Shown here: positions 1-64,000 of the stretch, piece by piece
Numbering within the stretch: position 1 is the stretch's first letter
How the letters are laid out: every line of letters starts with the position of its first letter
NCBI RefSeq assembly: GCF_017551775.1
Contig: NZ_JAFZKX010000091.1
Span: 1 to 64,000, forward strand
DNA from: Fibrobacter sp.
GTDB taxonomy: Bacteria; Fibrobacterota; Fibrobacteria; Fibrobacterales; Fibrobacteraceae
Direction of reading: 5' to 3'
DNA: 64,000 nucleotides
The notes under the pieces: model-generated
The model's database searches: none
Seen by the model: only the letters and a program-made list of their open reading frames with translations
Told to the model about the DNA's origin: nothing
Program-made: the position numbers and the translations under genes

Positions 1-184
1 CCTGTGGGATGTATGGCAGAACCGCTACCAGGTGATGCGCGACCGCAGCTGGGCAAAAATTGGCGACTGCAAGACTTGCAAGTACTGGCGCTACTGCGAA
101 GGCTCCAGTCTTCATTTACGTGACGAGAAAACCAAGGAACTAGCCTATTGTCATGTAGCGAGATTAGAGGACGCTGGAGCGTGA
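1..184 (+). CDS. C-terminal end of a radical-SAM/SPASM-like protein (partial)
   Basis: The window opens inside a gene read in the frame starting at base 2 and ending at TGA 182-184. The visible 60 residues contain a cysteine cluster (GDCKTCKYWRYCEG) of the kind found in SPASM or twitch domains that bind an auxiliary iron-sulfur cluster after a radical SAM core, followed by a short helix-like end (ELAYCHVARLEDAGA). The catalytic core lies outside the window, so the substrate cannot be inferred. Codon choice changes near the end: the last ~20 codons use CTA, TTA, AGA and GGA, which are uncommon in the rest of the window. A second, differently coded copy of the last 18 codons lies downstream at 275-331. 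Confidence 0.55.
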   Translation, partial: LWDVWQNRYQVMRDRSWAKIGDCKTCKYWRYCEGSSLHLRDEKTKELAYCHVARLEDAGA

Positions 185-331
185 TGACAAATGCGTAAGG
201 CGAGCGTCGCGACCAAGTCTCGCTTGGGCATGACCGAGCCTAGCATTTGGTACTTGAGCGAAGCGAAAGTACAAAAGACCAAGGAATTGGCCTACTGCCA
301 CGTAAAGCGTTTGGAAGACGCGGGGGCATAA
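185..331 (+). pseudogene. Codon-diverged duplicate of the upstream gene's tail plus ~90-base spacer
   Basis: Bases 275-331 encode KTKELAYCHVKRLEDAGA and a stop, in the same frame as the preceding gene, whose own tail reads KTKELAYCHVARLEDAGA. Of 18 codons, 6 are identical, 11 differ synonymously and 1 changes the residue (Ala/Lys), so this is not a fresh tandem repeat. The ~90 bases between the copies hold an imperfect inverted repeat (GTACTT...AAGTAC, 251-271) and stay open in frame from ATG 191, giving a nominal 46-residue ORF with no recognisable ribosome-binding site. I read it as a displaced or remnant gene tail left by recombination or element insertion. Confidence 0.5.
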
Positions 332-348
332 TAAAAAGGAGGGTTGGT

Positions 349-1314
349 TTGAATATTCGTAAGCATTGGAAAAAGATATTGCTGTCTTCGGCGGCTCTCT
401 TCTGGGCTAGTTGTGGCGGAGACAGCGAAAGTACACCGATTGCCGGCCCTTGTGGCGATTGCGGTGAATTCCCGTCAAGCAGTTCCGAGGCTCTTCCCGA
501 AAGTAGTTCGGACGACGCTGTGTCTAGTAGTTCCGAAGAGGCGTCGAGCAGCTCGGAGGCAATATCTTCGTCTTCCATGAACATGCCTTACAGGCTGGCA
601 AGCGATACCACCATTGCATGTTCCGCAGCTATGCTTTCGGCCGGAAACGGGTGTCTTGATCCCGTGGAAGTTGCAAAAGTAGATTCTCCGGAAGAAATCA
701 TGCGCAAGTTGCAGGAGAACCGGAGCCTTACGCTGGAAGAACTTTCCCAGTTGGAAGACGACCTTTTGGGCGAACGGTTAGATGTTCCCCTCTATGGTGT
801 GAGCCCCTATACTTGCGTCCATCATGCGATGACTTTTACTTATACATGTTCCGATGGGAAAAAGTATATCGCTCAGGAAGGGAGTCCGGCCTACATCGTG
901 AAAGATAGCTTGCTTTACACTATGGAGGAATACGAGGCAAAATTCCCCGAATCAAGTAGCTCCAGCGAAGCCGTGTCCAGCAGCAGCGAGGAAGTTGGCG
1001 AACCTCCGTCTCCCTTGTGCCAGAAGAGCGATTTTATTGACCGCTCCGAATTAGAGGAAAAGTTTACGGCTGACAAGGATGCCATCATCGATAGCGTGAA
1101 GACTGCCGAAGGGGATCCCCAGCTTGAAGAAAAGCTAGAATGCTTGAAATATATTTACGAGGATTCTTCGGCACTCAATTTTAGCGGATATGTCGCCAAG
1201 ACGCAGACCTGCGACGGCGAATCCGTGGTAAATCCGCGCTATCAGACGAAACTCGATAACAATCGGGACTATGTCGTGAGACAGATTAACCGGTGCCTGA
1301 ACCCGCCGGAGTAA
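349..1314 (+). CDS. Secreted lipoprotein with polyserine linkers, unknown function
   Basis: A start at TTG 349 fits best: AGGAGG lies at 337-342, six bases upstream, and the reading begins MNIRKHWKKILLSSAALF followed by WASC, a charged-hydrophobic lipoprotein signal with the lipidated Cys at residue 22. A longer in-frame ORF from 247 would bury this signal and overlap the duplicated tail upstream. The ~321-residue product has two serine-rich linkers (about residues 45-80 and 200-215) separating small cysteine-containing modules of no family I recognise. Such linkers are typical of Fibrobacter envelope lipoproteins. The gene stops 27 bases before icd. Function unknown. Confidence 0.75.
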   Translation: MNIRKHWKKILLSSAALFWASCGGDSESTPIAGPCGDCGEFPSSSSEALPESSSDDAVSSSSEEASSSSEAISSSSMNMPYRLASDTTIACSAAMLSAGNGCLDPVEVAKVDSPEEIMRKLQENRSLTLEELSQLEDDLLGERLDVPLYGVSPYTCVHHAMTFTYTCSDGKKYIAQEGSPAYIVKDSLLYTMEEYEAKFPESSSSSEAVSSSSEEVGEPPSPLCQKSDFIDRSELEEKFTADKDAIIDSVKTAEGDPQLEEKLECLKYIYEDSSALNFSGYVAKTQTCDGESVVNPRYQTKLDNNRDYVVRQINRCLNPPE

Positions 1315-3570
<2,256 letters not shown>

Positions 3571-3598
3571 TTGTAATATTCCAATTTGGAATGAAATT

Positions 3599-3621
3599 AG
3601 GGGCCTTTTAGGCCCCTTTTT
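3599..3621 (+). terminator. Intrinsic terminator after icd
   Basis: A GC stem (AGGGGCC/GGCCCCT) with a five-base loop is followed directly by a T tract, 28 bases after the icd stop codon. Confidence 0.85.
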
Positions 3622-3739
3622 GTGTGCATAGGAACACAAATGAAAGAAGTTGCGCCGCAATCCGTGTTGCTTTTTATATGAAAATAATTATTTTCGTGTA
3701 GACGATCCAAATTTCGTAACAAACGAAAGGAGTGCCGTT

Positions 3740-4495
3740 ATGACATGGATGATGAAAAAGTTCTGTTTTTTCGCGATGGCTTTGCCCATGGTGTTTTTTG
3801 CTGCATGTACGACGGATGGCCCGACGCAAATCATTATGTCGAATGGCGATATCTATAGCGAAGAGGAATATAACGATCTTGTCAAGAAGGGCGAAATTGA
3901 CGAAAACGGAAATTATGTCGTGAAGGAATCTGAAGCCAAGTCCTCGAGCTCATCGAATGTGTCTTCCAGCTCGGCGAAATCGAGTTCCAGTTCCGAAAAG
4001 GTCAGCTCCAGCTCCGAGAAAAAATCTTCTTCTTCGGACAAAGTTGAGTCCAGCTCCAGCGAAGAAAAGTCCTCCAGCTCAGAAAAAGTGGAATCGAGTT
4101 CGTCTGCACCTGAGTCGAGCGCGGTTGCTGGCAAGGAAACTATTGTGGATGAAGATGAGGGCGAGTTCTCTATCGGTACGGACGATATGGAGGAACTGCC
4201 CGAGAACGAACAGTCTGAACTCGACAGCCTGAAGGAACTTCTGGATAACGGGGAAACCGTAGATGGGTTCGAAAAAACTGATTCGTCATTTGACGAGGAA
4301 TCTTTGCTGTACGAGGATTTTGACGAGAATGATTTCTTCTGCTTCACTGACGAAGGCCAGTGGCTGCAGATTACTAGGGAAAAACTTGGCGAATACATTC
4401 CGCACTACAAGAACGGACAGGCTTGGGGCAATTTCCGACAATTTGACGTGAAATTTATGGACGCCTGCGAATCTGTCTATATCAAACGCAAATGA
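3740..4495 (+). CDS. Ser-rich acidic lipoprotein, unknown function
   Basis: The start is placed at ATG 3740 because AAAGGAG lies seven to eight bases upstream and the product then begins with a lipoprotein signal ending FFAAC (lipidated Cys at residue 23). The open frame extends back to 3650 but without a ribosome-binding site. Of ~251 residues, positions 70-135 are a repetitive Ser/Lys/Glu linker (SSSSEKVSSSSEKKSSSS type) and the rest is strongly acidic (DEDEGEFSIGTDDMEELPENE). The last ~50 residues carry two cysteines and may form a small domain. No family recognised. It abuts the convergent Nudix gene with no spacer. Confidence 0.75.
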   Translation: MTWMMKKFCFFAMALPMVFFAACTTDGPTQIIMSNGDIYSEEEYNDLVKKGEIDENGNYVVKESEAKSSSSSNVSSSSAKSSSSSEKVSSSSEKKSSSSDKVESSSSEEKSSSSEKVESSSSAPESSAVAGKETIVDEDEGEFSIGTDDMEELPENEQSELDSLKELLDNGETVDGFEKTDSSFDEESLLYEDFDENDFFCFTDEGQWLQITREKLGEYIPHYKNGQAWGNFRQFDVKFMDACESVYIKRK

Positions 4496-5062
4496 TTAAC
4501 GGGTAGCCAGCTTCCACTTGTAATATCCGGCGATTTGCAGTGGATGGCAGAATGTTCCGTTAGCCATTTTGGTTTGCAGTTCTTCATCGGAAAGTTCGCT
4601 GGACTCGATATCTTCGGTGCTGTCGAAATGCGTTCCACCCGCTTTTGAGACACCATCGATGAAGACGATGTGAAATTTGCCGCGGTGCCGGTCCGGATTT
4701 ACCGGAAGGGACCCGAGATACTTTGTGTGTAGCGCGTGGCAATCGCTGGATGGCGCCTCGCAGGGTCTGTACCCGCATTCTTCTTGCAGTTCGCGGAGTG
4801 CAGCTTGTTTTGGCGTTTCGTCCTTGTTGATTATGCCCGCGGGAAACTCAAGTTCGATGGTCTGGCTGCCGTGGCGGTACTGTTCTGTCATGACCCAGCG
4901 GCCTGTAGCCGTGCGGGCGAGAATCAGTACCCAGTCGGGTTGCCATAGCGTGTAGAAGTCGTCGATGACCTTGCCGTTCGGAAGTTCGCATTTTTCCTTT
5001 GCGACTTTGAGCCAAGGCGCATCGACCAGGTATTTTGTTTCGAGTAGTTTCCAGGGTTTCAT
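4496..5062 (-). CDS. Nudix hydrolase, ADP-ribose pyrophosphatase type
   Basis: The 188-residue product carries a complete Nudix box (G-x5-E-x7-REL-x-EE-x-G-Y) at residues 76-98, the Mg2+-binding catalytic helix that hydrolyses nucleoside diphosphates linked to another group. The surroundings (EQYRHG...ELEFPAG just before the box) match ADP-ribose/ADP-sugar pyrophosphatases of the NudF group. Start chosen at MKPWKLLETKYL (5062), where family members usually begin. The frame extends to 5140 but that extension has no ribosome-binding site; the site for 5062 is also weak. The substrate cannot be fixed from sequence. Confidence 0.85.
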   Translation of the reverse strand: MKPWKLLETKYLVDAPWLKVAKEKCELPNGKVIDDFYTLWQPDWVLILARTATGRWVMTEQYRHGSQTIELEFPAGIINKDETPKQAALRELQEECGYRPCEAPSSDCHALHTKYLGSLPVNPDRHRGKFHIVFIDGVSKAGGTHFDSTEDIESSELSDEELQTKMANGTFCHPLQIAGYYKWKLATR

Positions 5063-5169
5063 ATATTGTAATTTAGAAATTTTTGCCAAAAAGTGACCTT
5101 GCACACATTGAAAGATACGGATTGTTGTTTTTTTGAACATTTGTACTAAATGAAAGTATTTTTTTCAGC

Positions 5170-6303
5170 ATGAGCGTTTTTGTCTTTTATACATATGTCA
5201 GCCTTGGATGCGCATGCGTCCTGTTGCTCCTCCTGTATAGCATAAAAAGGCTTCCGACCCCACAACTCAAGTTTACGTTGTTCCATAAACTTGTGTTTTG
5301 GCATATGGCCTACTTCGTAAGCGATGCCGCCTGGGCGTTGGTGAACGACAACATCATCCCGAAAAACATGTTCACCGTTTTGGCCGTGAACTATTCCAAT
5401 GCGGTTATTGCGGCGATACTTTTCTACAGCTGCTTTATTTATGCGGAAATGAGCACCCGCCCAGAGATGACGCGTGCGCAGATTGAAAACCTCCAGGTGA
5501 AATTGCGTATACCGGTTCTTGTGGAAATGGCGCTGCTGCTCATTTCGTTTGCGATGAGTCCCGATTTCTGGCTCGATAAGGACCTTGAGCCCTGTCCTCT
5601 CTATTACTTTATTCTTTCTTTTATCCCGTGTATCTATATCATGACGGTGACGATCCGCTGCTTGTATCGCGGGCTAAAACCTCATAACCGAATGCATTTG
5701 AAGACGTACCTGATTGTGATGAGTTATACCCCGGGTTGCTTGGTTGCGGCTGGCGCCCAGATTTTCTTCTCGCTGACGACGCCGATATTCTGCTTCTGGT
5801 GCACCCTGATTATCCTCTTTGTCTACCTGAATTCGCAGAATCGCCTGATTTCGACGGACCCGCTGACCGGTCTCAATAACAGGAACCAGTTGCGCCGCTT
5901 CTTGCAGCTTAAGCGCGATTTTGAGAATATGTATATAATCATGGTGGATGTGGACCATTTCAAGAAAATCAACGATACCTATGGGCATATCGAAGGCGAT
6001 AGGGCGCTGATGCTTGTTTCGAGTGCGCTAAAGAAGGCGTGCAGCTTCTTTGATATTTCGATATTCTTGTGCCGCTACGGTGGTGACGAGTTCATGCTGA
6101 TTGTCCAGACGGAAACTCCGCAGGATGTTATCAAGCAGGTGCGGGAGTGCCTGAAGGAAGAAATCGCGAACCGCGAAGGATCGATGAACTATACGATTGC
6201 GGCGAGCATGGGCTATGCGCATTGGGATGGTGACATCACGACCTTCAGGGATTGCGTTGCCATAGCCGACAAGAAAATGTACGAAGCCAAGCACTTGAAT
6301 TAA
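5170..6303 (+). CDS. Membrane-anchored diguanylate cyclase (GGDEF)
   Basis: The N-terminal ~210 residues hold about six hydrophobic segments without a recognised ligand-binding fold. A GGDEF domain follows (DPLTGLNNRNQLRR near residue 235; metal site DVDHFKKINDTYGH; signature RYGGDEF at residues 302-308). The intact GGDEF and preceding Asp predict synthesis of cyclic di-GMP from two GTP. The product-inhibition I-site (RxxD five residues before the signature) is absent; the residues there are DISI. No EAL domain or partner gene is adjacent. It converges with the MFS gene, ten bases away. Confidence 0.88.
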   Translation: MSVFVFYTYVSLGCACVLLLLLYSIKRLPTPQLKFTLFHKLVFWHMAYFVSDAAWALVNDNIIPKNMFTVLAVNYSNAVIAAILFYSCFIYAEMSTRPEMTRAQIENLQVKLRIPVLVEMALLLISFAMSPDFWLDKDLEPCPLYYFILSFIPCIYIMTVTIRCLYRGLKPHNRMHLKTYLIVMSYTPGCLVAAGAQIFFSLTTPIFCFWCTLIILFVYLNSQNRLISTDPLTGLNNRNQLRRFLQLKRDFENMYIIMVDVDHFKKINDTYGHIEGDRALMLVSSALKKACSFFDISIFLCRYGGDEFMLIVQTETPQDVIKQVRECLKEEIANREGSMNYTIAASMGYAHWDGDITTFRDCVAIADKKMYEAKHLN

Positions 6304-6312
6304 GTGCTCGTG

Positions 6313-7506
6313 CTATCCTTCCAGCTTGTTCTTTAGATAGTGTCGCGCCGTCCAGGTGAAATACAGGATGTCGGCGATTACTAGTGCGATGGCGCAGGTG
6401 AAGAATACCTGCTGGTGCATTCCGAAATGTTCCGCCATGGAGCCGCCCGCAAGGATGCCGGCGCCGATGCCGATATCCCAGCCGGAAAGGTAAGTGCTGT
6501 TCGCGGTGCCGCGCTGGTCGTGGCGGGCGAGGTTCACGCACATGGTCTGGTAACCCGGGAAGATGAGCCCGAGGCTCGTGCCAATGAGGAATGCTGCACC
6601 AAAGAACGTAATGGGCGAATGGCTGAACGCGAGCATGAAATACGCGATGATGTTGAGCGTCATGCCGGTGCCTACGAGGTGGATGAGGTAGCCCCTGTCG
6701 ATAAGGCGCCCTGTGGTGAGGCGGTTCAGTATGAGCCCTGCCGCGATGAGCGCGTAGAACCAGCCGGAGCCTCCGATGCCGAGTTCTTTTGCGTACAGTG
6801 CGATGTAGTTGGTCACGGGCCCGTAGGCGAATCCCACGAAGATGAAGTTCACGAACTGCGGGATGGCGCGCGTGAGGAAGAACCGGTCGAGCGAAAGCGG
6901 GGCGTGGGGCTTTTTCTCCTTGGGGGCGACCTTTAGGGTCTGTACCAAGATGAGGCCGATGACGCACAGGATGATGGAAATCGCGAATACGATGGTGTCG
7001 CCGAAGGCCTCGTACAGGAACATGCCTGTCATGGGGCCGGTGGCGAACGCGAGGTTCACGCTGACCCCGAAATAGCCGATGCCTTCACCGCGGCGGCTCG
7101 AAGGGAGCGCGTCGATGGCGACGGTGTTGCTCGCCGTGGTCGAAATCCCGAAGCATAGCCCGTGCAAAAAGCGGATGACGGCAAGGAGCGGGATGAGCTC
7201 GAGCGCCTTGTAGCCGATGAAGCACAGGGTGAACGCGAAAAATGTCCAGAAGTACAGGGGCTTGCGGCTGAGGGTGTCGACCAGGAATCCGGCGAAGGGC
7301 CTGCAGGCGAGCGCGCCGATGGTATAGAGCGAAATGATGATGCCCGCGGTCGCGTTGTCGGTCTGGAACTTCTCGATGATGAACATCGGGAGGATTGGCA
7401 GCAACTGGTAGAAACTGAAGAACAGCAAAAAGTTCGCCGCCGCGCATGTGGTGAAGTTGCGCGTCCAGAGGGCTGGCTTTTGTGCAGTTGTAACTTCTGC
7501 TGGCAT
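6313..7506 (-). CDS. Major facilitator superfamily transporter
   Basis: A 397-residue polytopic protein with about twelve hydrophobic segments. Typical MFS features are the cytoplasmic-loop motif after helix 2 (ALACRPFAGFLVDTLSRKP, a variant of G-x-x-x-D-R-x-G-R-K) and a repeated, weaker version in the second half (LNRLTTGRLIDRGYLIH). It would work as a secondary exporter or importer in the inner membrane; its general look is closest to drug/sugar efflux MFS proteins but the substrate is not deducible. Its start has GAGG nine bases upstream. It lies 51 bases downstream of the RNA methyltransferase gene and is probably co-transcribed. Confidence 0.85.
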   Translation of the reverse strand: MPAEVTTAQKPALWTRNFTTCAAANFLLFFSFYQLLPILPMFIIEKFQTDNATAGIIISLYTIGALACRPFAGFLVDTLSRKPLYFWTFFAFTLCFIGYKALELIPLLAVIRFLHGLCFGISTTASNTVAIDALPSSRRGEGIGYFGVSVNLAFATGPMTGMFLYEAFGDTIVFAISIILCVIGLILVQTLKVAPKEKKPHAPLSLDRFFLTRAIPQFVNFIFVGFAYGPVTNYIALYAKELGIGGSGWFYALIAAGLILNRLTTGRLIDRGYLIHLVGTGMTLNIIAYFMLAFSHSPITFFGAAFLIGTSLGLIFPGYQTMCVNLARHDQRGTANSTYLSGWDIGIGAGILAGGSMAEHFGMHQQVFFTCAIALVIADILYFTWTARHYLKNKLEG

Positions 7507-7557
7507 TAAACTACCTCAATGGGGAATGTGAGATGGTTTCATCCCGCATTTCGCATT

Positions 7558-8724
7558 TTATTTTCTTTCTAATGCAACGATGGTTTCCAAGTGCGGGGTG
7601 CCGGGGAACAGGTCGAGCGGCTGCACTTCCTTGACGCGGTAGCCGTAGCGTTCCCATTCCTTGATGGAAGCGGGAATCTCGTCGGTGCCGCAGAACACGT
7701 GGCATACGCGCACGGGCTTGCGCATGGCGAGTGCGTGGATGACTCCGGGTTCACAGCCCTTGCGGGGCGGGTCAAGCAGGATTTTTTCGGGTTCGCCGGG
7801 AACGGGGCGCGGGAGCCTCGTCTGTACGAAGTTCTCGTCGATCTTGCCCGCGACAAAGCGGTAATCCTTTTTGAGGTAGCGTGCGGAAGCCTTCGCGCAG
7901 TCGATGGAAGGGCCTTCCATTTCGACACCGAGCACGGATTTCGCGGCTTCGCCCAGCGCGAAGCTGAACAGCCCGTAACCGCAGTACAGGTCGAGGAAGT
8001 GGTCTTCGCGGGTGAGCGAAAGCATGCGGCTTGCCGCCTTGATGAGGTTGTGGATCTGGCTCTCGTTCACCTGGCTGAAGCCGGTGGCGGGGTACTTGAG
8101 GCTGAAATGCCCGAGGTTCAGGCTCAGTTCGCGCGGTCCAAAAAGCTGTTTGAAGCCGAGAGTATCGGTCGGCCGCTTGGCCTCGAGGTAGTAATCGGAC
8201 TCCGTCGTATCGATGTAGGCGTGCGCTGCCGTCACGTGATATGGCGATTTTTGCAGAATTTCGGCAATTTGCTTCAATTTGCGGACAATGGCGGCATCAA
8301 TCTTCTTGATGTTGAATATGACGACCCGGTACTTGTACGTGCCGCGGATGATAATCCAGTTGAGCGCGTAGGCGAGGGGCTTGTACGGGGGCGTGATGAG
8401 TTTTTCGAACAGCAGGCGGTATATGGCGTTGTGCTCTTCGGGCTCCAGGATGCTGTCGTATTCGTTGAAACGCAGGTCGCCGGGCTGCATGTCGACGCGC
8501 CTTTTGCTGGTGGTGCGGTAATTGCGGGGCATGGGGCTCGCGGTTACCGGCTGCGGGTTGCGGGGGAGGCGGTTTACGTCCCAGAATTCGCGAATGGCCT
8601 CGTTTTTGACCTTGAGTTCCTCCTTATAATCAAGAGGGGCAAGGGTTTCGCCGTAGGCGGAATCGGATTCTTTCGTGTAATTGGGGAGCTGGTGGGCTAT
8701 GGCTTGTTCGAATAGCATGCCCAA
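7558..8724 (-). CDS. TrmA/RlmCD-type RNA (uracil-5-)-methyltransferase
   Basis: The C-terminal half is a SAM-dependent Rossmann methyltransferase with DLYCGYGLFSFALG (SAM loop), ILLDPPRKGCEPG (the DPPR-x-G signature of m5U RNA methyltransferases) and a Cys in CHVFCGTDEIP where the family keeps its nucleophile, although the usual SCNP sequence is changed. The N-terminal region lacks the four-cysteine iron-sulfur motif of RlmD and the TRAM domain, so it is nearer to TrmA in build, with 388 residues. It should methylate C5 of a uridine in tRNA or rRNA. The start may be either of two ATGs, 8724 or 8718. Confidence 0.8.
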   Translation of the reverse strand: MGMLFEQAIAHQLPNYTKESDSAYGETLAPLDYKEELKVKNEAIREFWDVNRLPRNPQPVTASPMPRNYRTTSKRRVDMQPGDLRFNEYDSILEPEEHNAIYRLLFEKLITPPYKPLAYALNWIIIRGTYKYRVVIFNIKKIDAAIVRKLKQIAEILQKSPYHVTAAHAYIDTTESDYYLEAKRPTDTLGFKQLFGPRELSLNLGHFSLKYPATGFSQVNESQIHNLIKAASRMLSLTREDHFLDLYCGYGLFSFALGEAAKSVLGVEMEGPSIDCAKASARYLKKDYRFVAGKIDENFVQTRLPRPVPGEPEKILLDPPRKGCEPGVIHALAMRKPVRVCHVFCGTDEIPASIKEWERYGYRVKEVQPLDLFPGTPHLETIVALERK

Positions 8725-8766
8725 AATGTAGAAATTTGTGCGGTTTCTTTGTAGGGGGGTGTCTGC

Positions 8767-8785
8767 CTATGGATTTTTTGTCCAA
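8767..8785 (-). promoter_or_regulatory. Putative operator A (GACAA-N4-TCCA), upstream of the esterase gene
   Basis: Read on the minus strand this is TTGGACAAAAAATCCATAG. It matches four plus-strand sites at 10143, 13755, 16574 and 22346 in the core GACAA-N4-TCCA. It lies ~80 bases before the lipoprotein esterase start at 8866, and just upstream of the divergent methyltransferase gene at 8724. Confidence 0.45.
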
Positions 8786-8865
8786 GAAATCTGTTTTTGG
8801 GCGTGTAATGAAAAGGGGGCCAATATGTAGTTTAAAAGCACAATCATCTAGGAAAAGGAGTACAC

Positions 8866-10077
8866 ATGAAATCCATGGTGTTTAAGGGTTTGGTTCTGGT
8901 GAGTGCTCTTGCGCTCGTAAACTGCGATGACAGTAGCGTTTCCGCTCCAGGATCAGAAGGTGGTGCTGAAGGTCCAGTTCCGACTAGCAGCGCGGTTGCC
9001 AATCCAGAATCCGATTCGGGTATTGCCCCGCAGTCCAGCACATCCGTCAATCCGGGATCTAGTACGGTTGCAGGTGGCGACGATGCCTGTTTGTCGTCCA
9101 GTTTGCCAGATGCTTGCGGTCCTGGGACCAATCCGGCAGTAAATCCGACGAGCAGCACGACTGTCAATCCGGAATCTAGCGCTGTCGTTCCGACCTCGAG
9201 TTCTAGCGACGTGACTAAGCCGCAGTCCTCTTCCAGCGAGCAGCAGGTCGAATCCAGCTCCAGCGAAGAAGTCAAGCCGACCGGCATCTTCCTGACCGAA
9301 GGTACCGACGAAGACAAGGACTACTTGGAAGTCGAATATTTCAAAAATTCTGCCGATAACGGTGGCGGCGTGCTCTGCTACCCGAAGAAGCTTTCTGATA
9401 CTCAGAAGCACGGCGTTATCTTGTGGGGCCCGGGCGGCGATACCGACCCCAATAGCTACAGTGGCATTATCAAGCGTCTCGCTTCGCACGGCTTCGTGGT
9501 GGTCGCTACAAGCGTCTCTCCCGACGGCACGGACCGCGGCATTCCCGCCCTCAACTGGCTTGATAACAAGAATAAGACTCCGGGCGATCCGCTGTATGGC
9601 AAGCTTGACATGACCAAGGTCGGCGCTTCTGGCCACTCTATGGGCGGCCTCCAGTCCGAAAAGATGCTTATCAAGGACAATCGCGTGATTACCGCCGTTC
9701 TCAACAACAGTGGCGCATTCAACCATGCGGAACTGGCTAATGCCCCTGCCGGCAAGACAGCAGCAATCGTTTACGGTGAAGGCGGTATGGAACGCCCGAA
9801 CGCCGAAGGCGACTACAACAACAATAACGTCAAGATTCCGGCTTGCCTCATCAAGATGACGGGTGGCCAGGGTAACGAATGTCAGAACGGCGAATGCGGC
9901 TGGGGCCACGGTTCCGGACCTTGGGGCGGCATGGCTGCCACGGTCGCCTGGATGCGTTGGCACCTCGGTGGCGAAGACTGGCGCAAGAAGGACTTCGTCG
10001 GTACCAGCGGCAAGTACATCGATGGCGCTATTGTCGGTCAGCCTGGCAAGTGGAAAGGCCAGTGCAAGAACTTCTAA
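8866..10077 (+). CDS. Lipoprotein alpha/beta hydrolase (chlorophyllase/cutinase-like esterase)
   Basis: The start has GGAG eight to ten bases upstream and encodes a lipoprotein-like signal (LALVNC, Cys 20). A ~120-residue Ser/Pro/Asn linker follows, with repeated PTSS, NPESS and SSSS units. The catalytic domain (about residues 145-403) has an alpha/beta-hydrolase core: HGVILWGPGG (oxyanion region), GHSMGG nucleophile elbow with Ser258, and a late His in GWGHGSGPWGG. The family includes cutinase-like and chlorophyllase-like esterases acting on polymer esters. Placed first in a hemicellulase cluster, it may remove ester substituents from plant polysaccharide, but the substrate is inferred. A terminator follows. 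Confidence 0.75.
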   Translation: MKSMVFKGLVLVSALALVNCDDSSVSAPGSEGGAEGPVPTSSAVANPESDSGIAPQSSTSVNPGSSTVAGGDDACLSSSLPDACGPGTNPAVNPTSSTTVNPESSAVVPTSSSSDVTKPQSSSSEQQVESSSSEEVKPTGIFLTEGTDEDKDYLEVEYFKNSADNGGGVLCYPKKLSDTQKHGVILWGPGGDTDPNSYSGIIKRLASHGFVVVATSVSPDGTDRGIPALNWLDNKNKTPGDPLYGKLDMTKVGASGHSMGGLQSEKMLIKDNRVITAVLNNSGAFNHAELANAPAGKTAAIVYGEGGMERPNAEGDYNNNNVKIPACLIKMTGGQGNECQNGECGWGHGSGPWGGMAATVAWMRWHLGGEDWRKKDFVGTSGKYIDGAIVGQPGKWKGQCKNF

Positions 10078-10104
10078 ACATCACAATCCCACACACCCAA
10101 AAAA

Positions 10105-10134
10105 ATGTCTCGGAAATTCCGGGGCATTTTTTTT
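10105..10134 (+). terminator. Intrinsic terminator after the esterase gene
   Basis: A ten-base stem (ATGTCTCGGA/TTCCGGGGCAT, with wobble pairs) and an eight-base T run, 27 bases after the stop codon. Confidence 0.8.
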
Positions 10135-10142
10135 GTTCCCCT

Positions 10143-10160
10143 TTGACAAAACATCCATGA
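10143..10160 (+). promoter_or_regulatory. Putative operator/promoter B upstream of the GH2 gene
   Basis: TTGACAAAACATCCATGA, sharing GACAA-N4-TCCATG with sites D and E. TTGACA is also a consensus -35 hexamer, and TATACG (10167-10172) follows at 18 bases, so the site may overlap or form the promoter. It lies between the upstream gene's terminator and a second, leader-located hairpin. Confidence 0.45.
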
Positions 10161-10184
10161 TAATTGTATACGGATTGTTGAATC

Positions 10185-10207
10185 TCCCCCGAAAAGGGGG
10201 TATTTTT
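10185..10207 (+). promoter_or_regulatory. Terminator-like hairpin in the leader of the GH2 gene
   Basis: CCCCC-GAAAA-GGGGG followed by TATTTTT, 31 bases before the ATG at 10238 and downstream of site B. The upstream gene already has its own terminator at 10105, so this one would sit inside the GH2 transcript if transcription starts near site B. It could be an attenuator; it could also be a back-up terminator if the promoter lies further down. Confidence 0.5.
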
Positions 10208-10222
10208 ATACCAGGTGTTTAA

Positions 10223-13693
<3,471 letters not shown>

Positions 13694-13717
13694 AAAATTT
13701 CCACACATCCAACATCG

Positions 13718-13750
13718 GACGTTCCGGGTACCCTCCCGGAGCGTCTTTTT
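13718..13750 (+). terminator. Intrinsic terminator after the GH2 gene
   Basis: Eleven-base stem (GACGTTCCGGG/CCCGGAGCGTC with one wobble) followed by TTTTT, 25 bases after the stop codon. Confidence 0.85.
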
Positions 13751-13754
13751 ATTT

Positions 13755-13776
13755 ATGGACAACCTGTCCAAAGGAA
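13755..13776 (+). promoter_or_regulatory. Putative operator C upstream of the GH127 gene
   Basis: ATGGACAACCTGTCCAAAGG. It has the shared GACAA-N4-TCCA core and here forms the most symmetric version (GGACA-N3-TGTCC), which favours a dimeric DNA-binding regulator over a bare -35 box. It lies about 90 bases before the start at 13865. Confidence 0.45.
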
Positions 13777-13864
13777 TGCGTGTCGGTGGTGTTCTTGTTT
13801 GCCATGAGGAAGGGTATATTTATCGGTGGGCCTCGTGGTGGTTGTTTGGGAAATCGAGGTGCAT

Positions 13865-16534
13865 ATGAAAAAATTGGTGTATGCTTTGGTGTGCGGGGCT
13901 ATTGCCGTAGCTTCCGCGCAGGATGTTCTATACCCGGACATGTTCGCTCTGAGTGACGTGCAATTGCTTGGCGGGCCCCTGAAGGAACGTCAGGACTTGA
14001 ACGTAGAAACGCTTCTCTCCTACGATACGGATAAATTAATAGCGCCGTTCTACGAAGAAGCGGGAATGAGGCCGAAGGCCGCGAAGTTCTCGAACTGGGC
14101 AGGCCTTGACGGACACGTGCTGGGCCATTACCTGAGTGCCTTGGCCATGCATTACGCGGCCAGCGGCGATGAACTCATCAAGGAACGCCTGGAATACGTG
14201 TTGAGCGAACTCAAGACGATTCAGGACCAGAATTCCAAGGACGCGAATTTCAAGGGCTATATCAGCGGCGTGCCCAACGGCAAGTCGATGTGGCTCAAGT
14301 TCAAGAACGGCGATGCGGGTGCGCAGAACGGCTATTGGGTGCCGTGGTACAACATCCACAAACTTTATGCGGGCCTGCGCGATGCCTACATCTATGCGGG
14401 TTACGATCAGGCGAAGACGATGTTCTTGGCGCTTTGCGATTGGGGACTCACGATTACGGGCGGGCTGAACGACTCCAAGATGGAATCGATGCTCGGCACG
14501 GAACACGGCGGCATGGCGGAAGTCTATGCCGATGCCTATGCGATGACCAAGGAAAAGAAGTACCTGGACGAGGCCAAGCGTTGGTCGCACAAGTGGCTTT
14601 TGAATGCGATGGCGGCGAGCAACGACAACCTCACGAACGTGCACGCGAATACGCAGGTCCCGAAGGTGGTGGGCTTCGCGCGCATTGCGGAACTCACCGG
14701 CGACCAGACTTACGTGAAGGGCTCCGAGTACTTCTGGGACCGTGTCGTGAACAAGCGTAGCATTGCGATTGGCGGCAACAGCATCTCGGAACATTTCCCG
14801 TCTTTCGATAACCACAAGAAGTACGTGGAAGAACGCGAAGGACCGGAATCGTGCAATACTTACAACATGCTCAAGCTTACGGAGCGCCTGTTCAATATGG
14901 ATCATAGCGCCAAGCAGGCGGATTTTTACGAGCGCGCCCTCTTTAACCACATCCTTTCGACAATACACCCGGAACACGGCGGCTATGTGTATTTTACGCC
15001 CGCGAGGCCGCGCCATTACCGCGTCTACTCGAAGGTGAATGCCGCCATGTGGTGCTGCGTGGGCTCGGGCATGGAAAACCCCGCGAAGTACTCGCAGTTC
15101 ATCTACACGAAGGACGGGGACAATCTCTATGTGAACCTGTTTGCGGCATCGAACCTGAATTGGAAAGGCAAGGGCGTGAAAATCAAACAGGAAACGGCCT
15201 TCCCGAAGGGCGAAAGCGCGAAGTTCACCGTTACGGGAAGCGGCAGTTTCGATATGAAAATCCGCCATCCTTACTGGGTGAAGGAATCGGATTTCAAGGT
15301 CATCGTGAACGGCGATACCATCGTGAAAAAATCGGACCCGTCGAGCTATGTGTCTGCGGGTAAGTCCTGGAAATCCGGCGACGTGATTGAGGTGCTGTTC
15401 CCGATGTACACGCATGTGGAAGAACTCCCGAACGTTTCGGATTACGTGGCGCTTCTGCATGGCCCTATCGTGCTTTCCGCGAAGACGGGTACGGATGGCC
15501 TGACCGGCCTTGTCGCCGATGACGGACGCTGGAGCCATATCGCTTCGGGAGCGCTACAGTCTCTGGATCAGGCCCCGATGCTTGCGAGCAAGAAGGAAGA
15601 TATTCCCTCGAAGGTCACACCCGTGAAGGGCGAGCCGATGCATTTCAAGGCTCCTTACCTGTTTGCAAACCAGAGGGATGCGAACTTGTTGCTGGAGCCC
15701 TTCTACGAGGTGCATGATGCGCGCTACATGATGTACTGGATGGTGCTTACCGACCCCTCTGTTCTGGAACGCTTGCAGAAGGAACAGGAAGAGGCTCTGG
15801 CGCTCGACAACAAGACTGTAGATAAAGTAGCGCCCGGCGAGCAGCAGCCCGAAGCGGATCACCAGATGAAAGTTGAAAATTCTAGTACGGGGACGCATCA
15901 GGGTGAATTCTATCGCGATGCGGGCCAGTGTTCCGGCGGGGATGGCGGCTCCATCAGCTACCTGCTCGAAACCAACAGCGAGGATTCCCTGAGCCTCATG
16001 GTGCGCTACTGGGGCAACGAGGGCTGTACCCGCGAATTCGACATCATGATTGATGATGCCAAGCTCGTAACTGAAAACATCTCCAACAAGTGGAAAAAGG
16101 ACGAGTTCGTGAATGTGGTTTATCCGATTGACGACAAGATGGTGAAGGGCAAAAAAGAAATCCGCGTGACGTTCAAGGCCTCGAGCGGCATGGTCGGCGG
16201 TATATTTGGGGTGCGCCTGTTGCGCAACAAGCCCAAGCCTGAGACGCCTCCGGATGCGATAGCCTCGAAGCCTGCGGTCGCGATTCCGGATTTGCGCATA
16301 CGTGCGCAGTACGATGTATTGCATATTGAATCGGGCCTGCCGCTCACTGGCAACCTGACCGTCAAAATCTACTCCCTGAATGGTCGCCTGCAGAAGTCCC
16401 AGTTGCTCCCTTCGGGCCGGAGCTCCTTCGAAATAGGCATTGCCGACTTGAAGAAGGGCAATTACATCCTCAGCGTGCAAAAAGATGGCGTAAAATGGAT
16501 AAATACGCTCTTCTCGAGGACCGGTGGGTTGTGA
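13865..16534 (+). CDS. Secreted GH127 beta-L-arabinofuranosidase
   Basis: Start at ATG 13865, preceded by GAGGTG; the frame extends to 13826 without a ribosome-binding site. A signal peptide (cleavage near ASA-QD) precedes a family 127 (former DUF1680) catalytic domain. The zinc and nucleophile residues known from bifidobacterial HypBA1 are present in the expected pattern: Glu328 and Cys330 (PESCNTYNML) and Cys397/Cys398 (MWCCVGSGMENPAKY). These retaining enzymes remove beta-L-arabinofuranose from plant glycans or glycoproteins. A C-terminal module (about residues 660-800) of unknown fold and a final sorting-like tail (VKIYSLNGRLQKSQ...GNYILSV) follow. Length ~889 residues. Confidence 0.88.
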   Translation: MKKLVYALVCGAIAVASAQDVLYPDMFALSDVQLLGGPLKERQDLNVETLLSYDTDKLIAPFYEEAGMRPKAAKFSNWAGLDGHVLGHYLSALAMHYAASGDELIKERLEYVLSELKTIQDQNSKDANFKGYISGVPNGKSMWLKFKNGDAGAQNGYWVPWYNIHKLYAGLRDAYIYAGYDQAKTMFLALCDWGLTITGGLNDSKMESMLGTEHGGMAEVYADAYAMTKEKKYLDEAKRWSHKWLLNAMAASNDNLTNVHANTQVPKVVGFARIAELTGDQTYVKGSEYFWDRVVNKRSIAIGGNSISEHFPSFDNHKKYVEEREGPESCNTYNMLKLTERLFNMDHSAKQADFYERALFNHILSTIHPEHGGYVYFTPARPRHYRVYSKVNAAMWCCVGSGMENPAKYSQFIYTKDGDNLYVNLFAASNLNWKGKGVKIKQETAFPKGESAKFTVTGSGSFDMKIRHPYWVKESDFKVIVNGDTIVKKSDPSSYVSAGKSWKSGDVIEVLFPMYTHVEELPNVSDYVALLHGPIVLSAKTGTDGLTGLVADDGRWSHIASGALQSLDQAPMLASKKEDIPSKVTPVKGEPMHFKAPYLFANQRDANLLLEPFYEVHDARYMMYWMVLTDPSVLERLQKEQEEALALDNKTVDKVAPGEQQPEADHQMKVENSSTGTHQGEFYRDAGQCSGGDGGSISYLLETNSEDSLSLMVRYWGNEGCTREFDIMIDDAKLVTENISNKWKKDEFVNVVYPIDDKMVKGKKEIRVTFKASSGMVGGIFGVRLLRNKPKPETPPDAIASKPAVAIPDLRIRAQYDVLHIESGLPLTGNLTVKIYSLNGRLQKSQLLPSGRSSFEIGIADLKKGNYILSVQKDGVKWINTLFSRTGGL

Positions 16535-16573
16535 TTTTCTGAATAATTTCGTAAGAAAAACAGCACTTCGACA

Positions 16574-16595
16574 TTGACAACTTATCCATGAGGAT
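16574..16595 (+). promoter_or_regulatory. Putative operator/promoter D upstream of the beta-helix gene
   Basis: TTGACAACTTATCCATGAGG, identical over 17 bases (TTGACAACTTATCCATG) to site E at 22346. With a 17-base spacer, TATGCG (16597-16602) could serve as the -10 element. Confidence 0.5.
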
Positions 16596-16602
16596 TTATG
16601 CG

Positions 16603-16639
16603 CTCCCCGTGCATTTTAGATGCATGGGGAGTATTTTTT
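16603..16639 (+). promoter_or_regulatory. Terminator-like hairpin between site D and the beta-helix gene
   Basis: A twelve-base stem (CTCCCCGTGCAT/ATGCATGGGGAG, one wobble), a TTTAG loop and a TATTTTTT tract. It is the only terminator-like structure between the GH127 stop (16534) and the start at 16689, so it could end the GH127 transcript, attenuate the next unit, or both. It sits where a transcript starting from D would have its first bases. Confidence 0.55.
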
Positions 16640-16688
16640 ATGGTGGGAAAACTCCCTTTGGTGTAAAAATAATGGGAACGAGGATCAT

Positions 16689-19304
16689 ATGAGAACGAAG
16701 CCGTTACTCTCCTTATGTTTGGTTATGTCTGGCATGGCTCTTGCCGCGACTCAAGCTACCTTCTATGTCGCCCCCTCGGGCAACGATTCGAACAAGGGAA
16801 CCGAACAGGAACCCTTCAAGACGATTACGCAGGCACAGAAGGCCGTACGTGCAATCAACGGCTCCATGACGGGCGATATCGAAGTCATTCTCCGCGAGGG
16901 TACCTACGCTCTGCCCGGAACTATCGGGTTCGATGAACGCGATGGCGGTAAGGATGGCCATTACGTGCGTTACAAAGCCTACGATGGCGAAAAGCCGCTT
17001 ATTACCGGCGGTATGGCGATTACCGGTTGGACCATTCACGATGAGGCGAATGGTATCTGGAAGGCCGAAGGCGTCGAAGGCCGTTTCCGCCAGTTGTACG
17101 TGAACGGGAAGAAGGCCGTTCGCGCTTGCTTCCCCAACGCAATAGCTGCAGATGAGAAGGGTGCTGGCAGCTTTGATCACGATTTCGTGCGCCTTACGAA
17201 GGTAGACTCTTCGGGCCGCGCCTTTGACGTTTCTGCGGACTACGTCAAGAATATCAAGAATATCGAGGATGTTGAAATCCACCTGATGATCGCTTGGTCC
17301 GAAAACATCTTGCGATTGGAAAAGGTTCAGGTGAACGGTGGTACTGCAAAACTCATCCCCAAGGATCCTGAACGTACCAAGCTGTTCCATCGCGCATACC
17401 CGATGCTCGGCACGGCTTTCCAGAGCAACCCGCCCAAGCAGCAGGTTTTCTACTTGGAAAACTCCTACGATTTGCTAGACGCTGCGGGTGAATGGTACCT
17501 GGACGAAAAGGAACATGTGCTTTACTACAAGCCCCGTTCCGGCGAAAACATGGCTACGGCCAATGTGGTTGCCCCCCGCTTCAATACGTTGTTTAGCGTC
17601 TTAGGCAAGGATACCAAGAATAAAGTGGGCTACATGTCTTTTGAAGGCCTGACCTTTGCCCATTCCAACTATACCCGCCCCAGCGAAGAAGGTTTCTTGG
17701 ATTTGCAGGCAGGTAACTTCAATGTGGACGTTCTTGCAGATCCGAGCCGTGGAAACTGGGAAAAGTTGAACAGTAACAAGTTCTTGCTGTGGCGCCCCGA
17801 TGCCGGCTTCCGCGTCGAAAATGCGCACCACATGCTGGTCAAAAATTGCACCTTCACGCAGATGGCGGCAACTGGCCTTGACTTTGTGTCGGGCACCAAC
17901 GACGACGTGATTGAAGGCAACGTGTTCTACGAAATTGGTGCTGCCGGCATTATGCTCGGCAAGTTCTATCAGGACTCTACGACTGAAATCCATATTCCGT
18001 ATAACCCGAGCGACAAGGACGAAATCAGCACGCGCGATACCATTCGTAACAACCTCGTGACTAACGTGACAAACGAACACCAGGGTGCCGTGGGCATTGG
18101 CGCTGGCTACCCGCGCTATGTCGTCATCGAAAACAACGAAATATCTTACACGTACTATTCCGGCATTTCGGTGGGCTTTGGCTGGACCAAGAGCGAAACC
18201 GCCATGACCAACAACCATATCAACAAGAACAACATTCACCACATTTCTCGTTTGCTTTGCGACTCTGGCCCGATTTATACGCTTTCGAATCAGGGAACCG
18301 GCAGTGAAATCAAGGAAAACTACCTCCATGATTACGGTGCCTCCAAGTGGTCTGATTACTGGGTGTTGCCGATTTACCTCGATGAAGGTTCTAGCGGCTT
18401 TACCGTCGAAAACAACTCCTACAGGAATTCTCCGAGTGGCGTTGGCCAGAACCAGCCGGGTCAATTTACCCAGAGGAATAATGGTGGCTATATCGAATCC
18501 GTTGCGCAGGCTGCCGGTCTCCAGGGTGAATACAAGAACATCGCGGACCGCATCAATAACATCCCGCTTCCCGACTTCAGCAATACTGTCACGCAGGCCG
18601 CTTTCAAGGTCGTAGCGACCCTTCCGGGTATCATCCAGGCCGAAGACTACGATGTGGGCGGGCAGAGCGTTTCGTTCAGCGATAAGGATTTCGTGAATGA
18701 AGGCAATGTTTACCGCGAAGATGGCGTGGACGTGGTTGGCCTCGGCTGCTCCGATTCCGCCATGACAAAGGATTGCAATGGTTATGCTATCGGTTACACG
18801 CAGAGCGGTGAATGGCTCGAATACTCTGTGAACGTGATTGTCGCAAGCAAGTTCGTGTTCCGCGCCAACGTGGCAAGCGGTCTCGACGTCGGTAGTTTTA
18901 GACTCTTTATCGATGGCAAGGCCGTTACCGATACCATCGCGGTGCCGCAGGGCGAAGACTGGAATACCTACGGCTATGTGGAAGGCGAAACCGCCGAAAT
19001 CGCAAAGGGCGAACACGTGCTGCGCATTCAGTTCACGGGCACCTACGTGAACCTTGACTGGATCCAGTTCGCGCTCACTCCCGAAGAACTTCCCATCCCT
19101 CAAAAGAGAGGCGTGCAGCTCAATCTCGGTGAACGCGGTTATGACGTGTTCGGAATGGATGGCCGCTTTGTATGCCGCATTGAGGGCATGTCTGCCATGG
19201 GTGGCTTCAAGGCAGCCTTGATGGCGAAGGGCGTGAAGCCCGGCATGTATGTGGTTCGTGGTCTTGAAAGCCGCAAGAGCATCAGGATCAATACGGTCAA
19301 GTAA
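16689..19304 (+). CDS. Secreted parallel beta-helix glycoside hydrolase (GH141-like) with CBM6
   Basis: Start at ATG 16689 (AACGAGGA upstream), giving a clear signal peptide (MSGMALAATQ). The large N-terminal domain starts FYVAPSGNDSNKGTEQEPFK, the usual opening of right-handed beta-helix carbohydrate-active proteins, and continues to about residue 640. The build resembles GH141 (alpha-L-fucosidase/xylanase); GH120 and lyase-type beta-helices are alternatives. A CBM6-like module follows (IIQAEDYDVGG ... GYAIGYTQSGEWLEYSVNV ... VNLDWIQF), then a sorting-like tail (YDVFGMDGRFVCRIEG ... GMYVVRG). It is 16 bases from the GH95 gene and very probably co-transcribed with it. Confidence 0.7.
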   Translation: MRTKPLLSLCLVMSGMALAATQATFYVAPSGNDSNKGTEQEPFKTITQAQKAVRAINGSMTGDIEVILREGTYALPGTIGFDERDGGKDGHYVRYKAYDGEKPLITGGMAITGWTIHDEANGIWKAEGVEGRFRQLYVNGKKAVRACFPNAIAADEKGAGSFDHDFVRLTKVDSSGRAFDVSADYVKNIKNIEDVEIHLMIAWSENILRLEKVQVNGGTAKLIPKDPERTKLFHRAYPMLGTAFQSNPPKQQVFYLENSYDLLDAAGEWYLDEKEHVLYYKPRSGENMATANVVAPRFNTLFSVLGKDTKNKVGYMSFEGLTFAHSNYTRPSEEGFLDLQAGNFNVDVLADPSRGNWEKLNSNKFLLWRPDAGFRVENAHHMLVKNCTFTQMAATGLDFVSGTNDDVIEGNVFYEIGAAGIMLGKFYQDSTTEIHIPYNPSDKDEISTRDTIRNNLVTNVTNEHQGAVGIGAGYPRYVVIENNEISYTYYSGISVGFGWTKSETAMTNNHINKNNIHHISRLLCDSGPIYTLSNQGTGSEIKENYLHDYGASKWSDYWVLPIYLDEGSSGFTVENNSYRNSPSGVGQNQPGQFTQRNNGGYIESVAQAAGLQGEYKNIADRINNIPLPDFSNTVTQAAFKVVATLPGIIQAEDYDVGGQSVSFSDKDFVNEGNVYREDGVDVVGLGCSDSAMTKDCNGYAIGYTQSGEWLEYSVNVIVASKFVFRANVASGLDVGSFRLFIDGKAVTDTIAVPQGEDWNTYGYVEGETAEIAKGEHVLRIQFTGTYVNLDWIQFALTPEELPIPQKRGVQLNLGERGYDVFGMDGRFVCRIEGMSAMGGFKAALMAKGVKPGMYVVRGLESRKSIRINTVK

Positions 19305-19320
19305 GTATAGGGGGTGCTTT

Positions 19321-22290
19321 ATGAAATCGCTTGGTGTAATGTTTGGAACACTGGCCTGCGCTGCGGTTCTCTCCTTCGCGGCTGCGGATAATCCGCTTAC
19401 CCTCTGGTACAACAGTGACGCGGGTACGGAATTTACGGCTGCGCTCCCCATCGGGAACGGCTACATGGGCGGCATCATTTATGGTGGCGTCACGAAGGAT
19501 GTCATCGGGCTCAACGAGAGCACGGTTTGGTCGGGCGGCCCGGGCGATAACAACAAGCAGGGTGCGGCGAACTACCTGAAAGATGCCCGCGATGCGCTTT
19601 TCCGCGGGGACTACCGTTCGGCGGAATCCATCGTGAGCGACCGCATGATTGGCCCCGGCCCGGCGAGTTTCCAGCCGGTGGGCGACCTCGTGATTACAAC
19701 CTCCCATTCGGGTGCCACGAACTACCGTCGTGAACTGGACCTCAAGACGGCTATGGCCAAGACGACCTATTCCGCGGGTGGCGTGAACTACACGCGCGAA
19801 TATTTCGCGAGTTATCCGGACCATGTGATTGTCATCCGTCTGTCGGCAAGCGAGAAGGGGAAGGTCTCCTTCGGGGCGACGATGACGACTCCGCACCGCA
19901 ACAACAGCATGTCCAGTAGCGGGAATACGCTCATTTACGACGTGACGGTGAACTCCATCAAGTTCCAGAATCGCCTGAACGTAGTCGCCGACGGGGGCAC
20001 GGTTTCTGTCGCGAACGGGAACATCTCGGTGAACGGCGCGAACGAGGCGATGCTCGTGCTCACGATTGCGACGAACTTCAAGTCGGCTTCCGACGTTTCG
20101 GGGAATCCGGGTTCGCTCGCTTCCGCCGTGATGGAAGCGGTGAAGGGTAAGAGCTTCGACGATTTGAAGGCGGCACACCTGAAGGATTACCAGGCGATTT
20201 TCAACCGCGTGAAACTGGACTTGGGTGCAGCGCATTCGAGCGCCGGTGATGTTACCGCGACACGAGTGAAGAACTTCAATTCTACGAACGACCCCTCCTT
20301 CGTGGAACTCTACTACCAGTTTGGTCGCTACCTGCTCATCTCGAGTTCCCGCAAGGGCGGGCAGCCCGCGAACCTGCAGGGCATCTGGAACAAGGATACG
20401 AGCCCGATGTGGGGGAGCAAGTACACCACCAACATCAACCTGGAAATGAACTACTGGCCGGTCGAGACGGCGAACCTCGCGGAATGCGCGTGGCCGCTCA
20501 TCGACAAGATCAAGGGCATGGTGCCGCAGGGCGAAAAGACTGCGAAGGTGCACTGGGGCGTTGACGAAGGCTGGGTGGAACACCACAATACCGACCTCTG
20601 GAACCGTTCCGCTCCGATTGATGGTGCCTGGGGCCTGTGGCCGACGGGTTCCGGCTGGCTTTCTACGCACCTGTGGGAACACTTCCTGTTCAACCCGACG
20701 GACAAGGCCTTCCTCGAAGATGTCTATCCGACTATGAAGGGTGCCGCGGTGTTCTACCTGAACAGCATGGTGGAAGAACCGGTGAGCGGCAACAAGTATC
20801 TGGTGACTGCCCCGAGCGCATCGCCCGAGAACGCGCATGGCGGCTACAACGTGTGCTTTGGCCCCACGATGGATAACCAGATTATTCGCGACGTATTCAA
20901 CTATACGATTGAAGCTTCCAAGGTCTTGGGCAAGGACGAAGATTTCCGTGCCCGCATGGAGGCCGCTGTCAAGCGCCTGCCGCCCACGAGGACGGGCAAG
21001 TACGGCCAGATTATGGAATGGTTCGAGGACTGGGACAATCCCAACGACAAGCACCGTCATGTGTCGCACCTGTACGGGCTTTTCCCGAGCCACCAGATTA
21101 CGCCGGAAGAGACTCCCGACTTGGTGAAGGGCGCGAAGACGACTCTCGAACAGCGCGGTGACGATGCGACGGGCTGGTCGCTCGCATGGAAAATCAACTT
21201 CTGGGCCCGCCTGCACGATGGCGACCATGCGTACAAGCTTGTGCGTATGCTGCTCACTCCGGATCGCACGTACAACAACCTTTTCGATGCGCATCCGCCG
21301 TTCCAGATTGATGGAAACTTCGGTGCGGTTTCGGGCATCAACGAGATGCTCATCCAGAGCCATGGCGGAAAGATTCAGGTTCTGCCCGCGCTTCCCTCGC
21401 AGTGGAAAGACGGCAGTGTGAAGGGCATCCGTGCCCGCGGTGGTTTCGAGATTGATTCCATGGCATGGAAGGGCGGCAAGCTCACCTATATCGCCATCAA
21501 GTCCGATGTGGGGCAGAAACTCGATGTGGTTTATGGCGGTAACGAGCAGACCTACAATACGGTCCCTGGTTCCGTGTATGAATTCGACGGCAATCTCAAG
21601 CTGACGAACCAGCCGTTCGAACCGGTGACGATTCCGGGCAAGATTCAGGCCGAAAGCTATGTGGCGATGGATGGCGTGCAGATTGAACCCGACGAATCGG
21701 GAGAGCCGAATCTCGGATGGATCAACGATGGCGATTACAGCTCGTACTTGATAAACGTGCCGGCTGCGGGAACCTACACGCTTACGGCCCGCGTGGCGTC
21801 TGCTGCGGAGGATGCTTCTACCGTTACGGTGGTGAATGGCCAAGGCAAAGCGGTGGCGCAGTTCACGGTTGATCCTGCGAAAACGAAAGGCTGGAATGAC
21901 TGGTACGAGACTTCGACTACGATAGAACTGGACAAGGGCGAACAGACCATCAAGTTCGACTACTCCGGAACGAGCGACTTCCTGTTGAATTTCGACTGGT
22001 TCAGCATAGGGAAGGGAACGGATGCAGTTCCTGAGGCATCTAGAGTGGCGGTGAATTTGAGTGTCCGCGCCGTGCCCATGGCGAGCGCCCCTGTCGCCTT
22101 GATGGTGGAGTCTTCGGGCGATTTCGAGGTGCGCCTCTATACCCTAAACGGGAACATGGTGGGTTTCCGCCGCGGTGCGGGCAGCACGCTTGTGGAATTC
22201 GGCCTGGACGGAAGCGTTGCTCGGGGGAACTATGTCGCGGTCGTCACGAGCGGAAGCTTGAAAAAAACGCTCAAAATCAGTGCTTTTTGA
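19321..22290 (+). CDS. Secreted GH95 alpha-L-fucosidase/alpha-L-galactosidase with CBM
   Basis: After a signal peptide (LSFAAADNP) the ~770-residue body matches family 95: LWYNSDAGTEFTAALPIGNG near the N-terminus, LNESTVWSGGPGD, QGIWNKDTSPMWGSKYTTNINLEMNYWP and HRHVSHLYGLFPSHQI in the (alpha/alpha)6 barrel. The family inverts alpha-1,2-L-fucose or alpha-L-galactose linkages, as on xyloglucan side chains. A CBM6/35-like module follows (IPGKIQAESYVAMDG ... LLNFDWFSIG), then a C-terminal tail ending in a GNYVAVV motif. The start at 19321 follows the beta-helix gene by 16 bases with GGGGG upstream. Fucosidase versus galactosidase activity cannot be told by eye. Confidence 0.88.
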   Translation: MKSLGVMFGTLACAAVLSFAAADNPLTLWYNSDAGTEFTAALPIGNGYMGGIIYGGVTKDVIGLNESTVWSGGPGDNNKQGAANYLKDARDALFRGDYRSAESIVSDRMIGPGPASFQPVGDLVITTSHSGATNYRRELDLKTAMAKTTYSAGGVNYTREYFASYPDHVIVIRLSASEKGKVSFGATMTTPHRNNSMSSSGNTLIYDVTVNSIKFQNRLNVVADGGTVSVANGNISVNGANEAMLVLTIATNFKSASDVSGNPGSLASAVMEAVKGKSFDDLKAAHLKDYQAIFNRVKLDLGAAHSSAGDVTATRVKNFNSTNDPSFVELYYQFGRYLLISSSRKGGQPANLQGIWNKDTSPMWGSKYTTNINLEMNYWPVETANLAECAWPLIDKIKGMVPQGEKTAKVHWGVDEGWVEHHNTDLWNRSAPIDGAWGLWPTGSGWLSTHLWEHFLFNPTDKAFLEDVYPTMKGAAVFYLNSMVEEPVSGNKYLVTAPSASPENAHGGYNVCFGPTMDNQIIRDVFNYTIEASKVLGKDEDFRARMEAAVKRLPPTRTGKYGQIMEWFEDWDNPNDKHRHVSHLYGLFPSHQITPEETPDLVKGAKTTLEQRGDDATGWSLAWKINFWARLHDGDHAYKLVRMLLTPDRTYNNLFDAHPPFQIDGNFGAVSGINEMLIQSHGGKIQVLPALPSQWKDGSVKGIRARGGFEIDSMAWKGGKLTYIAIKSDVGQKLDVVYGGNEQTYNTVPGSVYEFDGNLKLTNQPFEPVTIPGKIQAESYVAMDGVQIEPDESGEPNLGWINDGDYSSYLINVPAAGTYTLTARVASAAEDASTVTVVNGQGKAVAQFTVDPAKTKGWNDWYETSTTIELDKGEQTIKFDYSGTSDFLLNFDWFSIGKGTDAVPEASRVAVNLSVRAVPMASAPVALMVESSGDFEVRLYTLNGNMVGFRRGAGSTLVEFGLDGSVARGNYVAVVTSGSLKKTLKISAF

Positions 22291-22303
22291 TGCCGGTGAT
22301 GGC

Positions 22304-22333
22304 TTCCCCGCATAAGCGGGGAACTCATTTTTT
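22304..22333 (+). terminator. Intrinsic terminator after the GH95 gene
   Basis: Perfect eight-base stem (TTCCCCGC/GCGGGGAA) with a T-rich tract, 14 bases after the stop codon. Confidence 0.85.
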
Positions 22334-22345
22334 ACTTGCTTCTTA

Positions 22346-22362
22346 TTGACAACTTATCCATG
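22346..22362 (+). promoter_or_regulatory. Putative operator/promoter E upstream of the GH43 gene
   Basis: TTGACAACTTATCCATG, a 17-base exact match to site D. The last bases (CCATG) also form the left arm of the adjacent hairpin. No good -10 hexamer is seen at standard spacing. Confidence 0.5.
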
Positions 22363-22398
22363 CGAATGAGCCTTTCGCATGGCTTTTTTTTGTTTTTT
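22358..22398 (+). promoter_or_regulatory. Terminator-like hairpin overlapping operator E in the GH43 leader
   Basis: Perfect nine-base stem (CCATGCGAA/TTCGCATGG), seven-base loop, then a run of eight T and a further seven T. It is independent of the GH95 terminator 25 bases upstream and lies 60 bases before the GH43 start. Confidence 0.55.
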
Positions 22399-22457
22399 TG
22401 GGGTAGTTTTACAATGGTGAGTTATAAAAAACGCCTTTGGGGCGAAAGGGATGTAAA

Positions 22458-24560
22458 ATGAAGTTCGCAAAAACTGCAAAAATTGCCGCAGTCATTGGTC
22501 TTGGGCTCAGCACCGCAGCCATGGCCGAAAACCCGATTATCCAGACATACTACTCTCCGGACCCGGCTCCGGTTGTATTCGGCGACACGGTTTGCGTGTA
22601 CACCGGTAACGACGAGGGCGGTCACTTCTTCACGATGCACGGCTGGCGCGTCTCTTGCACTACCGACATGGTGAACTGGACCGATAAGGGCACGCTTATC
22701 CTTTCGAACGAGAGTTTTGGCGGTAACGCCAAGAAGAATGGCGACTGGGCTGCCCAGGTTGTACGCCGCAATGGCAAATACTACTACTATGTGACCGTGG
22801 AATCGACCCGCGGTGGACGCGCCATCAACGTGGCCGTGGCCGACAAGCCCGAAGGCCCGTTCAAGGACGCCCGCAACGGCCAGCACCTCGCCGGCCCGAA
22901 CTGGGACTACATCGACCCGACGGTTTGGATTGACGATGATGGCCAGGCATGGCTCTACTGGGGCAACCCGAAGCTCTATTACGCGAAGCTCAAGGAAAAC
23001 ATGATTGAATTCGACGGTGAAATCAAGGTGTTCGACATGAGCCGCGGTTTCTCGCCGGGCGGAAATTCTGTCTATACCGAAGGTCCGTGGATCCACAAGC
23101 GCAACAACAAGTATTACATGCTTTACGCATCTCATGGCACCGGCAACGGCGGCGAACGTATTTCGTACTCTACGAGCGATTCCCCGACGGGTCCGTGGAC
23201 TTGGGGTGGCCTCATCATGGAACCGGGTAACGGTGCCGCCTTTACGAACCACTGCGGTATCATCGATTTCAAGGGCCGTAGCTTCTTCTTCTATCACAAC
23301 CAGAAGAACGTGAGCGGTGGTGGCTACAGCCGTTCTACCGCTATCGAAGAATTCACCTGGAACGCGGACGGCACGATTCCGACCATCAAGCCGACCAACA
23401 ACGGCGTCGTGAAGCCAATCAAGAACCTTGACCCGTTTGACCGCGTTGAGGCCGAGACCAAGTCTTGGGTGGGTGGCATGACGGTAGATAAGCCCCGTGA
23501 CCCCGAAGGTGGCAACTATACCATCATCAACCATGTGGCTTCGGAAAATGGTGCGGTTTACCTCACCAACATGGGCAGCAACTTCTACACGAAGGTGCGT
23601 TCCGTGGACATGGGCGATGGTGCCAAACAGATTGTCGTTTGCACCAAGGGCAACGGTGGCAAGCTCGAACTCCATGCGGGTTCCGAATCTGGCGCTTTGC
23701 TTGCGAGCATGACTATTCCGTCCAGCTCCAAGTGGCAAGAAAATATGTTTGATTTGAACGATGCCTCCGGCGTCGAGGACCTCTTCTTCGTCGTCAAGCA
23801 GGGCGGTTTCGATTTCGACTACTGGTACATGGAAGGTGCCGTGCCTCCGGTTCCGCAGACGGCCTACAACGACAAGCCGGCAACTATTCCGGGCAAGGTC
23901 GAGGCCGAAAACTATGACGTGGGTGGTCACAACAAGGCTTTCTACGACATGGACCGTGAAAACCAGGGCAAGGCCTACCGCGAAGACGAAGTGGACATCG
24001 TGGCGATTGACGATTCCAAGTGCGGCGAAACTGCATGCACGGGTTACGCCATCGGTTACACGCAAGAAGACGAATGGGTGGAATACACCATCAACGTCAC
24101 TGCTGATGCCAAGTACGATATTACGGCGAACATCGCGACCGCTTTCGAAACTGCCGGTATGCAGTTGTTTGTCGACGACAAGGCCATTACGGATGCGATT
24201 ACGTTCGAAAAAGTGGATTCCGTTTTCACTACCTACAAGGTTGTCGATATCGGTTCCGTGGAACTCAAGAAGGGTGAACACGTTCTCAAGCTGCTCATTA
24301 CGGGCGCTTACCTGAATGTGGACTGGTTGCAGTTCACCGACCCGAATGCGGGACCGATTTCTATCGCGAAGAATGTACGTCTCGACGTGCATGCGCAAAA
24401 TACATTCGATGTCTACGGGCTTTCGGGCCAGCATCTGGGGCGTGTTGAACTTCAGGGCGAAACAGTCGCGAAGGCGCTTGCCCGCGATGGATTTGCCCGC
24501 GGAATCTACATGGTGCGCGACCTCGGCCATACGAAGGCTTTCCGTGTGCATGTAAAGTAA
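22458..24560 (+). CDS. Secreted GH43 glycosidase with two carbohydrate-binding modules
   Basis: Start at ATG 22458, giving a signal peptide (LSTAAMAENP). The five-bladed propeller of family 43 spans about residues 28-320, with the catalytic triad visible: base Asp35 in YYSPDPAPVV, Asp in DYIDPTVWIDDDG (near 155) and acid Glu in YTEGPWIHK (near 208). Members are beta-xylosidases, alpha-L-arabinofuranosidases or galactanases. A first beta-sandwich (from RVEAETKSWVGG) and a CBM6-like module (IPGKVEAENYDVGG ... NVDWLQF) follow, the latter closely resembling the CBM6 of the beta-helix enzyme, then a sorting-like tail (FDVYGLSGQHLGRVEL ... GIYMVRDL). Confidence 0.9.
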   Translation: MKFAKTAKIAAVIGLGLSTAAMAENPIIQTYYSPDPAPVVFGDTVCVYTGNDEGGHFFTMHGWRVSCTTDMVNWTDKGTLILSNESFGGNAKKNGDWAAQVVRRNGKYYYYVTVESTRGGRAINVAVADKPEGPFKDARNGQHLAGPNWDYIDPTVWIDDDGQAWLYWGNPKLYYAKLKENMIEFDGEIKVFDMSRGFSPGGNSVYTEGPWIHKRNNKYYMLYASHGTGNGGERISYSTSDSPTGPWTWGGLIMEPGNGAAFTNHCGIIDFKGRSFFFYHNQKNVSGGGYSRSTAIEEFTWNADGTIPTIKPTNNGVVKPIKNLDPFDRVEAETKSWVGGMTVDKPRDPEGGNYTIINHVASENGAVYLTNMGSNFYTKVRSVDMGDGAKQIVVCTKGNGGKLELHAGSESGALLASMTIPSSSKWQENMFDLNDASGVEDLFFVVKQGGFDFDYWYMEGAVPPVPQTAYNDKPATIPGKVEAENYDVGGHNKAFYDMDRENQGKAYREDEVDIVAIDDSKCGETACTGYAIGYTQEDEWVEYTINVTADAKYDITANIATAFETAGMQLFVDDKAITDAITFEKVDSVFTTYKVVDIGSVELKKGEHVLKLLITGAYLNVDWLQFTDPNAGPISIAKNVRLDVHAQNTFDVYGLSGQHLGRVELQGETVAKALARDGFARGIYMVRDLGHTKAFRVHVK

Positions 24561-24601
24561 AAAAAGATTTCTCCATCAAGAACGCTAACATATATAATGT
24601 A

Positions 24602-24627
24602 AGAACCGGCCGCGAGGTCGGTTCTTT
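24602..24627 (+). terminator. Intrinsic terminator after the GH43 gene
   Basis: Eleven-base stem (AAGAACCGGCC/GGTCGGTTCTT, one wobble) with a GCGA loop and a short T stretch. Confidence 0.7.
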
Positions 24628-24796
24628 ACGTTGAAAAGTGAAAAGAATCGCAATTTTTGAAATTTTTCGGACACGCTGGTAAACAAAAAGGGGTTCTGTT
24701 TTCAGCAGGAAACACTTTTGTTGTCTTTGGATATCCTTGCCGGAACTTCGGGAGTTTAAATTTTTAGCAGAACAAGGTGTAAAAGGGAAGGTTCCT

Positions 24797-26668
24797 ATGA
24801 TAACGAAAAACGCCACAATTCTTTCTGTCCTCGCCGTCTCGGCGACGATAGCAGCAACGTCCTACCAGAATCAGGTGGGGTTCATCTCCAGCGCGCCCAA
24901 GCAGATTGCCGTTGTGGGTGCTGCCGGCGAAGATGTCGTGTTCAAGGACGCCGAAGGCAATGCCGTGCTTACGGTCAAGGCTCCCGAAGCCGTCATGTGG
25001 GCTCCCGCGAACGAGGAGGCATCACTTGTCGATTTCAGCGAGCTCACCACGCCGGGTACATACTACGCCTTTGTCGGAGACGATTCCATAGGCCACCCCA
25101 TCAACATATCGGATAACGCGCTTGAAGGCGTGACGAAGGCTTCCTTGAAGTTCTTCTACTTCCAGCGTTCTTCGACCGAACTTACCGAGGAATATGCCGG
25201 CAAGTACGCCCGCCCCATGGGCCACCCGGATACTGCCGTGATGTACCACGAATCTACCGGCAAGCTTGACCTTACCGGTACTTTCAACGGGTCGAAGGGC
25301 TGGTACGATGCCGGCGACTACGGCAAGTATGTCGTGAACTCCGGTATTACCACCTACACGTTGCTGCAACTGTACCAGCAGAACAAGGCGTATTTCGATA
25401 CGCTCAACCTGAACATTCCCGAAAGCAATAACGATGTGCCCGATATTCTCGATGAAATCCGCTGGAATATCGAATGGATGCTCACGATGCAGGACGAAGA
25501 CGGTGGCGTGTTCCACAAGCTTACCACCAAGCAGTTCGCGGGCATGGTTTTGCCCGATAAGGCGAACAAGCAGCGTTACGCTATCGGCAAGAGCACTCCC
25601 GCTACTTGGGACTTCGTGGGCGTTACGGCCCTCGCAGCCGATATCTACAAGCGTTTCGATCCCGAATTTGCTGAAAAGTGTGCGGTGGCGGCCGGAAAGG
25701 CTCGCTGGTGGGCGACCCTCAATCCGCATGAATTCTTCTCGCAGCCCAGGGACGTGGGCACGGGTACCTACACCGATGGTAACGCCGTTGACGAAAGAAT
25801 GTGGGGCGCCGCGGAACTCTACCGCATTACCGGCCAGCCCTCGGCTCTTGAAGATTTGCACATATTCACTCTGATCCAGAATCGTCGCAAGCTGCAGAGT
25901 TGGCAGACCGTGTATGCCCTTGCCGCATTTACCATGGCCACGAATCCGCAGATTTTTGAGCAGGAAGATGTCGACTCCGCCAAGATGCTCATTTTCACTC
26001 TCGCCGACAGCTATATCGAGGATCTCAATAACGGCTTTGGCCTTGCCATCGGCAATGGAGACTTCTACTGGGGTTCCAACAGCGTCGTGGCGAACAAGGG
26101 TATGATCCTTATTCATGCCTATATCCTGAGCGACGACAAGAAGTATCTCAATGCGGCTCAGGGAATCCTGGATTACCTGCTGGGTAGAAACCCGCTCGAT
26201 ATTTCGTACCTTACCGGCTGGGGCGTAAACCAGGTCATGAACCCGCATCACCGCCCGAGTGAGGGCGACACAGTCGTGGCGCCAGTCCCGGGAATGCTCG
26301 TGGGCGGCCCGAACTCTACCGCCGATGATTGCGCCAAAAAGTTTATCGACGCGGATGCACCCGCCAAGTCCTACTACGATAATTCCTGCAGCTATGCCAC
26401 GAACGAAGTCGCCATCAACTGGAATGCTCCATTTGCCTACCTTGCCGGCTCCTTGCAGGCCATCTATGCGACCGGCAAGAAGTACGAAGTGGGAAGCGAC
26501 ACGCCGGCGAAATATGATGTCACCGCGGTTCCCGCTGCAAAAACCGCTTTGAAGACCCGCGCCGCTGGCGACAGGCTTATCTTCAAGGACAATTCCGTGC
26601 GCTTGGAAAGGACGCTCCGTGACGGGACGAAGGCCTACTTCGACCTTCGCGGCAAGGCAATCCGCTAG
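24797..26668 (+). CDS. Secreted GH9 endoglucanase
   Basis: Start chosen at ATG 24797, which gives a short signal peptide (SVLAVSATIAAT); the frame continues upstream without one. An N-terminal immunoglobulin-like cellulase domain (residues ~25-105) precedes a family 9 (alpha/alpha)6 barrel. Catalytic landmarks are present: base region GWYDAGDYGKYV (near 170), the His motif GVNQVMNPHHRPS, and the acid Glu in NEVAINWNAPFAYLAG (near 535). It cleaves internal beta-1,4-glucan bonds of cellulose. The C-terminus (DRLIFKDNSVRLERTL) is a shortened version of the tails on neighbouring enzymes. No GACAA-N4-TCCA site is seen upstream, unlike its neighbours. It converges on coaE with one base between stop codons. 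Confidence 0.92.
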   Translation: MITKNATILSVLAVSATIAATSYQNQVGFISSAPKQIAVVGAAGEDVVFKDAEGNAVLTVKAPEAVMWAPANEEASLVDFSELTTPGTYYAFVGDDSIGHPINISDNALEGVTKASLKFFYFQRSSTELTEEYAGKYARPMGHPDTAVMYHESTGKLDLTGTFNGSKGWYDAGDYGKYVVNSGITTYTLLQLYQQNKAYFDTLNLNIPESNNDVPDILDEIRWNIEWMLTMQDEDGGVFHKLTTKQFAGMVLPDKANKQRYAIGKSTPATWDFVGVTALAADIYKRFDPEFAEKCAVAAGKARWWATLNPHEFFSQPRDVGTGTYTDGNAVDERMWGAAELYRITGQPSALEDLHIFTLIQNRRKLQSWQTVYALAAFTMATNPQIFEQEDVDSAKMLIFTLADSYIEDLNNGFGLAIGNGDFYWGSNSVVANKGMILIHAYILSDDKKYLNAAQGILDYLLGRNPLDISYLTGWGVNQVMNPHHRPSEGDTVVAPVPGMLVGGPNSTADDCAKKFIDADAPAKSYYDNSCSYATNEVAINWNAPFAYLAGSLQAIYATGKKYEVGSDTPAKYDVTAVPAAKTALKTRAAGDRLIFKDNSVRLERTLRDGTKAYFDLRGKAIR

Positions 26669-26669
26669 T

Positions 26670-27275
26670 TTACTCCGCAAGCAGGGAATCCAGTTGCTGT
26701 TCCAGGTTCTGGATTCCTTCTTTGTTTTCTATGGTGCGCAGATTCTTTCCCGGAAAAAGCGCGATATCGCATACGCCGGCCTGGTCAAGGATCCGGCGTT
26801 TTGCGTCTTCCGCATCCATCCCGCGCGCAATCAGGCGCTGCAACCGGGTCGCTTCGGGGGCGTCAACCACCCAGATTTCGTCGAGCATCCCGACAATTTC
26901 GGGAACGCGCGAAAGGATGGCCGCTTCCAGGAATCGCGGTTTCGCACTTGCGGTGTCACCTGAATTCCCGTCAAAGAAGTCGCGGACGGCCTGCGTCAAG
27001 TACGGATAGACGATTCCCTCCAGGCGCTTGCGTGCATTTGCATCGCCAAAAATCAATCCGGCGAAGAACTTGCGGTTCACGCCCTCTTCGGTAAGGCATT
27101 CCTGCCCGAATGCGGCAGAAAGCTCCGCACGCAGTTCCTTGCAGTTCCGGTATAGCTCGTGAACCTGGCTGTCGGCATCGAGAACGTCGTGCCCGCGTTC
27201 CCGCAGGAGCGACGAGGCGAGCGATTTGCCCGCGCCGATTGTACCCGTGATGCCGATTTTCTTCATGCCTTTCAT
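26670..27275 (-). CDS. coaE: Dephospho-CoA kinase
   Basis: A ~200-residue P-loop kinase. Walker A GTIGAGKS lies near the N-terminus, DADSQVHELY and the LID/nucleotide motifs of CoaE follow (WVVDAPEATRLQRLIARGMDAEDAKRRI). It phosphorylates the 3'-hydroxyl of dephospho-CoA in the last step of coenzyme A synthesis, in the cytosol. Two close start codons are possible (27275, MKGMKKIGI; or 27266, MKKIGI); neither has a strong ribosome-binding site. The CoA pathway gene coaBC is in the same window at the far end but not linked. Confidence 0.93.
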   Translation of the reverse strand: MKGMKKIGITGTIGAGKSLASSLLRERGHDVLDADSQVHELYRNCKELRAELSAAFGQECLTEEGVNRKFFAGLIFGDANARKRLEGIVYPYLTQAVRDFFDGNSGDTASAKPRFLEAAILSRVPEIVGMLDEIWVVDAPEATRLQRLIARGMDAEDAKRRILDQAGVCDIALFPGKNLRTIENKEGIQNLEQQLDSLLAE

Positions 27276-27314
27276 TATAGCAAAATTTCGGGGCGCAGGC
27301 GCAAGGCCCGCATG

Positions 27315-28187
27315 TTACCCCTTGCCGAGCGAAATGAGGCAGAGCCCCAGCACCACGCCCAGCAGGGCGATAAACTTGAGCTTGCTCTTGCGTTCGCGGA
27401 AAATGATGATTCCCGCGAGGAAGCTGATGAACACGCTCGAGCGCCTGAGCACCGTGATAATCGATATGAGCGCGTCAGGGTTTCCCACCGCCAAAAAGTA
27501 GCAGCGGTCCGCGATGATGAGCAGGGCGGCGACCGCGATAAAACTCCAGCGGAACTGGAACGGCGTCGTCTTCTTGCGTGTCGGGAACCACGTGAACGCC
27601 GTCGTGATGAACTGCACCGCGAGCATGTAGATGCTGAACCACACCTGCACCGTCATCGGCTCGAAATTCATGCGCTGCAAAATAAACTTGTCGTAAATGC
27701 CGCTGCAGCTCGCGAGGATTGTCCCGATGAGCATGGACACCACCCAGCCGTTGCTGAAGAAGTGCCCCATCTCCTTGCGGCCCGCCATGCTGAGCCCGAT
27801 GTACGAACACACGCAGATGGCTATACCCACCCACTGCAGCGCGAAGGGACGTTCTCCCATGAACCCGACCGCTATCATGATGGTGAACAGCGGGGCGAGC
27901 GCGCGGATGGTCGTAGAAATACTGAGCGGCATGTGCGCGATGGCGTTGTAGGTGAATAGCCAGCTTAAGCCCACAATGACCGCCTTTACCATCAAAAGCA
28001 GGTGGTCGTGCAGCGAAAGCGGCTCGCAGTGCCCCGTCAGCAGGATGGGAAGCATGAATAGTGCATAGAAGGCGCTGCACAGACAAAGTACCGGACGGAC
28101 GGCGTTATCCTGGACCGACTTTTTCTTGGCCAGGTCGTAAAAACCGAGAAAAACCGCCGAAGCAAAAGCTAGAATCAACCATGACAT
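27315..28187 (-). CDS. EamA/DMT-family transporter
   Basis: A 290-residue membrane protein with ten hydrophobic segments forming two EamA repeats; the second half repeats the first half's pattern, ending in the usual small basic tail (FRERKSKLKFIALLGVVLGLCLISLGKG). Drug/metabolite transporter superfamily members move amino acids, nucleotides or sugars across the inner membrane; no substrate is indicated here. It is transcribed toward coaE, 39 bases away, and divergently from mscL. Confidence 0.8.
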   Translation of the reverse strand: MSWLILAFASAVFLGFYDLAKKKSVQDNAVRPVLCLCSAFYALFMLPILLTGHCEPLSLHDHLLLMVKAVIVGLSWLFTYNAIAHMPLSISTTIRALAPLFTIMIAVGFMGERPFALQWVGIAICVCSYIGLSMAGRKEMGHFFSNGWVVSMLIGTILASCSGIYDKFILQRMNFEPMTVQVWFSIYMLAVQFITTAFTWFPTRKKTTPFQFRWSFIAVAALLIIADRCYFLAVGNPDALISIITVLRRSSVFISFLAGIIIFRERKSKLKFIALLGVVLGLCLISLGKG

Positions 28188-28271
28188 AGCGCGCCAAATT
28201 TAGAAAAATGGCTTGCCAAAACATGCCACAATACTATTTTTCTTGTAGCAACAATCAACAAAGGAGCCCAC

Positions 28272-28712
28272 ATGGGTATCAAAGGCAAAGCAGCTTCCCT
28301 TCTCGAAGAGTTCAAGTCCTTCGCGTTCAAGGGCAACATCGTCGATATGGCCATCGGTGTTATCATCGGTGGTGCTTTCGGTAAAATCGTCACATCCTTC
28401 GTGAACGACATCGTGATGCCGTCCGTCACTGCCATCATCGCTATGGGCGGTGGCAAGGATGCGGGTGAAGGCCTCAAGGCGTTGTCCTACACGTCTCCTG
28501 ATGGCGTGGTCATTCCTTACGGCAACTTCATCGGTGGCGTTGTCGACTTCCTGATTGTGGCCTTCGTGGTCTTCCTCGTGATGAAGAAGTTCCTCGGCTT
28601 CATGCAGAACATGCGCAAGAAGGAAGAAGCCCCGGCCGCTCCTCCGGCTCCTCCTGAGCCGAGCGCCGAAGAAAAGCTCCTCACCGAAATCCGTGACTTG
28701 CTGAAGAAATAA
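28272..28712 (+). CDS. mscL: Large-conductance mechanosensitive channel
   Basis: A 146-residue protein matching MscL throughout: amphipathic N-terminal helix (LLEEFKSFAFKGNIVDMAIGV), the Gly/Ala-rich pore helix TM1 (IIGGAFGKIVTSFVNDIVMP), a periplasmic loop, TM2 (GGVVDFLIVAFVVFLVMKK) and a C-terminal helix (EEKLLTEIRDLLKK). A Pro/Ala linker joins TM2 to the last helix. It forms a pentameric safety valve against osmotic downshift. GGAG lies seven bases before the start. Confidence 0.97.
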   Translation: MGIKGKAASLLEEFKSFAFKGNIVDMAIGVIIGGAFGKIVTSFVNDIVMPSVTAIIAMGGGKDAGEGLKALSYTSPDGVVIPYGNFIGGVVDFLIVAFVVFLVMKKFLGFMQNMRKKEEAPAAPPAPPEPSAEEKLLTEIRDLLKK

Positions 28713-28796
28713 TTGGGAGGGGGAGGTATCCCCCTGGCTCGCACTGCGTTGCTCGCCACCCCCACTGCGGGGAGGCCCCCGCAACGCCCCCTTGTC

Positions 28797-28826
28797 ATCC
28801 CCGCCACAAGCGGGGATTTCTTTTTT
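28797..28826 (+). terminator. Intrinsic terminator after mscL
   Basis: Perfect eight-base stem (ATCCCCGC/GCGGGGAT) with a CACAA loop and a T-rich tract. The T tract overlaps the recF stop codon on the other strand. The ~80 bases before it are a G/C-rich stretch with further short palindromes. Confidence 0.8.
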
Positions 28827-30003
28827 ACGATGCGCTGAGGCTGATTTCCGAGTCCGCCTTGAACGGCAGTTCCTCGACCTGCGGGGTGGCGATGAGCACT
28901 TGGCAGTTCTTTTCGCGCACGAGCGATGCGACCGCGTCGCGGCGGTTCACGTCCAGCTCGGCGAAGATGTCGTCGAGCAACAGGATGGGCTTGCCTACAT
29001 GCTGCGACGCGATGTCGACGGCGGCGAAGCGCATGGCGATGGCCGCCGAGCGGCACTGTCCCTGCGACCCGACCGAACGCATCTCGTAGCCCGAGGCGCA
29101 CAGCGCGAGGTCGTCCCGATGCGGGCCCGCCATGGTGACTCCCTGCATCTTTTCCACGAGTTCGAGTCCGGCGAGCTTGTCGGCGAAGGCGTTCCGCAGC
29201 ATTTCTTCGGTCACGCCGCCGGCATTGTATTCTTCGGAGCTCTCGGCCACCATGGAGTCGATTTCTTCGTCCCCCATGAAGTCCGCTGCGTCAAGCGCGT
29301 CCAATTCCTTCAGGATGGAACTCCTGTAGTCGCAGGTGATTTCATCCACGCCGCCGGAGAGCCTGCGGTAGTAGCCGGTAATCACCGGGGATATTTCGGC
29401 GGAGAGGTTGATGCGGGCGAGCCAGAGCTTGGCCCCGAGATCCACGAGCTGGCGGGAGAGTACCTGGAACAGGTCTTCGCCTCCCAGGGCGCTGCCTTCC
29501 TTTTTGAACTGCCGGAGCCACTGGTTCCTTTGCTGGAGCACGCGCTTGTAGTTCCGGAGCACGCCGGCGTTCGCCGCCGAGCGAAAGCACAATATCTCGT
29601 CGAGCCAGTGCCGGCGGATTTCGGGTGCACCGCGCAGCAGTTCGATATCGGAGGGCTGCATGATTACCGCGGGCGATTTTCCGAAGAACGCGGAAACAGA
29701 GCGCACTGCCGTCCCGTTTTCCTTTGCGGTGACTTTCCGGCGGCCTACCTGCAGCGCTCGGGAAAGCGCCATGCCGTCGCAGTCGAACGCGCCCCGCAGA
29801 ATCAGTTCGTCCGCATTCCAGCAGACAAGTTCCTTCAGGTCCTTCGCCCTGAACGAGAATCCCTGCGCAAGCAGGTGCACGGATTCGAGAACCGTAGTCT
29901 TTCCGCAACCGTTCGGCCCGTGAATCACGTTGATGCCCGGAGTAAACGAGAACTCCTGGGCGTCAAGGCTGCGCACGTGGCCGACCGAAAGCGATTCTAT
30001 CAC
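28825..30003 (-). CDS. recF: DNA replication/repair protein RecF
   Basis: The 392-residue product has the SMC-like ATPase features of RecF: Walker A GPNGCGKTT (residues 29-37), a QR-type central region, the signature around GSQGQCRSAAIAMRF, and Walker B with the D-loop (LLLDDIFAELDVNRRDAV). RecF loads RecA at gaps with RecO and RecR in the cytosol. Its start overlaps the stop of the PorV-like gene by four bases, so it is the last gene of a lolA-like/exported protein/barrel operon instead of the usual dnaA-dnaN-recF-gyrB setting. Confidence 0.95.
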   Translation of the reverse strand: MIESLSVGHVRSLDAQEFSFTPGINVIHGPNGCGKTTVLESVHLLAQGFSFRAKDLKELVCWNADELILRGAFDCDGMALSRALQVGRRKVTAKENGTAVRSVSAFFGKSPAVIMQPSDIELLRGAPEIRRHWLDEILCFRSAANAGVLRNYKRVLQQRNQWLRQFKKEGSALGGEDLFQVLSRQLVDLGAKLWLARINLSAEISPVITGYYRRLSGGVDEITCDYRSSILKELDALDAADFMGDEEIDSMVAESSEEYNAGGVTEEMLRNAFADKLAGLELVEKMQGVTMAGPHRDDLALCASGYEMRSVGSQGQCRSAAIAMRFAAVDIASQHVGKPILLLDDIFAELDVNRRDAVASLVREKNCQVLIATPQVEELPFKADSEISLSAS

Positions 30004-31076
30004 GGGATGAAACCCCTCACGCCGACGCTCAGCGGGTTGAATAGTCCCGCGGTGGATTCATAAGTCAGGGCGTAGTTCACGTCGAACAGGTACTTCTTCT
30101 TGCCGATGCGCACGTAGAACTTGTAGCCGAGCCCGAACATCGCGTCGAGACCGTCCATGCCTATGCGTATGGTGCCGTCGGGAATGATTTCGCATTCAAA
30201 ACCTACGCGGCCCGTCCACACGTGGTGCTGCGGGTCGAACACGAGAAGCGTGTCGGCGATCTGGTAGTCGAGCGCTTCCATCCAGGCGTATACGGGCTTG
30301 CCGAACACTCTCGAGCGGTAGCCGAGCCCAATCTGCAACACCTTCGGGCGCACGCCTTCGGTAACGGCGACGCTGTTGTCGGTACTCGGGGTGCGAGTCC
30401 AGCGTGCCGAAAGGTTCCTGCTGAAACTGATGTTCCTGATGACCACGGACGAAGACCATTTCTCGTTCCACTGGCGCAGCCAGCCGAAGTTGAGCGCGAC
30501 CGGGCTTGTGAATCCGTCGACCAGTTCCACGCCTTCGTAATATTCGGCGATGTCCATGTTGTCGTAGCCGAGCGAAAGCGAAATGCCGAAGGCGTCGCGG
30601 CGTGTCGCCCTGTACGAAAACCCGAGATACATCATGGAGAAGAACGGGGTGGCCGTACCGAGCGTCTGGTCGTCTTCGTTGATGACGTCGAAATCGATAT
30701 CGCCGCGGTAGAGCATGGCGAAGCCGATGCCCATGCGGTTGCCGACGGAAGTCTCGAGGCCGAGGGAACCGCCCATGCGGTCGAGGCTGCGGCGTTCGGC
30801 ATTGAGCGTGTAGTTGAAGTTCTGGCGGAACCCGAGGATGGCGGGGTTCCAGTAGGCGCCCGGCATGGCGGATGTGTCCGCGGAACCGGTGTTGCCGCGT
30901 CCGAGTTCGCGCGTGCCTGCGCCCATGCGTTCGACGAACCCGTCGTAACCGCCCAGGGCCGACTTCTTGTCGACGACGCCTGCAAATGCGGATGCCGCCG
31001 TCAGGAGCGAAAGGGCAATCGCGAGTCCAGCGATTCTCGGTTTCGGACAAATGGAATGCTTATCGAATCTAAACAT
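30000..31076 (-). CDS. PorV/PorQ-like outer-membrane beta-barrel protein
   Basis: A signal peptide (AIALSLLTAASAFAG) precedes a 320-residue sequence of alternating short hydrophobic beta strands. The N-terminal segment ERMGAGTRELGRGNTGSADT with AYWNPA just after resembles the opening of PorV/PorQ and related FadL-like barrels (G-x-R-x-L-G-x-G-x-T/A ... YWNPA). PorV shuttles cargo of the type IX secretion system at the outer membrane, which would suit the sorting-like tails of the hydrolases in this window, but this protein may be another barrel of that fold. TAATG couples it to the gene before, and ATG overlap to recF after it. Confidence 0.6.
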   Translation of the reverse strand: MFRFDKHSICPKPRIAGLAIALSLLTAASAFAGVVDKKSALGGYDGFVERMGAGTRELGRGNTGSADTSAMPGAYWNPAILGFRQNFNYTLNAERRSLDRMGGSLGLETSVGNRMGIGFAMLYRGDIDFDVINEDDQTLGTATPFFSMMYLGFSYRATRRDAFGISLSLGYDNMDIAEYYEGVELVDGFTSPVALNFGWLRQWNEKWSSSVVIRNISFSRNLSARWTRTPSTDNSVAVTEGVRPKVLQIGLGYRSRVFGKPVYAWMEALDYQIADTLLVFDPQHHVWTGRVGFECEIIPDGTIRIGMDGLDAMFGLGYKFYVRIGKKKYLFDVNYALTYESTAGLFNPLSVGVRGFIP

Positions 31077-32710
31077 TATCTACCCCCTCCGAGCGTCATG
31101 ACCTTGCCCCAGCCGACGTGGCCGTGGTTGTCCTTTACGCGAACGTAGTACACGCCCATCGTGCAGGGGTTGCCCTGTTCGTCAAGGCCGTCCCATACGT
31201 CTTCCTTGGCGTTCGTACTGCGCAGCTTGTCCGCGAAGCGCGGGGCCGATTTTACGATTTTGCGAACCCTCCGCATGTCGTAGCTGAATACTTCGATGGT
31301 GATGTTGGCGTCCTTGCTGACCTTATAGGAAACAAGCGATTCGCTGCCTGCGGTGATGACGGAAGGAACCATGCGGACGGTACCGAGGTCGTCGCCCAGC
31401 TTGGCACGGTTGAGTATCGGGGTCCATGTCTTGCCGGTGTCCGCCGATACGGAAATTCCGTTGCCGTAGGTCGCAACGGCGAGGCCCGTGATGTCCTTGG
31501 TGAGCGGGAACGATGTCATGGACCAGATGATGGCGTCGCGGTTGGTCACGCCCATGTTGAAGCCGTAGAGCCAGCCGCTTTCTTCGTCCTCGTTCTCGAA
31601 GGCGCGAACGCCCAGGGAATCGAGCTTCAGGAACCCGCTTTCCGAACTGCCCACCGCACGTACGGCCACGAACGTCTGCTTGCCGACGAAGGCTACGTTG
31701 CTTACGGTATAGTCGGCGTTGTCGTACAGGTCCTTCTTCTGGGCCTTGCCGTCGAGCCCGATGAAGGGAACCTTCGCGAAGTCCTTGGATGAGTCTGCGT
31801 ATTTGCGCCAGAGGTGCCCCGTGACGGATTCGCTGCCTTGTGTCGATGTTTCGGCGATAACCTGCAGGGGAGTGCCGCCGACCCAGACGCCCGTCACGCG
31901 CATGGTGTCGATCGCCTTGGACGCATTTGTGAGTTTGCCGCTGTTGTCGAGAGTCCACAAGCCTTTCGCGGTCGCAAGCCAGAGGGTCTCGGAATCCTTG
32001 TCGAAGGCCACGTCGAAAATCTCGGTGTATTTCTTCAGGTTCTTGGAGGCGTTCAGCTTGAGCGTGTCGAGGCTCTTTTCGGCGCGGTTGAAAATGAGGT
32101 GGTATTCGCGCGGGTCGAGAATGCCTTTCGAGATGTTGTAGCCCGTAAGGCCGAGCGCGCCCTGCGCAATCCAGAGGGTGGCCTTCGCGGAATCGTAGGC
32201 GAAACCGCTTACGGCGTAAGTCATCGCGGAGTCGAGATCGTTTGCCGCCGTCGGGATCTCAAGCGGCGTCTCGTACGTGCTGGTCAAGTTCCTGAGCGAG
32301 AAGAAACCTTCGGGCTTGAGGTAGTTCCCGCTGTCGTCGAGCCCGAACATCGGGAGGACCGCTCCGAGTTTGCCCGCGGTCGCCACGGGAATGCGGCGCT
32401 GTTCCGCATATACGTCGGTGAACCTCCAGATGCCGTCGTGTACCGCGGTCATCGAATCGGCGACGGCGTCTTGCTCGGTCTTGTCGACCTGCACCTGGCC
32501 CGATGCCGAAACCTTCAGGTTCAAGAGCGTCACGCCGCTGTTCAGTTCCCCGCGGGAAAATACCCAGAGGGCGCCGTCCGAACCTGCGGGTGCTACGGAA
32601 AAAGCCCAGTTGCTGAATAGCGTCTCGGTCGCCGCGAAGGCGCATCCGGCAGAAATAGCCGCGATGCCCAGAGCACGGATTGTCCTGTTCTTAAAACTCG
32701 GAATCATCAC
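31076..32710 (-). CDS. Exported protein with FlgD/T9SS-like C-terminal Ig domain
   Basis: A 544-residue protein with an N-terminal signal (IAAISAGCAFAATE). The body has repeated beta-rich segments with Trp and Gly (GIWRFTDVY, TLWIAQGALGLTGY, TLWLATAKGLWTLDNSG), suggesting a beta-propeller of two-component-sensor or photosystem-repeat type. The last ~95 residues match FlgD-like immunoglobulin domains seen at the end of type IX secretion cargo (ITIEVFSYDMRRVRKI ... DGLDEQGNPCTMGVYYVRV). Function unknown. Its start overlaps the lolA-like stop by one base and its stop overlaps the next start, so translation of the three is coupled. Confidence 0.65.
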   Translation of the reverse strand: MMIPSFKNRTIRALGIAAISAGCAFAATETLFSNWAFSVAPAGSDGALWVFSRGELNSGVTLLNLKVSASGQVQVDKTEQDAVADSMTAVHDGIWRFTDVYAEQRRIPVATAGKLGAVLPMFGLDDSGNYLKPEGFFSLRNLTSTYETPLEIPTAANDLDSAMTYAVSGFAYDSAKATLWIAQGALGLTGYNISKGILDPREYHLIFNRAEKSLDTLKLNASKNLKKYTEIFDVAFDKDSETLWLATAKGLWTLDNSGKLTNASKAIDTMRVTGVWVGGTPLQVIAETSTQGSESVTGHLWRKYADSSKDFAKVPFIGLDGKAQKKDLYDNADYTVSNVAFVGKQTFVAVRAVGSSESGFLKLDSLGVRAFENEDEESGWLYGFNMGVTNRDAIIWSMTSFPLTKDITGLAVATYGNGISVSADTGKTWTPILNRAKLGDDLGTVRMVPSVITAGSESLVSYKVSKDANITIEVFSYDMRRVRKIVKSAPRFADKLRSTNAKEDVWDGLDEQGNPCTMGVYYVRVKDNHGHVGWGKVMTLGGGR

Positions 32711-33345
32711 TACCTCATGTCGATTTCGTCGACACCTTTACGGGATTTGAACTTGAAGTCTTCGGGCGAGACCTTTTTCACGACTTTCAAGTTTATGATG
32801 TTGTACCACGAGGAATTTCCCGTGGGGTCTACGGTGAAGAGCCTCACCGGCGAAAAGTCCTTCTGCGATAGCCATACTTCCATCTGGTCGAACTGGCCCG
32901 CGTATTTCGAGGCGTCGAGCTTCAGCACCCACAGTTTCTGCTTGTTGAATTCGCCTTCCTTCAGTTCCTTGGCCTTGCATCCCAGGTACTTGAAAAGCAT
33001 TTCGGAGGGGTGGAACGCCGAAGAGAGGTCTTCGACCGCCTTGATGAGCACCTGGTTCTGTTCGGGATTGTACTGCCAGAGGCTTTCCCCGTCGCTCGTG
33101 AACTCGATGCCCGCGACCTTCAGTTTGAACCTGTCCGCGTCCGCTACCAGGAGCGTGCCCTTTTGGCTTACGATGTCCGGGGAGTCCGAATAGAACACCT
33201 GCACCTGGAAATCGAGGCTCCATGCCTTGCCCGACTTGAACCAGGCCTGCGACTTGGCCAGCGCCTCGTCCGCGGTGAGCGCGAAAGCTTGGATGGCCAT
33301 GGACGCCACGGCCAACAATACAATAAAGATACTACGATTTTTCAT
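32710..33345 (-). CDS. LolA-like periplasmic lipoprotein carrier
   Basis: Start at ATG 33345, preceded by CAGGAG at five to six bases; the frame extends seven codons further without support. After a signal peptide (MKNRSIFIVLLAVASMAIQAFA) the ~190-residue mature part shows the LolA/LolB-like pattern: an initial helix (EALAKSQAWFKSGKAWSLDF), strands with GTLLVADADRFKLKVAG and LWQYNPEQNQVLIK, and a late strand region ending EDFKFKSRKGVDEIDM. LolA carries lipoproteins from the inner to the outer membrane. First gene of a four-gene coupled operon ending in recF. Confidence 0.75.
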   Translation of the reverse strand: MKNRSIFIVLLAVASMAIQAFALTADEALAKSQAWFKSGKAWSLDFQVQVFYSDSPDIVSQKGTLLVADADRFKLKVAGIEFTSDGESLWQYNPEQNQVLIKAVEDLSSAFHPSEMLFKYLGCKAKELKEGEFNKQKLWVLKLDASKYAGQFDQMEVWLSQKDFSPVRLFTVDPTGNSSWYNIINLKVVKKVSPEDFKFKSRKGVDEIDMR

Positions 33346-33452
33346 AACGCTCCTGAATATGCACAAAAATACAAAACGCGAGCCCCGTAGACGTTGGGTT
33401 TTTTGAAGATATATTTCTATCTTTTGTCAAAGAACTTTTTTGGAAGGATTTT

Positions 33453-34574
33453 ATGCGCAAACTCATTTTGCCTATCGCCCTCGTTTCCGCTTCTTTCTCG
33501 TTCGCTTTGGACGTTGAACTGCACGGGGATGTAAACTTTGACTACGGTAGCTATTTCGACAGCGATTTTAGCCCGACAAACGCGGCCAACCAGGATATCG
33601 ATCTTTCTGCGAAGGCCAAACTCGACGAGAACGTGTCCGTCACCGTGAAGGCGAACACCCATACCTCGTATGTCGACAGCTCTGATGGCCTCGTGAAGGC
33701 CTCCGAAACCCGCCGCCACTACTTTGCGCATTCCACTGCCATGGGCAATGGAGGCAAGTACACCGATTTCAACTTCGACGGAGTGGAACTCCGCTGGGAC
33801 GTCGCCCATTCCATCAGCCTCGTCTTCGGTGACCTTACCTATTCTGCAGGTGCGTTCAACTACTACTACTGGCGCGATCCGGCCCGTTATGCCGTGATTG
33901 TCCGTGAACAGAACATGCGCGGTGCCGGTGTCGAAGTCGGCAACGAGAAGTACGGTTCCGGTAAGGTCTACATAGGCGCTTCCGAGAACAACGAACATTC
34001 CATGGTCCTTTTCGGTACCTATTCGTACCCTGTATTGAACCACGTGGACGAACACCTCGTGCTCACCCCGAGCGTGGACTGGCTGTTCGGCAAGGATATC
34101 GGCCGTAGCCACACCTACGTCTTCGGCCTTGAAGTCGATTACACCAAGAGCCTCGAGAAGATGAACTACGGCGTCTACGCCGTGTGGGGCATCCACCCGT
34201 ACAAGGGCAAGGGCGTCCACTCCTTCCTCGTGGAACCGAGCTTCAATTACGATTTCTTCAACTTCTCGGCTAACTTCTTCTACGCCATTGTCGACGAAGA
34301 ATATGACGCCGAAGTCCAGATCCTGACCGAAGACCAGATGATGTTCGCCGTCGAACCGAGCTTCAATCTCCACAAGAAGTTCGCGCTGGGCGTGGGTTAT
34401 GAATACCATGACCACGACACCAACAAGGATGACGACAGCTACCACTTCCTCGGCCTGAACGCCTACCTGTACCCGACTCTGAAGACCGAACTCGTGTTCT
34501 GGTGCGGTTACAACTTCAGCGACAAGATCGAAACGGACTTCGCCATGGGTGTCAGCGCGAAGGCTAGCTTCTAG
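33453..34574 (+). CDS. Outer-membrane beta-barrel protein (porin-like)
   Basis: A 373-residue protein with a signal peptide (ALVSASFSFALD) followed by alternating amphipathic strands rich in Tyr, Phe, Asp and Gly and ending in Phe, typical of an outer-membrane barrel. I see no residue set that names a family; the strand pattern (ELHGDVNFDYGSYFDSDF, FALGVGYEYHDHD, LKTELVFWCGYNF) suggests 14-18 strands. Codon use is very strongly biased, pointing to high expression. It is divergent from the lolA-like operon and followed 32 bases later by an OpgC-like gene. Confidence 0.65.
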   Translation: MRKLILPIALVSASFSFALDVELHGDVNFDYGSYFDSDFSPTNAANQDIDLSAKAKLDENVSVTVKANTHTSYVDSSDGLVKASETRRHYFAHSTAMGNGGKYTDFNFDGVELRWDVAHSISLVFGDLTYSAGAFNYYYWRDPARYAVIVREQNMRGAGVEVGNEKYGSGKVYIGASENNEHSMVLFGTYSYPVLNHVDEHLVLTPSVDWLFGKDIGRSHTYVFGLEVDYTKSLEKMNYGVYAVWGIHPYKGKGVHSFLVEPSFNYDFFNFSANFFYAIVDEEYDAEVQILTEDQMMFAVEPSFNLHKKFALGVGYEYHDHDTNKDDDSYHFLGLNAYLYPTLKTELVFWCGYNFSDKIETDFAMGVSAKASF

Positions 34575-34606
34575 CCCGCGCCCGCAAGGCCTGTCTAGGG
34601 AAACCC

Positions 34607-35671
34607 GTGAGAATCAGGGCTCTAGATTCCATCCGGGGGTTGTTGCTTCTGATAATGACCCTGGACCATTTCGGAAAGCCCATATCGTATTACTTATACC
34701 AGTGCTTCGGCTTCTTCAGTGCGGCCGAAGGCTTTTTTTTCTTGTCCGGCTTCGTCGGGATGCTCGCCGCCACGAGCAAGGGAGTCAAGGACCCGAAGCA
34801 GACGTGGATGCGTTCCCGCGCGTTCAAGACGTGGCGCTACCACATGGTGACGCTTGTCGTGCTCTGCGTTGCGGCCTGGTGCTTCATGCCGCGGGTGACG
34901 CATTTCTTCGATTCCCTCTACGCTCATCCCGTTGTCGGGGGCGTGTATAGCCTTGTCCTCGTGAACACGCCCGAATGGCTCGACGTGCTCCCGCTGTACG
35001 TGATATTCCTGCTTGCGGGTTCATTCGTGTTCCCGCTGTTCGTGAAGGCGGCGCGCAAGCGTACGGTGCTGCTCTTGTGGCTGCCTTCGTTCTGCGTATG
35101 GGTCGCCGCCCAGTTCGGGTTCCGCGACGCCTGCAATTCCATTTTCCCCGCTTGGATTTACCACGGGTTCTTCGACCCCTTCGGCTGGCAGTTCGTGTAC
35201 TTCTCGGGTGCCGCTACCGCTTCCTGGTGGCGCATCGCCAAACCGGGCAAGGCGGGGGAGGTCGTCAGGTCGCTCACGCCTGCGCTTGTCGTGGTCGCGG
35301 TCTTCTGCTTCCTCTGGTCGCACCAGTTTATCCCGCTCGGGTTGCCTTCCGAATTCTTCGTGAGCAAGGACCACGTGGGCCCGCTCCGTTTCGCGAACTT
35401 CTTCACGTTCATGCTGGTCATCTGCTGGATTGTCCGGCGCTTTCCCGACCTGCTGGACTTCCGCATGACGAACACGATGGGCAGGCATAGCCTCGACGTC
35501 TATACCGCGCAAATCGTGCTTGTCTACATCTGGATGGCCCTGCCCGGTTCCATCCGCTACCACGGGCCGTGGAACGTCCTTGTCCCGCTGGTTTCTTGCG
35601 TGTTGCTCTGGGCGCTCGCGAAGTTCCGCGAACCGCGCGTCAGTACCCGCGAGCCCCGCGCGGGCAAGTAA
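34607..35671 (+). CDS. OpgC-like integral membrane acyltransferase
   Basis: GTG start at 34607. The 354-residue membrane protein has about ten hydrophobic segments and the OpgC/acyltransferase-3-like opening RALDSIRGLLLLIMTLDHFG followed by SAAEGFFFLSGFVG. OpgC adds succinyl groups to periplasmic glucans; related proteins acetylate surface polysaccharides. Here the substrate is unknown. The last residues are basic and cytoplasmic. It may share a transcript with the barrel gene 32 bases upstream, though no functional link is evident. Confidence 0.7.
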   Translation: MRIRALDSIRGLLLLIMTLDHFGKPISYYLYQCFGFFSAAEGFFFLSGFVGMLAATSKGVKDPKQTWMRSRAFKTWRYHMVTLVVLCVAAWCFMPRVTHFFDSLYAHPVVGGVYSLVLVNTPEWLDVLPLYVIFLLAGSFVFPLFVKAARKRTVLLLWLPSFCVWVAAQFGFRDACNSIFPAWIYHGFFDPFGWQFVYFSGAATASWWRIAKPGKAGEVVRSLTPALVVVAVFCFLWSHQFIPLGLPSEFFVSKDHVGPLRFANFFTFMLVICWIVRRFPDLLDFRMTNTMGRHSLDVYTAQIVLVYIWMALPGSIRYHGPWNVLVPLVSCVLLWALAKFREPRVSTREPRAGK

Positions 35672-35808
35672 TGAACCGCAGGTGACAAACCGCGGGAAAG
35701 CGTTCCCATATCAATCTCTCTGTTGTATATAACGTAATGTTTTGCGGGCTAACTCCTTTGTACTGAAACAGTTAGCTTGCGCTGGTCGTGTTGCCGTTGC
35801 CGGCATGC

Positions 35809-35836
35809 AAAAAAGCCCCGGCGCATTGCCGAGGCT
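35809..35836 (-). terminator. Intrinsic terminator after the TPR-like lipoprotein gene
   Basis: On the minus strand, AGCCTCGGC/GCCGGGGCT with a five-base loop and a run of T. The one non-Watson-Crick position is a G-U pair only in the minus-strand RNA, which fixes the direction. The stretch 35672-35808 before it holds nothing else I can identify. Confidence 0.8.
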
Positions 35837-35862
35837 CTTTACAAATTCCGTCGTGTTTACAA

Positions 35863-36924
35863 TTACTGACCGAGGAACTTCTTGCCGATACCGAATTCAT
35901 CCTTGTACTGGATGTAGTCGGGAACGAAGCTCTTGTCGAAGTTGAACGTGACGTTCAAGCCGCACTGGAATTCGTTCATCAGCTTGCCCTTTTCGCCAGC
36001 CTTCAGGTTCTGGCGCTTCTTTTCGATCTTTTCGTCGCCCTTCTTGCCCACGAGCACTTCGGCTTCGCACCAGCCGGTGCCGGCCTTGGCGTTCACGGAC
36101 TTGCCGTCGGTGGAGACGAGGGTGATGTTTGCCGGGTCAAGAACGGTGTTGTTGCCGGTCGATGCCCAGAACTGGAGTTCGCCCACGAGAGAGGTGGCGG
36201 TCAGCTTGAGGGTCGGAAGAGCCATCACGTAGCCCCACTTGTCCACGCGGTTCTTGCCGGACGGATCGGGGATGTTTTCACCGAAGATGAGGAAGTAACC
36301 GCGGGTGCCCTTGCGGCTCTTGTTGAGCGCGGCCTTCACGTCGGCGTTTTCCGGAGCGATTTCGGCGATGCGGAGCAGGTAGTATTCGCAGACCACCGGG
36401 TCGGTTTCGTCGTTGGCTTCGGCGAGAGCGGCCGGAACGTAGAGGTTTTCGGCTTCGGTACGGAGGGTCTTCACGGCGGCTTCACCGGCGTTCATTCTCT
36501 TCGCGATGGAGAGGGCGGTGTCGATCTTGGCGAATGCCTGGAGGGTGGAACCGTAGTCCAGACCCTGCTGGGCGGCCTGCTGCTTACCGATGGTGGCGTA
36601 GCTCGTCACGAATTCTTCGATGACTTCGGGCTTCTGCACCTTGGAAATGTTGGAAGCTGCCTTGTCGAAATAGCCACTGATGAGGTCGCTGTTCAGGTTG
36701 CTCTTTGCTTCGACATTGGCACCGCGAACGAGAGCGAGCGTGAAATTGTCGTAAAATTCGTCAGAAACCTTGCCCTTTTTGAGAGCGTCCAGGTAGGAGT
36801 TGATGGCGTTCCTGTAGCGCTGATTCTCCAGGTGTTCGTCGCCACGCTTTTCGTTGGCGCCCTTGCAGCCGGTAAGCGCGAAGGCCACCGACATGGCTAA
36901 AGTGGCAAGAAAAATTTTCTTCAT
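35863..36924 (-). CDS. Lipoprotein with N-terminal TPR-like helices
   Basis: A classic lipoprotein signal (SVAFALTGC, Cys20) starts this 353-residue protein. Residues ~25-210 are helical with spaced Ala/Leu/Tyr (HLENQRYRNAINSYLDALKKG), as in tetratricopeptide repeats. The C-terminal ~140 residues are beta-rich with conserved-looking Gly/Trp and the segment RGYFLIFGENIPDPSGKNRV. No known family assigned. The gene is monocistronic: a terminator follows, and a small palindrome (ACCCAT-GTGAA-ATGGGT, 36965-36981) lies in its upstream region. Strong codon bias suggests high expression. Confidence 0.7.
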   Translation of the reverse strand: MKKIFLATLAMSVAFALTGCKGANEKRGDEHLENQRYRNAINSYLDALKKGKVSDEFYDNFTLALVRGANVEAKSNLNSDLISGYFDKAASNISKVQKPEVIEEFVTSYATIGKQQAAQQGLDYGSTLQAFAKIDTALSIAKRMNAGEAAVKTLRTEAENLYVPAALAEANDETDPVVCEYYLLRIAEIAPENADVKAALNKSRKGTRGYFLIFGENIPDPSGKNRVDKWGYVMALPTLKLTATSLVGELQFWASTGNNTVLDPANITLVSTDGKSVNAKAGTGWCEAEVLVGKKGDEKIEKKRQNLKAGEKGKLMNEFQCGLNVTFNFDKSFVPDYIQYKDEFGIGKKFLGQ

Positions 36925-37069
36925 TGGTTTAATCCTCGAGGATGAAGTTCAAAATAACCTAAAAACCCATGTGAAATGGGTCGAAGGTTTTCCACATGAT
37001 AATTTAAATAAATAAATTTGTCTTATATCACACATATAGGTAAATTTTTTTTTGGAGTGTGTGTAGGGA

Positions 37070-38500
37070 ATGGATATTCTTGTTGTCAGCCCGGAAGCGG
37101 GTAATTGGCAGATACCGAGCCCGCTGACCACGGCGGTCAACCGGTTGACTGATGCGTTCGCCCAGGCCGGGGTGAATGTTATGACCTGTTCCCCGTTCTA
37201 CAAGAACCATTTACAGAATCTGGAAAGTTACAAGTGCGTGTTCCGCGGAGAGGAACGCATGCACCGTAAGCCCTACGAGGTCTGGGTCTCTGAGTCCGAC
37301 CCTCTGCACACCTATATCTATAACGAAGATTATTTCGGTCGCCCCTATGTCTACGGCCCGCCCAAGAGCATGCCGTATGGCGACAACCACCTGAGGTTTG
37401 CCTTCCTTGCGTCGGCATGCCTGAGCTATGCCATCGATACCGGGACCCATTACCAGGCGATTCTCGGGCATGAATGGGGTGGCGCCCTGGCAGGCGCGCT
37501 CGCTCACAATACGTACAAAGATGAATTCGGCGACGTCCCGTTCTTCTTCACCGTCCACAACATTACATACGACTTCCACGTGAGGTCCGACGAAATCGAA
37601 AGGATCGGGCTTCCGCGCGACCGCTACAACATGGACGGATACGAGTTCTGGGGCAAGGTGAGCCTCCTCAAGGCGGGCATCTGTTTTGCCGAAAAGGTGC
37701 TTTTCCCGTCGCCCGGTTACCGCGATGCGATGCTCAATACGAACCTGCCGGGCGGCCTGAGTGGCTTTTTGAACCACAATGCGGACAAACTTATCGGCGT
37801 GCAGTTCGGCGTGAGTTACAAGGTCTGGGACTTCAATCGCGACGAGCACCTCCCCATCAAGGAGGCGAAGCGCCGGGCCAGGCTCCACCTGCAGGAATCC
37901 TTCCACGTGGACTTCGGGTCGAAGCTCGTCCTCTACGTGCATCTCGACGACGAAGCGGGCAACACTTCCGAGACGCTTGCGACCATCCTCACCGACATTA
38001 CCAAGCAGGACGTGTTCATCATCGTGGGCATTTCGCCCGAAGATCCGGAATGGAACTTCTACCAGGACGTGTCGAAGCAGTATCCGGACATCATGCACGT
38101 GCAGCCTCTCGACAAGGAAACCGAGAACGTGAAGCCGTTGAAGGAAGTCCTTGCCGGTTCTGATATTTTGTTCGCAGCGAACCTGCGTGAGCCGTCCACC
38201 TCGATTATCCTCAAGGCGCTCGCCTGCGGAACGCTCCCGCTCACGGGAATCAATGTCGGCGTGGCGAGCATGCTGAGCGACTACGCCCCGGAGACGGCCG
38301 GCTGCGCGAACGCGTTCCTCGTCGAAGACGAAAATGCTCCGCACCAGATGTTGCGCCGCTTAAAGGATGCGCTCCACGTGTACAGGAACGAAGTCGCCGA
38401 TTGGGACAAGGCGGTAGTGAACGCGTACAGCGGTTTTCATTATGAATGGGCCCGCACAATTTCAAAATATTTGCTAATATTGGGCGAACTGGGACTTTAG
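37070..38500 (+). CDS. Divergent GT5 glycogen/starch-synthase-like glycosyltransferase
   Basis: The 476-residue protein has the two-domain GT-B build of bacterial glycogen synthases: start MDILVVSPEAGNW, the HEWGGALAGAL and FFTVHNITYDF blocks typical of GlgA's first domain, and a C-terminal nucleotide-sugar region with REPSTSIILKALACGTLP. The ADP-glucose-binding K-x-G-G-L loop expected within the first 20 residues is replaced by NWQIPSPLTTA, so the donor or activity may differ from GlgA. No other glycogen genes are nearby. Its final codons and stop lie inside the following tRNA gene. Confidence 0.7.
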   Translation: MDILVVSPEAGNWQIPSPLTTAVNRLTDAFAQAGVNVMTCSPFYKNHLQNLESYKCVFRGEERMHRKPYEVWVSESDPLHTYIYNEDYFGRPYVYGPPKSMPYGDNHLRFAFLASACLSYAIDTGTHYQAILGHEWGGALAGALAHNTYKDEFGDVPFFFTVHNITYDFHVRSDEIERIGLPRDRYNMDGYEFWGKVSLLKAGICFAEKVLFPSPGYRDAMLNTNLPGGLSGFLNHNADKLIGVQFGVSYKVWDFNRDEHLPIKEAKRRARLHLQESFHVDFGSKLVLYVHLDDEAGNTSETLATILTDITKQDVFIIVGISPEDPEWNFYQDVSKQYPDIMHVQPLDKETENVKPLKEVLAGSDILFAANLREPSTSIILKALACGTLPLTGINVGVASMLSDYAPETAGCANAFLVEDENAPHQMLRRLKDALHVYRNEVADWDKAVVNAYSGFHYEWARTISKYLLILGELGL

Positions 38501-38564
38501 CTCAATTGGTTAGAGCAGCGGACTCATAACCCGCGGGTTCCGGGTTCAAGTCCCGGAGGTCCCA
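38491..38564 (+). tRNA. tRNA with CAU anticodon (elongator Met or Ile2)
   Basis: A complete cloverleaf: acceptor GGGACTT/AGGTCCC, D arm GCTC/GAGC, anticodon loop CTCATAA (anticodon CAU), T arm CCGGG-TTCAAGT-CCCGG, discriminator A. The anticodon stem has one A-C mismatch next to the loop. CCA is not encoded (CGA follows). CAU can be elongator Met or the lysidine-modified Ile2; the GGACTCATAA context resembles Ile2 as well as Met, so the identity is open. The first ten bases overlap the end of the GT5 gene, so its promoter must lie in that gene; TAATAT at 38475-38480 is a possible -10. Confidence 0.9.
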
Positions 38565-38566
38565 CG

Positions 38567-38601
38567 AAAGGCTTGCAACTGTAACGGTTGCGAGCCTTTT
38601 T
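38567..38601 (+). terminator. Intrinsic terminator after the tRNA
   Basis: Thirteen-base stem (AAAGGCTTGCAAC/GTTGCGAGCCTTT, one wobble) followed by T residues, three bases after the tRNA. Confidence 0.85.
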
Positions 38602-38653
38602 GTTTGTTCGGATTTTGTTAAGTCGACTGCAATGCAGGGGTGCCGGTCCGACC

Positions 38654-39583
38654 TCAGCGACTGATGGTCTTGATCTCGCCGCGCCTTACGCGCTCTTCGC
38701 TGTAGGGGTCGATGTGCACCAAAGCGTCGACGACATTCTCGCCGGCGTCGATAAGCCTGCGTTCTACTTCTTCGGCGAGGTCGTGCGCTGCAAGGAGCGA
38801 CATCTCGGCCGGAACCACCACGTGCAGGTCCACGTGCAGGTCCGAGCCCACGTAACGCGAGCGGAACCCGTGGATGCTGATGACGTTCGGGCAGGCGAGT
38901 GCAACCTCTTTCAGTTTTCGGGCCACGTCTTCGGATGCGCCGACGTCAGCCACCTGGTGTATTCCGGGCCATGCGATTTCGAAGCCCGAATGCAGGATGA
39001 ACGCCGAGACGATGATGGCGCCTACCGAGTCCGCGAACCAGAACTGCGGCATGGCGATCCCGAAGACGACGGCAATCAGTACCGGGATGGAACTGTAGGC
39101 GTCGCTCCTGTGGTGCCACGCGTTGGCCTCGAGCGCCTGGCTCCGGATGGCGCGGCCCTTGGCGCGCGTGTAGCGGAAAAGCGCTTCCTTGATGACGATG
39201 GAAAGTGCCGCCATGACGGCCGCGATCCATTCGGGCCTCGACTGCACTCCGTCCTTGAGCGATATGATGGCGTTATAACCGAGCCCTATACCCACGGCGC
39301 ATACCGCAAGCCCGATGCCCACCGTGATGAGCGTCTCGAAGCGCCGGTGCCCGTAGGGGTGTTCCGCATCCGGAGGCGAGTTCCAGAATTTCGACCCCAC
39401 GATAATCGCGATGTCGGTAATGAAGTCCGATGCGCTGTGGATAGCGTCGGCGACAAGCGCCTGCGACCCGCCGAAATAGCCCGCAAAGAACTTGCCCACC
39501 GAGAGCGCGGCATTCCAGCCGAGCCCTATCCAGGTCACTTTGCGGACATCGCCGCCATTGTCCTTTTTGCGAACGCGAGTCAT
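38654..39583 (-). CDS. Cation diffusion facilitator (metal efflux) transporter
   Basis: A 309-residue CDF protein with six membrane helices and a cytoplasmic C-terminal ferredoxin-like domain. The transport-site pairs are visible: ADAIHSASDFITD in helix 2 (H-x3-D) and WHHRSDAYSS in helix 5 (H-x3-D), characteristic of Zn/Cd/Co or related metal-proton antiporters. The HPYGHRRFE loop after helix 2 is a family hallmark. It exports divalent cations across the inner membrane. Monocistronic, with no metal regulator nearby. Confidence 0.92.
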   Translation of the reverse strand: MTRVRKKDNGGDVRKVTWIGLGWNAALSVGKFFAGYFGGSQALVADAIHSASDFITDIAIIVGSKFWNSPPDAEHPYGHRRFETLITVGIGLAVCAVGIGLGYNAIISLKDGVQSRPEWIAAVMAALSIVIKEALFRYTRAKGRAIRSQALEANAWHHRSDAYSSIPVLIAVVFGIAMPQFWFADSVGAIIVSAFILHSGFEIAWPGIHQVADVGASEDVARKLKEVALACPNVISIHGFRSRYVGSDLHVDLHVVVPAEMSLLAAHDLAEEVERRLIDAGENVVDALVHIDPYSEERVRRGEIKTISR

Positions 39584-39690
39584 TGCCCCTCAAACTAGCA
39601 AAAAAGCCTATCCGGTGCAACCATGCGGCAAAGCCGTGCATCTAAAGAGTATAAAAACAGTTTGGCACTTTCTATTTTTAGGTCGCACTT

Positions 39691-41034
39691 ATGAAGAAGT
39701 TCTTGAAAAAGTTTTTGAAATTGCTTGTCGTCGTGGCCGTCCTCGGTGGCGCCGCCTACGGCGTGAAATTCTTCTTCTTTACGGAGAAGGTGAGCGATGC
39801 CGCGGGCCCGCTCGTGAGCGCCAAGGTGACGCTCGCCACGATTTCCACCACCATATCGGCTACGGGTACGCTCGAACCGGTCGACCAGGTGGAAGTGGGT
39901 ACGCAGGTCTCGGGCGATATCAGCAAGATTTTCGTGGATTTCAATTCCAAGGTAAAGAAGGGCCAGGTCATCGCGGAACTGGACAAGTCCAAGCTCAAGG
40001 CGACGCTCACGCAGGCCGAAATCGCCTACAGGTCCGCGGAAAACGACTACAAGTACAAGGAATCCACCTACAACCGCGTGAAGAAACTTTCCGAGAGCAA
40101 CGCCGCGAGCGCGGTGGATCTCGAGACGGCGGAATACAACATGAACGCCGCGAAACTTTCCATGGAGCGCAGCAAGAACGAGGTCGCGCAGGCCAGGTTG
40201 AACCTGAGCTATGCGACTATCAAGAGCCCGATTGAAGGCGTGGTTTTGAAGCGCGCCGTAGAAGTGGGCCAGACGGTGGCCGCCTCCATGAGCACCCCGA
40301 CATTGTTCGTCATCGCGAGGGACCTGAGCCAGATGAAGGTGATGGCCGACGTGGACGAAGCCGATATCGGCCAGGTGAAGGCCGGACAGAAGGTCACGTT
40401 TACGGTCGACGCCTTTCAGGGCGAAACGTTCAACGGCTCCGTGCAGGAGGTTCGCCTGAACCCGACGACCACGAGCAACGTGGTGACCTACACGGTGGTG
40501 ATTACTGCCGACAATCCTGAACAGAAGCTCCTGCCCGGAATGACGGCCACATGCACGATCGTCACGAAGGAAGTGGTCGATGCGATTGCCATTCCCGTGA
40601 AGGCTCTCAAGTTCAGCCCCGCCGAAGGCACGCCGATGCTAAACCCGAAGGATTTCCCGCGCCCGCCGATGGGTGAACGCCCGAAGTTCGACAAGGACGG
40701 CGATTTCCCGCCTCCGCCTCCCGATATGGGTGCAGGTGGCCCTCCGGGCGGTCCGGGCGGATTCGGCCCGCCGGGTGGCAAGGGCTCGAAGAAGAAGGGC
40801 CATCGCCCGAAACTCACGGGCAATCACGTGTGGGTCAGCATCGACGGCAAGGCGGCCCCGCGTCCGGTCAAGATCGGTATCAGCGATGGCGTGAACGTCG
40901 AAATCTTGAAGGGCCTCAGCGTGGGCGATTCCGTCGTGGTGAGCCAGGAAACCATAAGCTCGGGTTCGAACACCGAGAAGTCGAAGGCCTCGAGCCCGTT
41001 TATGCCCAGCCGACCGGGAAAGAAAAAGAGATAG
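39691..41034 (+). CDS. MacA-type periplasmic adaptor protein
   Basis: One N-terminal membrane segment (FLKLLVVVAVLGGAAYG) anchors a periplasmic adaptor with lipoyl half-motifs (VEVGTQVSGDISKIFVDFNSKVKKGQ), an alpha-hairpin (residues ~100-170, with AEIAYRSAENDYKYKE) and beta-barrel/membrane-proximal domains. This is the MacA branch of HlyD-like adaptors, which bridges an ABC exporter (MacB) and TolC. The C-terminal part contains an unusual Pro/Gly-rich insert (PPPPPDMGAGGPPGGPGG) and a lysine stretch. No macB or tolC adjoins it, so the partners must be encoded elsewhere. A terminator follows. Confidence 0.83.
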   Translation: MKKFLKKFLKLLVVVAVLGGAAYGVKFFFFTEKVSDAAGPLVSAKVTLATISTTISATGTLEPVDQVEVGTQVSGDISKIFVDFNSKVKKGQVIAELDKSKLKATLTQAEIAYRSAENDYKYKESTYNRVKKLSESNAASAVDLETAEYNMNAAKLSMERSKNEVAQARLNLSYATIKSPIEGVVLKRAVEVGQTVAASMSTPTLFVIARDLSQMKVMADVDEADIGQVKAGQKVTFTVDAFQGETFNGSVQEVRLNPTTTSNVVTYTVVITADNPEQKLLPGMTATCTIVTKEVVDAIAIPVKALKFSPAEGTPMLNPKDFPRPPMGERPKFDKDGDFPPPPPDMGAGGPPGGPGGFGPPGGKGSKKKGHRPKLTGNHVWVSIDGKAAPRPVKIGISDGVNVEILKGLSVGDSVVVSQETISSGSNTEKSKASSPFMPSRPGKKKR

Positions 41035-41040
41035 CATTGG

Positions 41041-41073
41041 ATCGCGGGTCTATACCCGCGATTTTCATTTTTT
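41041..41073 (+). terminator. Intrinsic terminator after the MacA-like gene
   Basis: Perfect nine-base stem (ATCGCGGGT/ACCCGCGAT) with a CTAT loop and T-rich tail, which overlaps the 3' end of the convergent oxidoreductase-propeller gene. Confidence 0.8.
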
Positions 41074-42960
41074 AGCGTACCGCACGAAGGCGAACCGCTT
41101 GCTGTCGGGGGCCCAGGAATTCACGTTGATGGTTCCTTGGCCGCCGAAGATTTTTAGGATGGTGCGCGGTTGGCTCCAGCCGGTTTCGTCGCTGCCGGTC
41201 ATCAGGCGTAATTCCACGTTCTTGTTGGGCACGTGTTCGCCGGGGCGCACGTCGCGCTCGTGGTAGGCGAGCATCACGACTTTCGTGCGGTCGGGCGAAA
41301 TGTGCGGGAACCAGGTGTTCCAATGAGCGTCGAACGTCATCTGCGTCTGCTCGGAACCGTCGGCCCTCATGCGCCAAGCCTGCATGCGGCCCGTGCGCAC
41401 CGAGTTGAACCAGATGTATTCTCCGTCGCAGTCGTATTCCGGGCCGTCATTCAATCCGAATGCGGTCGTAAGCTGCTTCTCGTTTCCGCCTACGGCGGGG
41501 ATGGTGTAGATGTCGTATTCGCCGTTGCGTTCGGCGCAGTACGCGAGCGTCATGCCGTCTGCCGTGATGCCGTGTAGGTAGCTTGGGGCGAGCGGCGTTA
41601 TGAGTTCCGGCATGCGGCCGTCGAAGAAAATCTTGTAGATGCGCGAAAGCCCGTCTTCCCTGGTGTGGTGGCTTACATAGAGTCCCGAACCGTCCGGGTC
41701 GAGAACGTGGTCGTTGTTGCAGTTGTCGACGAAGTGGCTTGGCACTTCGGTTACCGCGCCTGTCGCGATTTCGATTTTGTAGATGCGGCCTTCGCTATTG
41801 TAAGTGAGGAACTTCCCGTCGTCACTCCAGTTGGGCGCCTCGATGACCTTGTCGAATTCCTTGAGCAGTTTTGATTCGCCGGTCTCGATGTCGAAAATTT
41901 CGAGGAACGACTTGTCGCCGGAGCGGTCCCACACCTGGGCGGGGGAGAGTTCAAAGGGATAACTCACGCCCCATGCGGCCCGGAGGCCATCCATCTGCGT
42001 CATTATCTGCATGGTCTTCGCGTGCGGCATTTCGGGGCATTCCTTGAGTCCCTTTTCGAGAGCGGCCTTGCAGCCGAGTACCTCGTATTCGTAGCAGTTC
42101 TCGATGCGGGGCGGCTTCACGGATTCCACGAGCGTTCCGGCGACATCGAACAGCTGGATTTCCACCATGTCGTTGAGGTTCTGCACGCGGATAAAGCCCT
42201 CGGTTCCGTAGATTACGCCTTCGTTCTTGAGCGGGGCCACCATCGAGGTCTTGAGGTGAGCGACTTGCCCGTTGGCATACTCCAAATCGATCCAGTCCGT
42301 CGCATCCACGCCCGTATGGAACTTGACGCACCTGGTATTCGTCTGCACTATGTGATTCGCAATGCCGCCGATTTCTTCGTCCGTCAAGAAGATGTCCGCG
42401 AACGTCAGGCTGTAAATTCCCAGGTCGAGCAGCGCGCCGCCCGCAAGGGCGGGGTTCTTCAAGCGTTCGATATGCGAAAGCGGCATGGAAAAGTCCGCCT
42501 CCACGCTTTCGACCATGCCGATTTTCCCGTCGGCAATCCAGTTCTTCACCATCTGCACCGCAGGCAAGAACCGGGTCCACATCGCCTCGCACAAGAAAAC
42601 GCCCTTCTCTTCGGCGAGGGCAATCACTTCCGATGCCATCAGCGCGTTTGCGGTGAAAGCCTTTTCTACGAGCAGGTTCTTGTTGTACTTTAGACAAAGT
42701 AATGTGTTGCTGTAGTGTTCGGAATGCGGAGTCGCGATGTAGATCAAGTCTACATCCGGGTCTTGCGCGAGTTCCTCGTAACTGCCGTATGCGCGGCTGA
42801 ACCCGTATTCGGCGGCGAACTTCTGCGCCTTCTCGAGCGAGCGTGACGCGACCGCGTACGCCTCTACGCCCATGCCGTTCCTTTCAAGTTTTTTGACTGC
42901 GGCGGCCATCTTCGTTGCGATGTGGCCACACCCGAGAATTGCGAACTTTAAAACCTTCAT
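41065..42960 (-). CDS. Gfo/Idh/MocA oxidoreductase fused to a TolB-like beta-propeller
   Basis: Start at ATG 42960 (AAGGAA upstream) instead of the earlier ATG at 42981. Residues 1-~330 form a NAD(P)-dependent Gfo/Idh/MocA oxidoreductase: FAILGCGHIATKM dinucleotide loop, DLIYIATPHSEHY, NLLVEKAFTAN (catalytic Lys of the E-K-P motif) and a DLGIYSLTFADIF substrate region. Residues ~350-631 are a separate propeller with TolB/PD40-type repeats (APNWSDDGKFLTYNSEGRIYKI; AHWNTWFPHISPDRTKVVML) like stand-alone sugar-associated TolB family proteins. No signal peptide, so cytosolic. Each half matches a full-length protein family; the reading frame is continuous. Substrate unknown, probably a sugar or derivative. 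Confidence 0.8.
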   Translation of the reverse strand: MKVLKFAILGCGHIATKMAAAVKKLERNGMGVEAYAVASRSLEKAQKFAAEYGFSRAYGSYEELAQDPDVDLIYIATPHSEHYSNTLLCLKYNKNLLVEKAFTANALMASEVIALAEEKGVFLCEAMWTRFLPAVQMVKNWIADGKIGMVESVEADFSMPLSHIERLKNPALAGGALLDLGIYSLTFADIFLTDEEIGGIANHIVQTNTRCVKFHTGVDATDWIDLEYANGQVAHLKTSMVAPLKNEGVIYGTEGFIRVQNLNDMVEIQLFDVAGTLVESVKPPRIENCYEYEVLGCKAALEKGLKECPEMPHAKTMQIMTQMDGLRAAWGVSYPFELSPAQVWDRSGDKSFLEIFDIETGESKLLKEFDKVIEAPNWSDDGKFLTYNSEGRIYKIEIATGAVTEVPSHFVDNCNNDHVLDPDGSGLYVSHHTREDGLSRIYKIFFDGRMPELITPLAPSYLHGITADGMTLAYCAERNGEYDIYTIPAVGGNEKQLTTAFGLNDGPEYDCDGEYIWFNSVRTGRMQAWRMRADGSEQTQMTFDAHWNTWFPHISPDRTKVVMLAYHERDVRPGEHVPNKNVELRLMTGSDETGWSQPRTILKIFGGQGTINVNSWAPDSKRFAFVRYAKK

Positions 42961-43069
42961 TTCTGGTTCCTTTTTTTTCAAAACTAGTCTTTTTTTGGGC
43001 GCGTTGGCGGTATCTCCTCCATATAATTGGACTCCTGCGTAAACAGTTTATTTCTACATTTCGGTTCGG

Positions 43070-44536
43070 ATGACTGATATCGAAGAGTTGGAAGACTACG
43101 AGGTACGCATTGGTTCGTTCAATGGACCGATGGATTTGCTCGTGTACTTGGTCCAGAAGAAGGAAATGTCTTTGGACCAGATTCCCATTGCGGAAATCGC
43201 CGACGACTTCCTCGCCTGGGTCAACAAGATCGGGGTGACCGACCTTTCGAAGGCGGGCGACTTCCTCTATATGGCGAGCCGCCTGATGGCCCTCAAGGTG
43301 CAGGAACTTCTCCCGGCCGAGGAACGCGATCCCGAACTCGTCGAAGAATACAATGCCGACCGCGAAAAACTCATGCAGGAAATGCTCGAGTACCAGCGCT
43401 ACAAGCAGGTCGCGGGCGGTTTGCAGGAAATGGAAGGCAAGAACTTCGGTACCTACAGCCGAGGCCGCCTCGAAAAGACGCAGACCGACGAGGATACCCT
43501 CGCCGATGCGAACATCTGGCAGCTTTTCCGTGCCTACCAGAAGAGCCTCAAGACTAAGATTTCGGATACGGTCCACCATATCGAACTCGATTACGTGACC
43601 ATCCAGGACCGCCAACAGGCGATAAACAACTACCTGAGCGTGAACGGACGTGCGCTGTTCGAGGACTTGCTCGACAACGACAGCCACCCGATTGTCGCCG
43701 CCGTGACGTTCATGGCCCTTCTGGAAATGATAAAGACCGACGACGTGGTGTTCCGCCAGAGCGAACTGTTCGGCCCCATCTGGATTTACCGCAAGAAGAA
43801 CAATGCGGAATATGCCGACGAGATGGCGCGCGAGACGGTGTTCTTCTCGAAGGACCCGGATGTGAAACCCGGCCTCGTGGAAGAAATCCGCAATATGGCT
43901 TTGGCCCGCTCGCAGGCGGGCAGCGTGGGCGATATCGCCGCCGTGATGAAGGAAGCCGTGCTCTGGACTACGCGCGGCAGGGACGTTACCGAAGACGACC
44001 TGCAGGCCATGCTCGAAGGCCGCGAAGACTTGAGCGAAGTCCAGGAGAATCCGTTCGCCGAGATGATGCGCGAAGACGAAGCCGCCGAAGCAGCGATGTC
44101 GAACGCCCCGGCCGAGGCGGTACCTGGCGAAACCGCGCCGGCAGAATCGGCTGTGCCTGAATCCGCTCCGATGGAGTCTGCGCCGGTTGAAGCTCCGGCA
44201 GAAGCTGCCGCAGTTGCTGCTGAAACTGCTCCGGCAGAAAATGCGCAGCCCGAAGAGGCCGTGCCTGAAGCGGTTCCCGTCGAGGAACCCGCCGTTGAAG
44301 AGCCTGCTCCTGCCGAAGAACCTGCTCCTGTTGAGGAATCTGTTTCTGATGAGAAATCTGTTCCAGCCGCAGAAAAGCAGATGAGCGACGAGGAGTTCGA
44401 AGAATTCATGAAGAAGGCCCAGGCGTTCTACTCTGGCCAGGCCGAGGAAGATTCCTCAAAAGAAAACATCGCCGAAGATTCCGGCGATGATGATGACGAT
44501 TTCCCGTCTTTGGAAGTCCATTCCGGCGACGACTAG
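43070..44536 (+). CDS. scpA: Segregation and condensation protein A with long acidic tail
   Basis: Residues 1-~250 match ScpA, the kleisin of the bacterial SMC-ScpAB condensin: YEVRIGSFNGPMDLLVYLVQKKEMSL at the N-terminus, LYMASRLMALKVQELLP in the SMC-neck binding helix and the C-terminal winged helix (AAVTFMALLEMIKTDDVVFRQSELFGPIW). The protein then continues for ~220 residues, nearly doubling the family's usual length: a helical stretch, then an Ala/Pro/Glu/Val low-complexity tail ending EDSGDDDDDFPSLEVHSGDD. scpB is not adjacent. No clear ribosome-binding site precedes the start. Confidence 0.9.
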   Translation: MTDIEELEDYEVRIGSFNGPMDLLVYLVQKKEMSLDQIPIAEIADDFLAWVNKIGVTDLSKAGDFLYMASRLMALKVQELLPAEERDPELVEEYNADREKLMQEMLEYQRYKQVAGGLQEMEGKNFGTYSRGRLEKTQTDEDTLADANIWQLFRAYQKSLKTKISDTVHHIELDYVTIQDRQQAINNYLSVNGRALFEDLLDNDSHPIVAAVTFMALLEMIKTDDVVFRQSELFGPIWIYRKKNNAEYADEMARETVFFSKDPDVKPGLVEEIRNMALARSQAGSVGDIAAVMKEAVLWTTRGRDVTEDDLQAMLEGREDLSEVQENPFAEMMREDEAAEAAMSNAPAEAVPGETAPAESAVPESAPMESAPVEAPAEAAAVAAETAPAENAQPEEAVPEAVPVEEPAVEEPAPAEEPAPVEESVSDEKSVPAAEKQMSDEEFEEFMKKAQAFYSGQAEEDSSKENIAEDSGDDDDDFPSLEVHSGDD

Positions 44537-44551
44537 GTCGCCCGAAACAAG

Positions 44552-44836
44552 CTAATCCCAGTTGATGCTTGGCGGAGGATCTTTCAGGTCCTTGTTTTGC
44601 TTTGCCGCCTCGAATTTCTTTTCCAGAAGTTCCGCGCGGTTTTTCTGCGCTTCCTTCGCTGCTGCGAACTTCGCATCCAGATCGGAGGAACGGGATTTCT
44701 GTTCTTTCAGGAAGTCGTCGAACGACTTGACTTCCTTCTTGTATTCCTTGTGCGAAAGGACTTCGCCGGTATCGGCGTCCACCACAATTTCGCCCTTGCA
44801 CATGGGGCATTCAATGGTAAGTGTCCTGACGGCCAT
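44552..44836 (-). CDS. Small CxxC-containing coiled-coil protein
   Basis: A 94-residue protein starting with a half zinc-ribbon-like element (TIECPMCKGEIVVDADTGEVL; only one CxxC) followed by a charged helix likely to form a coiled coil (residues ~38-82) and ending PPPSINWD. Start has GAGGTTC upstream. It is ten bases downstream of the YugP-like peptidase gene's stop codon on the same strand, suggesting co-transcription. I do not recognise the family; function unknown. Confidence 0.6.
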   Translation of the reverse strand: MAVRTLTIECPMCKGEIVVDADTGEVLSHKEYKKEVKSFDDFLKEQKSRSSDLDAKFAAAKEAQKNRAELLEKKFEAAKQNKDLKDPPPSINWD

Positions 44837-44845
44837 GTGAACCTC

Positions 44846-45559
44846 CTAGTCCCTGCGCCCGCCGATAAGGCCTGCGCGGTAAGCCCAGTAAAGCAACTGC
44901 AGTATCGAGCTGATGGCGGCGGCCACGTAGGTAAGGCCTGCGGCAAACAGCACGCCCGAAACGGTATTGTATTCGCGACCCTGCGCCACCACGTCCATGC
45001 GGGCGAGCGCCTTCTTCGCACGGCTGGAGGCGTCGAATTCAACGGGAACGGTCACGAGGGTGAAAATCGTAGTGAGGGCGAACAGGAACACGCCGATGAT
45101 GGCGACAGGCTGGCCGATAGCCTTCCCGAGGCCCATGAGCATGATGCCGATAATCACGAGCCACGGCCCGAGCGTGCTGCCCACGTTGGCTGCGGGAACA
45201 ATCATCGAACGCAGCCACATCGGGAAGTATCCCTGCGCGTGCTGGATGGCATGCCCCACTTCGTGCGCGGCGACACCCGCGGCGCTCGCGTTGCGCCCGT
45301 AGTAGACTTCCTTCGAGAGGTTGAGCGTCTTGTTCAGCGGGTTGTAGTGGTCCGAGAGGAATCCCTGGTGCATCAGGACCTTCACGTCGGTAATGCCCGC
45401 GTCCATGAGGATTGCCTTAGCCACGTCGGCTCCGGTGAGGCCGCTCGAAATGTTCACTTTCTGCCCGGCGTTGAAGCGGGTCTTGACGAGCAGGGAAACG
45501 CCACCCGAGAGGGCGAGCGTCACAATGAGAATCATCATGTATAAGGGATCAAAGTACAT
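44846..45559 (-). CDS. YugP-type membrane zinc metallopeptidase
   Basis: Start at ATG 45559, which has GAGGAAA upstream; the open frame runs back to 45625 without one. The ~237-residue protein has an N-terminal membrane helix (YMMILIVTLALSGGVSLLV), a zinc-binding HEVGH motif (GVAAHEVGHAIQHAQG) and two or three more hydrophobic segments, matching the YugP/Zn_peptidase_2 family (DNLSKEVYYG-like region just before the motif). These are putative membrane-bound metalloproteases with unknown substrates. An intrinsic terminator of the upstream export operon separates it from that operon. Confidence 0.85.
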   Translation of the reverse strand: MYFDPLYMMILIVTLALSGGVSLLVKTRFNAGQKVNISSGLTGADVAKAILMDAGITDVKVLMHQGFLSDHYNPLNKTLNLSKEVYYGRNASAAGVAAHEVGHAIQHAQGYFPMWLRSMIVPAANVGSTLGPWLVIIGIMLMGLGKAIGQPVAIIGVFLFALTTIFTLVTVPVEFDASSRAKKALARMDVVAQGREYNTVSGVLFAAGLTYVAAAISSILQLLYWAYRAGLIGGRRD

Positions 45560-45599
45560 CTGTATTTCCTCGATAATATATTTTACATCATAAATGTAT

Positions 45600-45635
45600 A
45601 AAAACAAAGCCGGAAAGGAAAGCATCCTATCCGGC
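45600..45635 (-). terminator. Intrinsic terminator of the ABC-2/HlyD/TolC operon
   Basis: On the minus strand: GCCGGA/TCCGGC outer stem plus an inner CCT/AGG helix, followed by a T-rich tract, 29 bases after the last permease stop codon. Confidence 0.7.
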
Positions 45636-45664
45636 GTATTCGCATTCCGTCACGAAATGCCTAG

Positions 45665-46846
45665 TTACATGTCGCCCATGTCAATCTTCGCCTTGTCGCG
45701 AATGCGAGTCAGCAAGAGGCCCAGAACCAGGTATACGATAGCCTGGACGGCGAGCTTGTATAGCTTGGGCGCTACGTCGTAGATGTCGGCGCCCATCTGC
45801 TCGATGGAAAGCCAGGCGGGAACCGCGAACGTGCTCGGGAGTATGTACGAAATCGCCTCCATCCAGCGGGGCATCAGGTAGGTGGGCCAGCTGAAGTTCG
45901 CGAGGAACAATACCGGGATGGACAAGTACAGGAACAACTGCATGCTTGTTTCGCGACGCAGGAATATCTGCGAGATGACCATACCGAAGTTGATGACGGA
46001 GGCGAGGAATACGATCGAGAAAACGACCATGGGCAAAAGCTCGCCACGACGCGGGAAGTCGAATATGTTATAGACGATGCAGTGGTAGAACAGGATAAAG
46101 GTGCAGTAGTGGACGAAGAAGGCCAGCGAACGACCGAAATAGCGGTATTCCGCAGTCTCGTTCTCGACGGGGCTATCGCGGAACTTCTTGCGGAAGCGCC
46201 TGTGGGCACGCGAACCGCCCAGCACGCAGATGCCGATGATGAGCGACTGCTGCAAGATTACGACAAGTACGCTCGGCACCACATAGTTGGCGTAGCCACC
46301 GGTACTGTTGAATAGCGTCTGGATGCTGATGGGGATGGGGTCGCGCATGGCAATCGCCTTTGCCGACGGGACCTTCTTTTCTAGGGCTATCTGCTTGACT
46401 TTGTTTGTTGCTCCCACTGTCAGCGCGCAAGTGGAGAACGCGGTGCCGATTGCGCCATGGAACATCACGTAGGCGCCGTGCGTAAAGATGTTCACCGTCA
46501 CCTGGTGCTTGCCGCGGATATTCTTCTCCATGTCTTCGGGAATGACCATGAATCCGTAAATCTCGTCGCGGGCCATCGCCGCCTCGGCCTCTTGCATGTC
46601 GGTGTAGATGGATTTCACCTCGATCTGCTGCGCTGCCGACGCCATGCGGGTAAGGTCGCGGGACATGGCCGTATTGTCGAGGTCGACAACCGCCACGGGC
46701 ACCTTGGTTACCGTCTGGTGGATGTAAGGAACCGGATAGTAGAACGCGTAGATGACACCAGCCACCACGAGCAGGAGCACTGCGGCAGGGTCCGTGTAGA
46801 TGAGCTTCCATTCGGCGAAGGCTACTTTCAAGAGGCGCTTTATCAT
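45665..46846 (-). CDS. ABC-2 type permease (second of a pair)
   Basis: A 393-residue membrane protein with one N-terminal helix, a ~170-residue periplasmic domain, and five to six C-terminal helices, the layout of ABC-2 exporters of the YhhJ/YbhR kind (KVPVAVVDLDNTAMSRDLTRM; QLFLYLSIPVLFLANFSWPT). It overlaps the other permease gene by four bases (ATGA), so the two are translationally coupled and likely form a heterodimer. No ATPase gene is in the operon. Confidence 0.82.
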   Translation of the reverse strand: MIKRLLKVAFAEWKLIYTDPAAVLLLVVAGVIYAFYYPVPYIHQTVTKVPVAVVDLDNTAMSRDLTRMASAAQQIEVKSIYTDMQEAEAAMARDEIYGFMVIPEDMEKNIRGKHQVTVNIFTHGAYVMFHGAIGTAFSTCALTVGATNKVKQIALEKKVPSAKAIAMRDPIPISIQTLFNSTGGYANYVVPSVLVVILQQSLIIGICVLGGSRAHRRFRKKFRDSPVENETAEYRYFGRSLAFFVHYCTFILFYHCIVYNIFDFPRRGELLPMVVFSIVFLASVINFGMVISQIFLRRETSMQLFLYLSIPVLFLANFSWPTYLMPRWMEAISYILPSTFAVPAWLSIEQMGADIYDVAPKLYKLAVQAIVYLVLGLLLTRIRDKAKIDMGDM

Positions 46847-48006
46847 GCTTGTGCCTCCAGTTTTGCGGCTTCTTCGCGCTTGGTTTCCAGGCGCACGTGC
46901 TGCTTCCAGCGCATCGACATGAGGAACGCTCCGAGAATGTTCCAGAATATCGCCATCGCTATAAGGATTTCCATGCTATGCCATGTAGATGCCATATCCA
47001 CATCGCCAAGCATCATTGTCGACTGGATCATGAGCACGTGGGTGAGCGGCAAGATAAACGCGAAGCAACGTACGGCAAAGGGCATCGCCATCACGGGGAA
47101 GGTCTGACCGGCAAACGCGAAGGCAGGGCTTCCGATAATGCCCGCAGCACCGGTCGCCATTCTCATCAGGCCGAATATGCCCACAAATACGATACCCGCA
47201 CCGGAGCACGCCGCGATCATGAACAATTGCGCTGCGGCCGTCATCACGAATTCTTCGAAAGAAAGCGGGGCTAGCAACCTGTGGCAGTAGGCGTAGCAGC
47301 CGAGGGATTCAAGCCAGAGGATGATGTTCATCGGGAACACGCTTGCAAACCAGAGCGTAAATCTGGAACCGCCCGCATAGCCGATCATCTCTTTTACGCG
47401 GTGGTCGCGAAGCGGGTAAGATGCCACATACGCACCGACAATCATCGCCGCAAGGTGGAAAATCGCCGTCACGAGCCCGAGAACGAGGAATCCTTGGTAA
47501 TTGCTCTTCTGGTTTCCGACCGAATGGATCTGCACCTTCACGGGGTCTTCCATCTGGGCGGTAAACATCTCGCTACCCACCGCAGCCAGCACGGAACGAA
47601 TTTCCTTGGTCGCGAACATATTGGTGAGGTAGTTCTGCCCGCTGGAATACACGGGAATTACAGGAGCTTCCAGACGGAGCGCGCGCCGTTCCATATCGTT
47701 GGGGAACACGATAAACGCCTGGATTTCGCCCCGGATGACGGCATGCTCGCATTCGCCCATGTCGGCACACGCCATCTTTATATTGAGCACGGGGCTTGAA
47801 CGCAGTTTCGATTCGAGCTTGTCGGCAAGCTGGCTGTTGTCCTGCTTGACAACCCCGATGGGCACGTGCTGCACGATTTCCGAGGAGAACATCCCCATCG
47901 TGAAAAGGGATACGCTGATAGGCAACACCGTAAGAATCATCCACAGCACGACGTTGTGGCTGAAGTAGATTTTACGGACGGTTTTTAAAAGGCCATTCAA
48001 AACCAT
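46843..48006 (-). CDS. ABC-2 type permease (first of a pair)
   Basis: A 387-residue paralogue of the following permease: an N-terminal helix (VVLWMILTVLPISVSLFTMGM), a large periplasmic domain (VPIGVVKQDNSQLADKLESKL), then a cluster of C-terminal helices (AGQTFPVMAMPFAVRCFAFILPLTHVLMI, read as two segments) typical of ABC2_membrane_3 proteins. It is 12 bases downstream of the HlyD-like gene and would span the inner membrane, linking to that adaptor and the TolC-like channel. Confidence 0.82.
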   Translation of the reverse strand: MVLNGLLKTVRKIYFSHNVVLWMILTVLPISVSLFTMGMFSSEIVQHVPIGVVKQDNSQLADKLESKLRSSPVLNIKMACADMGECEHAVIRGEIQAFIVFPNDMERRALRLEAPVIPVYSSGQNYLTNMFATKEIRSVLAAVGSEMFTAQMEDPVKVQIHSVGNQKSNYQGFLVLGLVTAIFHLAAMIVGAYVASYPLRDHRVKEMIGYAGGSRFTLWFASVFPMNIILWLESLGCYAYCHRLLAPLSFEEFVMTAAAQLFMIAACSGAGIVFVGIFGLMRMATGAAGIIGSPAFAFAGQTFPVMAMPFAVRCFAFILPLTHVLMIQSTMMLGDVDMASTWHSMEILIAMAIFWNILGAFLMSMRWKQHVRLETKREEAAKLEAQA

Positions 48007-48018
48007 GGCGCGACCGGG

Positions 48019-49017
48019 TTACTTGATGGAATCGACGGACAACAGGACGCTCATGCCGGGCCTGAGATTTTCGACCTTCTGCGAGGGGCGCAGGCGAACT
48101 TCGAATGTCTTGAGGTCGAAACCGCCGCTTTCCTTGCTGCTGCGCCAGGTGGCATAGTCGCCCACGGAGGCGATGTAGCTTACTTCCATTTCGACATCCT
48201 TGTCGAGCGCAGGAATGTGCATCGTAAACTTCTTGCCCTTGGAAACATTCTTGAGCATGTCTTCGCGCAGGTGGAACACCGCCCAGGCATCGTTCAGGTC
48301 GGTCACTGCGATTACCGGCATGCCGGAACCGACGACTTCGCCTTCTTCGGCGAGCTTCAGGGAGACTTCGCCGCTGATGGGGCTACGGATCTTGGTTTCT
48401 TCGAGGTAGGCGTCCACTTCGGCGGTGGCGCCCTTGGCCTGGAGCACGAGGGCGTTTGCCGCTGCCTTGTCTTCGCTGCGGGCGCCGGCGACGGCCTGGT
48501 TGTACTGGGCCTTCGCCGCATCGGCGGCGGACTGGCTGGCCTTCATCTGAGTTTCGGCTTCGTCGCGCTTCTGGAGCGGGAGCACGCCTTCGTTAAAGAG
48601 TTTCTGCACGCGGTCGTAGGTGTTCTTCGCGAGCGTCGCTGCATCCTGAGCGCGATCGGCCATCGCCTTGAGGGCGGTAATGTCTTCGCTGCGGGCTCCG
48701 TTGCGGGCCTTGCTTGCCTGGGCGCGTGCTGCACCGAGGGCGCCCTGGGCCTGCATCTTCTTGGCTTCAATTTCCGGGCTGCTGATGATGGCGACGATGG
48801 AATCCTTCATTACCATGTCGCCCTCGTGCACGAACAGGCGTTCGATGCGGCCGGGGACCTTCCCGGCCACGAGCACGCGCCGTGCTTCCATTTGGCCTTG
48901 CAAGAACTGCTCGCGGGGCGCCGTTGCGAACTTTTGCAACTCCATCACGCCCAAAATGACGAGCGCGACCAGCCCTGCGACAATGATAATTTTACCGAGT
49001 GTCTTAAGCACGTTCAT
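48019..49017 (-). CDS. HlyD/EmrA-type membrane fusion protein
   Basis: A 332-residue adaptor with one N-terminal membrane helix (IIIVAGLVALVILGVMEL), lipoyl halves (LVAGKVPGRIERLFVHEGDMVMK and IRSPISGEVSLKLAEEGEVV), and between them a long alpha-hairpin with repeated ARSED segments. It would bridge the ABC-2 permeases in the inner membrane and the TolC-like protein in the outer membrane. The start codon overlaps the TolC-like stop by one base. Confidence 0.88.
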   Translation of the reverse strand: MNVLKTLGKIIIVAGLVALVILGVMELQKFATAPREQFLQGQMEARRVLVAGKVPGRIERLFVHEGDMVMKDSIVAIISSPEIEAKKMQAQGALGAARAQASKARNGARSEDITALKAMADRAQDAATLAKNTYDRVQKLFNEGVLPLQKRDEAETQMKASQSAADAAKAQYNQAVAGARSEDKAAANALVLQAKGATAEVDAYLEETKIRSPISGEVSLKLAEEGEVVGSGMPVIAVTDLNDAWAVFHLREDMLKNVSKGKKFTMHIPALDKDVEMEVSYIASVGDYATWRSSKESGGFDLKTFEVRLRPSQKVENLRPGMSVLLSVDSIK

Positions 49018-50798
49018 TACTTTGCCTCCGTTTTTTCAGCCGAAGTTTCTTTTTGTGCGGAATCCGCGGTTTTTGCCGCATCCGTCTGGTTTGCCGGTTC
49101 CTGCGCCGGCGCTTCTGTCGCTACCTGCTGTTCGGCAGGGGTAGCCGTATTTCCGTTTGCCGTGCTGTCGGCGGGTGTCGCTGCTGCGCTATCGGCCGGG
49201 ACGGCGGTCTCGACTGTATTTTCGGTAGCTGCGGGCGCTTCGACGGGCTTTGCCTTGCCCATCAGGGAACCGGCGGATTCGATTTCACCGGCGGCTTCCA
49301 GCAGGCCGAGCCATGCGACAACGGCGTCGTAATGTGCCTTCAGGTCGGCAACTTGCAGGCGAGAAAGGGAAAGTTCTGCGTCCACCACGTCGAGGCCGGT
49401 CGCAAGGCCCGCTTCGTATGCGCGGGTCTGGCTGCGGAGCGCTTCGTCGGCGAGTTCGCGCGTCTTCACGAGGCTCGTGAGGCGGCTTTTGGCGTGTTCC
49501 ATTTCGCGCCAGCGCTTTTCCACGAGCAGGTTGATGTTGTCGAGAGTCTGTTCTTCCTTGCTGACGAGGGAGCGTTCCATCGCCTTTGCGGAAGTTACCT
49601 TTGCGCGGGATTCCGCACCGCCTAAAATCGGGAGGTCCCATTGCGCTTTTGCGCCGACGGCCCATTCGGGCTCGAGAATGGTCAAGTCTTTCGTATAGAG
49701 TTCGCGGTAGCCGAACAATGCGACGGTCGGGAACCAGTCGGCACGCGCTGCGCGCACGGCGTCGTGGCTGCGCTTGCGTTCCGTACGGAGCTGCCTGAGC
49801 CCTGGGTGCTTTTCGCGGGCCATCTGCTTGAATTCTTCCAGGCTGCGATCGAGTTCGGGCGCTTCCACCGGGGTCGTTGCCGAAATGCTCGTGTCGGTGT
49901 GGAGCAGGCTTGCGAGCGCCATGCGGGCAAGCGACTGGTCACGCAGGGCGTCTTCGAGGGCGTTTTGCGCCTCGGCCAGCGCGACTTCGGCACGCAGGCG
50001 TTCCGCCTTGCTGATCTGGCCGCCTTCTTCCAACTTTTTGGAACGTTCCAGGTGGCCTTCCAGGTTCTTCATCGTCGTTTCGCGCAGCACCGTGAGTTCT
50101 TCGGCCAGGCGCAGCATGAAGTATTTCGTGGTGACATCCATCAGGATGGCGTTTTGCGCCATGTCGAATTCAGCCTTGCGGGCGTTCACATTCTCTTTTG
50201 CCGCATCGTAGGCGGAATAAATCTTGAGGCCGGTGAAAATGGGCCAAACGACGGTTACGCGAGCGTTGAAGAACACGTCGTCCTGCACCTTCATGCCGAA
50301 ATCGCTTTCATCGATCTTCTTTTTGGCGGCATCGCTATAGATATCCGCGGACTGCTGGGCAAACGTTTCGGGAGAACCAGTCCCCAACTTTTCCTTAAGG
50401 GCGTTTTCGGCATAAGCCTTGGCCATCTCGTCGCTACCAGTCTGGGCCAAAGCCCCTTCGTACGCTTGTTTATAGCCAGCCGACGCTTTGTTGTAGGCGT
50501 TAATGTACGCCTTGGAATAGGCGGATGCACCGGCGATTTCGCTCAGCGGTTCCTGTAGGCTGCTCAAGTCGATGGTGATGGGGTCGTTGATCTTCGTGAC
50601 GCTTGCCGAAAGGGAAACTTTGGGTAAAAAGCGCGAACGCGCTTCGATACGGCCGCTTTCGGCCATTTCGACTTTAGCCTTTTCGGCTTTAATCTGGGAA
50701 TTGTTGGATTTCGCCATGTCGATGGCTTCCTGCAGAGTCAGCGGGGAGGCCACGGCCAAAGCGCCCAACGAAACAATGTAAAGCAAGCACTTTTTCAT
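49017..50798 (-). CDS. TolC-family outer-membrane channel protein
   Basis: Start taken at ATG 50798, giving a signal peptide (KKCLLYIVSLGALAVASP); the open frame runs further upstream to 50978 but lacks such a signal. The 593-residue protein has the two-fold TolC architecture: long helices with heptads (LTLQEAIDMAKSNNSQIKAEKAKV; second repeat near TPVEAPELDRSLEEFKQMAREKHPGL) and two beta-strand pairs. The C-terminal ~80 residues are an Ala/Thr/Glu/Pro low-complexity tail not usual for TolC. First gene of the TolC-HlyD-ABC2-ABC2 operon. Confidence 0.87.
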   Translation of the reverse strand: MKKCLLYIVSLGALAVASPLTLQEAIDMAKSNNSQIKAEKAKVEMAESGRIEARSRFLPKVSLSASVTKINDPITIDLSSLQEPLSEIAGASAYSKAYINAYNKASAGYKQAYEGALAQTGSDEMAKAYAENALKEKLGTGSPETFAQQSADIYSDAAKKKIDESDFGMKVQDDVFFNARVTVVWPIFTGLKIYSAYDAAKENVNARKAEFDMAQNAILMDVTTKYFMLRLAEELTVLRETTMKNLEGHLERSKKLEEGGQISKAERLRAEVALAEAQNALEDALRDQSLARMALASLLHTDTSISATTPVEAPELDRSLEEFKQMAREKHPGLRQLRTERKRSHDAVRAARADWFPTVALFGYRELYTKDLTILEPEWAVGAKAQWDLPILGGAESRAKVTSAKAMERSLVSKEEQTLDNINLLVEKRWREMEHAKSRLTSLVKTRELADEALRSQTRAYEAGLATGLDVVDAELSLSRLQVADLKAHYDAVVAWLGLLEAAGEIESAGSLMGKAKPVEAPAATENTVETAVPADSAAATPADSTANGNTATPAEQQVATEAPAQEPANQTDAAKTADSAQKETSAEKTEAK

Positions 50799-50945
50799 AG
50801 CAATAAAAAGATACAATTTTTGTAAAGTTCGGGCAATGCCGTTCATCCTGCTGTTTGTGCAAATTATCCGTTTCCCTGTATACAGACAAAAGTGTGCGCC
50901 AGTGAACTGGCGCTTTCGGGGCTTGGCGACTGTGAGCGTGTATAC

Positions 50946-50974
50946 AAAAAGGAACCCGTTTGCGCGGGTTCCTT
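50946..50974 (-). terminator. Intrinsic terminator of the VTC/DUF4956 operon
   Basis: On the minus strand AAGGAACCCG/CGGGTTCCTT with a six-base loop and a T run, 29 bases after the lamin-tail lipoprotein stop codon. The stretch 50799-50945 holds one more small palindrome (GCGCCAG-TGAA-CTGGCGC, near 50895) and no gene. Confidence 0.8.
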
Positions 50975-51003
50975 CCAATGCTATGAAAAGCTTGCGGCTG
51001 CGA

Positions 51004-52662
51004 TTAAATCTTGCCCGGAGTCGGAAGAGCGACCTCCCAGGCCTTGGCTTCGTAGCCCATGGTGGTCTTGTCTACGCGGTGCAGGCTGAAACCGAAACCG
51101 TCCGCCTCGGTGAGACCGTTCCAGTTGTCGGAATAGAGCGTCGCGTCGTGCCAGACGTAGAAGTATTTGGTAATTCCGCCTTCCGTTTCCTTGGAGAAGG
51201 GTTCCTTGACCGCAATCGTTTCACCGCGGTTCGAAAGCTTGCCCTTGTAGGTCACGATCTGTACGTCGGCAGGAATCGAGTAAGTGCTGCGGACGAAATC
51301 GGCGTTCCAGGTGGTAATTCCGAATGCCTGCATGTCCACATCTTCGAGCGTTTCGGGAATCAGGAGCAAAAGGCCCTTCGCGGGGATGGTCATGCTCGAA
51401 AATTCCATGTTGATACCTTCGACCTTCCATCCCTTCTGCACGGAGGCGCTGTAGAGGGTGACGGCGGCGTCCGAACCGTTCACGATTTCCATGAATTCGA
51501 ACGGGACCGTGGTATTGGCTGTAGCCGGATGGTAGTTGATTTCGTTGATGTAGAGGGAGCCTACCAGGAGGGCGGAGTTCTTTTCGCCGGGGGTCGCCGT
51601 GGCCAGCGGGCCCTGGGCGGTGGAACCATCACTCAGGTCAATGACACCGCTCGTCGCGGTCGTTGCGGGCACCCAGATGCTCGATTCGTCGCCTTCCTGC
51701 GGGCCGCGCAGATAGAATTCACCGCCATCGGGAGCGACAATCAGTTCATCGTCAAATGCCGTATTGGCATCGAGAACGAGGTAGCCCTTCGCAGGCACGG
51801 TTCCGCTCTTGATGCTGAGCGTCTGGTTACGGCGCTTGATTTCGACCAGCCAGCCCGTAATGTCGACAGGCTGATTACCTGCGTTGTAGACTTCGATCCA
51901 GGAATCTTCGCCGGCCTTGTACGGCTTGATTTCGTTGATGCGGACGTTCGTCGGGGCAACCCACTGGTCACCGCCTACGCCCGGAGTGCCGCCGTCGGCC
52001 TTGCTTGCCGCCCAGGAATTGGGCTGGGCAGCGTTGCCGCCCACGTACACGAGGGAACGGCCCTTGCCGTCGGCCAGGCTCGGCCAAGGAGGTTCGTTAC
52101 TGAAGGCGCAGCTCACGTCACCTTCACCCTGGACCTTCACGTTGACCACGTCGCCTTCGTTGAAGAGCTTTACGTTCTGGGCATCATCCCACGGTCCAAA
52201 GAGCCTTCCGGCAAATGTCGGGTAGGCTTTCTTGAATTCGGTGGGGTCGTTTGTGACGACCACGTATTCACCCTTCTTGAGGGGCTCTGCCGGGAATGTG
52301 TAATCGACGGCGCCGCTCAAGTGAAGGAAGAAGTTCTGCATGTTGTCCATGTCCATGCCGCCCGCGATGTAGATTTCAATCCATTCGAGCTTGGAATCCT
52401 TCGCGTGGTACATGATTTCGGAGCAGGCCATCTGCGGAGGAGCGTCGTTGGACAAGGAAGAACTGGACTTCGGCAAGGAAGCGCTGCTTCCGGGAAGGCC
52501 ATCACTGCTTCCGGGGATGCTTCCGCTGCTTCCGGGATCTCCCGCGCTGTTCGGCACAGAGGCGGAACTATCGGGATCTGTGGAAGAACCATTATCGCAT
52601 GCGGAGAATGCTCCGAGCATCGAGATTAAGGTTCCGGTCAAAAGCCACTTTTTCATGTCCAT
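51004..52662 (-). CDS. Lipoprotein with three lamin-tail domains
   Basis: Start at ATG 52662 (AAGGA eight bases upstream), giving a lipoprotein signal MDMKKWLLTGTLISMLGAFSA-C (Cys22). A ~50-residue Ser/Pro/Gly linker (GSSGSIPGSSDGLPGSS) follows. Three lamin-tail domain-like beta sandwiches come next: SEIMYHAKDSKLEWIEIYIAGG (~residues 75-165), VRINEIKPYKAGEDSWIEVYNAG (~235-330) and LYINEINYHPATA (~380-480); each starts with the I-N-E-I type strand. In bacteria such domains occur in surface or secreted proteins, often with CotH-like kinases. Last gene of the VTC operon, 43 bases after the VTC gene. It is probably an outer-membrane or surface partner of the exported product. Confidence 0.78.
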   Translation of the reverse strand: MDMKKWLLTGTLISMLGAFSACDNGSSTDPDSSASVPNSAGDPGSSGSIPGSSDGLPGSSASLPKSSSSLSNDAPPQMACSEIMYHAKDSKLEWIEIYIAGGMDMDNMQNFFLHLSGAVDYTFPAEPLKKGEYVVVTNDPTEFKKAYPTFAGRLFGPWDDAQNVKLFNEGDVVNVKVQGEGDVSCAFSNEPPWPSLADGKGRSLVYVGGNAAQPNSWAASKADGGTPGVGGDQWVAPTNVRINEIKPYKAGEDSWIEVYNAGNQPVDITGWLVEIKRRNQTLSIKSGTVPAKGYLVLDANTAFDDELIVAPDGGEFYLRGPQEGDESSIWVPATTATSGVIDLSDGSTAQGPLATATPGEKNSALLVGSLYINEINYHPATANTTVPFEFMEIVNGSDAAVTLYSASVQKGWKVEGINMEFSSMTIPAKGLLLLIPETLEDVDMQAFGITTWNADFVRSTYSIPADVQIVTYKGKLSNRGETIAVKEPFSKETEGGITKYFYVWHDATLYSDNWNGLTEADGFGFSLHRVDKTTMGYEAKAWEVALPTPGKI

Positions 52663-52705
52663 AAGGGCCATCCTTTTTGAGGTTTTACGCTCGGTATTAG
52701 AAATC

Positions 52706-53524
52706 CTAGAAGTTCCCGGCCAATTTCGTCCAGTAGGGGGACTTGAATCGGCGAGGGTTCTCGTAAACACGTTTCCATTCGGCTGCCGCATTTCCGAATT
52801 TAGAAAATGCGGAATGCTTGAGGTTCAAAAATCTTATCAGGTCGAACATCCAGTAAGGAACCTGTGAGCAGGGGCACTTCAATTCGAGCACGGCGTCCAT
52901 TCCCGGCTGGAAGAAGCGGGGAAGGCCTGTCGAATGCATGTAGTGCGGGTCCACCGTGTAGTCGAAACCGTTCTCTTCGCGGAAGCGCATGCCCGTATCG
53001 ATTGTCACGCGGGAATATTCCTCGCGGAGCCCGAACCAGGCGCGACGCTTGTACTGCGTCAAAAGGCGCGGATGAGCCCCGTGGAGTTCCGTCTTGTACA
53101 GGAAATCCTTGAGGTACATGCGGTCCTTGTCTGTTTTGCAGGGCCATTCCTCGGGCTTCATGTGCCAGACTTCGCCCGGGTTGATTCCCTTGATGGTGGC
53201 GCGGCTCTTGTAACAGATGCTCCTGATTTTGCGCTTCACCTCGAAATGGAACGTACCGTCCTGTGCGGGGTGTTCCCCGTAGGTACGGATGCGCATGTTG
53301 AAACGGTCCAGAAGCTGTTTCTTTTTCCAGCCCAGGAACGTCCACTTCGGGGAGTCCAGGTACAGGTTCGTAATCCAGTAGAAACCGCCCGGAGTAATCT
53401 TGGAATAGTAGTCCTCTTCGCAGTACGGGGCAAGGAAAGCACCGATCCGGTCCGCCCATTCGACGGGGATGTGGTACTTGAGCTCGAAACGTTCGAGAAG
53501 ACTAAAACCGCGGGCTTCCGCCAT
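52706..53524 (-). CDS. VTC-domain protein (polyphosphate polymerase fold)
   Basis: A 272-residue soluble protein with the tunnel-shaped triphosphate-tunnel fold of VTC/Vtc4 catalytic domains. The basic/acidic residues that line the tunnel are in place: ERFELKYHI (11-19), NLYLDSP (53-59), FNMRIRTYG (75-83), FHFEVKRK (92-99), QYKRRAWFG (157-165), SRVTIDTGMRFR (171-182), AVLELKC (211-217) and FSKFG (240-244). In yeast this domain polymerises ATP phosphate into polyphosphate; bacterial members are little studied and could use other phosphate or nucleotide substrates. No membrane segment: cytosolic. One base separates it from the TolC-like stop. Confidence 0.82.
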   Translation of the reverse strand: MAEARGFSLLERFELKYHIPVEWADRIGAFLAPYCEEDYYSKITPGGFYWITNLYLDSPKWTFLGWKKKQLLDRFNMRIRTYGEHPAQDGTFHFEVKRKIRSICYKSRATIKGINPGEVWHMKPEEWPCKTDKDRMYLKDFLYKTELHGAHPRLLTQYKRRAWFGLREEYSRVTIDTGMRFREENGFDYTVDPHYMHSTGLPRFFQPGMDAVLELKCPCSQVPYWMFDLIRFLNLKHSAFSKFGNAAAEWKRVYENPRRFKSPYWTKLAGNF

Positions 53525-53525
53525 A

Positions 53526-54905
53526 TTACTTCAGCCCCTCGCGAAGATGGTTCACGACGCCTTCGCGTGCAAGAATGCCAGCATAGTTCAGCAGTTCGAG
53601 ATAGCGGGCGAAAATATCGTATTCGAGTTTCACCGCCTTCATGTCGCTTTCAAGCGCGCTTTCTTTTGCGCGCAGGAGGAGCAGCGGGTCGGAACCGGCG
53701 TTACGTGCGAACTGTTCCATGAACCCGCTCGCGTTCACCTGTTCCACGAATTCCTTCTGGACCTTCCACTGGCCGATCAAGGCGAGCACTTCTTCGGTAA
53801 GGCGTGCCACCTTCTGGTTGATATCGCGCACGTCGCTCAGGTAGTCGCTTTCGGCATCGAGCTTGGCCACCTGGAGCTTCAGGTCGGAATCCTTGCCGCT
53901 GTCGAAGAACGGCAGGCGGAAGGCGAGGTTCACGAAGAACTTGTCGGCCGTCTTGCGGTTGTCCTTGTCCGGGACGAGCACGTTGGCAAGGCCCGTGCAG
54001 TTAAGCGCGGTCTCGCACCCCGTCTGTTTCTTGAACTCGTCTACGTAATCCGCGTAGGCACCCGTACCAAAGACATCCGTTGCGTCCAGGTCCTTGTACT
54101 TTTCCATCCGGGATTCGATCTGCAGGGAGTAGCCGATGCCGATATGCGAGATGTAGTCGCGGCCCTTGCTCACGTCCTGCTTGGCCTGCGCCACTTCGCT
54201 GTCGCGCTTGCCCTTGGCCATCGCCACCAGCGGGAAGTTCTCGTCCACTTCGACGCCGTTAGAGAGGTTCTGTTCGAGTTCTTCCATCGTCGGGAGGAAC
54301 GAGGAATCCAGATCGACACCATCGAAATCGGGTACCCAGATCTTCATCTTGAGTTCCGCATCGCGGAGGGCGGTGCTGTCCGAAAGCAAGTCTGCGCGGA
54401 TGCTCGCACCCTTTTCGAGAGTGCTCATCAGGTCTTCGGCATTGAACGTGGCCGAGCCGGACTTGAGGTGCAGAACCTCGACGCGGTCGGTGTTCACCTG
54501 CAAAAGCTGCTTGTTGATGTCATTGATTTTCTTGCGCATTACGAAGCGCACGCCGCGTTCGTAGCGGTCGTAGAGCAACAGCGAGCGTTCCACGCCAAAG
54601 CGGGCCTTTTCGTAGTTCTTTACTGCTTCGTAGCGTTCACGGTCGGCGCTGCTTTCACCGAACGTCTTGGGGCTCATGCGGAGCTCAAAATCATGCTTTG
54701 CAAAGCTGAAACCGTCCAGCTGGTAACGGAGTTCCAGCTTGTCCCAGAGTTTCGTGCTTCTGCCGGAGGCCGTAGCCTCGGAACGCTTTTGTGCCGCCTC
54801 GTAACGGGGGTCGCTCTGTGCGGACTGGACGAGCCTGTCCCAAGTGAGCGGGCCTGCGAATACTGCCACCGAAAGGATGGCAGGGATGGCTGCGATACGC
54901 TTCAT
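53526..54905 (-). CDS. TolC-like outer-membrane channel protein in the VTC operon
   Basis: A 459-residue protein with a signal peptide (AAIPAILSVAVFAGPLTW) and two halves of long helices (RLVQSAQSDPRYEAAQKRSE; DLKLQVAKLDAESDYLSDVRDINQKVARLTEE), a diverged TolC/outer-membrane efflux protein. It has a small insert with two cysteines (TGCETALNCTG, near 300). It is not closely similar to the TolC-like protein of the neighbouring operon. Its start overlaps the adaptor gene's stop by one base, so it is translated with the adaptor and should form the exit channel for the material handled by this operon. Confidence 0.72.
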   Translation of the reverse strand: MKRIAAIPAILSVAVFAGPLTWDRLVQSAQSDPRYEAAQKRSEATASGRSTKLWDKLELRYQLDGFSFAKHDFELRMSPKTFGESSADRERYEAVKNYEKARFGVERSLLLYDRYERGVRFVMRKKINDINKQLLQVNTDRVEVLHLKSGSATFNAEDLMSTLEKGASIRADLLSDSTALRDAELKMKIWVPDFDGVDLDSSFLPTMEELEQNLSNGVEVDENFPLVAMAKGKRDSEVAQAKQDVSKGRDYISHIGIGYSLQIESRMEKYKDLDATDVFGTGAYADYVDEFKKQTGCETALNCTGLANVLVPDKDNRKTADKFFVNLAFRLPFFDSGKDSDLKLQVAKLDAESDYLSDVRDINQKVARLTEEVLALIGQWKVQKEFVEQVNASGFMEQFARNAGSDPLLLLRAKESALESDMKAVKLEYDIFARYLELLNYAGILAREGVVNHLREGLK

Positions 54906-56005
54906 TATTTGTTACCGTTTTTCTTGAGGTGTTTAACGCTTGTCTCGGTGATGGTCACCATCTCGCCCAGGAGGAACGGGTTCGCTTCGGGAATCTTGAT
55001 GGTCACTTCGCGGCCGTAGACGGGCAGTTCGGGCATCTTCCACATACGGGTCGGGAAGGGGACGATGCGGCTAGAGAGACCGACGACTTCACCGACAACG
55101 GCCTTGCCCGTACCGGCGAGCGTGGTCACCTTCACGGCTTCGCCCACGTCCATGTTCTGGTAAATCTGTTCGTTGATGTAACCGCGCACCAGGGTCGGGC
55201 TCTTGTGCGTGAGGGTCACGATCGGGGCGAAGCTCGAAACCTTTTCGCCGTCGCGCACGTTCACGTCACCCACCACCCAGTTTTCTTTTGCAATCTGGAT
55301 GAGTTCCTGCTGCTGCTTCTTGAGTTCTTCGAGTTCCTTCTTCAGGTTCTCGGCTTCGCTCTTGCCGGTGGTCTTCTGGAGCCTGCCGCTGCCGCGGAGC
55401 AGCGCAATCTGTTCGTTCGCGCTCTTGGTCGCAAGCGCAAGTTCGTTCTTGAGGCTCTTGATGCGCATGGCCATCGCGTCGTTGCCGTCACCACCGGAAT
55501 TGGAGTTCGAGAGGCTCTTGAGCTTGGCGGAAATGGCCTTGTTGCTGTTGTATTCCGTTTCGAGGTTGCGGATTTCGGCGGAGAGGGCCAGGCGGCGGGT
55601 CTCGAGGTTCGCCTTGACTTCGGCCACCTTCTGGTCGATTTCGGCGGAGCTCAGGTTGCTGCGGCCTTCGAGGGCGTCAAGTTCGCGGGTCACTTCGGAG
55701 ATGCGGAGCGTAAGGTCGGGGCGGTTGATTTCGACAATCGTGTCGCCCACCTGGATTTCCTGGCCGGGAACCACGTGCACCTTCACAATTTCGGTAGCGG
55801 AAGGCACGCTGATGATGGTTTCACTAGCTTCGGCGATACCGCGGAACATGGCGGCCTTGCCCTGGTACATAAAGCCAAGCACAATCGCCATGATAAGGCA
55901 AATAATCCAAGCGAGAGAGAGCTTGTGACTGTAGACGTATGCCACGCCGGCGTTGTTCTTGTGGGTATTCCAGAAATTATCGAGCAAATCTTCAATCTTG
56001 TTCAT
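54905..56005 (-). CDS. HlyD-like adaptor in the VTC operon
   Basis: A 366-residue protein with a ~28-residue cytoplasmic N-terminus, one membrane helix (LSLAWIICLIMAIVLGFMY) and a periplasmic part with a lipoyl-like half (PSATEIVKVHVVPGQEIQVGDTIVEINRP), a long coiled coil (~residues 100-240, with KSEAENLKKELEELKKQQQE), and the second lipoyl half (WVVGDVNVRDGEKVSSFAPI) followed by a beta-barrel. The long coiled coil is that expected of an adaptor docking onto TolC. Nine bases downstream of the DUF4956 gene; stop overlaps the next start. Confidence 0.78.
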   Translation of the reverse strand: MNKIEDLLDNFWNTHKNNAGVAYVYSHKLSLAWIICLIMAIVLGFMYQGKAAMFRGIAEASETIISVPSATEIVKVHVVPGQEIQVGDTIVEINRPDLTLRISEVTRELDALEGRSNLSSAEIDQKVAEVKANLETRRLALSAEIRNLETEYNSNKAISAKLKSLSNSNSGGDGNDAMAMRIKSLKNELALATKSANEQIALLRGSGRLQKTTGKSEAENLKKELEELKKQQQELIQIAKENWVVGDVNVRDGEKVSSFAPIVTLTHKSPTLVRGYINEQIYQNMDVGEAVKVTTLAGTGKAVVGEVVGLSSRIVPFPTRMWKMPELPVYGREVTIKIPEANPFLLGEMVTITETSVKHLKKNGNK

Positions 56006-56014
56006 CTTTGCCCC

Positions 56015-56698
56015 CTACATTTCCGTCGTCGCGTCCTGCATCATGAACTGCACGTCCGAGATGCCTTCGATTTTGGAGAGCTCGGTCAAGATTTCGGCGG
56101 CGGGCTTTGTCGCACGGAGCCTTACCTGGTACGCGACATCGAGACGGGCACCGCCGTCGACTTCGCGCATCGTGATAAGGATGAACGTCTTGAGGCTGCT
56201 CTTCATGAGGTCTTCGATCTGGCCGCGGACCTTGGGTTCGTTGGGGAGTGCAAAGCGGAGCATGCCGTCAAAGAAGTGCTTGGTACCGAGACCGGTGCGG
56301 GAGAGGAGGAAGGCGACGCAGCAGAAGGCTACCGTACCGCCGGCAGCGGCACCCCAGGCATACACGCCACAGCCGATACCCGCGCCTAGCGAGGCAAATA
56401 TGAACATGATATCTCGCGGGTCCTTGAAGCTCGTACGGAAGCGGACCACCGAGAGTGCGCCCATCATGCCGAGGCCGCGGCCAACGTTATCGCCGATGGC
56501 CTGCATAATCATTGCTGCGGCAACCGAGCTCAGGACGATGCCCTGGACGAAGTTGCGGGAGTAAGAGAGACCGAGGAAGGTCTTTTCGTATGTCCACCCG
56601 ATCATGGATGAGAGGATGAATGCCAATGTCAGTGTGTAGATCAGCGTGATGATCGTTGCATTGGTCGTACTAGATTGGACCGCGAGAAGGTCTAGCAT
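56015..56698 (-). CDS. DUF4956 membrane protein, first gene of the VTC operon
   Basis: A 227-residue protein with four or five hydrophobic segments in the first 135 residues and a soluble ACT-like C-terminal domain (residues ~145-227; DVAYQVRLRATKPAAEILTELSK). The conserved-looking cytoplasmic motif GALSVVRFRTSFKDPRD (80-96) is typical of DUF4956 proteins, which often neighbour VTC-domain genes in bacteria, and recalls the MgtC-type membrane proteins. Biochemical role unknown; a channel or synthase partner for VTC is plausible. No -35/-10 elements are convincing in the AT-rich 250 bases upstream. Confidence 0.8.
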   Translation of the reverse strand: MLDLLAVQSSTTNATIITLIYTLTLAFILSSMIGWTYEKTFLGLSYSRNFVQGIVLSSVAAAMIMQAIGDNVGRGLGMMGALSVVRFRTSFKDPRDIMFIFASLGAGIGCGVYAWGAAAGGTVAFCCVAFLLSRTGLGTKHFFDGMLRFALPNEPKVRGQIEDLMKSSLKTFILITMREVDGGARLDVAYQVRLRATKPAAEILTELSKIEGISDVQFMMQDATTEM

Positions 56699-56948
56699 AG
56701 TATCTCCATAATTTATGTCGTTTGTTTTGCGTTCCCATAATCTACTTAAAATAGCCTAATTTTAGAGCCGTTTTCTGTAAATTTGGGTCAACAAAAACAT
56801 GTTAATTTCCTTAAAAAAGGCGTTAAGTGATGTTTTCACCCGAAAAATAGATAAATGTCTCTGTAAACTCACGTAAAGAAGAGTTTATATAACGATTTCC
56901 GTTGTAAACGGGTACACCAAAAACGGCCGAATTCTTATTTTTTTTTAC

Positions 56949-57389
56949 ATGAAACGGAAATGCAAAAGGCGTACGCCCATGACCCGTTCGCAGATGATGC
57001 GGGCGGTCCGTTCGGAGGATACCGTTCCCGAACTGCGGGTACGGAAGGCGCTTTTCCGCGACGGGTTCCGCTATCGCCTCCATTGCCATGACTTACCCGG
57101 TTCTCCGGACCTTTTCGTCTTGAAATACGGGGTGGTGGTGTTCGTGAACGGGTGCTTTTGGCACCAGCACGGTTGCAAGTTCACGGGCCGCCCCAAGAGC
57201 AATCCCGTTTTTTGGAACGATAAATTTACAAACAACGTTGTTAGGGACATAAAGACGGGCTGGAAACTTTCTCTGCTCGGTTTCCGCACGGCGACCGTAT
57301 GGGAATGCTCCATCAAGAACGCCTTCGAACGCACCATGGAACTGTTGGAAGCTTTCATTTTGGGCGACGACGAGACCATCGAAATATGA
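56949..57389 (+). CDS. vsr: Very-short-patch repair endonuclease (Vsr), orphan
   Basis: A 146-residue protein matching the Vsr family throughout: TRSQMMRAVRSEDTVPELRVRKAL, the catalytic Asp54 in GSPDLF, zinc ligand region VFVNGCFWHQHGCKF (His72, His74, Cys76) and a late Cys in WECSIK. Vsr nicks at T:G mismatches formed by deamination of 5-methylcytosine next to a Dcm-type methyltransferase. No cytosine methyltransferase gene is in the window. No ribosome-binding site precedes ATG 56949; ATG 56979 is an alternative start. The upstream 250 bases are AT-rich and featureless. Confidence 0.9.
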   Translation: MKRKCKRRTPMTRSQMMRAVRSEDTVPELRVRKALFRDGFRYRLHCHDLPGSPDLFVLKYGVVVFVNGCFWHQHGCKFTGRPKSNPVFWNDKFTNNVVRDIKTGWKLSLLGFRTATVWECSIKNAFERTMELLEAFILGDDETIEI

Positions 57390-57434
57390 TGGTGCCTGAA
57401 AAACGTATATTTGATGCCGCTACAAGGAGGAATG

Positions 57435-58145
57435 ATGAATTTTAGCCGAATACTTGCCGCCGGAGCGCTTGCCGCATCGTATGCCTTCGCACAACCGGTG
57501 GCTCCGTCGGTGGACCAGCCGGAAGGCCAGCCCGCTAAAAAGGCGGGCCTGAACAGCAAGATGGGGCTTGGGTTCCACGGACAATTTGAATTCACGAACC
57601 TGTATGGCCTGGCCCAGGACTGGAACCTGGGGGACGATGAAGAAGCTCCTTCTGGCATAGGCTTTGTCGCCGGTCTTCGCGGTCGCATTCCCATGATGCC
57701 GGTCGTGCATTTTGCTCCCGAACTCAACTTCCACTATGCCCGGCTTACCCAACAGGATGAAGCCGCCAAGCGCAGCTTTCAGCAGATGGATATCGAAGTG
57801 CCCTTGATGCTGAGGGGCATCCTGAAGGACATGTTCTACGTGACCGCAGGCGCGCAGCTCGAGTTAAACCTCTACTCGAAGGCTAAGGTTGATTTCGGCA
57901 GCGACGATAATGGCGGGTATCTTGACCCTATCGATATCGAATATGAAGAAGATCTCGACAAGGCCACGTTCGGGTTCGGACTGGTGCTCGGTGCCGGCTT
58001 TGTTTTCTTCGATAGAATATCTGTCGATGCTCGTTTTGTTCTGGGACTTACGGAAGCTTACCCGAACGGCGAAAGCAAGTTTGTCACGATGGATGGCGCA
58101 AAGCAGAAGTCGTTCCAGTTCGGCATTGGTTGCTGGATTCTCTAG
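57435..58145 (+). CDS. Small outer-membrane beta-barrel protein (PorT-like)
   Basis: Start at the second of two ATGs (57435), since AAGGAGG (57424-57430) is four bases from it and overlaps usable spacing for 57432. A signal peptide (LAAGALAASYAFAQPV) is followed by a ~200-residue sequence with alternating strands (GLGFHGQFEFTNLYGLAQDW; FGFGLVLGAGFVFFDRISVDARFVLGL split over two strands) ending in a hydrophobic residue. This fits the eight-stranded PorT/OmpW-like barrels. Function unknown. A bidirectional terminator follows. Confidence 0.65.
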   Translation: MNFSRILAAGALAASYAFAQPVAPSVDQPEGQPAKKAGLNSKMGLGFHGQFEFTNLYGLAQDWNLGDDEEAPSGIGFVAGLRGRIPMMPVVHFAPELNFHYARLTQQDEAAKRSFQQMDIEVPLMLRGILKDMFYVTAGAQLELNLYSKAKVDFGSDDNGGYLDPIDIEYEEDLDKATFGFGLVLGAGFVFFDRISVDARFVLGLTEAYPNGESKFVTMDGAKQKSFQFGIGCWIL

Positions 58146-58161
58146 AACGTATTTTGTTTGA

Positions 58162-58202
58162 GAAAAAAGAAAGCCCGCTCGGTTGAGCGGGCTTTTCTTC
58201 TT
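58162..58202. terminator. Bidirectional intrinsic terminator
   Basis: Perfect ten-base stem (AAGCCCGCTC/GAGCGGGCTT) with a GGTT loop. A T-rich tract follows on both strands, serving the barrel gene and the convergent lipoprotein gene. Confidence 0.85.
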
Positions 58203-58215
58203 GTTGTATAGGCTA

Positions 58216-59487
58216 TTATCGCGCCAGTTTGCAAGAAGCAGTACTTGTTTCTGAACCACCAGTAAAGGTTACGCAAACAGACGGATAGTTAAGGGTTCCT
58301 ATTGGTACAGCGCCCAATTCTACAGAGTTCTGTACATTGTAACCACCTGATTTAGGAGTCGTTTTCCCATTATAGGTCATGTTCAACGTGAGGTTCGCTA
58401 CGCCTTGTACAGCGTACTCACAGGTCACTTTCAAATTGGGTTTGTCATATTCATTGGTCCACTCGCCATTAACGACTATGCAACCTTCGTTCTTCACGTT
58501 TACGGCCTTCTCAGGAAGCTGGTTGCCCGTAACGGTCAACTGATATTCCGGACCTGCGGTTGTCTTCACTGCGGGGCACTGTACCGAGATGATCGTATTG
58601 TCGGCATGGCTCACCTTAAGTGTCGGGGCGTAGCCGTTCTGGGCTGCAGTGAAGGTCTTGGTGTAGCTGGCTTCGCTGCCAGGAGCGCCGCCATCCCATT
58701 CATAAATCAACGGAGTCACAGTGGACTTGCAACCAGTTACGGTCCATGTGACATTGGGATCCGACGTAAAGTCAACGGATGGTGCCGCAGTCGTACATTC
58801 GCATCCCGTAATCTTGGCGCCGTTCACGTTGAGGGGAGAACAAGTGACTTCTCCGGAACCGCTGTTTAGGGTCACCTTCACTGTGGCTGTCTTTTGGCCA
58901 GAGGTCGAGTATGTCACTTTTGGAGTCTTATCAGTTGATGATTCAGGGGTGCCGCCCGGGAAGCTCCATGCGTACTTAATGGACATCAGGTTGTTCATGT
59001 CCTTCTTCAATTCTTCGCTTGCGGTGAAAGACCATGTTGCCGGCGCATTGAGATCTACGGTACCAGTGGTGGGGCCGCAGGCGCCGAGACCGGTAATGGG
59101 CGCAGCGATTGACGAGGAAGACGGAGGCGGAGCAACAGTAGAGGAAGAACTGCTGTAGGAAGGAGAAGCGATCGACGAGAATTTGAAAATGCTGGACGAA
59201 ACCTGAGTAACGGAGGACTGAGGTACCGTTTCGGAAGATGTGGCTACCTCACTGGAGGACAGCTCAACCGCTTTACCAATTGCAACAGCCATTTCATTTT
59301 CGCAGGCCGCAACCTTGGCGCATGTGTCCTTTGCGTGGGCGATCTGGTTCGTGAAGTCCAGAGTGCCAAACACCGCGCTAAGCAATTCATCGTCACCAGA
59401 CATATTTTCTACGACACCGTCACCGCAGGCCCAAAAGCCGGCGGCAATCGCGACGGAGGAAAGACTTATCAAAAGTTTCTTGTTCAT
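58216..59487 (-). CDS. Ser-rich lipoprotein with PKD-like domains
   Basis: A lipoprotein signal (AIAAGFWAC, Cys21) precedes ~60 residues with a short helical region, then a Ser/Pro linker (SSSSSTVAPPPSSSS, ~residues 75-130). At least one PKD-like fold follows: SIKYAWSFPGGTPESS and GQKTATVKVTLNSG (~165-220), repeated as LIYEWDGGAPGSEAS ... APTLKVSHADNT (~260-310). The C-terminal ~110 residues are beta-rich with Cys pairs. Probably a surface protein; binding target unknown. A small CCTC-TTTT-GAGG palindrome contains its ribosome-binding site. Confidence 0.75.
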   Translation of the reverse strand: MNKKLLISLSSVAIAAGFWACGDGVVENMSGDDELLSAVFGTLDFTNQIAHAKDTCAKVAACENEMAVAIGKAVELSSSEVATSSETVPQSSVTQVSSSIFKFSSIASPSYSSSSSTVAPPPSSSSIAAPITGLGACGPTTGTVDLNAPATWSFTASEELKKDMNNLMSIKYAWSFPGGTPESSTDKTPKVTYSTSGQKTATVKVTLNSGSGEVTCSPLNVNGAKITGCECTTAAPSVDFTSDPNVTWTVTGCKSTVTPLIYEWDGGAPGSEASYTKTFTAAQNGYAPTLKVSHADNTIISVQCPAVKTTAGPEYQLTVTGNQLPEKAVNVKNEGCIVVNGEWTNEYDKPNLKVTCEYAVQGVANLTLNMTYNGKTTPKSGGYNVQNSVELGAVPIGTLNYPSVCVTFTGGSETSTASCKLAR

Positions 59488-59610
59488 ACAAAACCTCTTT
59501 TGAGGAAATTTACATTAATCTTTATAAAAAAGAGCAAAAGAAACAATTTTTCGTGAAAGAAAACACAGAAAAAACTGCTTTTTAGCCCCGAAAAAGCCTT
59601 TTGGGACCCC

Positions 59611-60399
59611 TTACTGCTCCTCTTCGACCGAAATTTTTCGCTGTCCGGTGATGAACTGGTGCACGTAGGGGTTCGTGGTGTTCTTGATTTCGTCCACCGT
59701 TCCAACCTCGATGATGCGTCCGTTGTAGAGCATCGCGATGCGGTCTGCCACCTTGAAGGCGCTCACCATGTCGTGCGTCACGACGACGGAAGTGACCCCG
59801 AGCTTGCTCTGCATGTCGAGGATGAGGTCGTTGATGACATCGCTCGTGATGGGGTCGAGACCGGTCGTCGGTTCGTCGTACAGGAGGATTTCGGGGTTCA
59901 AGGCGATAGCGCGGGCGAGGGCCACGCGCTTGCGCATGCCGCCCGAAAGTTCGGAGGGCATCTTGGTCCTGAACTCGGGGACGAGGTTGATCATCTGGAG
60001 CTTTTCGGTCACCACGTCCTGAATTTGTTTCTCGGAAAGTTCCGGATGGTGCTCGCGCAGGGCGAACGCGATGTTCTCGCCTGTGTTCATGGAATCGAAA
60101 AGAGCGCCCATCTGGAAAAGCATGCCCATCTTTTTGCGGATGGTGCGCGTGTCGAAGAACTTGGGCGTACTGATGGTAACGCCATCGACGGAAACTTCGC
60201 CTCCATCGGGCTGCAACAGGCCGATCATGTGCTTCAGGATCACGGACTTGCCACCGCCGGACTTGCCGATGATGACCATGGTCTCGCCACGGCGGATATC
60301 CAGGTTCACGTCCTCGAGAACGGTCTGCGGGCCGAAGGACTTCTTGAGCCCCTTCAGGCGGATGGCGATATCATTCGGGTCTATCTTTACGTTCGGCAT
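59611..60399 (-). CDS. mlaF: MlaF-type ABC ATPase of phospholipid transport
   Basis: A 262-residue ABC ATPase with Walker A GKSGGGKS (residues 45-52), Q-loop LFQMGALFDSMNTGENIAF, signature LSGGMRKRVALARAI, Walker B ILLYDEPTTGLDPI and switch His in VTHDM. The GALFDSM and DPITS details are typical of the Mla/Ttg2A group, which powers phospholipid movement between membranes. It pairs with the MlaE-like permease just upstream (17-base gap). mlaD, the periplasmic MCE protein, is not in this cluster. Confidence 0.92.
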   Translation of the reverse strand: MPNVKIDPNDIAIRLKGLKKSFGPQTVLEDVNLDIRRGETMVIIGKSGGGKSVILKHMIGLLQPDGGEVSVDGVTISTPKFFDTRTIRKKMGMLFQMGALFDSMNTGENIAFALREHHPELSEKQIQDVVTEKLQMINLVPEFRTKMPSELSGGMRKRVALARAIALNPEILLYDEPTTGLDPITSDVINDLILDMQSKLGVTSVVVTHDMVSAFKVADRIAMLYNGRIIEVGTVDEIKNTTNPYVHQFITGQRKISVEEEQ

Positions 60400-60416
60400 A
60401 ATGGCACCTGCAAAAA

Positions 60417-61199
60417 CTAGAAGAACATGATGGCATCAAGAACAAAGTCAGAAATCAAAATCATGAGGCAACTGGAAACCACGACGTTCATGGTCGCAAG
60501 CCCCACACCGCGAGCTCCGGGCTTGGCGTTTATCCCGTGGTAGTAACCCAGCACGAAAATCAGCACGCCGAACACGAGCGACTTGATCATGCCCGACCAG
60601 AGGTCCATGGAATTGAACAGGTACTGCATGCCGGAGGTGTAGGTGTAAGTCGTGATGTCGAGGCCGAGAACGCACACGATCCAGCCACCGATAAGCGCGA
60701 GGCAGTTGGATATGGCGGTAAGGCAAGGGATCATCGTCATGAACGCGATAAAGCGGGGGAGAGCGAGGTAGCGGTACGGGTCGAGGCCGAGAACCGTATA
60801 GGCGGAGAGTTCCTCCTTTTCCTTCATGCTCCCGAGTTCAGCCGCGACGGCGCTGCCCACGCGGCCCGAAAGTACGATGGCCGTAAGGAGCGGTCCGAGT
60901 TCGATGAGCACCATCTTGCAGGCGGCCGTACCGACGAACTTGTCGGCCACCAGGTTCTGAAATTCGAATTCGGCACATACGGTCGCCACCATGCCCGTGA
61001 ATATGGAAGTCACGAACAGGAGCGGAAGCGACGAGACGCCGATGGATATCATCTGCTTCACGATGAGGTCCGGATTCTTGAACACGTGCGGAATCTGCTT
61101 CAGGGTGAGGAACAGGATGCACAGGACTTCGCCTATGCTCGCAATCCCGTCGACAATGACGCGTCCGATCCATACCGCAGGTTGAAGCAGAAAAGACAT
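60417..61199 (-). CDS. mlaE: MlaE-type permease of phospholipid transport
   Basis: A 260-residue integral membrane protein with five to six helices and the family-defining stretches PLLFVTSIFTGMVATV, ELGPLLTAIVLSGRVGSAVAAELGSM and FGVLIFVLGYYHGINAKPGARGVG. MlaE forms a homodimer in the inner membrane with MlaF and an MCE protein. The start codon overlaps the dnaB stop codon by one base, tying it to that transcript. No MlaD gene follows MlaF. Confidence 0.92.
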   Translation of the reverse strand: MSFLLQPAVWIGRVIVDGIASIGEVLCILFLTLKQIPHVFKNPDLIVKQMISIGVSSLPLLFVTSIFTGMVATVCAEFEFQNLVADKFVGTAACKMVLIELGPLLTAIVLSGRVGSAVAAELGSMKEKEELSAYTVLGLDPYRYLALPRFIAFMTMIPCLTAISNCLALIGGWIVCVLGLDITTYTYTSGMQYLFNSMDLWSGMIKSLVFGVLIFVLGYYHGINAKPGARGVGLATMNVVVSSCLMILISDFVLDAIMFF

Positions 61200-62623
61200 T
61201 ACTGGTAATCTCCGAAGGAATAGCCGCCGTCAGACGGGTCGTCGCCGTAGCTGTATTCAGAATCTTCGCCACCGCCTTCGCCTTCGCCGTTTTCGGCATC
61301 GTAGAACGTAGTGTACTCGGGAACGAACGCGAGGGGGATGTCCCTCACGGAACCGTTACGGTGCTTGGCGACGATGAGTTCGGCCTTGAATTTGTCTTCG
61401 TCCTTGTGGGTGCGCACGTAGGGGCGTTCCACGAACCAGACCATGTCGGCGTCTTGTTCGATAGAACCCGATTCGCGGAGGTCGGAAAGCTGCGGCCTCT
61501 CGCGGCCCTTTTCTTCGACCTTACGGCTGAGCTGTGCGAGCGCGATGACGGGGATGTGCAGGTCCTTGGCGAGAATCTTGAGGCCACGCGAGATGGCGCC
61601 GATGGCGACTGCGCGGTTTTCTTCACCGCCGGTCTTCATCAACTGGAGGTAGTCGATGATCAGCATGTCGAGCTTGTCTTTGCGCTTGAGGTCGCGGGCC
61701 TTGCTCATGAGTTCCATGATGCCGAGGTCGGCATTGTCGTCGACGTAGAGCGGCGCCTGGTTGATGGGGGCGACCGTCGCGATGAGCTTGCGCATCTCTT
61801 CGGGAGAAAGCTTGTTGTTGCGGAGCTTGCTCTGGTCGATTTGGGCCCTGGAGCAGAGCAGACGCTGGGCGAGCTGCACGCCGTCCATTTCGAGGCTGAA
61901 GAAGGCGACGTTCCTGTGGTAGTTGATGGCTGCGTTCGCTGCAATCGTGAGGGCGAACGACGTCTTGCCGACACCGGGACGCGCTGCAAGGATAATCAGG
62001 TCGGAATCCTGCAGGCCGTTGGTGAGTTCGTCGAGTTCCTTGATGCCCGTGGGCACGCCGGTGATGCCGTCCTTGCGGTTGTTGAGACGGTCGAGAAGCG
62101 GGTTCACGAAGTTCTCGATGGGGCGGAGCGTGTTCTTCACCTGCTTTTCGGCGATGGCGAACACGTCCTTTTCTGCTGCTTGCAGGACTTCGTCCGGGTT
62201 GTTGCCCGCGTCCATCGCCTTCTTGATGGTGTCCGAAGACATCTTGATGAGCTTGCGGAGCACGTACTTGTTGCGCAGGTGTTCCAGGTTCCATTCCACG
62301 TTCGCCGACGAGGCGACGCTTTCCATCATTTCGAAAATATATTCGCGGCCGCCCGCTTGGGCGAGTTTCCCCATTTTTTCTAGTTGGGCGGGGAGGGTGA
62401 GCATGTCGATGGGAGTGCCTAGGCTGTACAAATCCTTCATGGCGTGCCAGACTAACTGGTGGCGTTCCATGTAGAAGAAATCGTCTTCCGACACCATCTC
62501 GATGACGGGCGCGATTACGTTGGGGTCACGAAGGATTCCGCCGAGCAAATAGCGTTCGGCATCGCAGTCCATCGGGACTTGGCGACCTTCGTAGCTTCCA
62601 CCTTCTTTAGCGAATTCAGACAT
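61199..62623 (-). CDS. dnaB: Replicative DNA helicase
   Basis: A 474-residue DnaB: N-terminal helical domain (PMDCDAERYLLGGILRDPNVI), linker, and RecA-like domain with Walker A AARPGVGKTSFAL, H1a MDGVQLAQRLLCSRAQ, Walker B DMLIIDYLQLM and the arginine finger region (DLRESGSIEQDADMVWFVER). It unwinds DNA ahead of the replisome as a hexamer. The C-terminus ends in an acidic Gly-rich tail (GEGEGGGEDSEYSYGDDPSDGG), unusually long. It lies between a UDG-like gene and mlaE, all on one strand with short or overlapping junctions. Confidence 0.97.
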   Translation of the reverse strand: MSEFAKEGGSYEGRQVPMDCDAERYLLGGILRDPNVIAPVIEMVSEDDFFYMERHQLVWHAMKDLYSLGTPIDMLTLPAQLEKMGKLAQAGGREYIFEMMESVASSANVEWNLEHLRNKYVLRKLIKMSSDTIKKAMDAGNNPDEVLQAAEKDVFAIAEKQVKNTLRPIENFVNPLLDRLNNRKDGITGVPTGIKELDELTNGLQDSDLIILAARPGVGKTSFALTIAANAAINYHRNVAFFSLEMDGVQLAQRLLCSRAQIDQSKLRNNKLSPEEMRKLIATVAPINQAPLYVDDNADLGIMELMSKARDLKRKDKLDMLIIDYLQLMKTGGEENRAVAIGAISRGLKILAKDLHIPVIALAQLSRKVEEKGRERPQLSDLRESGSIEQDADMVWFVERPYVRTHKDEDKFKAELIVAKHRNGSVRDIPLAFVPEYTTFYDAENGEGEGGGEDSEYSYGDDPSDGGYSFGDYQ

Positions 62624-62650
62624 ATACTTGAGGAAATATAATTTTTAGTT

Positions 62651-63472
62651 TCAGGAGAAATACGAACTTTTCGGGAGATGGACCTTCCAGGTGAGCCATT
62701 TCAGCTGCTTGTCTTGGGACATGGCGACTGCGTCTACGAGCGCACAGGTCTTGATGCCCGAAAATTCCAGATCGGTTCCGGCAAGGTCGTTGAAGTTCTT
62801 GCCCTTGCCGAATAACTGGTGGAAAAGTCCTTCGCCGAACGACACCATGATATCGGGTTTCACGAAGGAAAGTTCCTTGGTGAGCATCTTGCGCAGGGCC
62901 GCTTCGAAAAGGGGCGGAATGTTCCTTGCGGTGTGCCCCTTGTAGAAGTAGGCGACCCCGATGGAATCCTCGGTAATCTTCAGGTTCGCGAAAAGGCGGA
63001 TGAGCATCTGGCCTGCTTCGGACGAGAGGTAGTTGCTCTGGTCGGAAAGCGGGTTCGGCATCAGGAGCAGGAGTTTCGGGTTTTCAGGGCCTTCGTAATG
63101 CGCGAGGTTGTTTATGCCGGAGTAAATGGCTTCGCCCTGGATTGCCGCATAGAAGGCGTCCAGGCTTTCCGCGGATTCGAATGCGGCAGAAGCCTTCCTT
63201 GCGGCAGGACGTGCCGCGGGCATCGCGACTGCGGGTATGATCGGCGGTTCTTGTGCGCGTGCTGCCTGTGCCGCTTGTGTGGCCGGCGCCGTGCGTACGG
63301 GTTGTGCCGCTGGCTGCGGTGGCGTCGGCATGGCGGGCTTTGGCGCAGGGGCGGCTGCTCGCTGGAGTTTCTGGAGCGTCCAGGGTTCGTCGAGGTACAC
63401 GTCGGAAAGGCCCATGTCGATCTGGCCTTGCAAATAGTTCCGCAATTCGCTGAAATCAAATTCTTCAGGCAT
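62651..63472 (-). CDS. Divergent uracil-DNA glycosylase-superfamily protein
   Basis: The C-terminal ~170 residues have the fold pattern of the UDG superfamily (family 4/5 or UdgX-like): motif-1 analogue LLLLMPNPLSDQSNYLSSEAG (resembling GExPG...GxPFVGxAG), VAYFYKGHTARNIP, MVSFGEGLFHQLFG and a final VHLPKSSYFS in place of the usual HP-x-x-x-L. The four cysteines that hold the iron-sulfur cluster of family 4 are missing (one Cys in all). A ~90-residue Ala/Pro linker joins it to a short N-terminal helical segment (FDFSELRNYLQGQIDMGLSD). Its start overlaps the coaBC stop by eight bases. DNA-repair activity is not certain. Confidence 0.6.
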   Translation of the reverse strand: MPEEFDFSELRNYLQGQIDMGLSDVYLDEPWTLQKLQRAAAPAPKPAMPTPPQPAAQPVRTAPATQAAQAARAQEPPIIPAVAMPAARPAARKASAAFESAESLDAFYAAIQGEAIYSGINNLAHYEGPENPKLLLLMPNPLSDQSNYLSSEAGQMLIRLFANLKITEDSIGVAYFYKGHTARNIPPLFEAALRKMLTKELSFVKPDIMVSFGEGLFHQLFGKGKNFNDLAGTDLEFSGIKTCALVDAVAMSQDKQLKWLTWKVHLPKSSYFS

Positions 63473-64000
63473 CGGAGCCTCCTTGGCGCTCGTGTAGTTC
63501 GTTCAAGGCAAATTCAACAATCTCCGTGGCGAGATCGATTTTGCCGCCCATCTTCATCTCGCAGATTTCTGCATTCGGGCGGATGAGGGTGTAGCGGACG
63601 TCGTCATAGCCGAAACCGCTGCCGCTTGCGACGGGGGCGTTTAGCAGGAGCGCGTCTGCACCGCTCTTCGCGAGTTTCTCGGCGGCGTGTTCCTTGAAGT
63701 GGTCGGTCTCGAGCGCAAAGCCTACGATGACCTGGTTTGCGGTGCGGTTGTTGCTTGCCTGGGATGCGCGGGCCGCGGTGCAGTCGCGCAGTATGTTCGG
63801 GTTCGGCACGAGCTCGATGGTAAGCTGGCTCCTGCTGTCCTTGATTTTCTCGGCGGCGGCGGTTTTCGGACGGTAGTCCGCGACAGCCGCGCAGTGGACG
63901 ATGACATCGGCAGAGGGCTGTCGGGCCATGACGGCGTCGTGCATTTCTTGGGCGCTGCGCACGCGGGTTACCTGTACGCCTTCCGCGAATTTCGCTTCCA
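63465..64000 (-). CDS. coaBC: CoaBC, C-terminal part of the CoaB domain (partial)
   Basis: The frame runs open to the window edge (codons ...EAKFAEGVQVTRVRSAQEMHDAV), so the start and the CoaC half lie outside. The visible ~175 residues match the phosphopantothenoylcysteine synthetase domain: VIVHCAAVADYRPKTAAAEKIKDS, LELVPNPNIL, VGFALETDHF and a late DVATEIVEFALNEL-like region (KIDLATEIVEFALNELHERQ). CoaBC condenses 4'-phosphopantothenate with cysteine (CTP-dependent) and decarboxylates the product, two steps before CoaE in the same pathway. The first gene in a tight run toward dnaB. Confidence 0.9.
   Translation of the reverse strand, partial: EAKFAEGVQVTRVRSAQEMHDAVMARQPSADVIVHCAAVADYRPKTAAAEKIKDSRSQLTIELVPNPNILRDCTAARASQASNNRTANQVIVGFALETDHFKEHAAEKLAKSGADALLLNAPVASGSGFGYDDVRYTLIRPNAEICEMKMGGKIDLATEIVEFALNELHERQGGSDA

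Follow-up and report, generated by a model that had tools for sequence, protein, structure and literature searches.

Among the described systems that come closest to the operon considered here are the yeast VTC complex and the accessory genes of Gram-positive pel clusters. For the yeast complex, a coupling between synthesis and translocation has been proposed, and Vtc4 is inactivated by changing R264, R266 and E426 (PMC9911596). In Gram-positive clusters, a CotH/VTC/DUF4956 trio lies beside pel (PMC7112168, PMC12345266), and a C. perfringens locus holds VTC genes together with CotH (PMC2879425). The deletion of the VTC homologue SIR_1593 in S. intermedius was without a reported phenotype, whereas its DUF4956 and CotH neighbours had one, and no synteny of the trio was described outside Pel (PMC12345266). 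Among the open-licence papers searched, neither a HlyD/TolC version of the VTC-DUF4956 set, nor a bacterial polyphosphate exporter, nor a tested bacterial VTC was found. Moreover, polyphosphate occurs outside several bacteria, and we know of no product of a bacterial VTC, of no activity demonstrated for a bacterial VTC of the operon's type and of no function assigned to DUF4956.

The window (the whole stretch of 64,000 nucleotides of Fibrobacter sp. that was analysed) contains five open reading frames on the minus strand, arranged head to tail with gaps of 9, -1, 1 and 43 bp according to its ORF listing (Table 1), for which we moderately favour the role of a synthesis-coupled exporter of inorganic polyphosphate. 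The earlier note on this DNA had taken the five genes as a single unit, which is borne out by the gaps, the strong terminator and the recurring gene order. In particular, the terminator at 50972-50946 consists of a hairpin with the arms GGAACCCG and CGGGTTCC and a T-run, and none of 200 shuffles was equally stable; it was not picked up by the consensus terminator scan, probably because its stem pairs into the T-run. At the other end, the promoter-like element is presumably akin to a Bacteroidetes-type -7 box, a tentative resemblance, and a sigma-70 promoter scan performed no better than on shuffles. The genome carries a single VTC and a single DUF4956 gene, and a nucleotide search against E. 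coli genomes returned zero matches, as expected.

Table 1. Coordinates of the operon genes and flanking signals within the window, with the scores on which each assignment is based
Feature	Positions	Strand	Evidence
DUF4956	56015-56698	-	PF16316, 45.2 bits (cut-off 30.6)
HlyD-like periplasmic adaptor	54905-56005	-	HlyD_3, 38.2 bits (cut-off 22.2)
TolC-like outer-membrane channel	53526-54905	-	OEP, 20.3 bits, under the cut-off of 22
VTC-domain polyphosphate polymerase homologue	52706-53524	-	PF09359, 101.9 bits (cut-off 23)
Lipoprotein-like protein with three lamin-tail (LTD) domains	51004-52662	-	PF00932, 90.5 bits, three stretches (cut-off 34.3)
Intrinsic terminator, 8-bp G+C-rich stem and T-run, closing the operon	50946-50972	-	-19.6 kcal/mol, z -4.1
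Promoter-like element AAGTAGATTATGG, upstream of DUF4956	56735-56747	-	Tentative; conserved in part across 19 aligned genus loci

Gene order was mapped in about 80 Fibrobacterota loci and in loci outside the phylum. VTC was present in 136 of the 168 Fibrobacterota genomes. Type A loci have the order DUF4956 > HlyD > TolC > VTC > LTD, and type B loci have VTC > DUF4956, directly adjacent. The 58 loci grouped as type A comprised 58 with DUF4956, 57 with HlyD, 56 with TolC and 55 with LTD, and the same locus was carried by the Fibrobacter contigs L193-L200. The five genes, whose co-occurrence had been put forward as a check on the single unit, therefore stay together throughout Fibrobacterota, and their order is conserved far beyond chance. 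In type B loci, the pair was often preceded by a Cthe_2159-domain lipoprotein and followed by a Porin_O_P-like protein and CotH, and HlyD or TolC appeared in none of the 23 loci of this type. The TolC2-HlyD2-ABC2 operon located downstream in the window (45665-50797) was rejected as a part of the machine, since it adjoins only in the genus Fibrobacter, in L048 and in two fragmentary Fibrobacterota contigs (L186 and L189), with terminator-like hairpins in between; its ABC-2 genes have their own HlyD2/TolC2.

Beyond the phylum, 84,980 species genomes were scanned with the type A VTC profile, yielding 180 relatives, 80 of which were kept, a sample chosen by type A VTC motifs and thus not unbiased for all VTCs. 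Among 58 loci outside Fibrobacterota, HlyD was present in 53, TolC in 53 and DUF4956 in 48, and 42 had the four-gene core (DUF4956, HlyD, TolC and VTC) in one same-strand run, while most of the others reached a contig end or had an unrecognised gene in the place of TolC. This core recurred in Desulfobacterota, Bdellovibrionota, Gammaproteobacteria, Nitrospirota and other groups, with at least seven groups beyond Fibrobacterota. The outside carriers included Desulfobacterales, Bdellovibrio, Halobacteriovorax, the gammaproteobacterial Methylococcales, Crenothrix and Woeseia, Nitrospirales, Planctomycetota, Delongbacteria and rumen Spirochaetales/UBP6, and the cultured genera Fibrobacter, Bdellovibrio, Desulfoluna and Desulfonema are among the carriers overall. 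The order HlyD-TolC-VTC was nearly fixed, with DUF4956 either first or last, and VTC directly adjoined DUF4956 in many outside loci. Contrary to the previous description (PMC12345266), synteny of the CotH/VTC/DUF4956 trio outside Pel was seen in the loci mapped here. Furthermore, the intergenic gaps of the core had medians of 11, -4 and -1 bp, and the pairwise distances of the four core proteins correlated at 0.93-0.97 over 100 loci and at 0.86-0.95 outside the phylum, values that include a contribution from shared species history.

No ABC, MFS or RND gene was found in the core across the loci mapped, which leaves DUF4956 as the only candidate for a partner of HlyD/TolC in the inner membrane, where it may act as a channel. 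To our knowledge, no channel function has been assigned to DUF4956. The protein is predicted to have five transmembrane helices and a C-terminal ACT-like domain (AF2 pLDDT 77). A transmembrane-channel fold was sought and discarded, as the membrane part had no fold match to any solved structure and only the ACT part gave matches, to ACT domains and to the C-terminal domain of MgtC (2lqj), with weak E-values throughout. DUF4956 is probably related to MgtC; the window protein itself has no PF02308 (MgtC) match. An HHalign comparison with MgtC reached 83% for a mixed alignment, was not significant for type B and weak for type A only, so that the link rests on the mixed alignment together with a bridging homologue in genome G167, a VTC-adjacent protein that clears the cut-offs of both DUF4956 and MgtC. 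Independently, the S. intermedius homologue has been described as MgtC plus ACT (PMC12345266). Such an architecture would also suit a machine in which HlyD/TolC exports another substrate, either protein or polysaccharide, and VTC and DUF4956 serve as gating energy or phosphate sensor, given that ACT domains usually bind small ligands, that PMC12345266 cites MgtC proteins as having a regulatory role and that deletion of the DUF4956 homologue in S. intermedius alters the amount of Pel (PMC12345266). This explanation is considered unlikely, as the core has no polysaccharide synthase in addition to having no ABC, MFS or RND pump, the LTD and CotH proteins have export signals of their own, and VTC retains its full catalytic set.

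The VTC of the window is 272 aa long and consists of the VTC domain only, with neither SPX nor a transmembrane domain. An alignment profile was required for its comparison with known structures, since a phmmer search of the single protein against the PDB gave only a chance match, while the profile matched yeast Vtc4 with an E-value of 7.7e-8. A total of 17 residues were invariant across 50 VTC sequences of types A and B, 16 of them inside the region aligned to Vtc4, where they correspond to Y241, D243, R264, R266, Y268, E279, K281, K294, R296, R361, R373, D377, E426, K428, S457 and K458. The catalytic tunnel set (R264, R266, K281, R361, R373, E426 and K458, in Vtc4 numbering) was thus complete in all 50 sequences. 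Moreover, the AF2 model of the window VTC had a pLDDT of 90, and the 13 best PDB matches in a fold search were all yeast VTC chains, ahead of other tunnel enzymes. The doubt raised in the earlier note, that the VTC residues might be unable to form the tunnel, is countered by these invariant residues and the Vtc4-like fold. PPK1 was not found in the genome of the window, and was absent from 76 of 79 genus genomes (by our own count of the genus) and from 37 of 50 genomes outside the phylum, so VTC would often be the only polyphosphate polymerase identified in a search limited to VTC and PPK1. It is rather improbable that VTC instead makes a short oligophosphate or a phosphorylated carrier, or hydrolyses triphosphate, with that product or phosphate being exported: triphosphatases and cyclases of the tunnel-enzyme superfamily were seen among the fold matches and we are aware of no product for a bacterial VTC, but the residues and fold of the protein are nearer to VTC than to the other tunnel enzymes.

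The HlyD profile matched EmrA, LipC and MacA. The type A HlyD profile (E<=1e-20) was found in 106 of the 168 Fibrobacterota genomes, nearly always in one copy. When the VTC and HlyD profile searches of these genomes were compared, the HlyD subfamily was present in 106 of the 107 genomes with a type A VTC and absent from the other 61. The one type A genome without it (G149) has its VTC near a contig end. HlyD lay on the same contig as VTC in 102 of the 106 genomes, the remaining four being fragmented assemblies. This distribution and the shared contig establish the adaptor as dedicated to the type A VTC, and VTC/DUF4956 has an HlyD/TolC pair of its own; the membership of this pair in the operon, as first read from the window, is upheld, HlyD not being shared with unrelated neighbours. 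In most lineages outside Fibrobacteraceae, HlyD was longer by about 300 residues at its C-terminus, an extension that resembles propellers of the DUF3616, phytase-like and SdiA-regulated types (weak matches in 17-18 of 37 members). This propeller-like domain is a separate gene in L082-L084 and does not occur in the HlyD of the window. As for the channel, the profile of the TolC-like family (39 members) matched the outer-membrane protein 5bun (E 2.2e-4), 21 of the 39 homologues matched OEP, and the window protein has an N-terminal signal peptide, as judged by eye. An intracellular polyphosphate storage module lying beside an unrelated drug-efflux HlyD/TolC pair, as the type B loci with VTC and DUF4956 but without HlyD/TolC might suggest, is largely refuted by the exclusive distribution of the HlyD subfamily and by a set with overlapping genes that is kept in several phyla, even where DUF4956 shifts from front to back, and is thus highly implausible.

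In the favoured polyphosphate exporter, VTC would transfer the gamma-phosphate of ATP to polyphosphate at the cytosolic face, and DUF4956 would dock VTC and pass the chain through the inner membrane, replacing the transmembrane domains of yeast VTC. The HlyD adaptor and the TolC-like channel would then lead the chain over the periplasm and the outer membrane, and at the surface the product would be held or used by accessory proteins, namely the LTD lipoprotein and secreted CotH kinases encoded elsewhere. The gene order, the exclusive pairing of HlyD with VTC, the intact tunnel, the absence of another pump from the core and the phosphate-related neighbours point to polyphosphate export. These neighbours, found at a handful of loci, included PHO4 transporters (two loci) and phytase-like proteins (two loci) in or beside related cores, a Pst-type binding protein with permeases beside the core of L173 and a Na/Pi cotransporter in or beside that of G167. 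Against it stand the small number of such loci, the deletion of the S. intermedius VTC without a reported phenotype and a model that includes no energy source for crossing the outer membrane. The core idea of the earlier note, a route that leads from phosphate chemistry in the cytosol to the cell surface, holds as the best reading, while the place of LTD in it needs correction.

Translated from its start at 52662, LTD has an N-terminus like that of a lipoprotein (LGAFSAC); by eye, the lipobox is imperfect, having F at -3. LTD is near-constant in type A Fibrobacterota loci; outside the phylum, its position is filled by CotH or other genes, and only 3 of the 58 loci have it. It is thus largely a Fibrobacterota accessory outside the wider core. 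Surface anchoring by LTD found no direct support and was rejected as the central function because LTD is missing from the other 55 outside loci. On the other hand, CotH matters more than could be seen from the window. Its genome has ten CotH genes, none of them on the contig of the operon, and a signal peptide or lipobox was clear by eye at the CotH N-terminus in 6 of 8 loci examined, one of the others being cut at the edge and one unreadable. VTC and CotH were both present in 134 Fibrobacterota genomes and both absent from 24, with VTC only in 2 and CotH only in 8 (p 4e-20); at the genus level, a coarse correction for relatedness, the numbers were 27, 11, 1 and 2, respectively (p about 3e-7). 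Several loci had CotH immediately next to the core. It was above the cut-off in only 29 of the 50 outside genomes, and was accordingly rejected as an obligatory partner; it would rather be a frequent client than a core part. A more speculative and doubtful extension is that the secreted CotH kinases use polyphosphate passing through DUF4956-HlyD-TolC as their phosphate donor, with the LTD proteins holding it; as ATP is scarce outside the cell, polyphosphate would stand in for it. This extension puts forward a specific source of phosphate for the kinases and, if true, would answer how extracytoplasmic kinases obtain phosphate. The polyphosphate exporter itself would join polyphosphate export, DUF4956 and bacterial VTC in one conserved cassette. 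If true, it would be the first bacterial exporter dedicated to this polymer and a trans-envelope machine of a new class, driven by a polymerase, carrying an inorganic polymer and using HlyD/TolC without an ABC, MFS or RND pump.

Compared with the yeast VTC complex (Vtc4/Vtc3/Vtc1), the operon encodes a tunnel polymerase that agrees with Vtc4 in catalytic residues and fold, and a coupling of synthesis and crossing is proposed for both. However, its VTC has neither SPX nor fused transmembrane domains, the membrane part being the separate DUF4956, and HlyD and TolC are added for a second membrane. With the Gram-positive pel accessory CotH-VTC-DUF4956, it shares neighbouring VTC and DUF4956 (MgtC plus ACT) genes tied to secreted CotH, but no pel genes were seen near the operon (window ORFs, Pfam), CotH is unlinked, a dedicated HlyD/TolC pair and LTD are present, and VTC and DUF4956 belong to the same operon with HlyD and TolC between them. 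The MgtC/SapB family likewise combines a multi-transmembrane domain with a C-terminal ACT-like domain, while the DUF4956 of the operon has no PF02308 match, only the 83% profile link, and is always found with VTC in the loci considered here. Finally, the HlyD-family adaptor is shared with tripartite exporters (type I secretion, EmrAB-TolC and MacAB-TolC), as is probably the TolC-like channel, whose window protein scores just below the OEP cut-off while its family profile supports the assignment; in contrast to these exporters, the core has DUF4956 in the place of an ABC, MFS or RND component.

The exporter operon downstream of the VTC operon (Features mapped in and around the VTC loci) was found adjoining it in the mapped loci of the genus Fibrobacter and in locus L048, while in L186 and L189 it was present only in part, at contig ends. 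On the other side, the Vsr gene was seen beside the VTC operon in only two loci of the first mapping pass, and it is therefore probably a recent insertion next to the putative promoter.

Features mapped in and around the VTC loci
Feature	Position	Strand	Context
TolC2-HlyD2-ABC2-ABC2 exporter operon	window 45665-50797	-	immediately downstream of VTC operon; separate second unit
Vsr mismatch endonuclease gene	window 56949-57389	+	divergent from VTC operon
Compact VTC locus	L046:5423-9309		genome G167; no HlyD/TolC
C25 (gingipain-type) peptidase gene	L144:2901-4688		immediately upstream of HlyD-TolC-VTC-DUF4956 core
Three secreted CotH genes in tandem	G000:C5:29-5271 (L113-L115)
HlyD adaptors with extra C-terminal propeller-like domain	L139:4669-6675, L169:5081-6841 and others
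Propeller-like domain as a gene of its own (L082-L084)	L082:5712-6668

Another VTC-DUF4956 layout appeared within Fibrobacterota (L049-L071), comprising a Cthe_2159-domain lipoprotein, VTC, DUF4956, a Porin_O_P-like protein and CotH, the last carrying CBM6 in some cases. Two of the three tandem CotH proteins had a C-terminal domain which, by eye, was like a type IX secretion sorting signal. In the compact locus, a DUF4956/MgtC-like protein that bridges these two families is encoded together with a lipoprotein of the lamin-tail (LTD) type, VTC and a TIG-domain Na/Pi cotransporter.

In other rumen UBP6/Spirochaetales loci, genes of similar size occupied the position of the C25 peptidase gene, and a further gene of ~310 aa lay downstream in L144 and/or these loci. 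Finally, the HlyD of the window has no propeller-like domain; in the adaptors bearing it, this domain has invariant acidic residues and resembles phytase-like, DUF3616 and SdiA-regulated domains.
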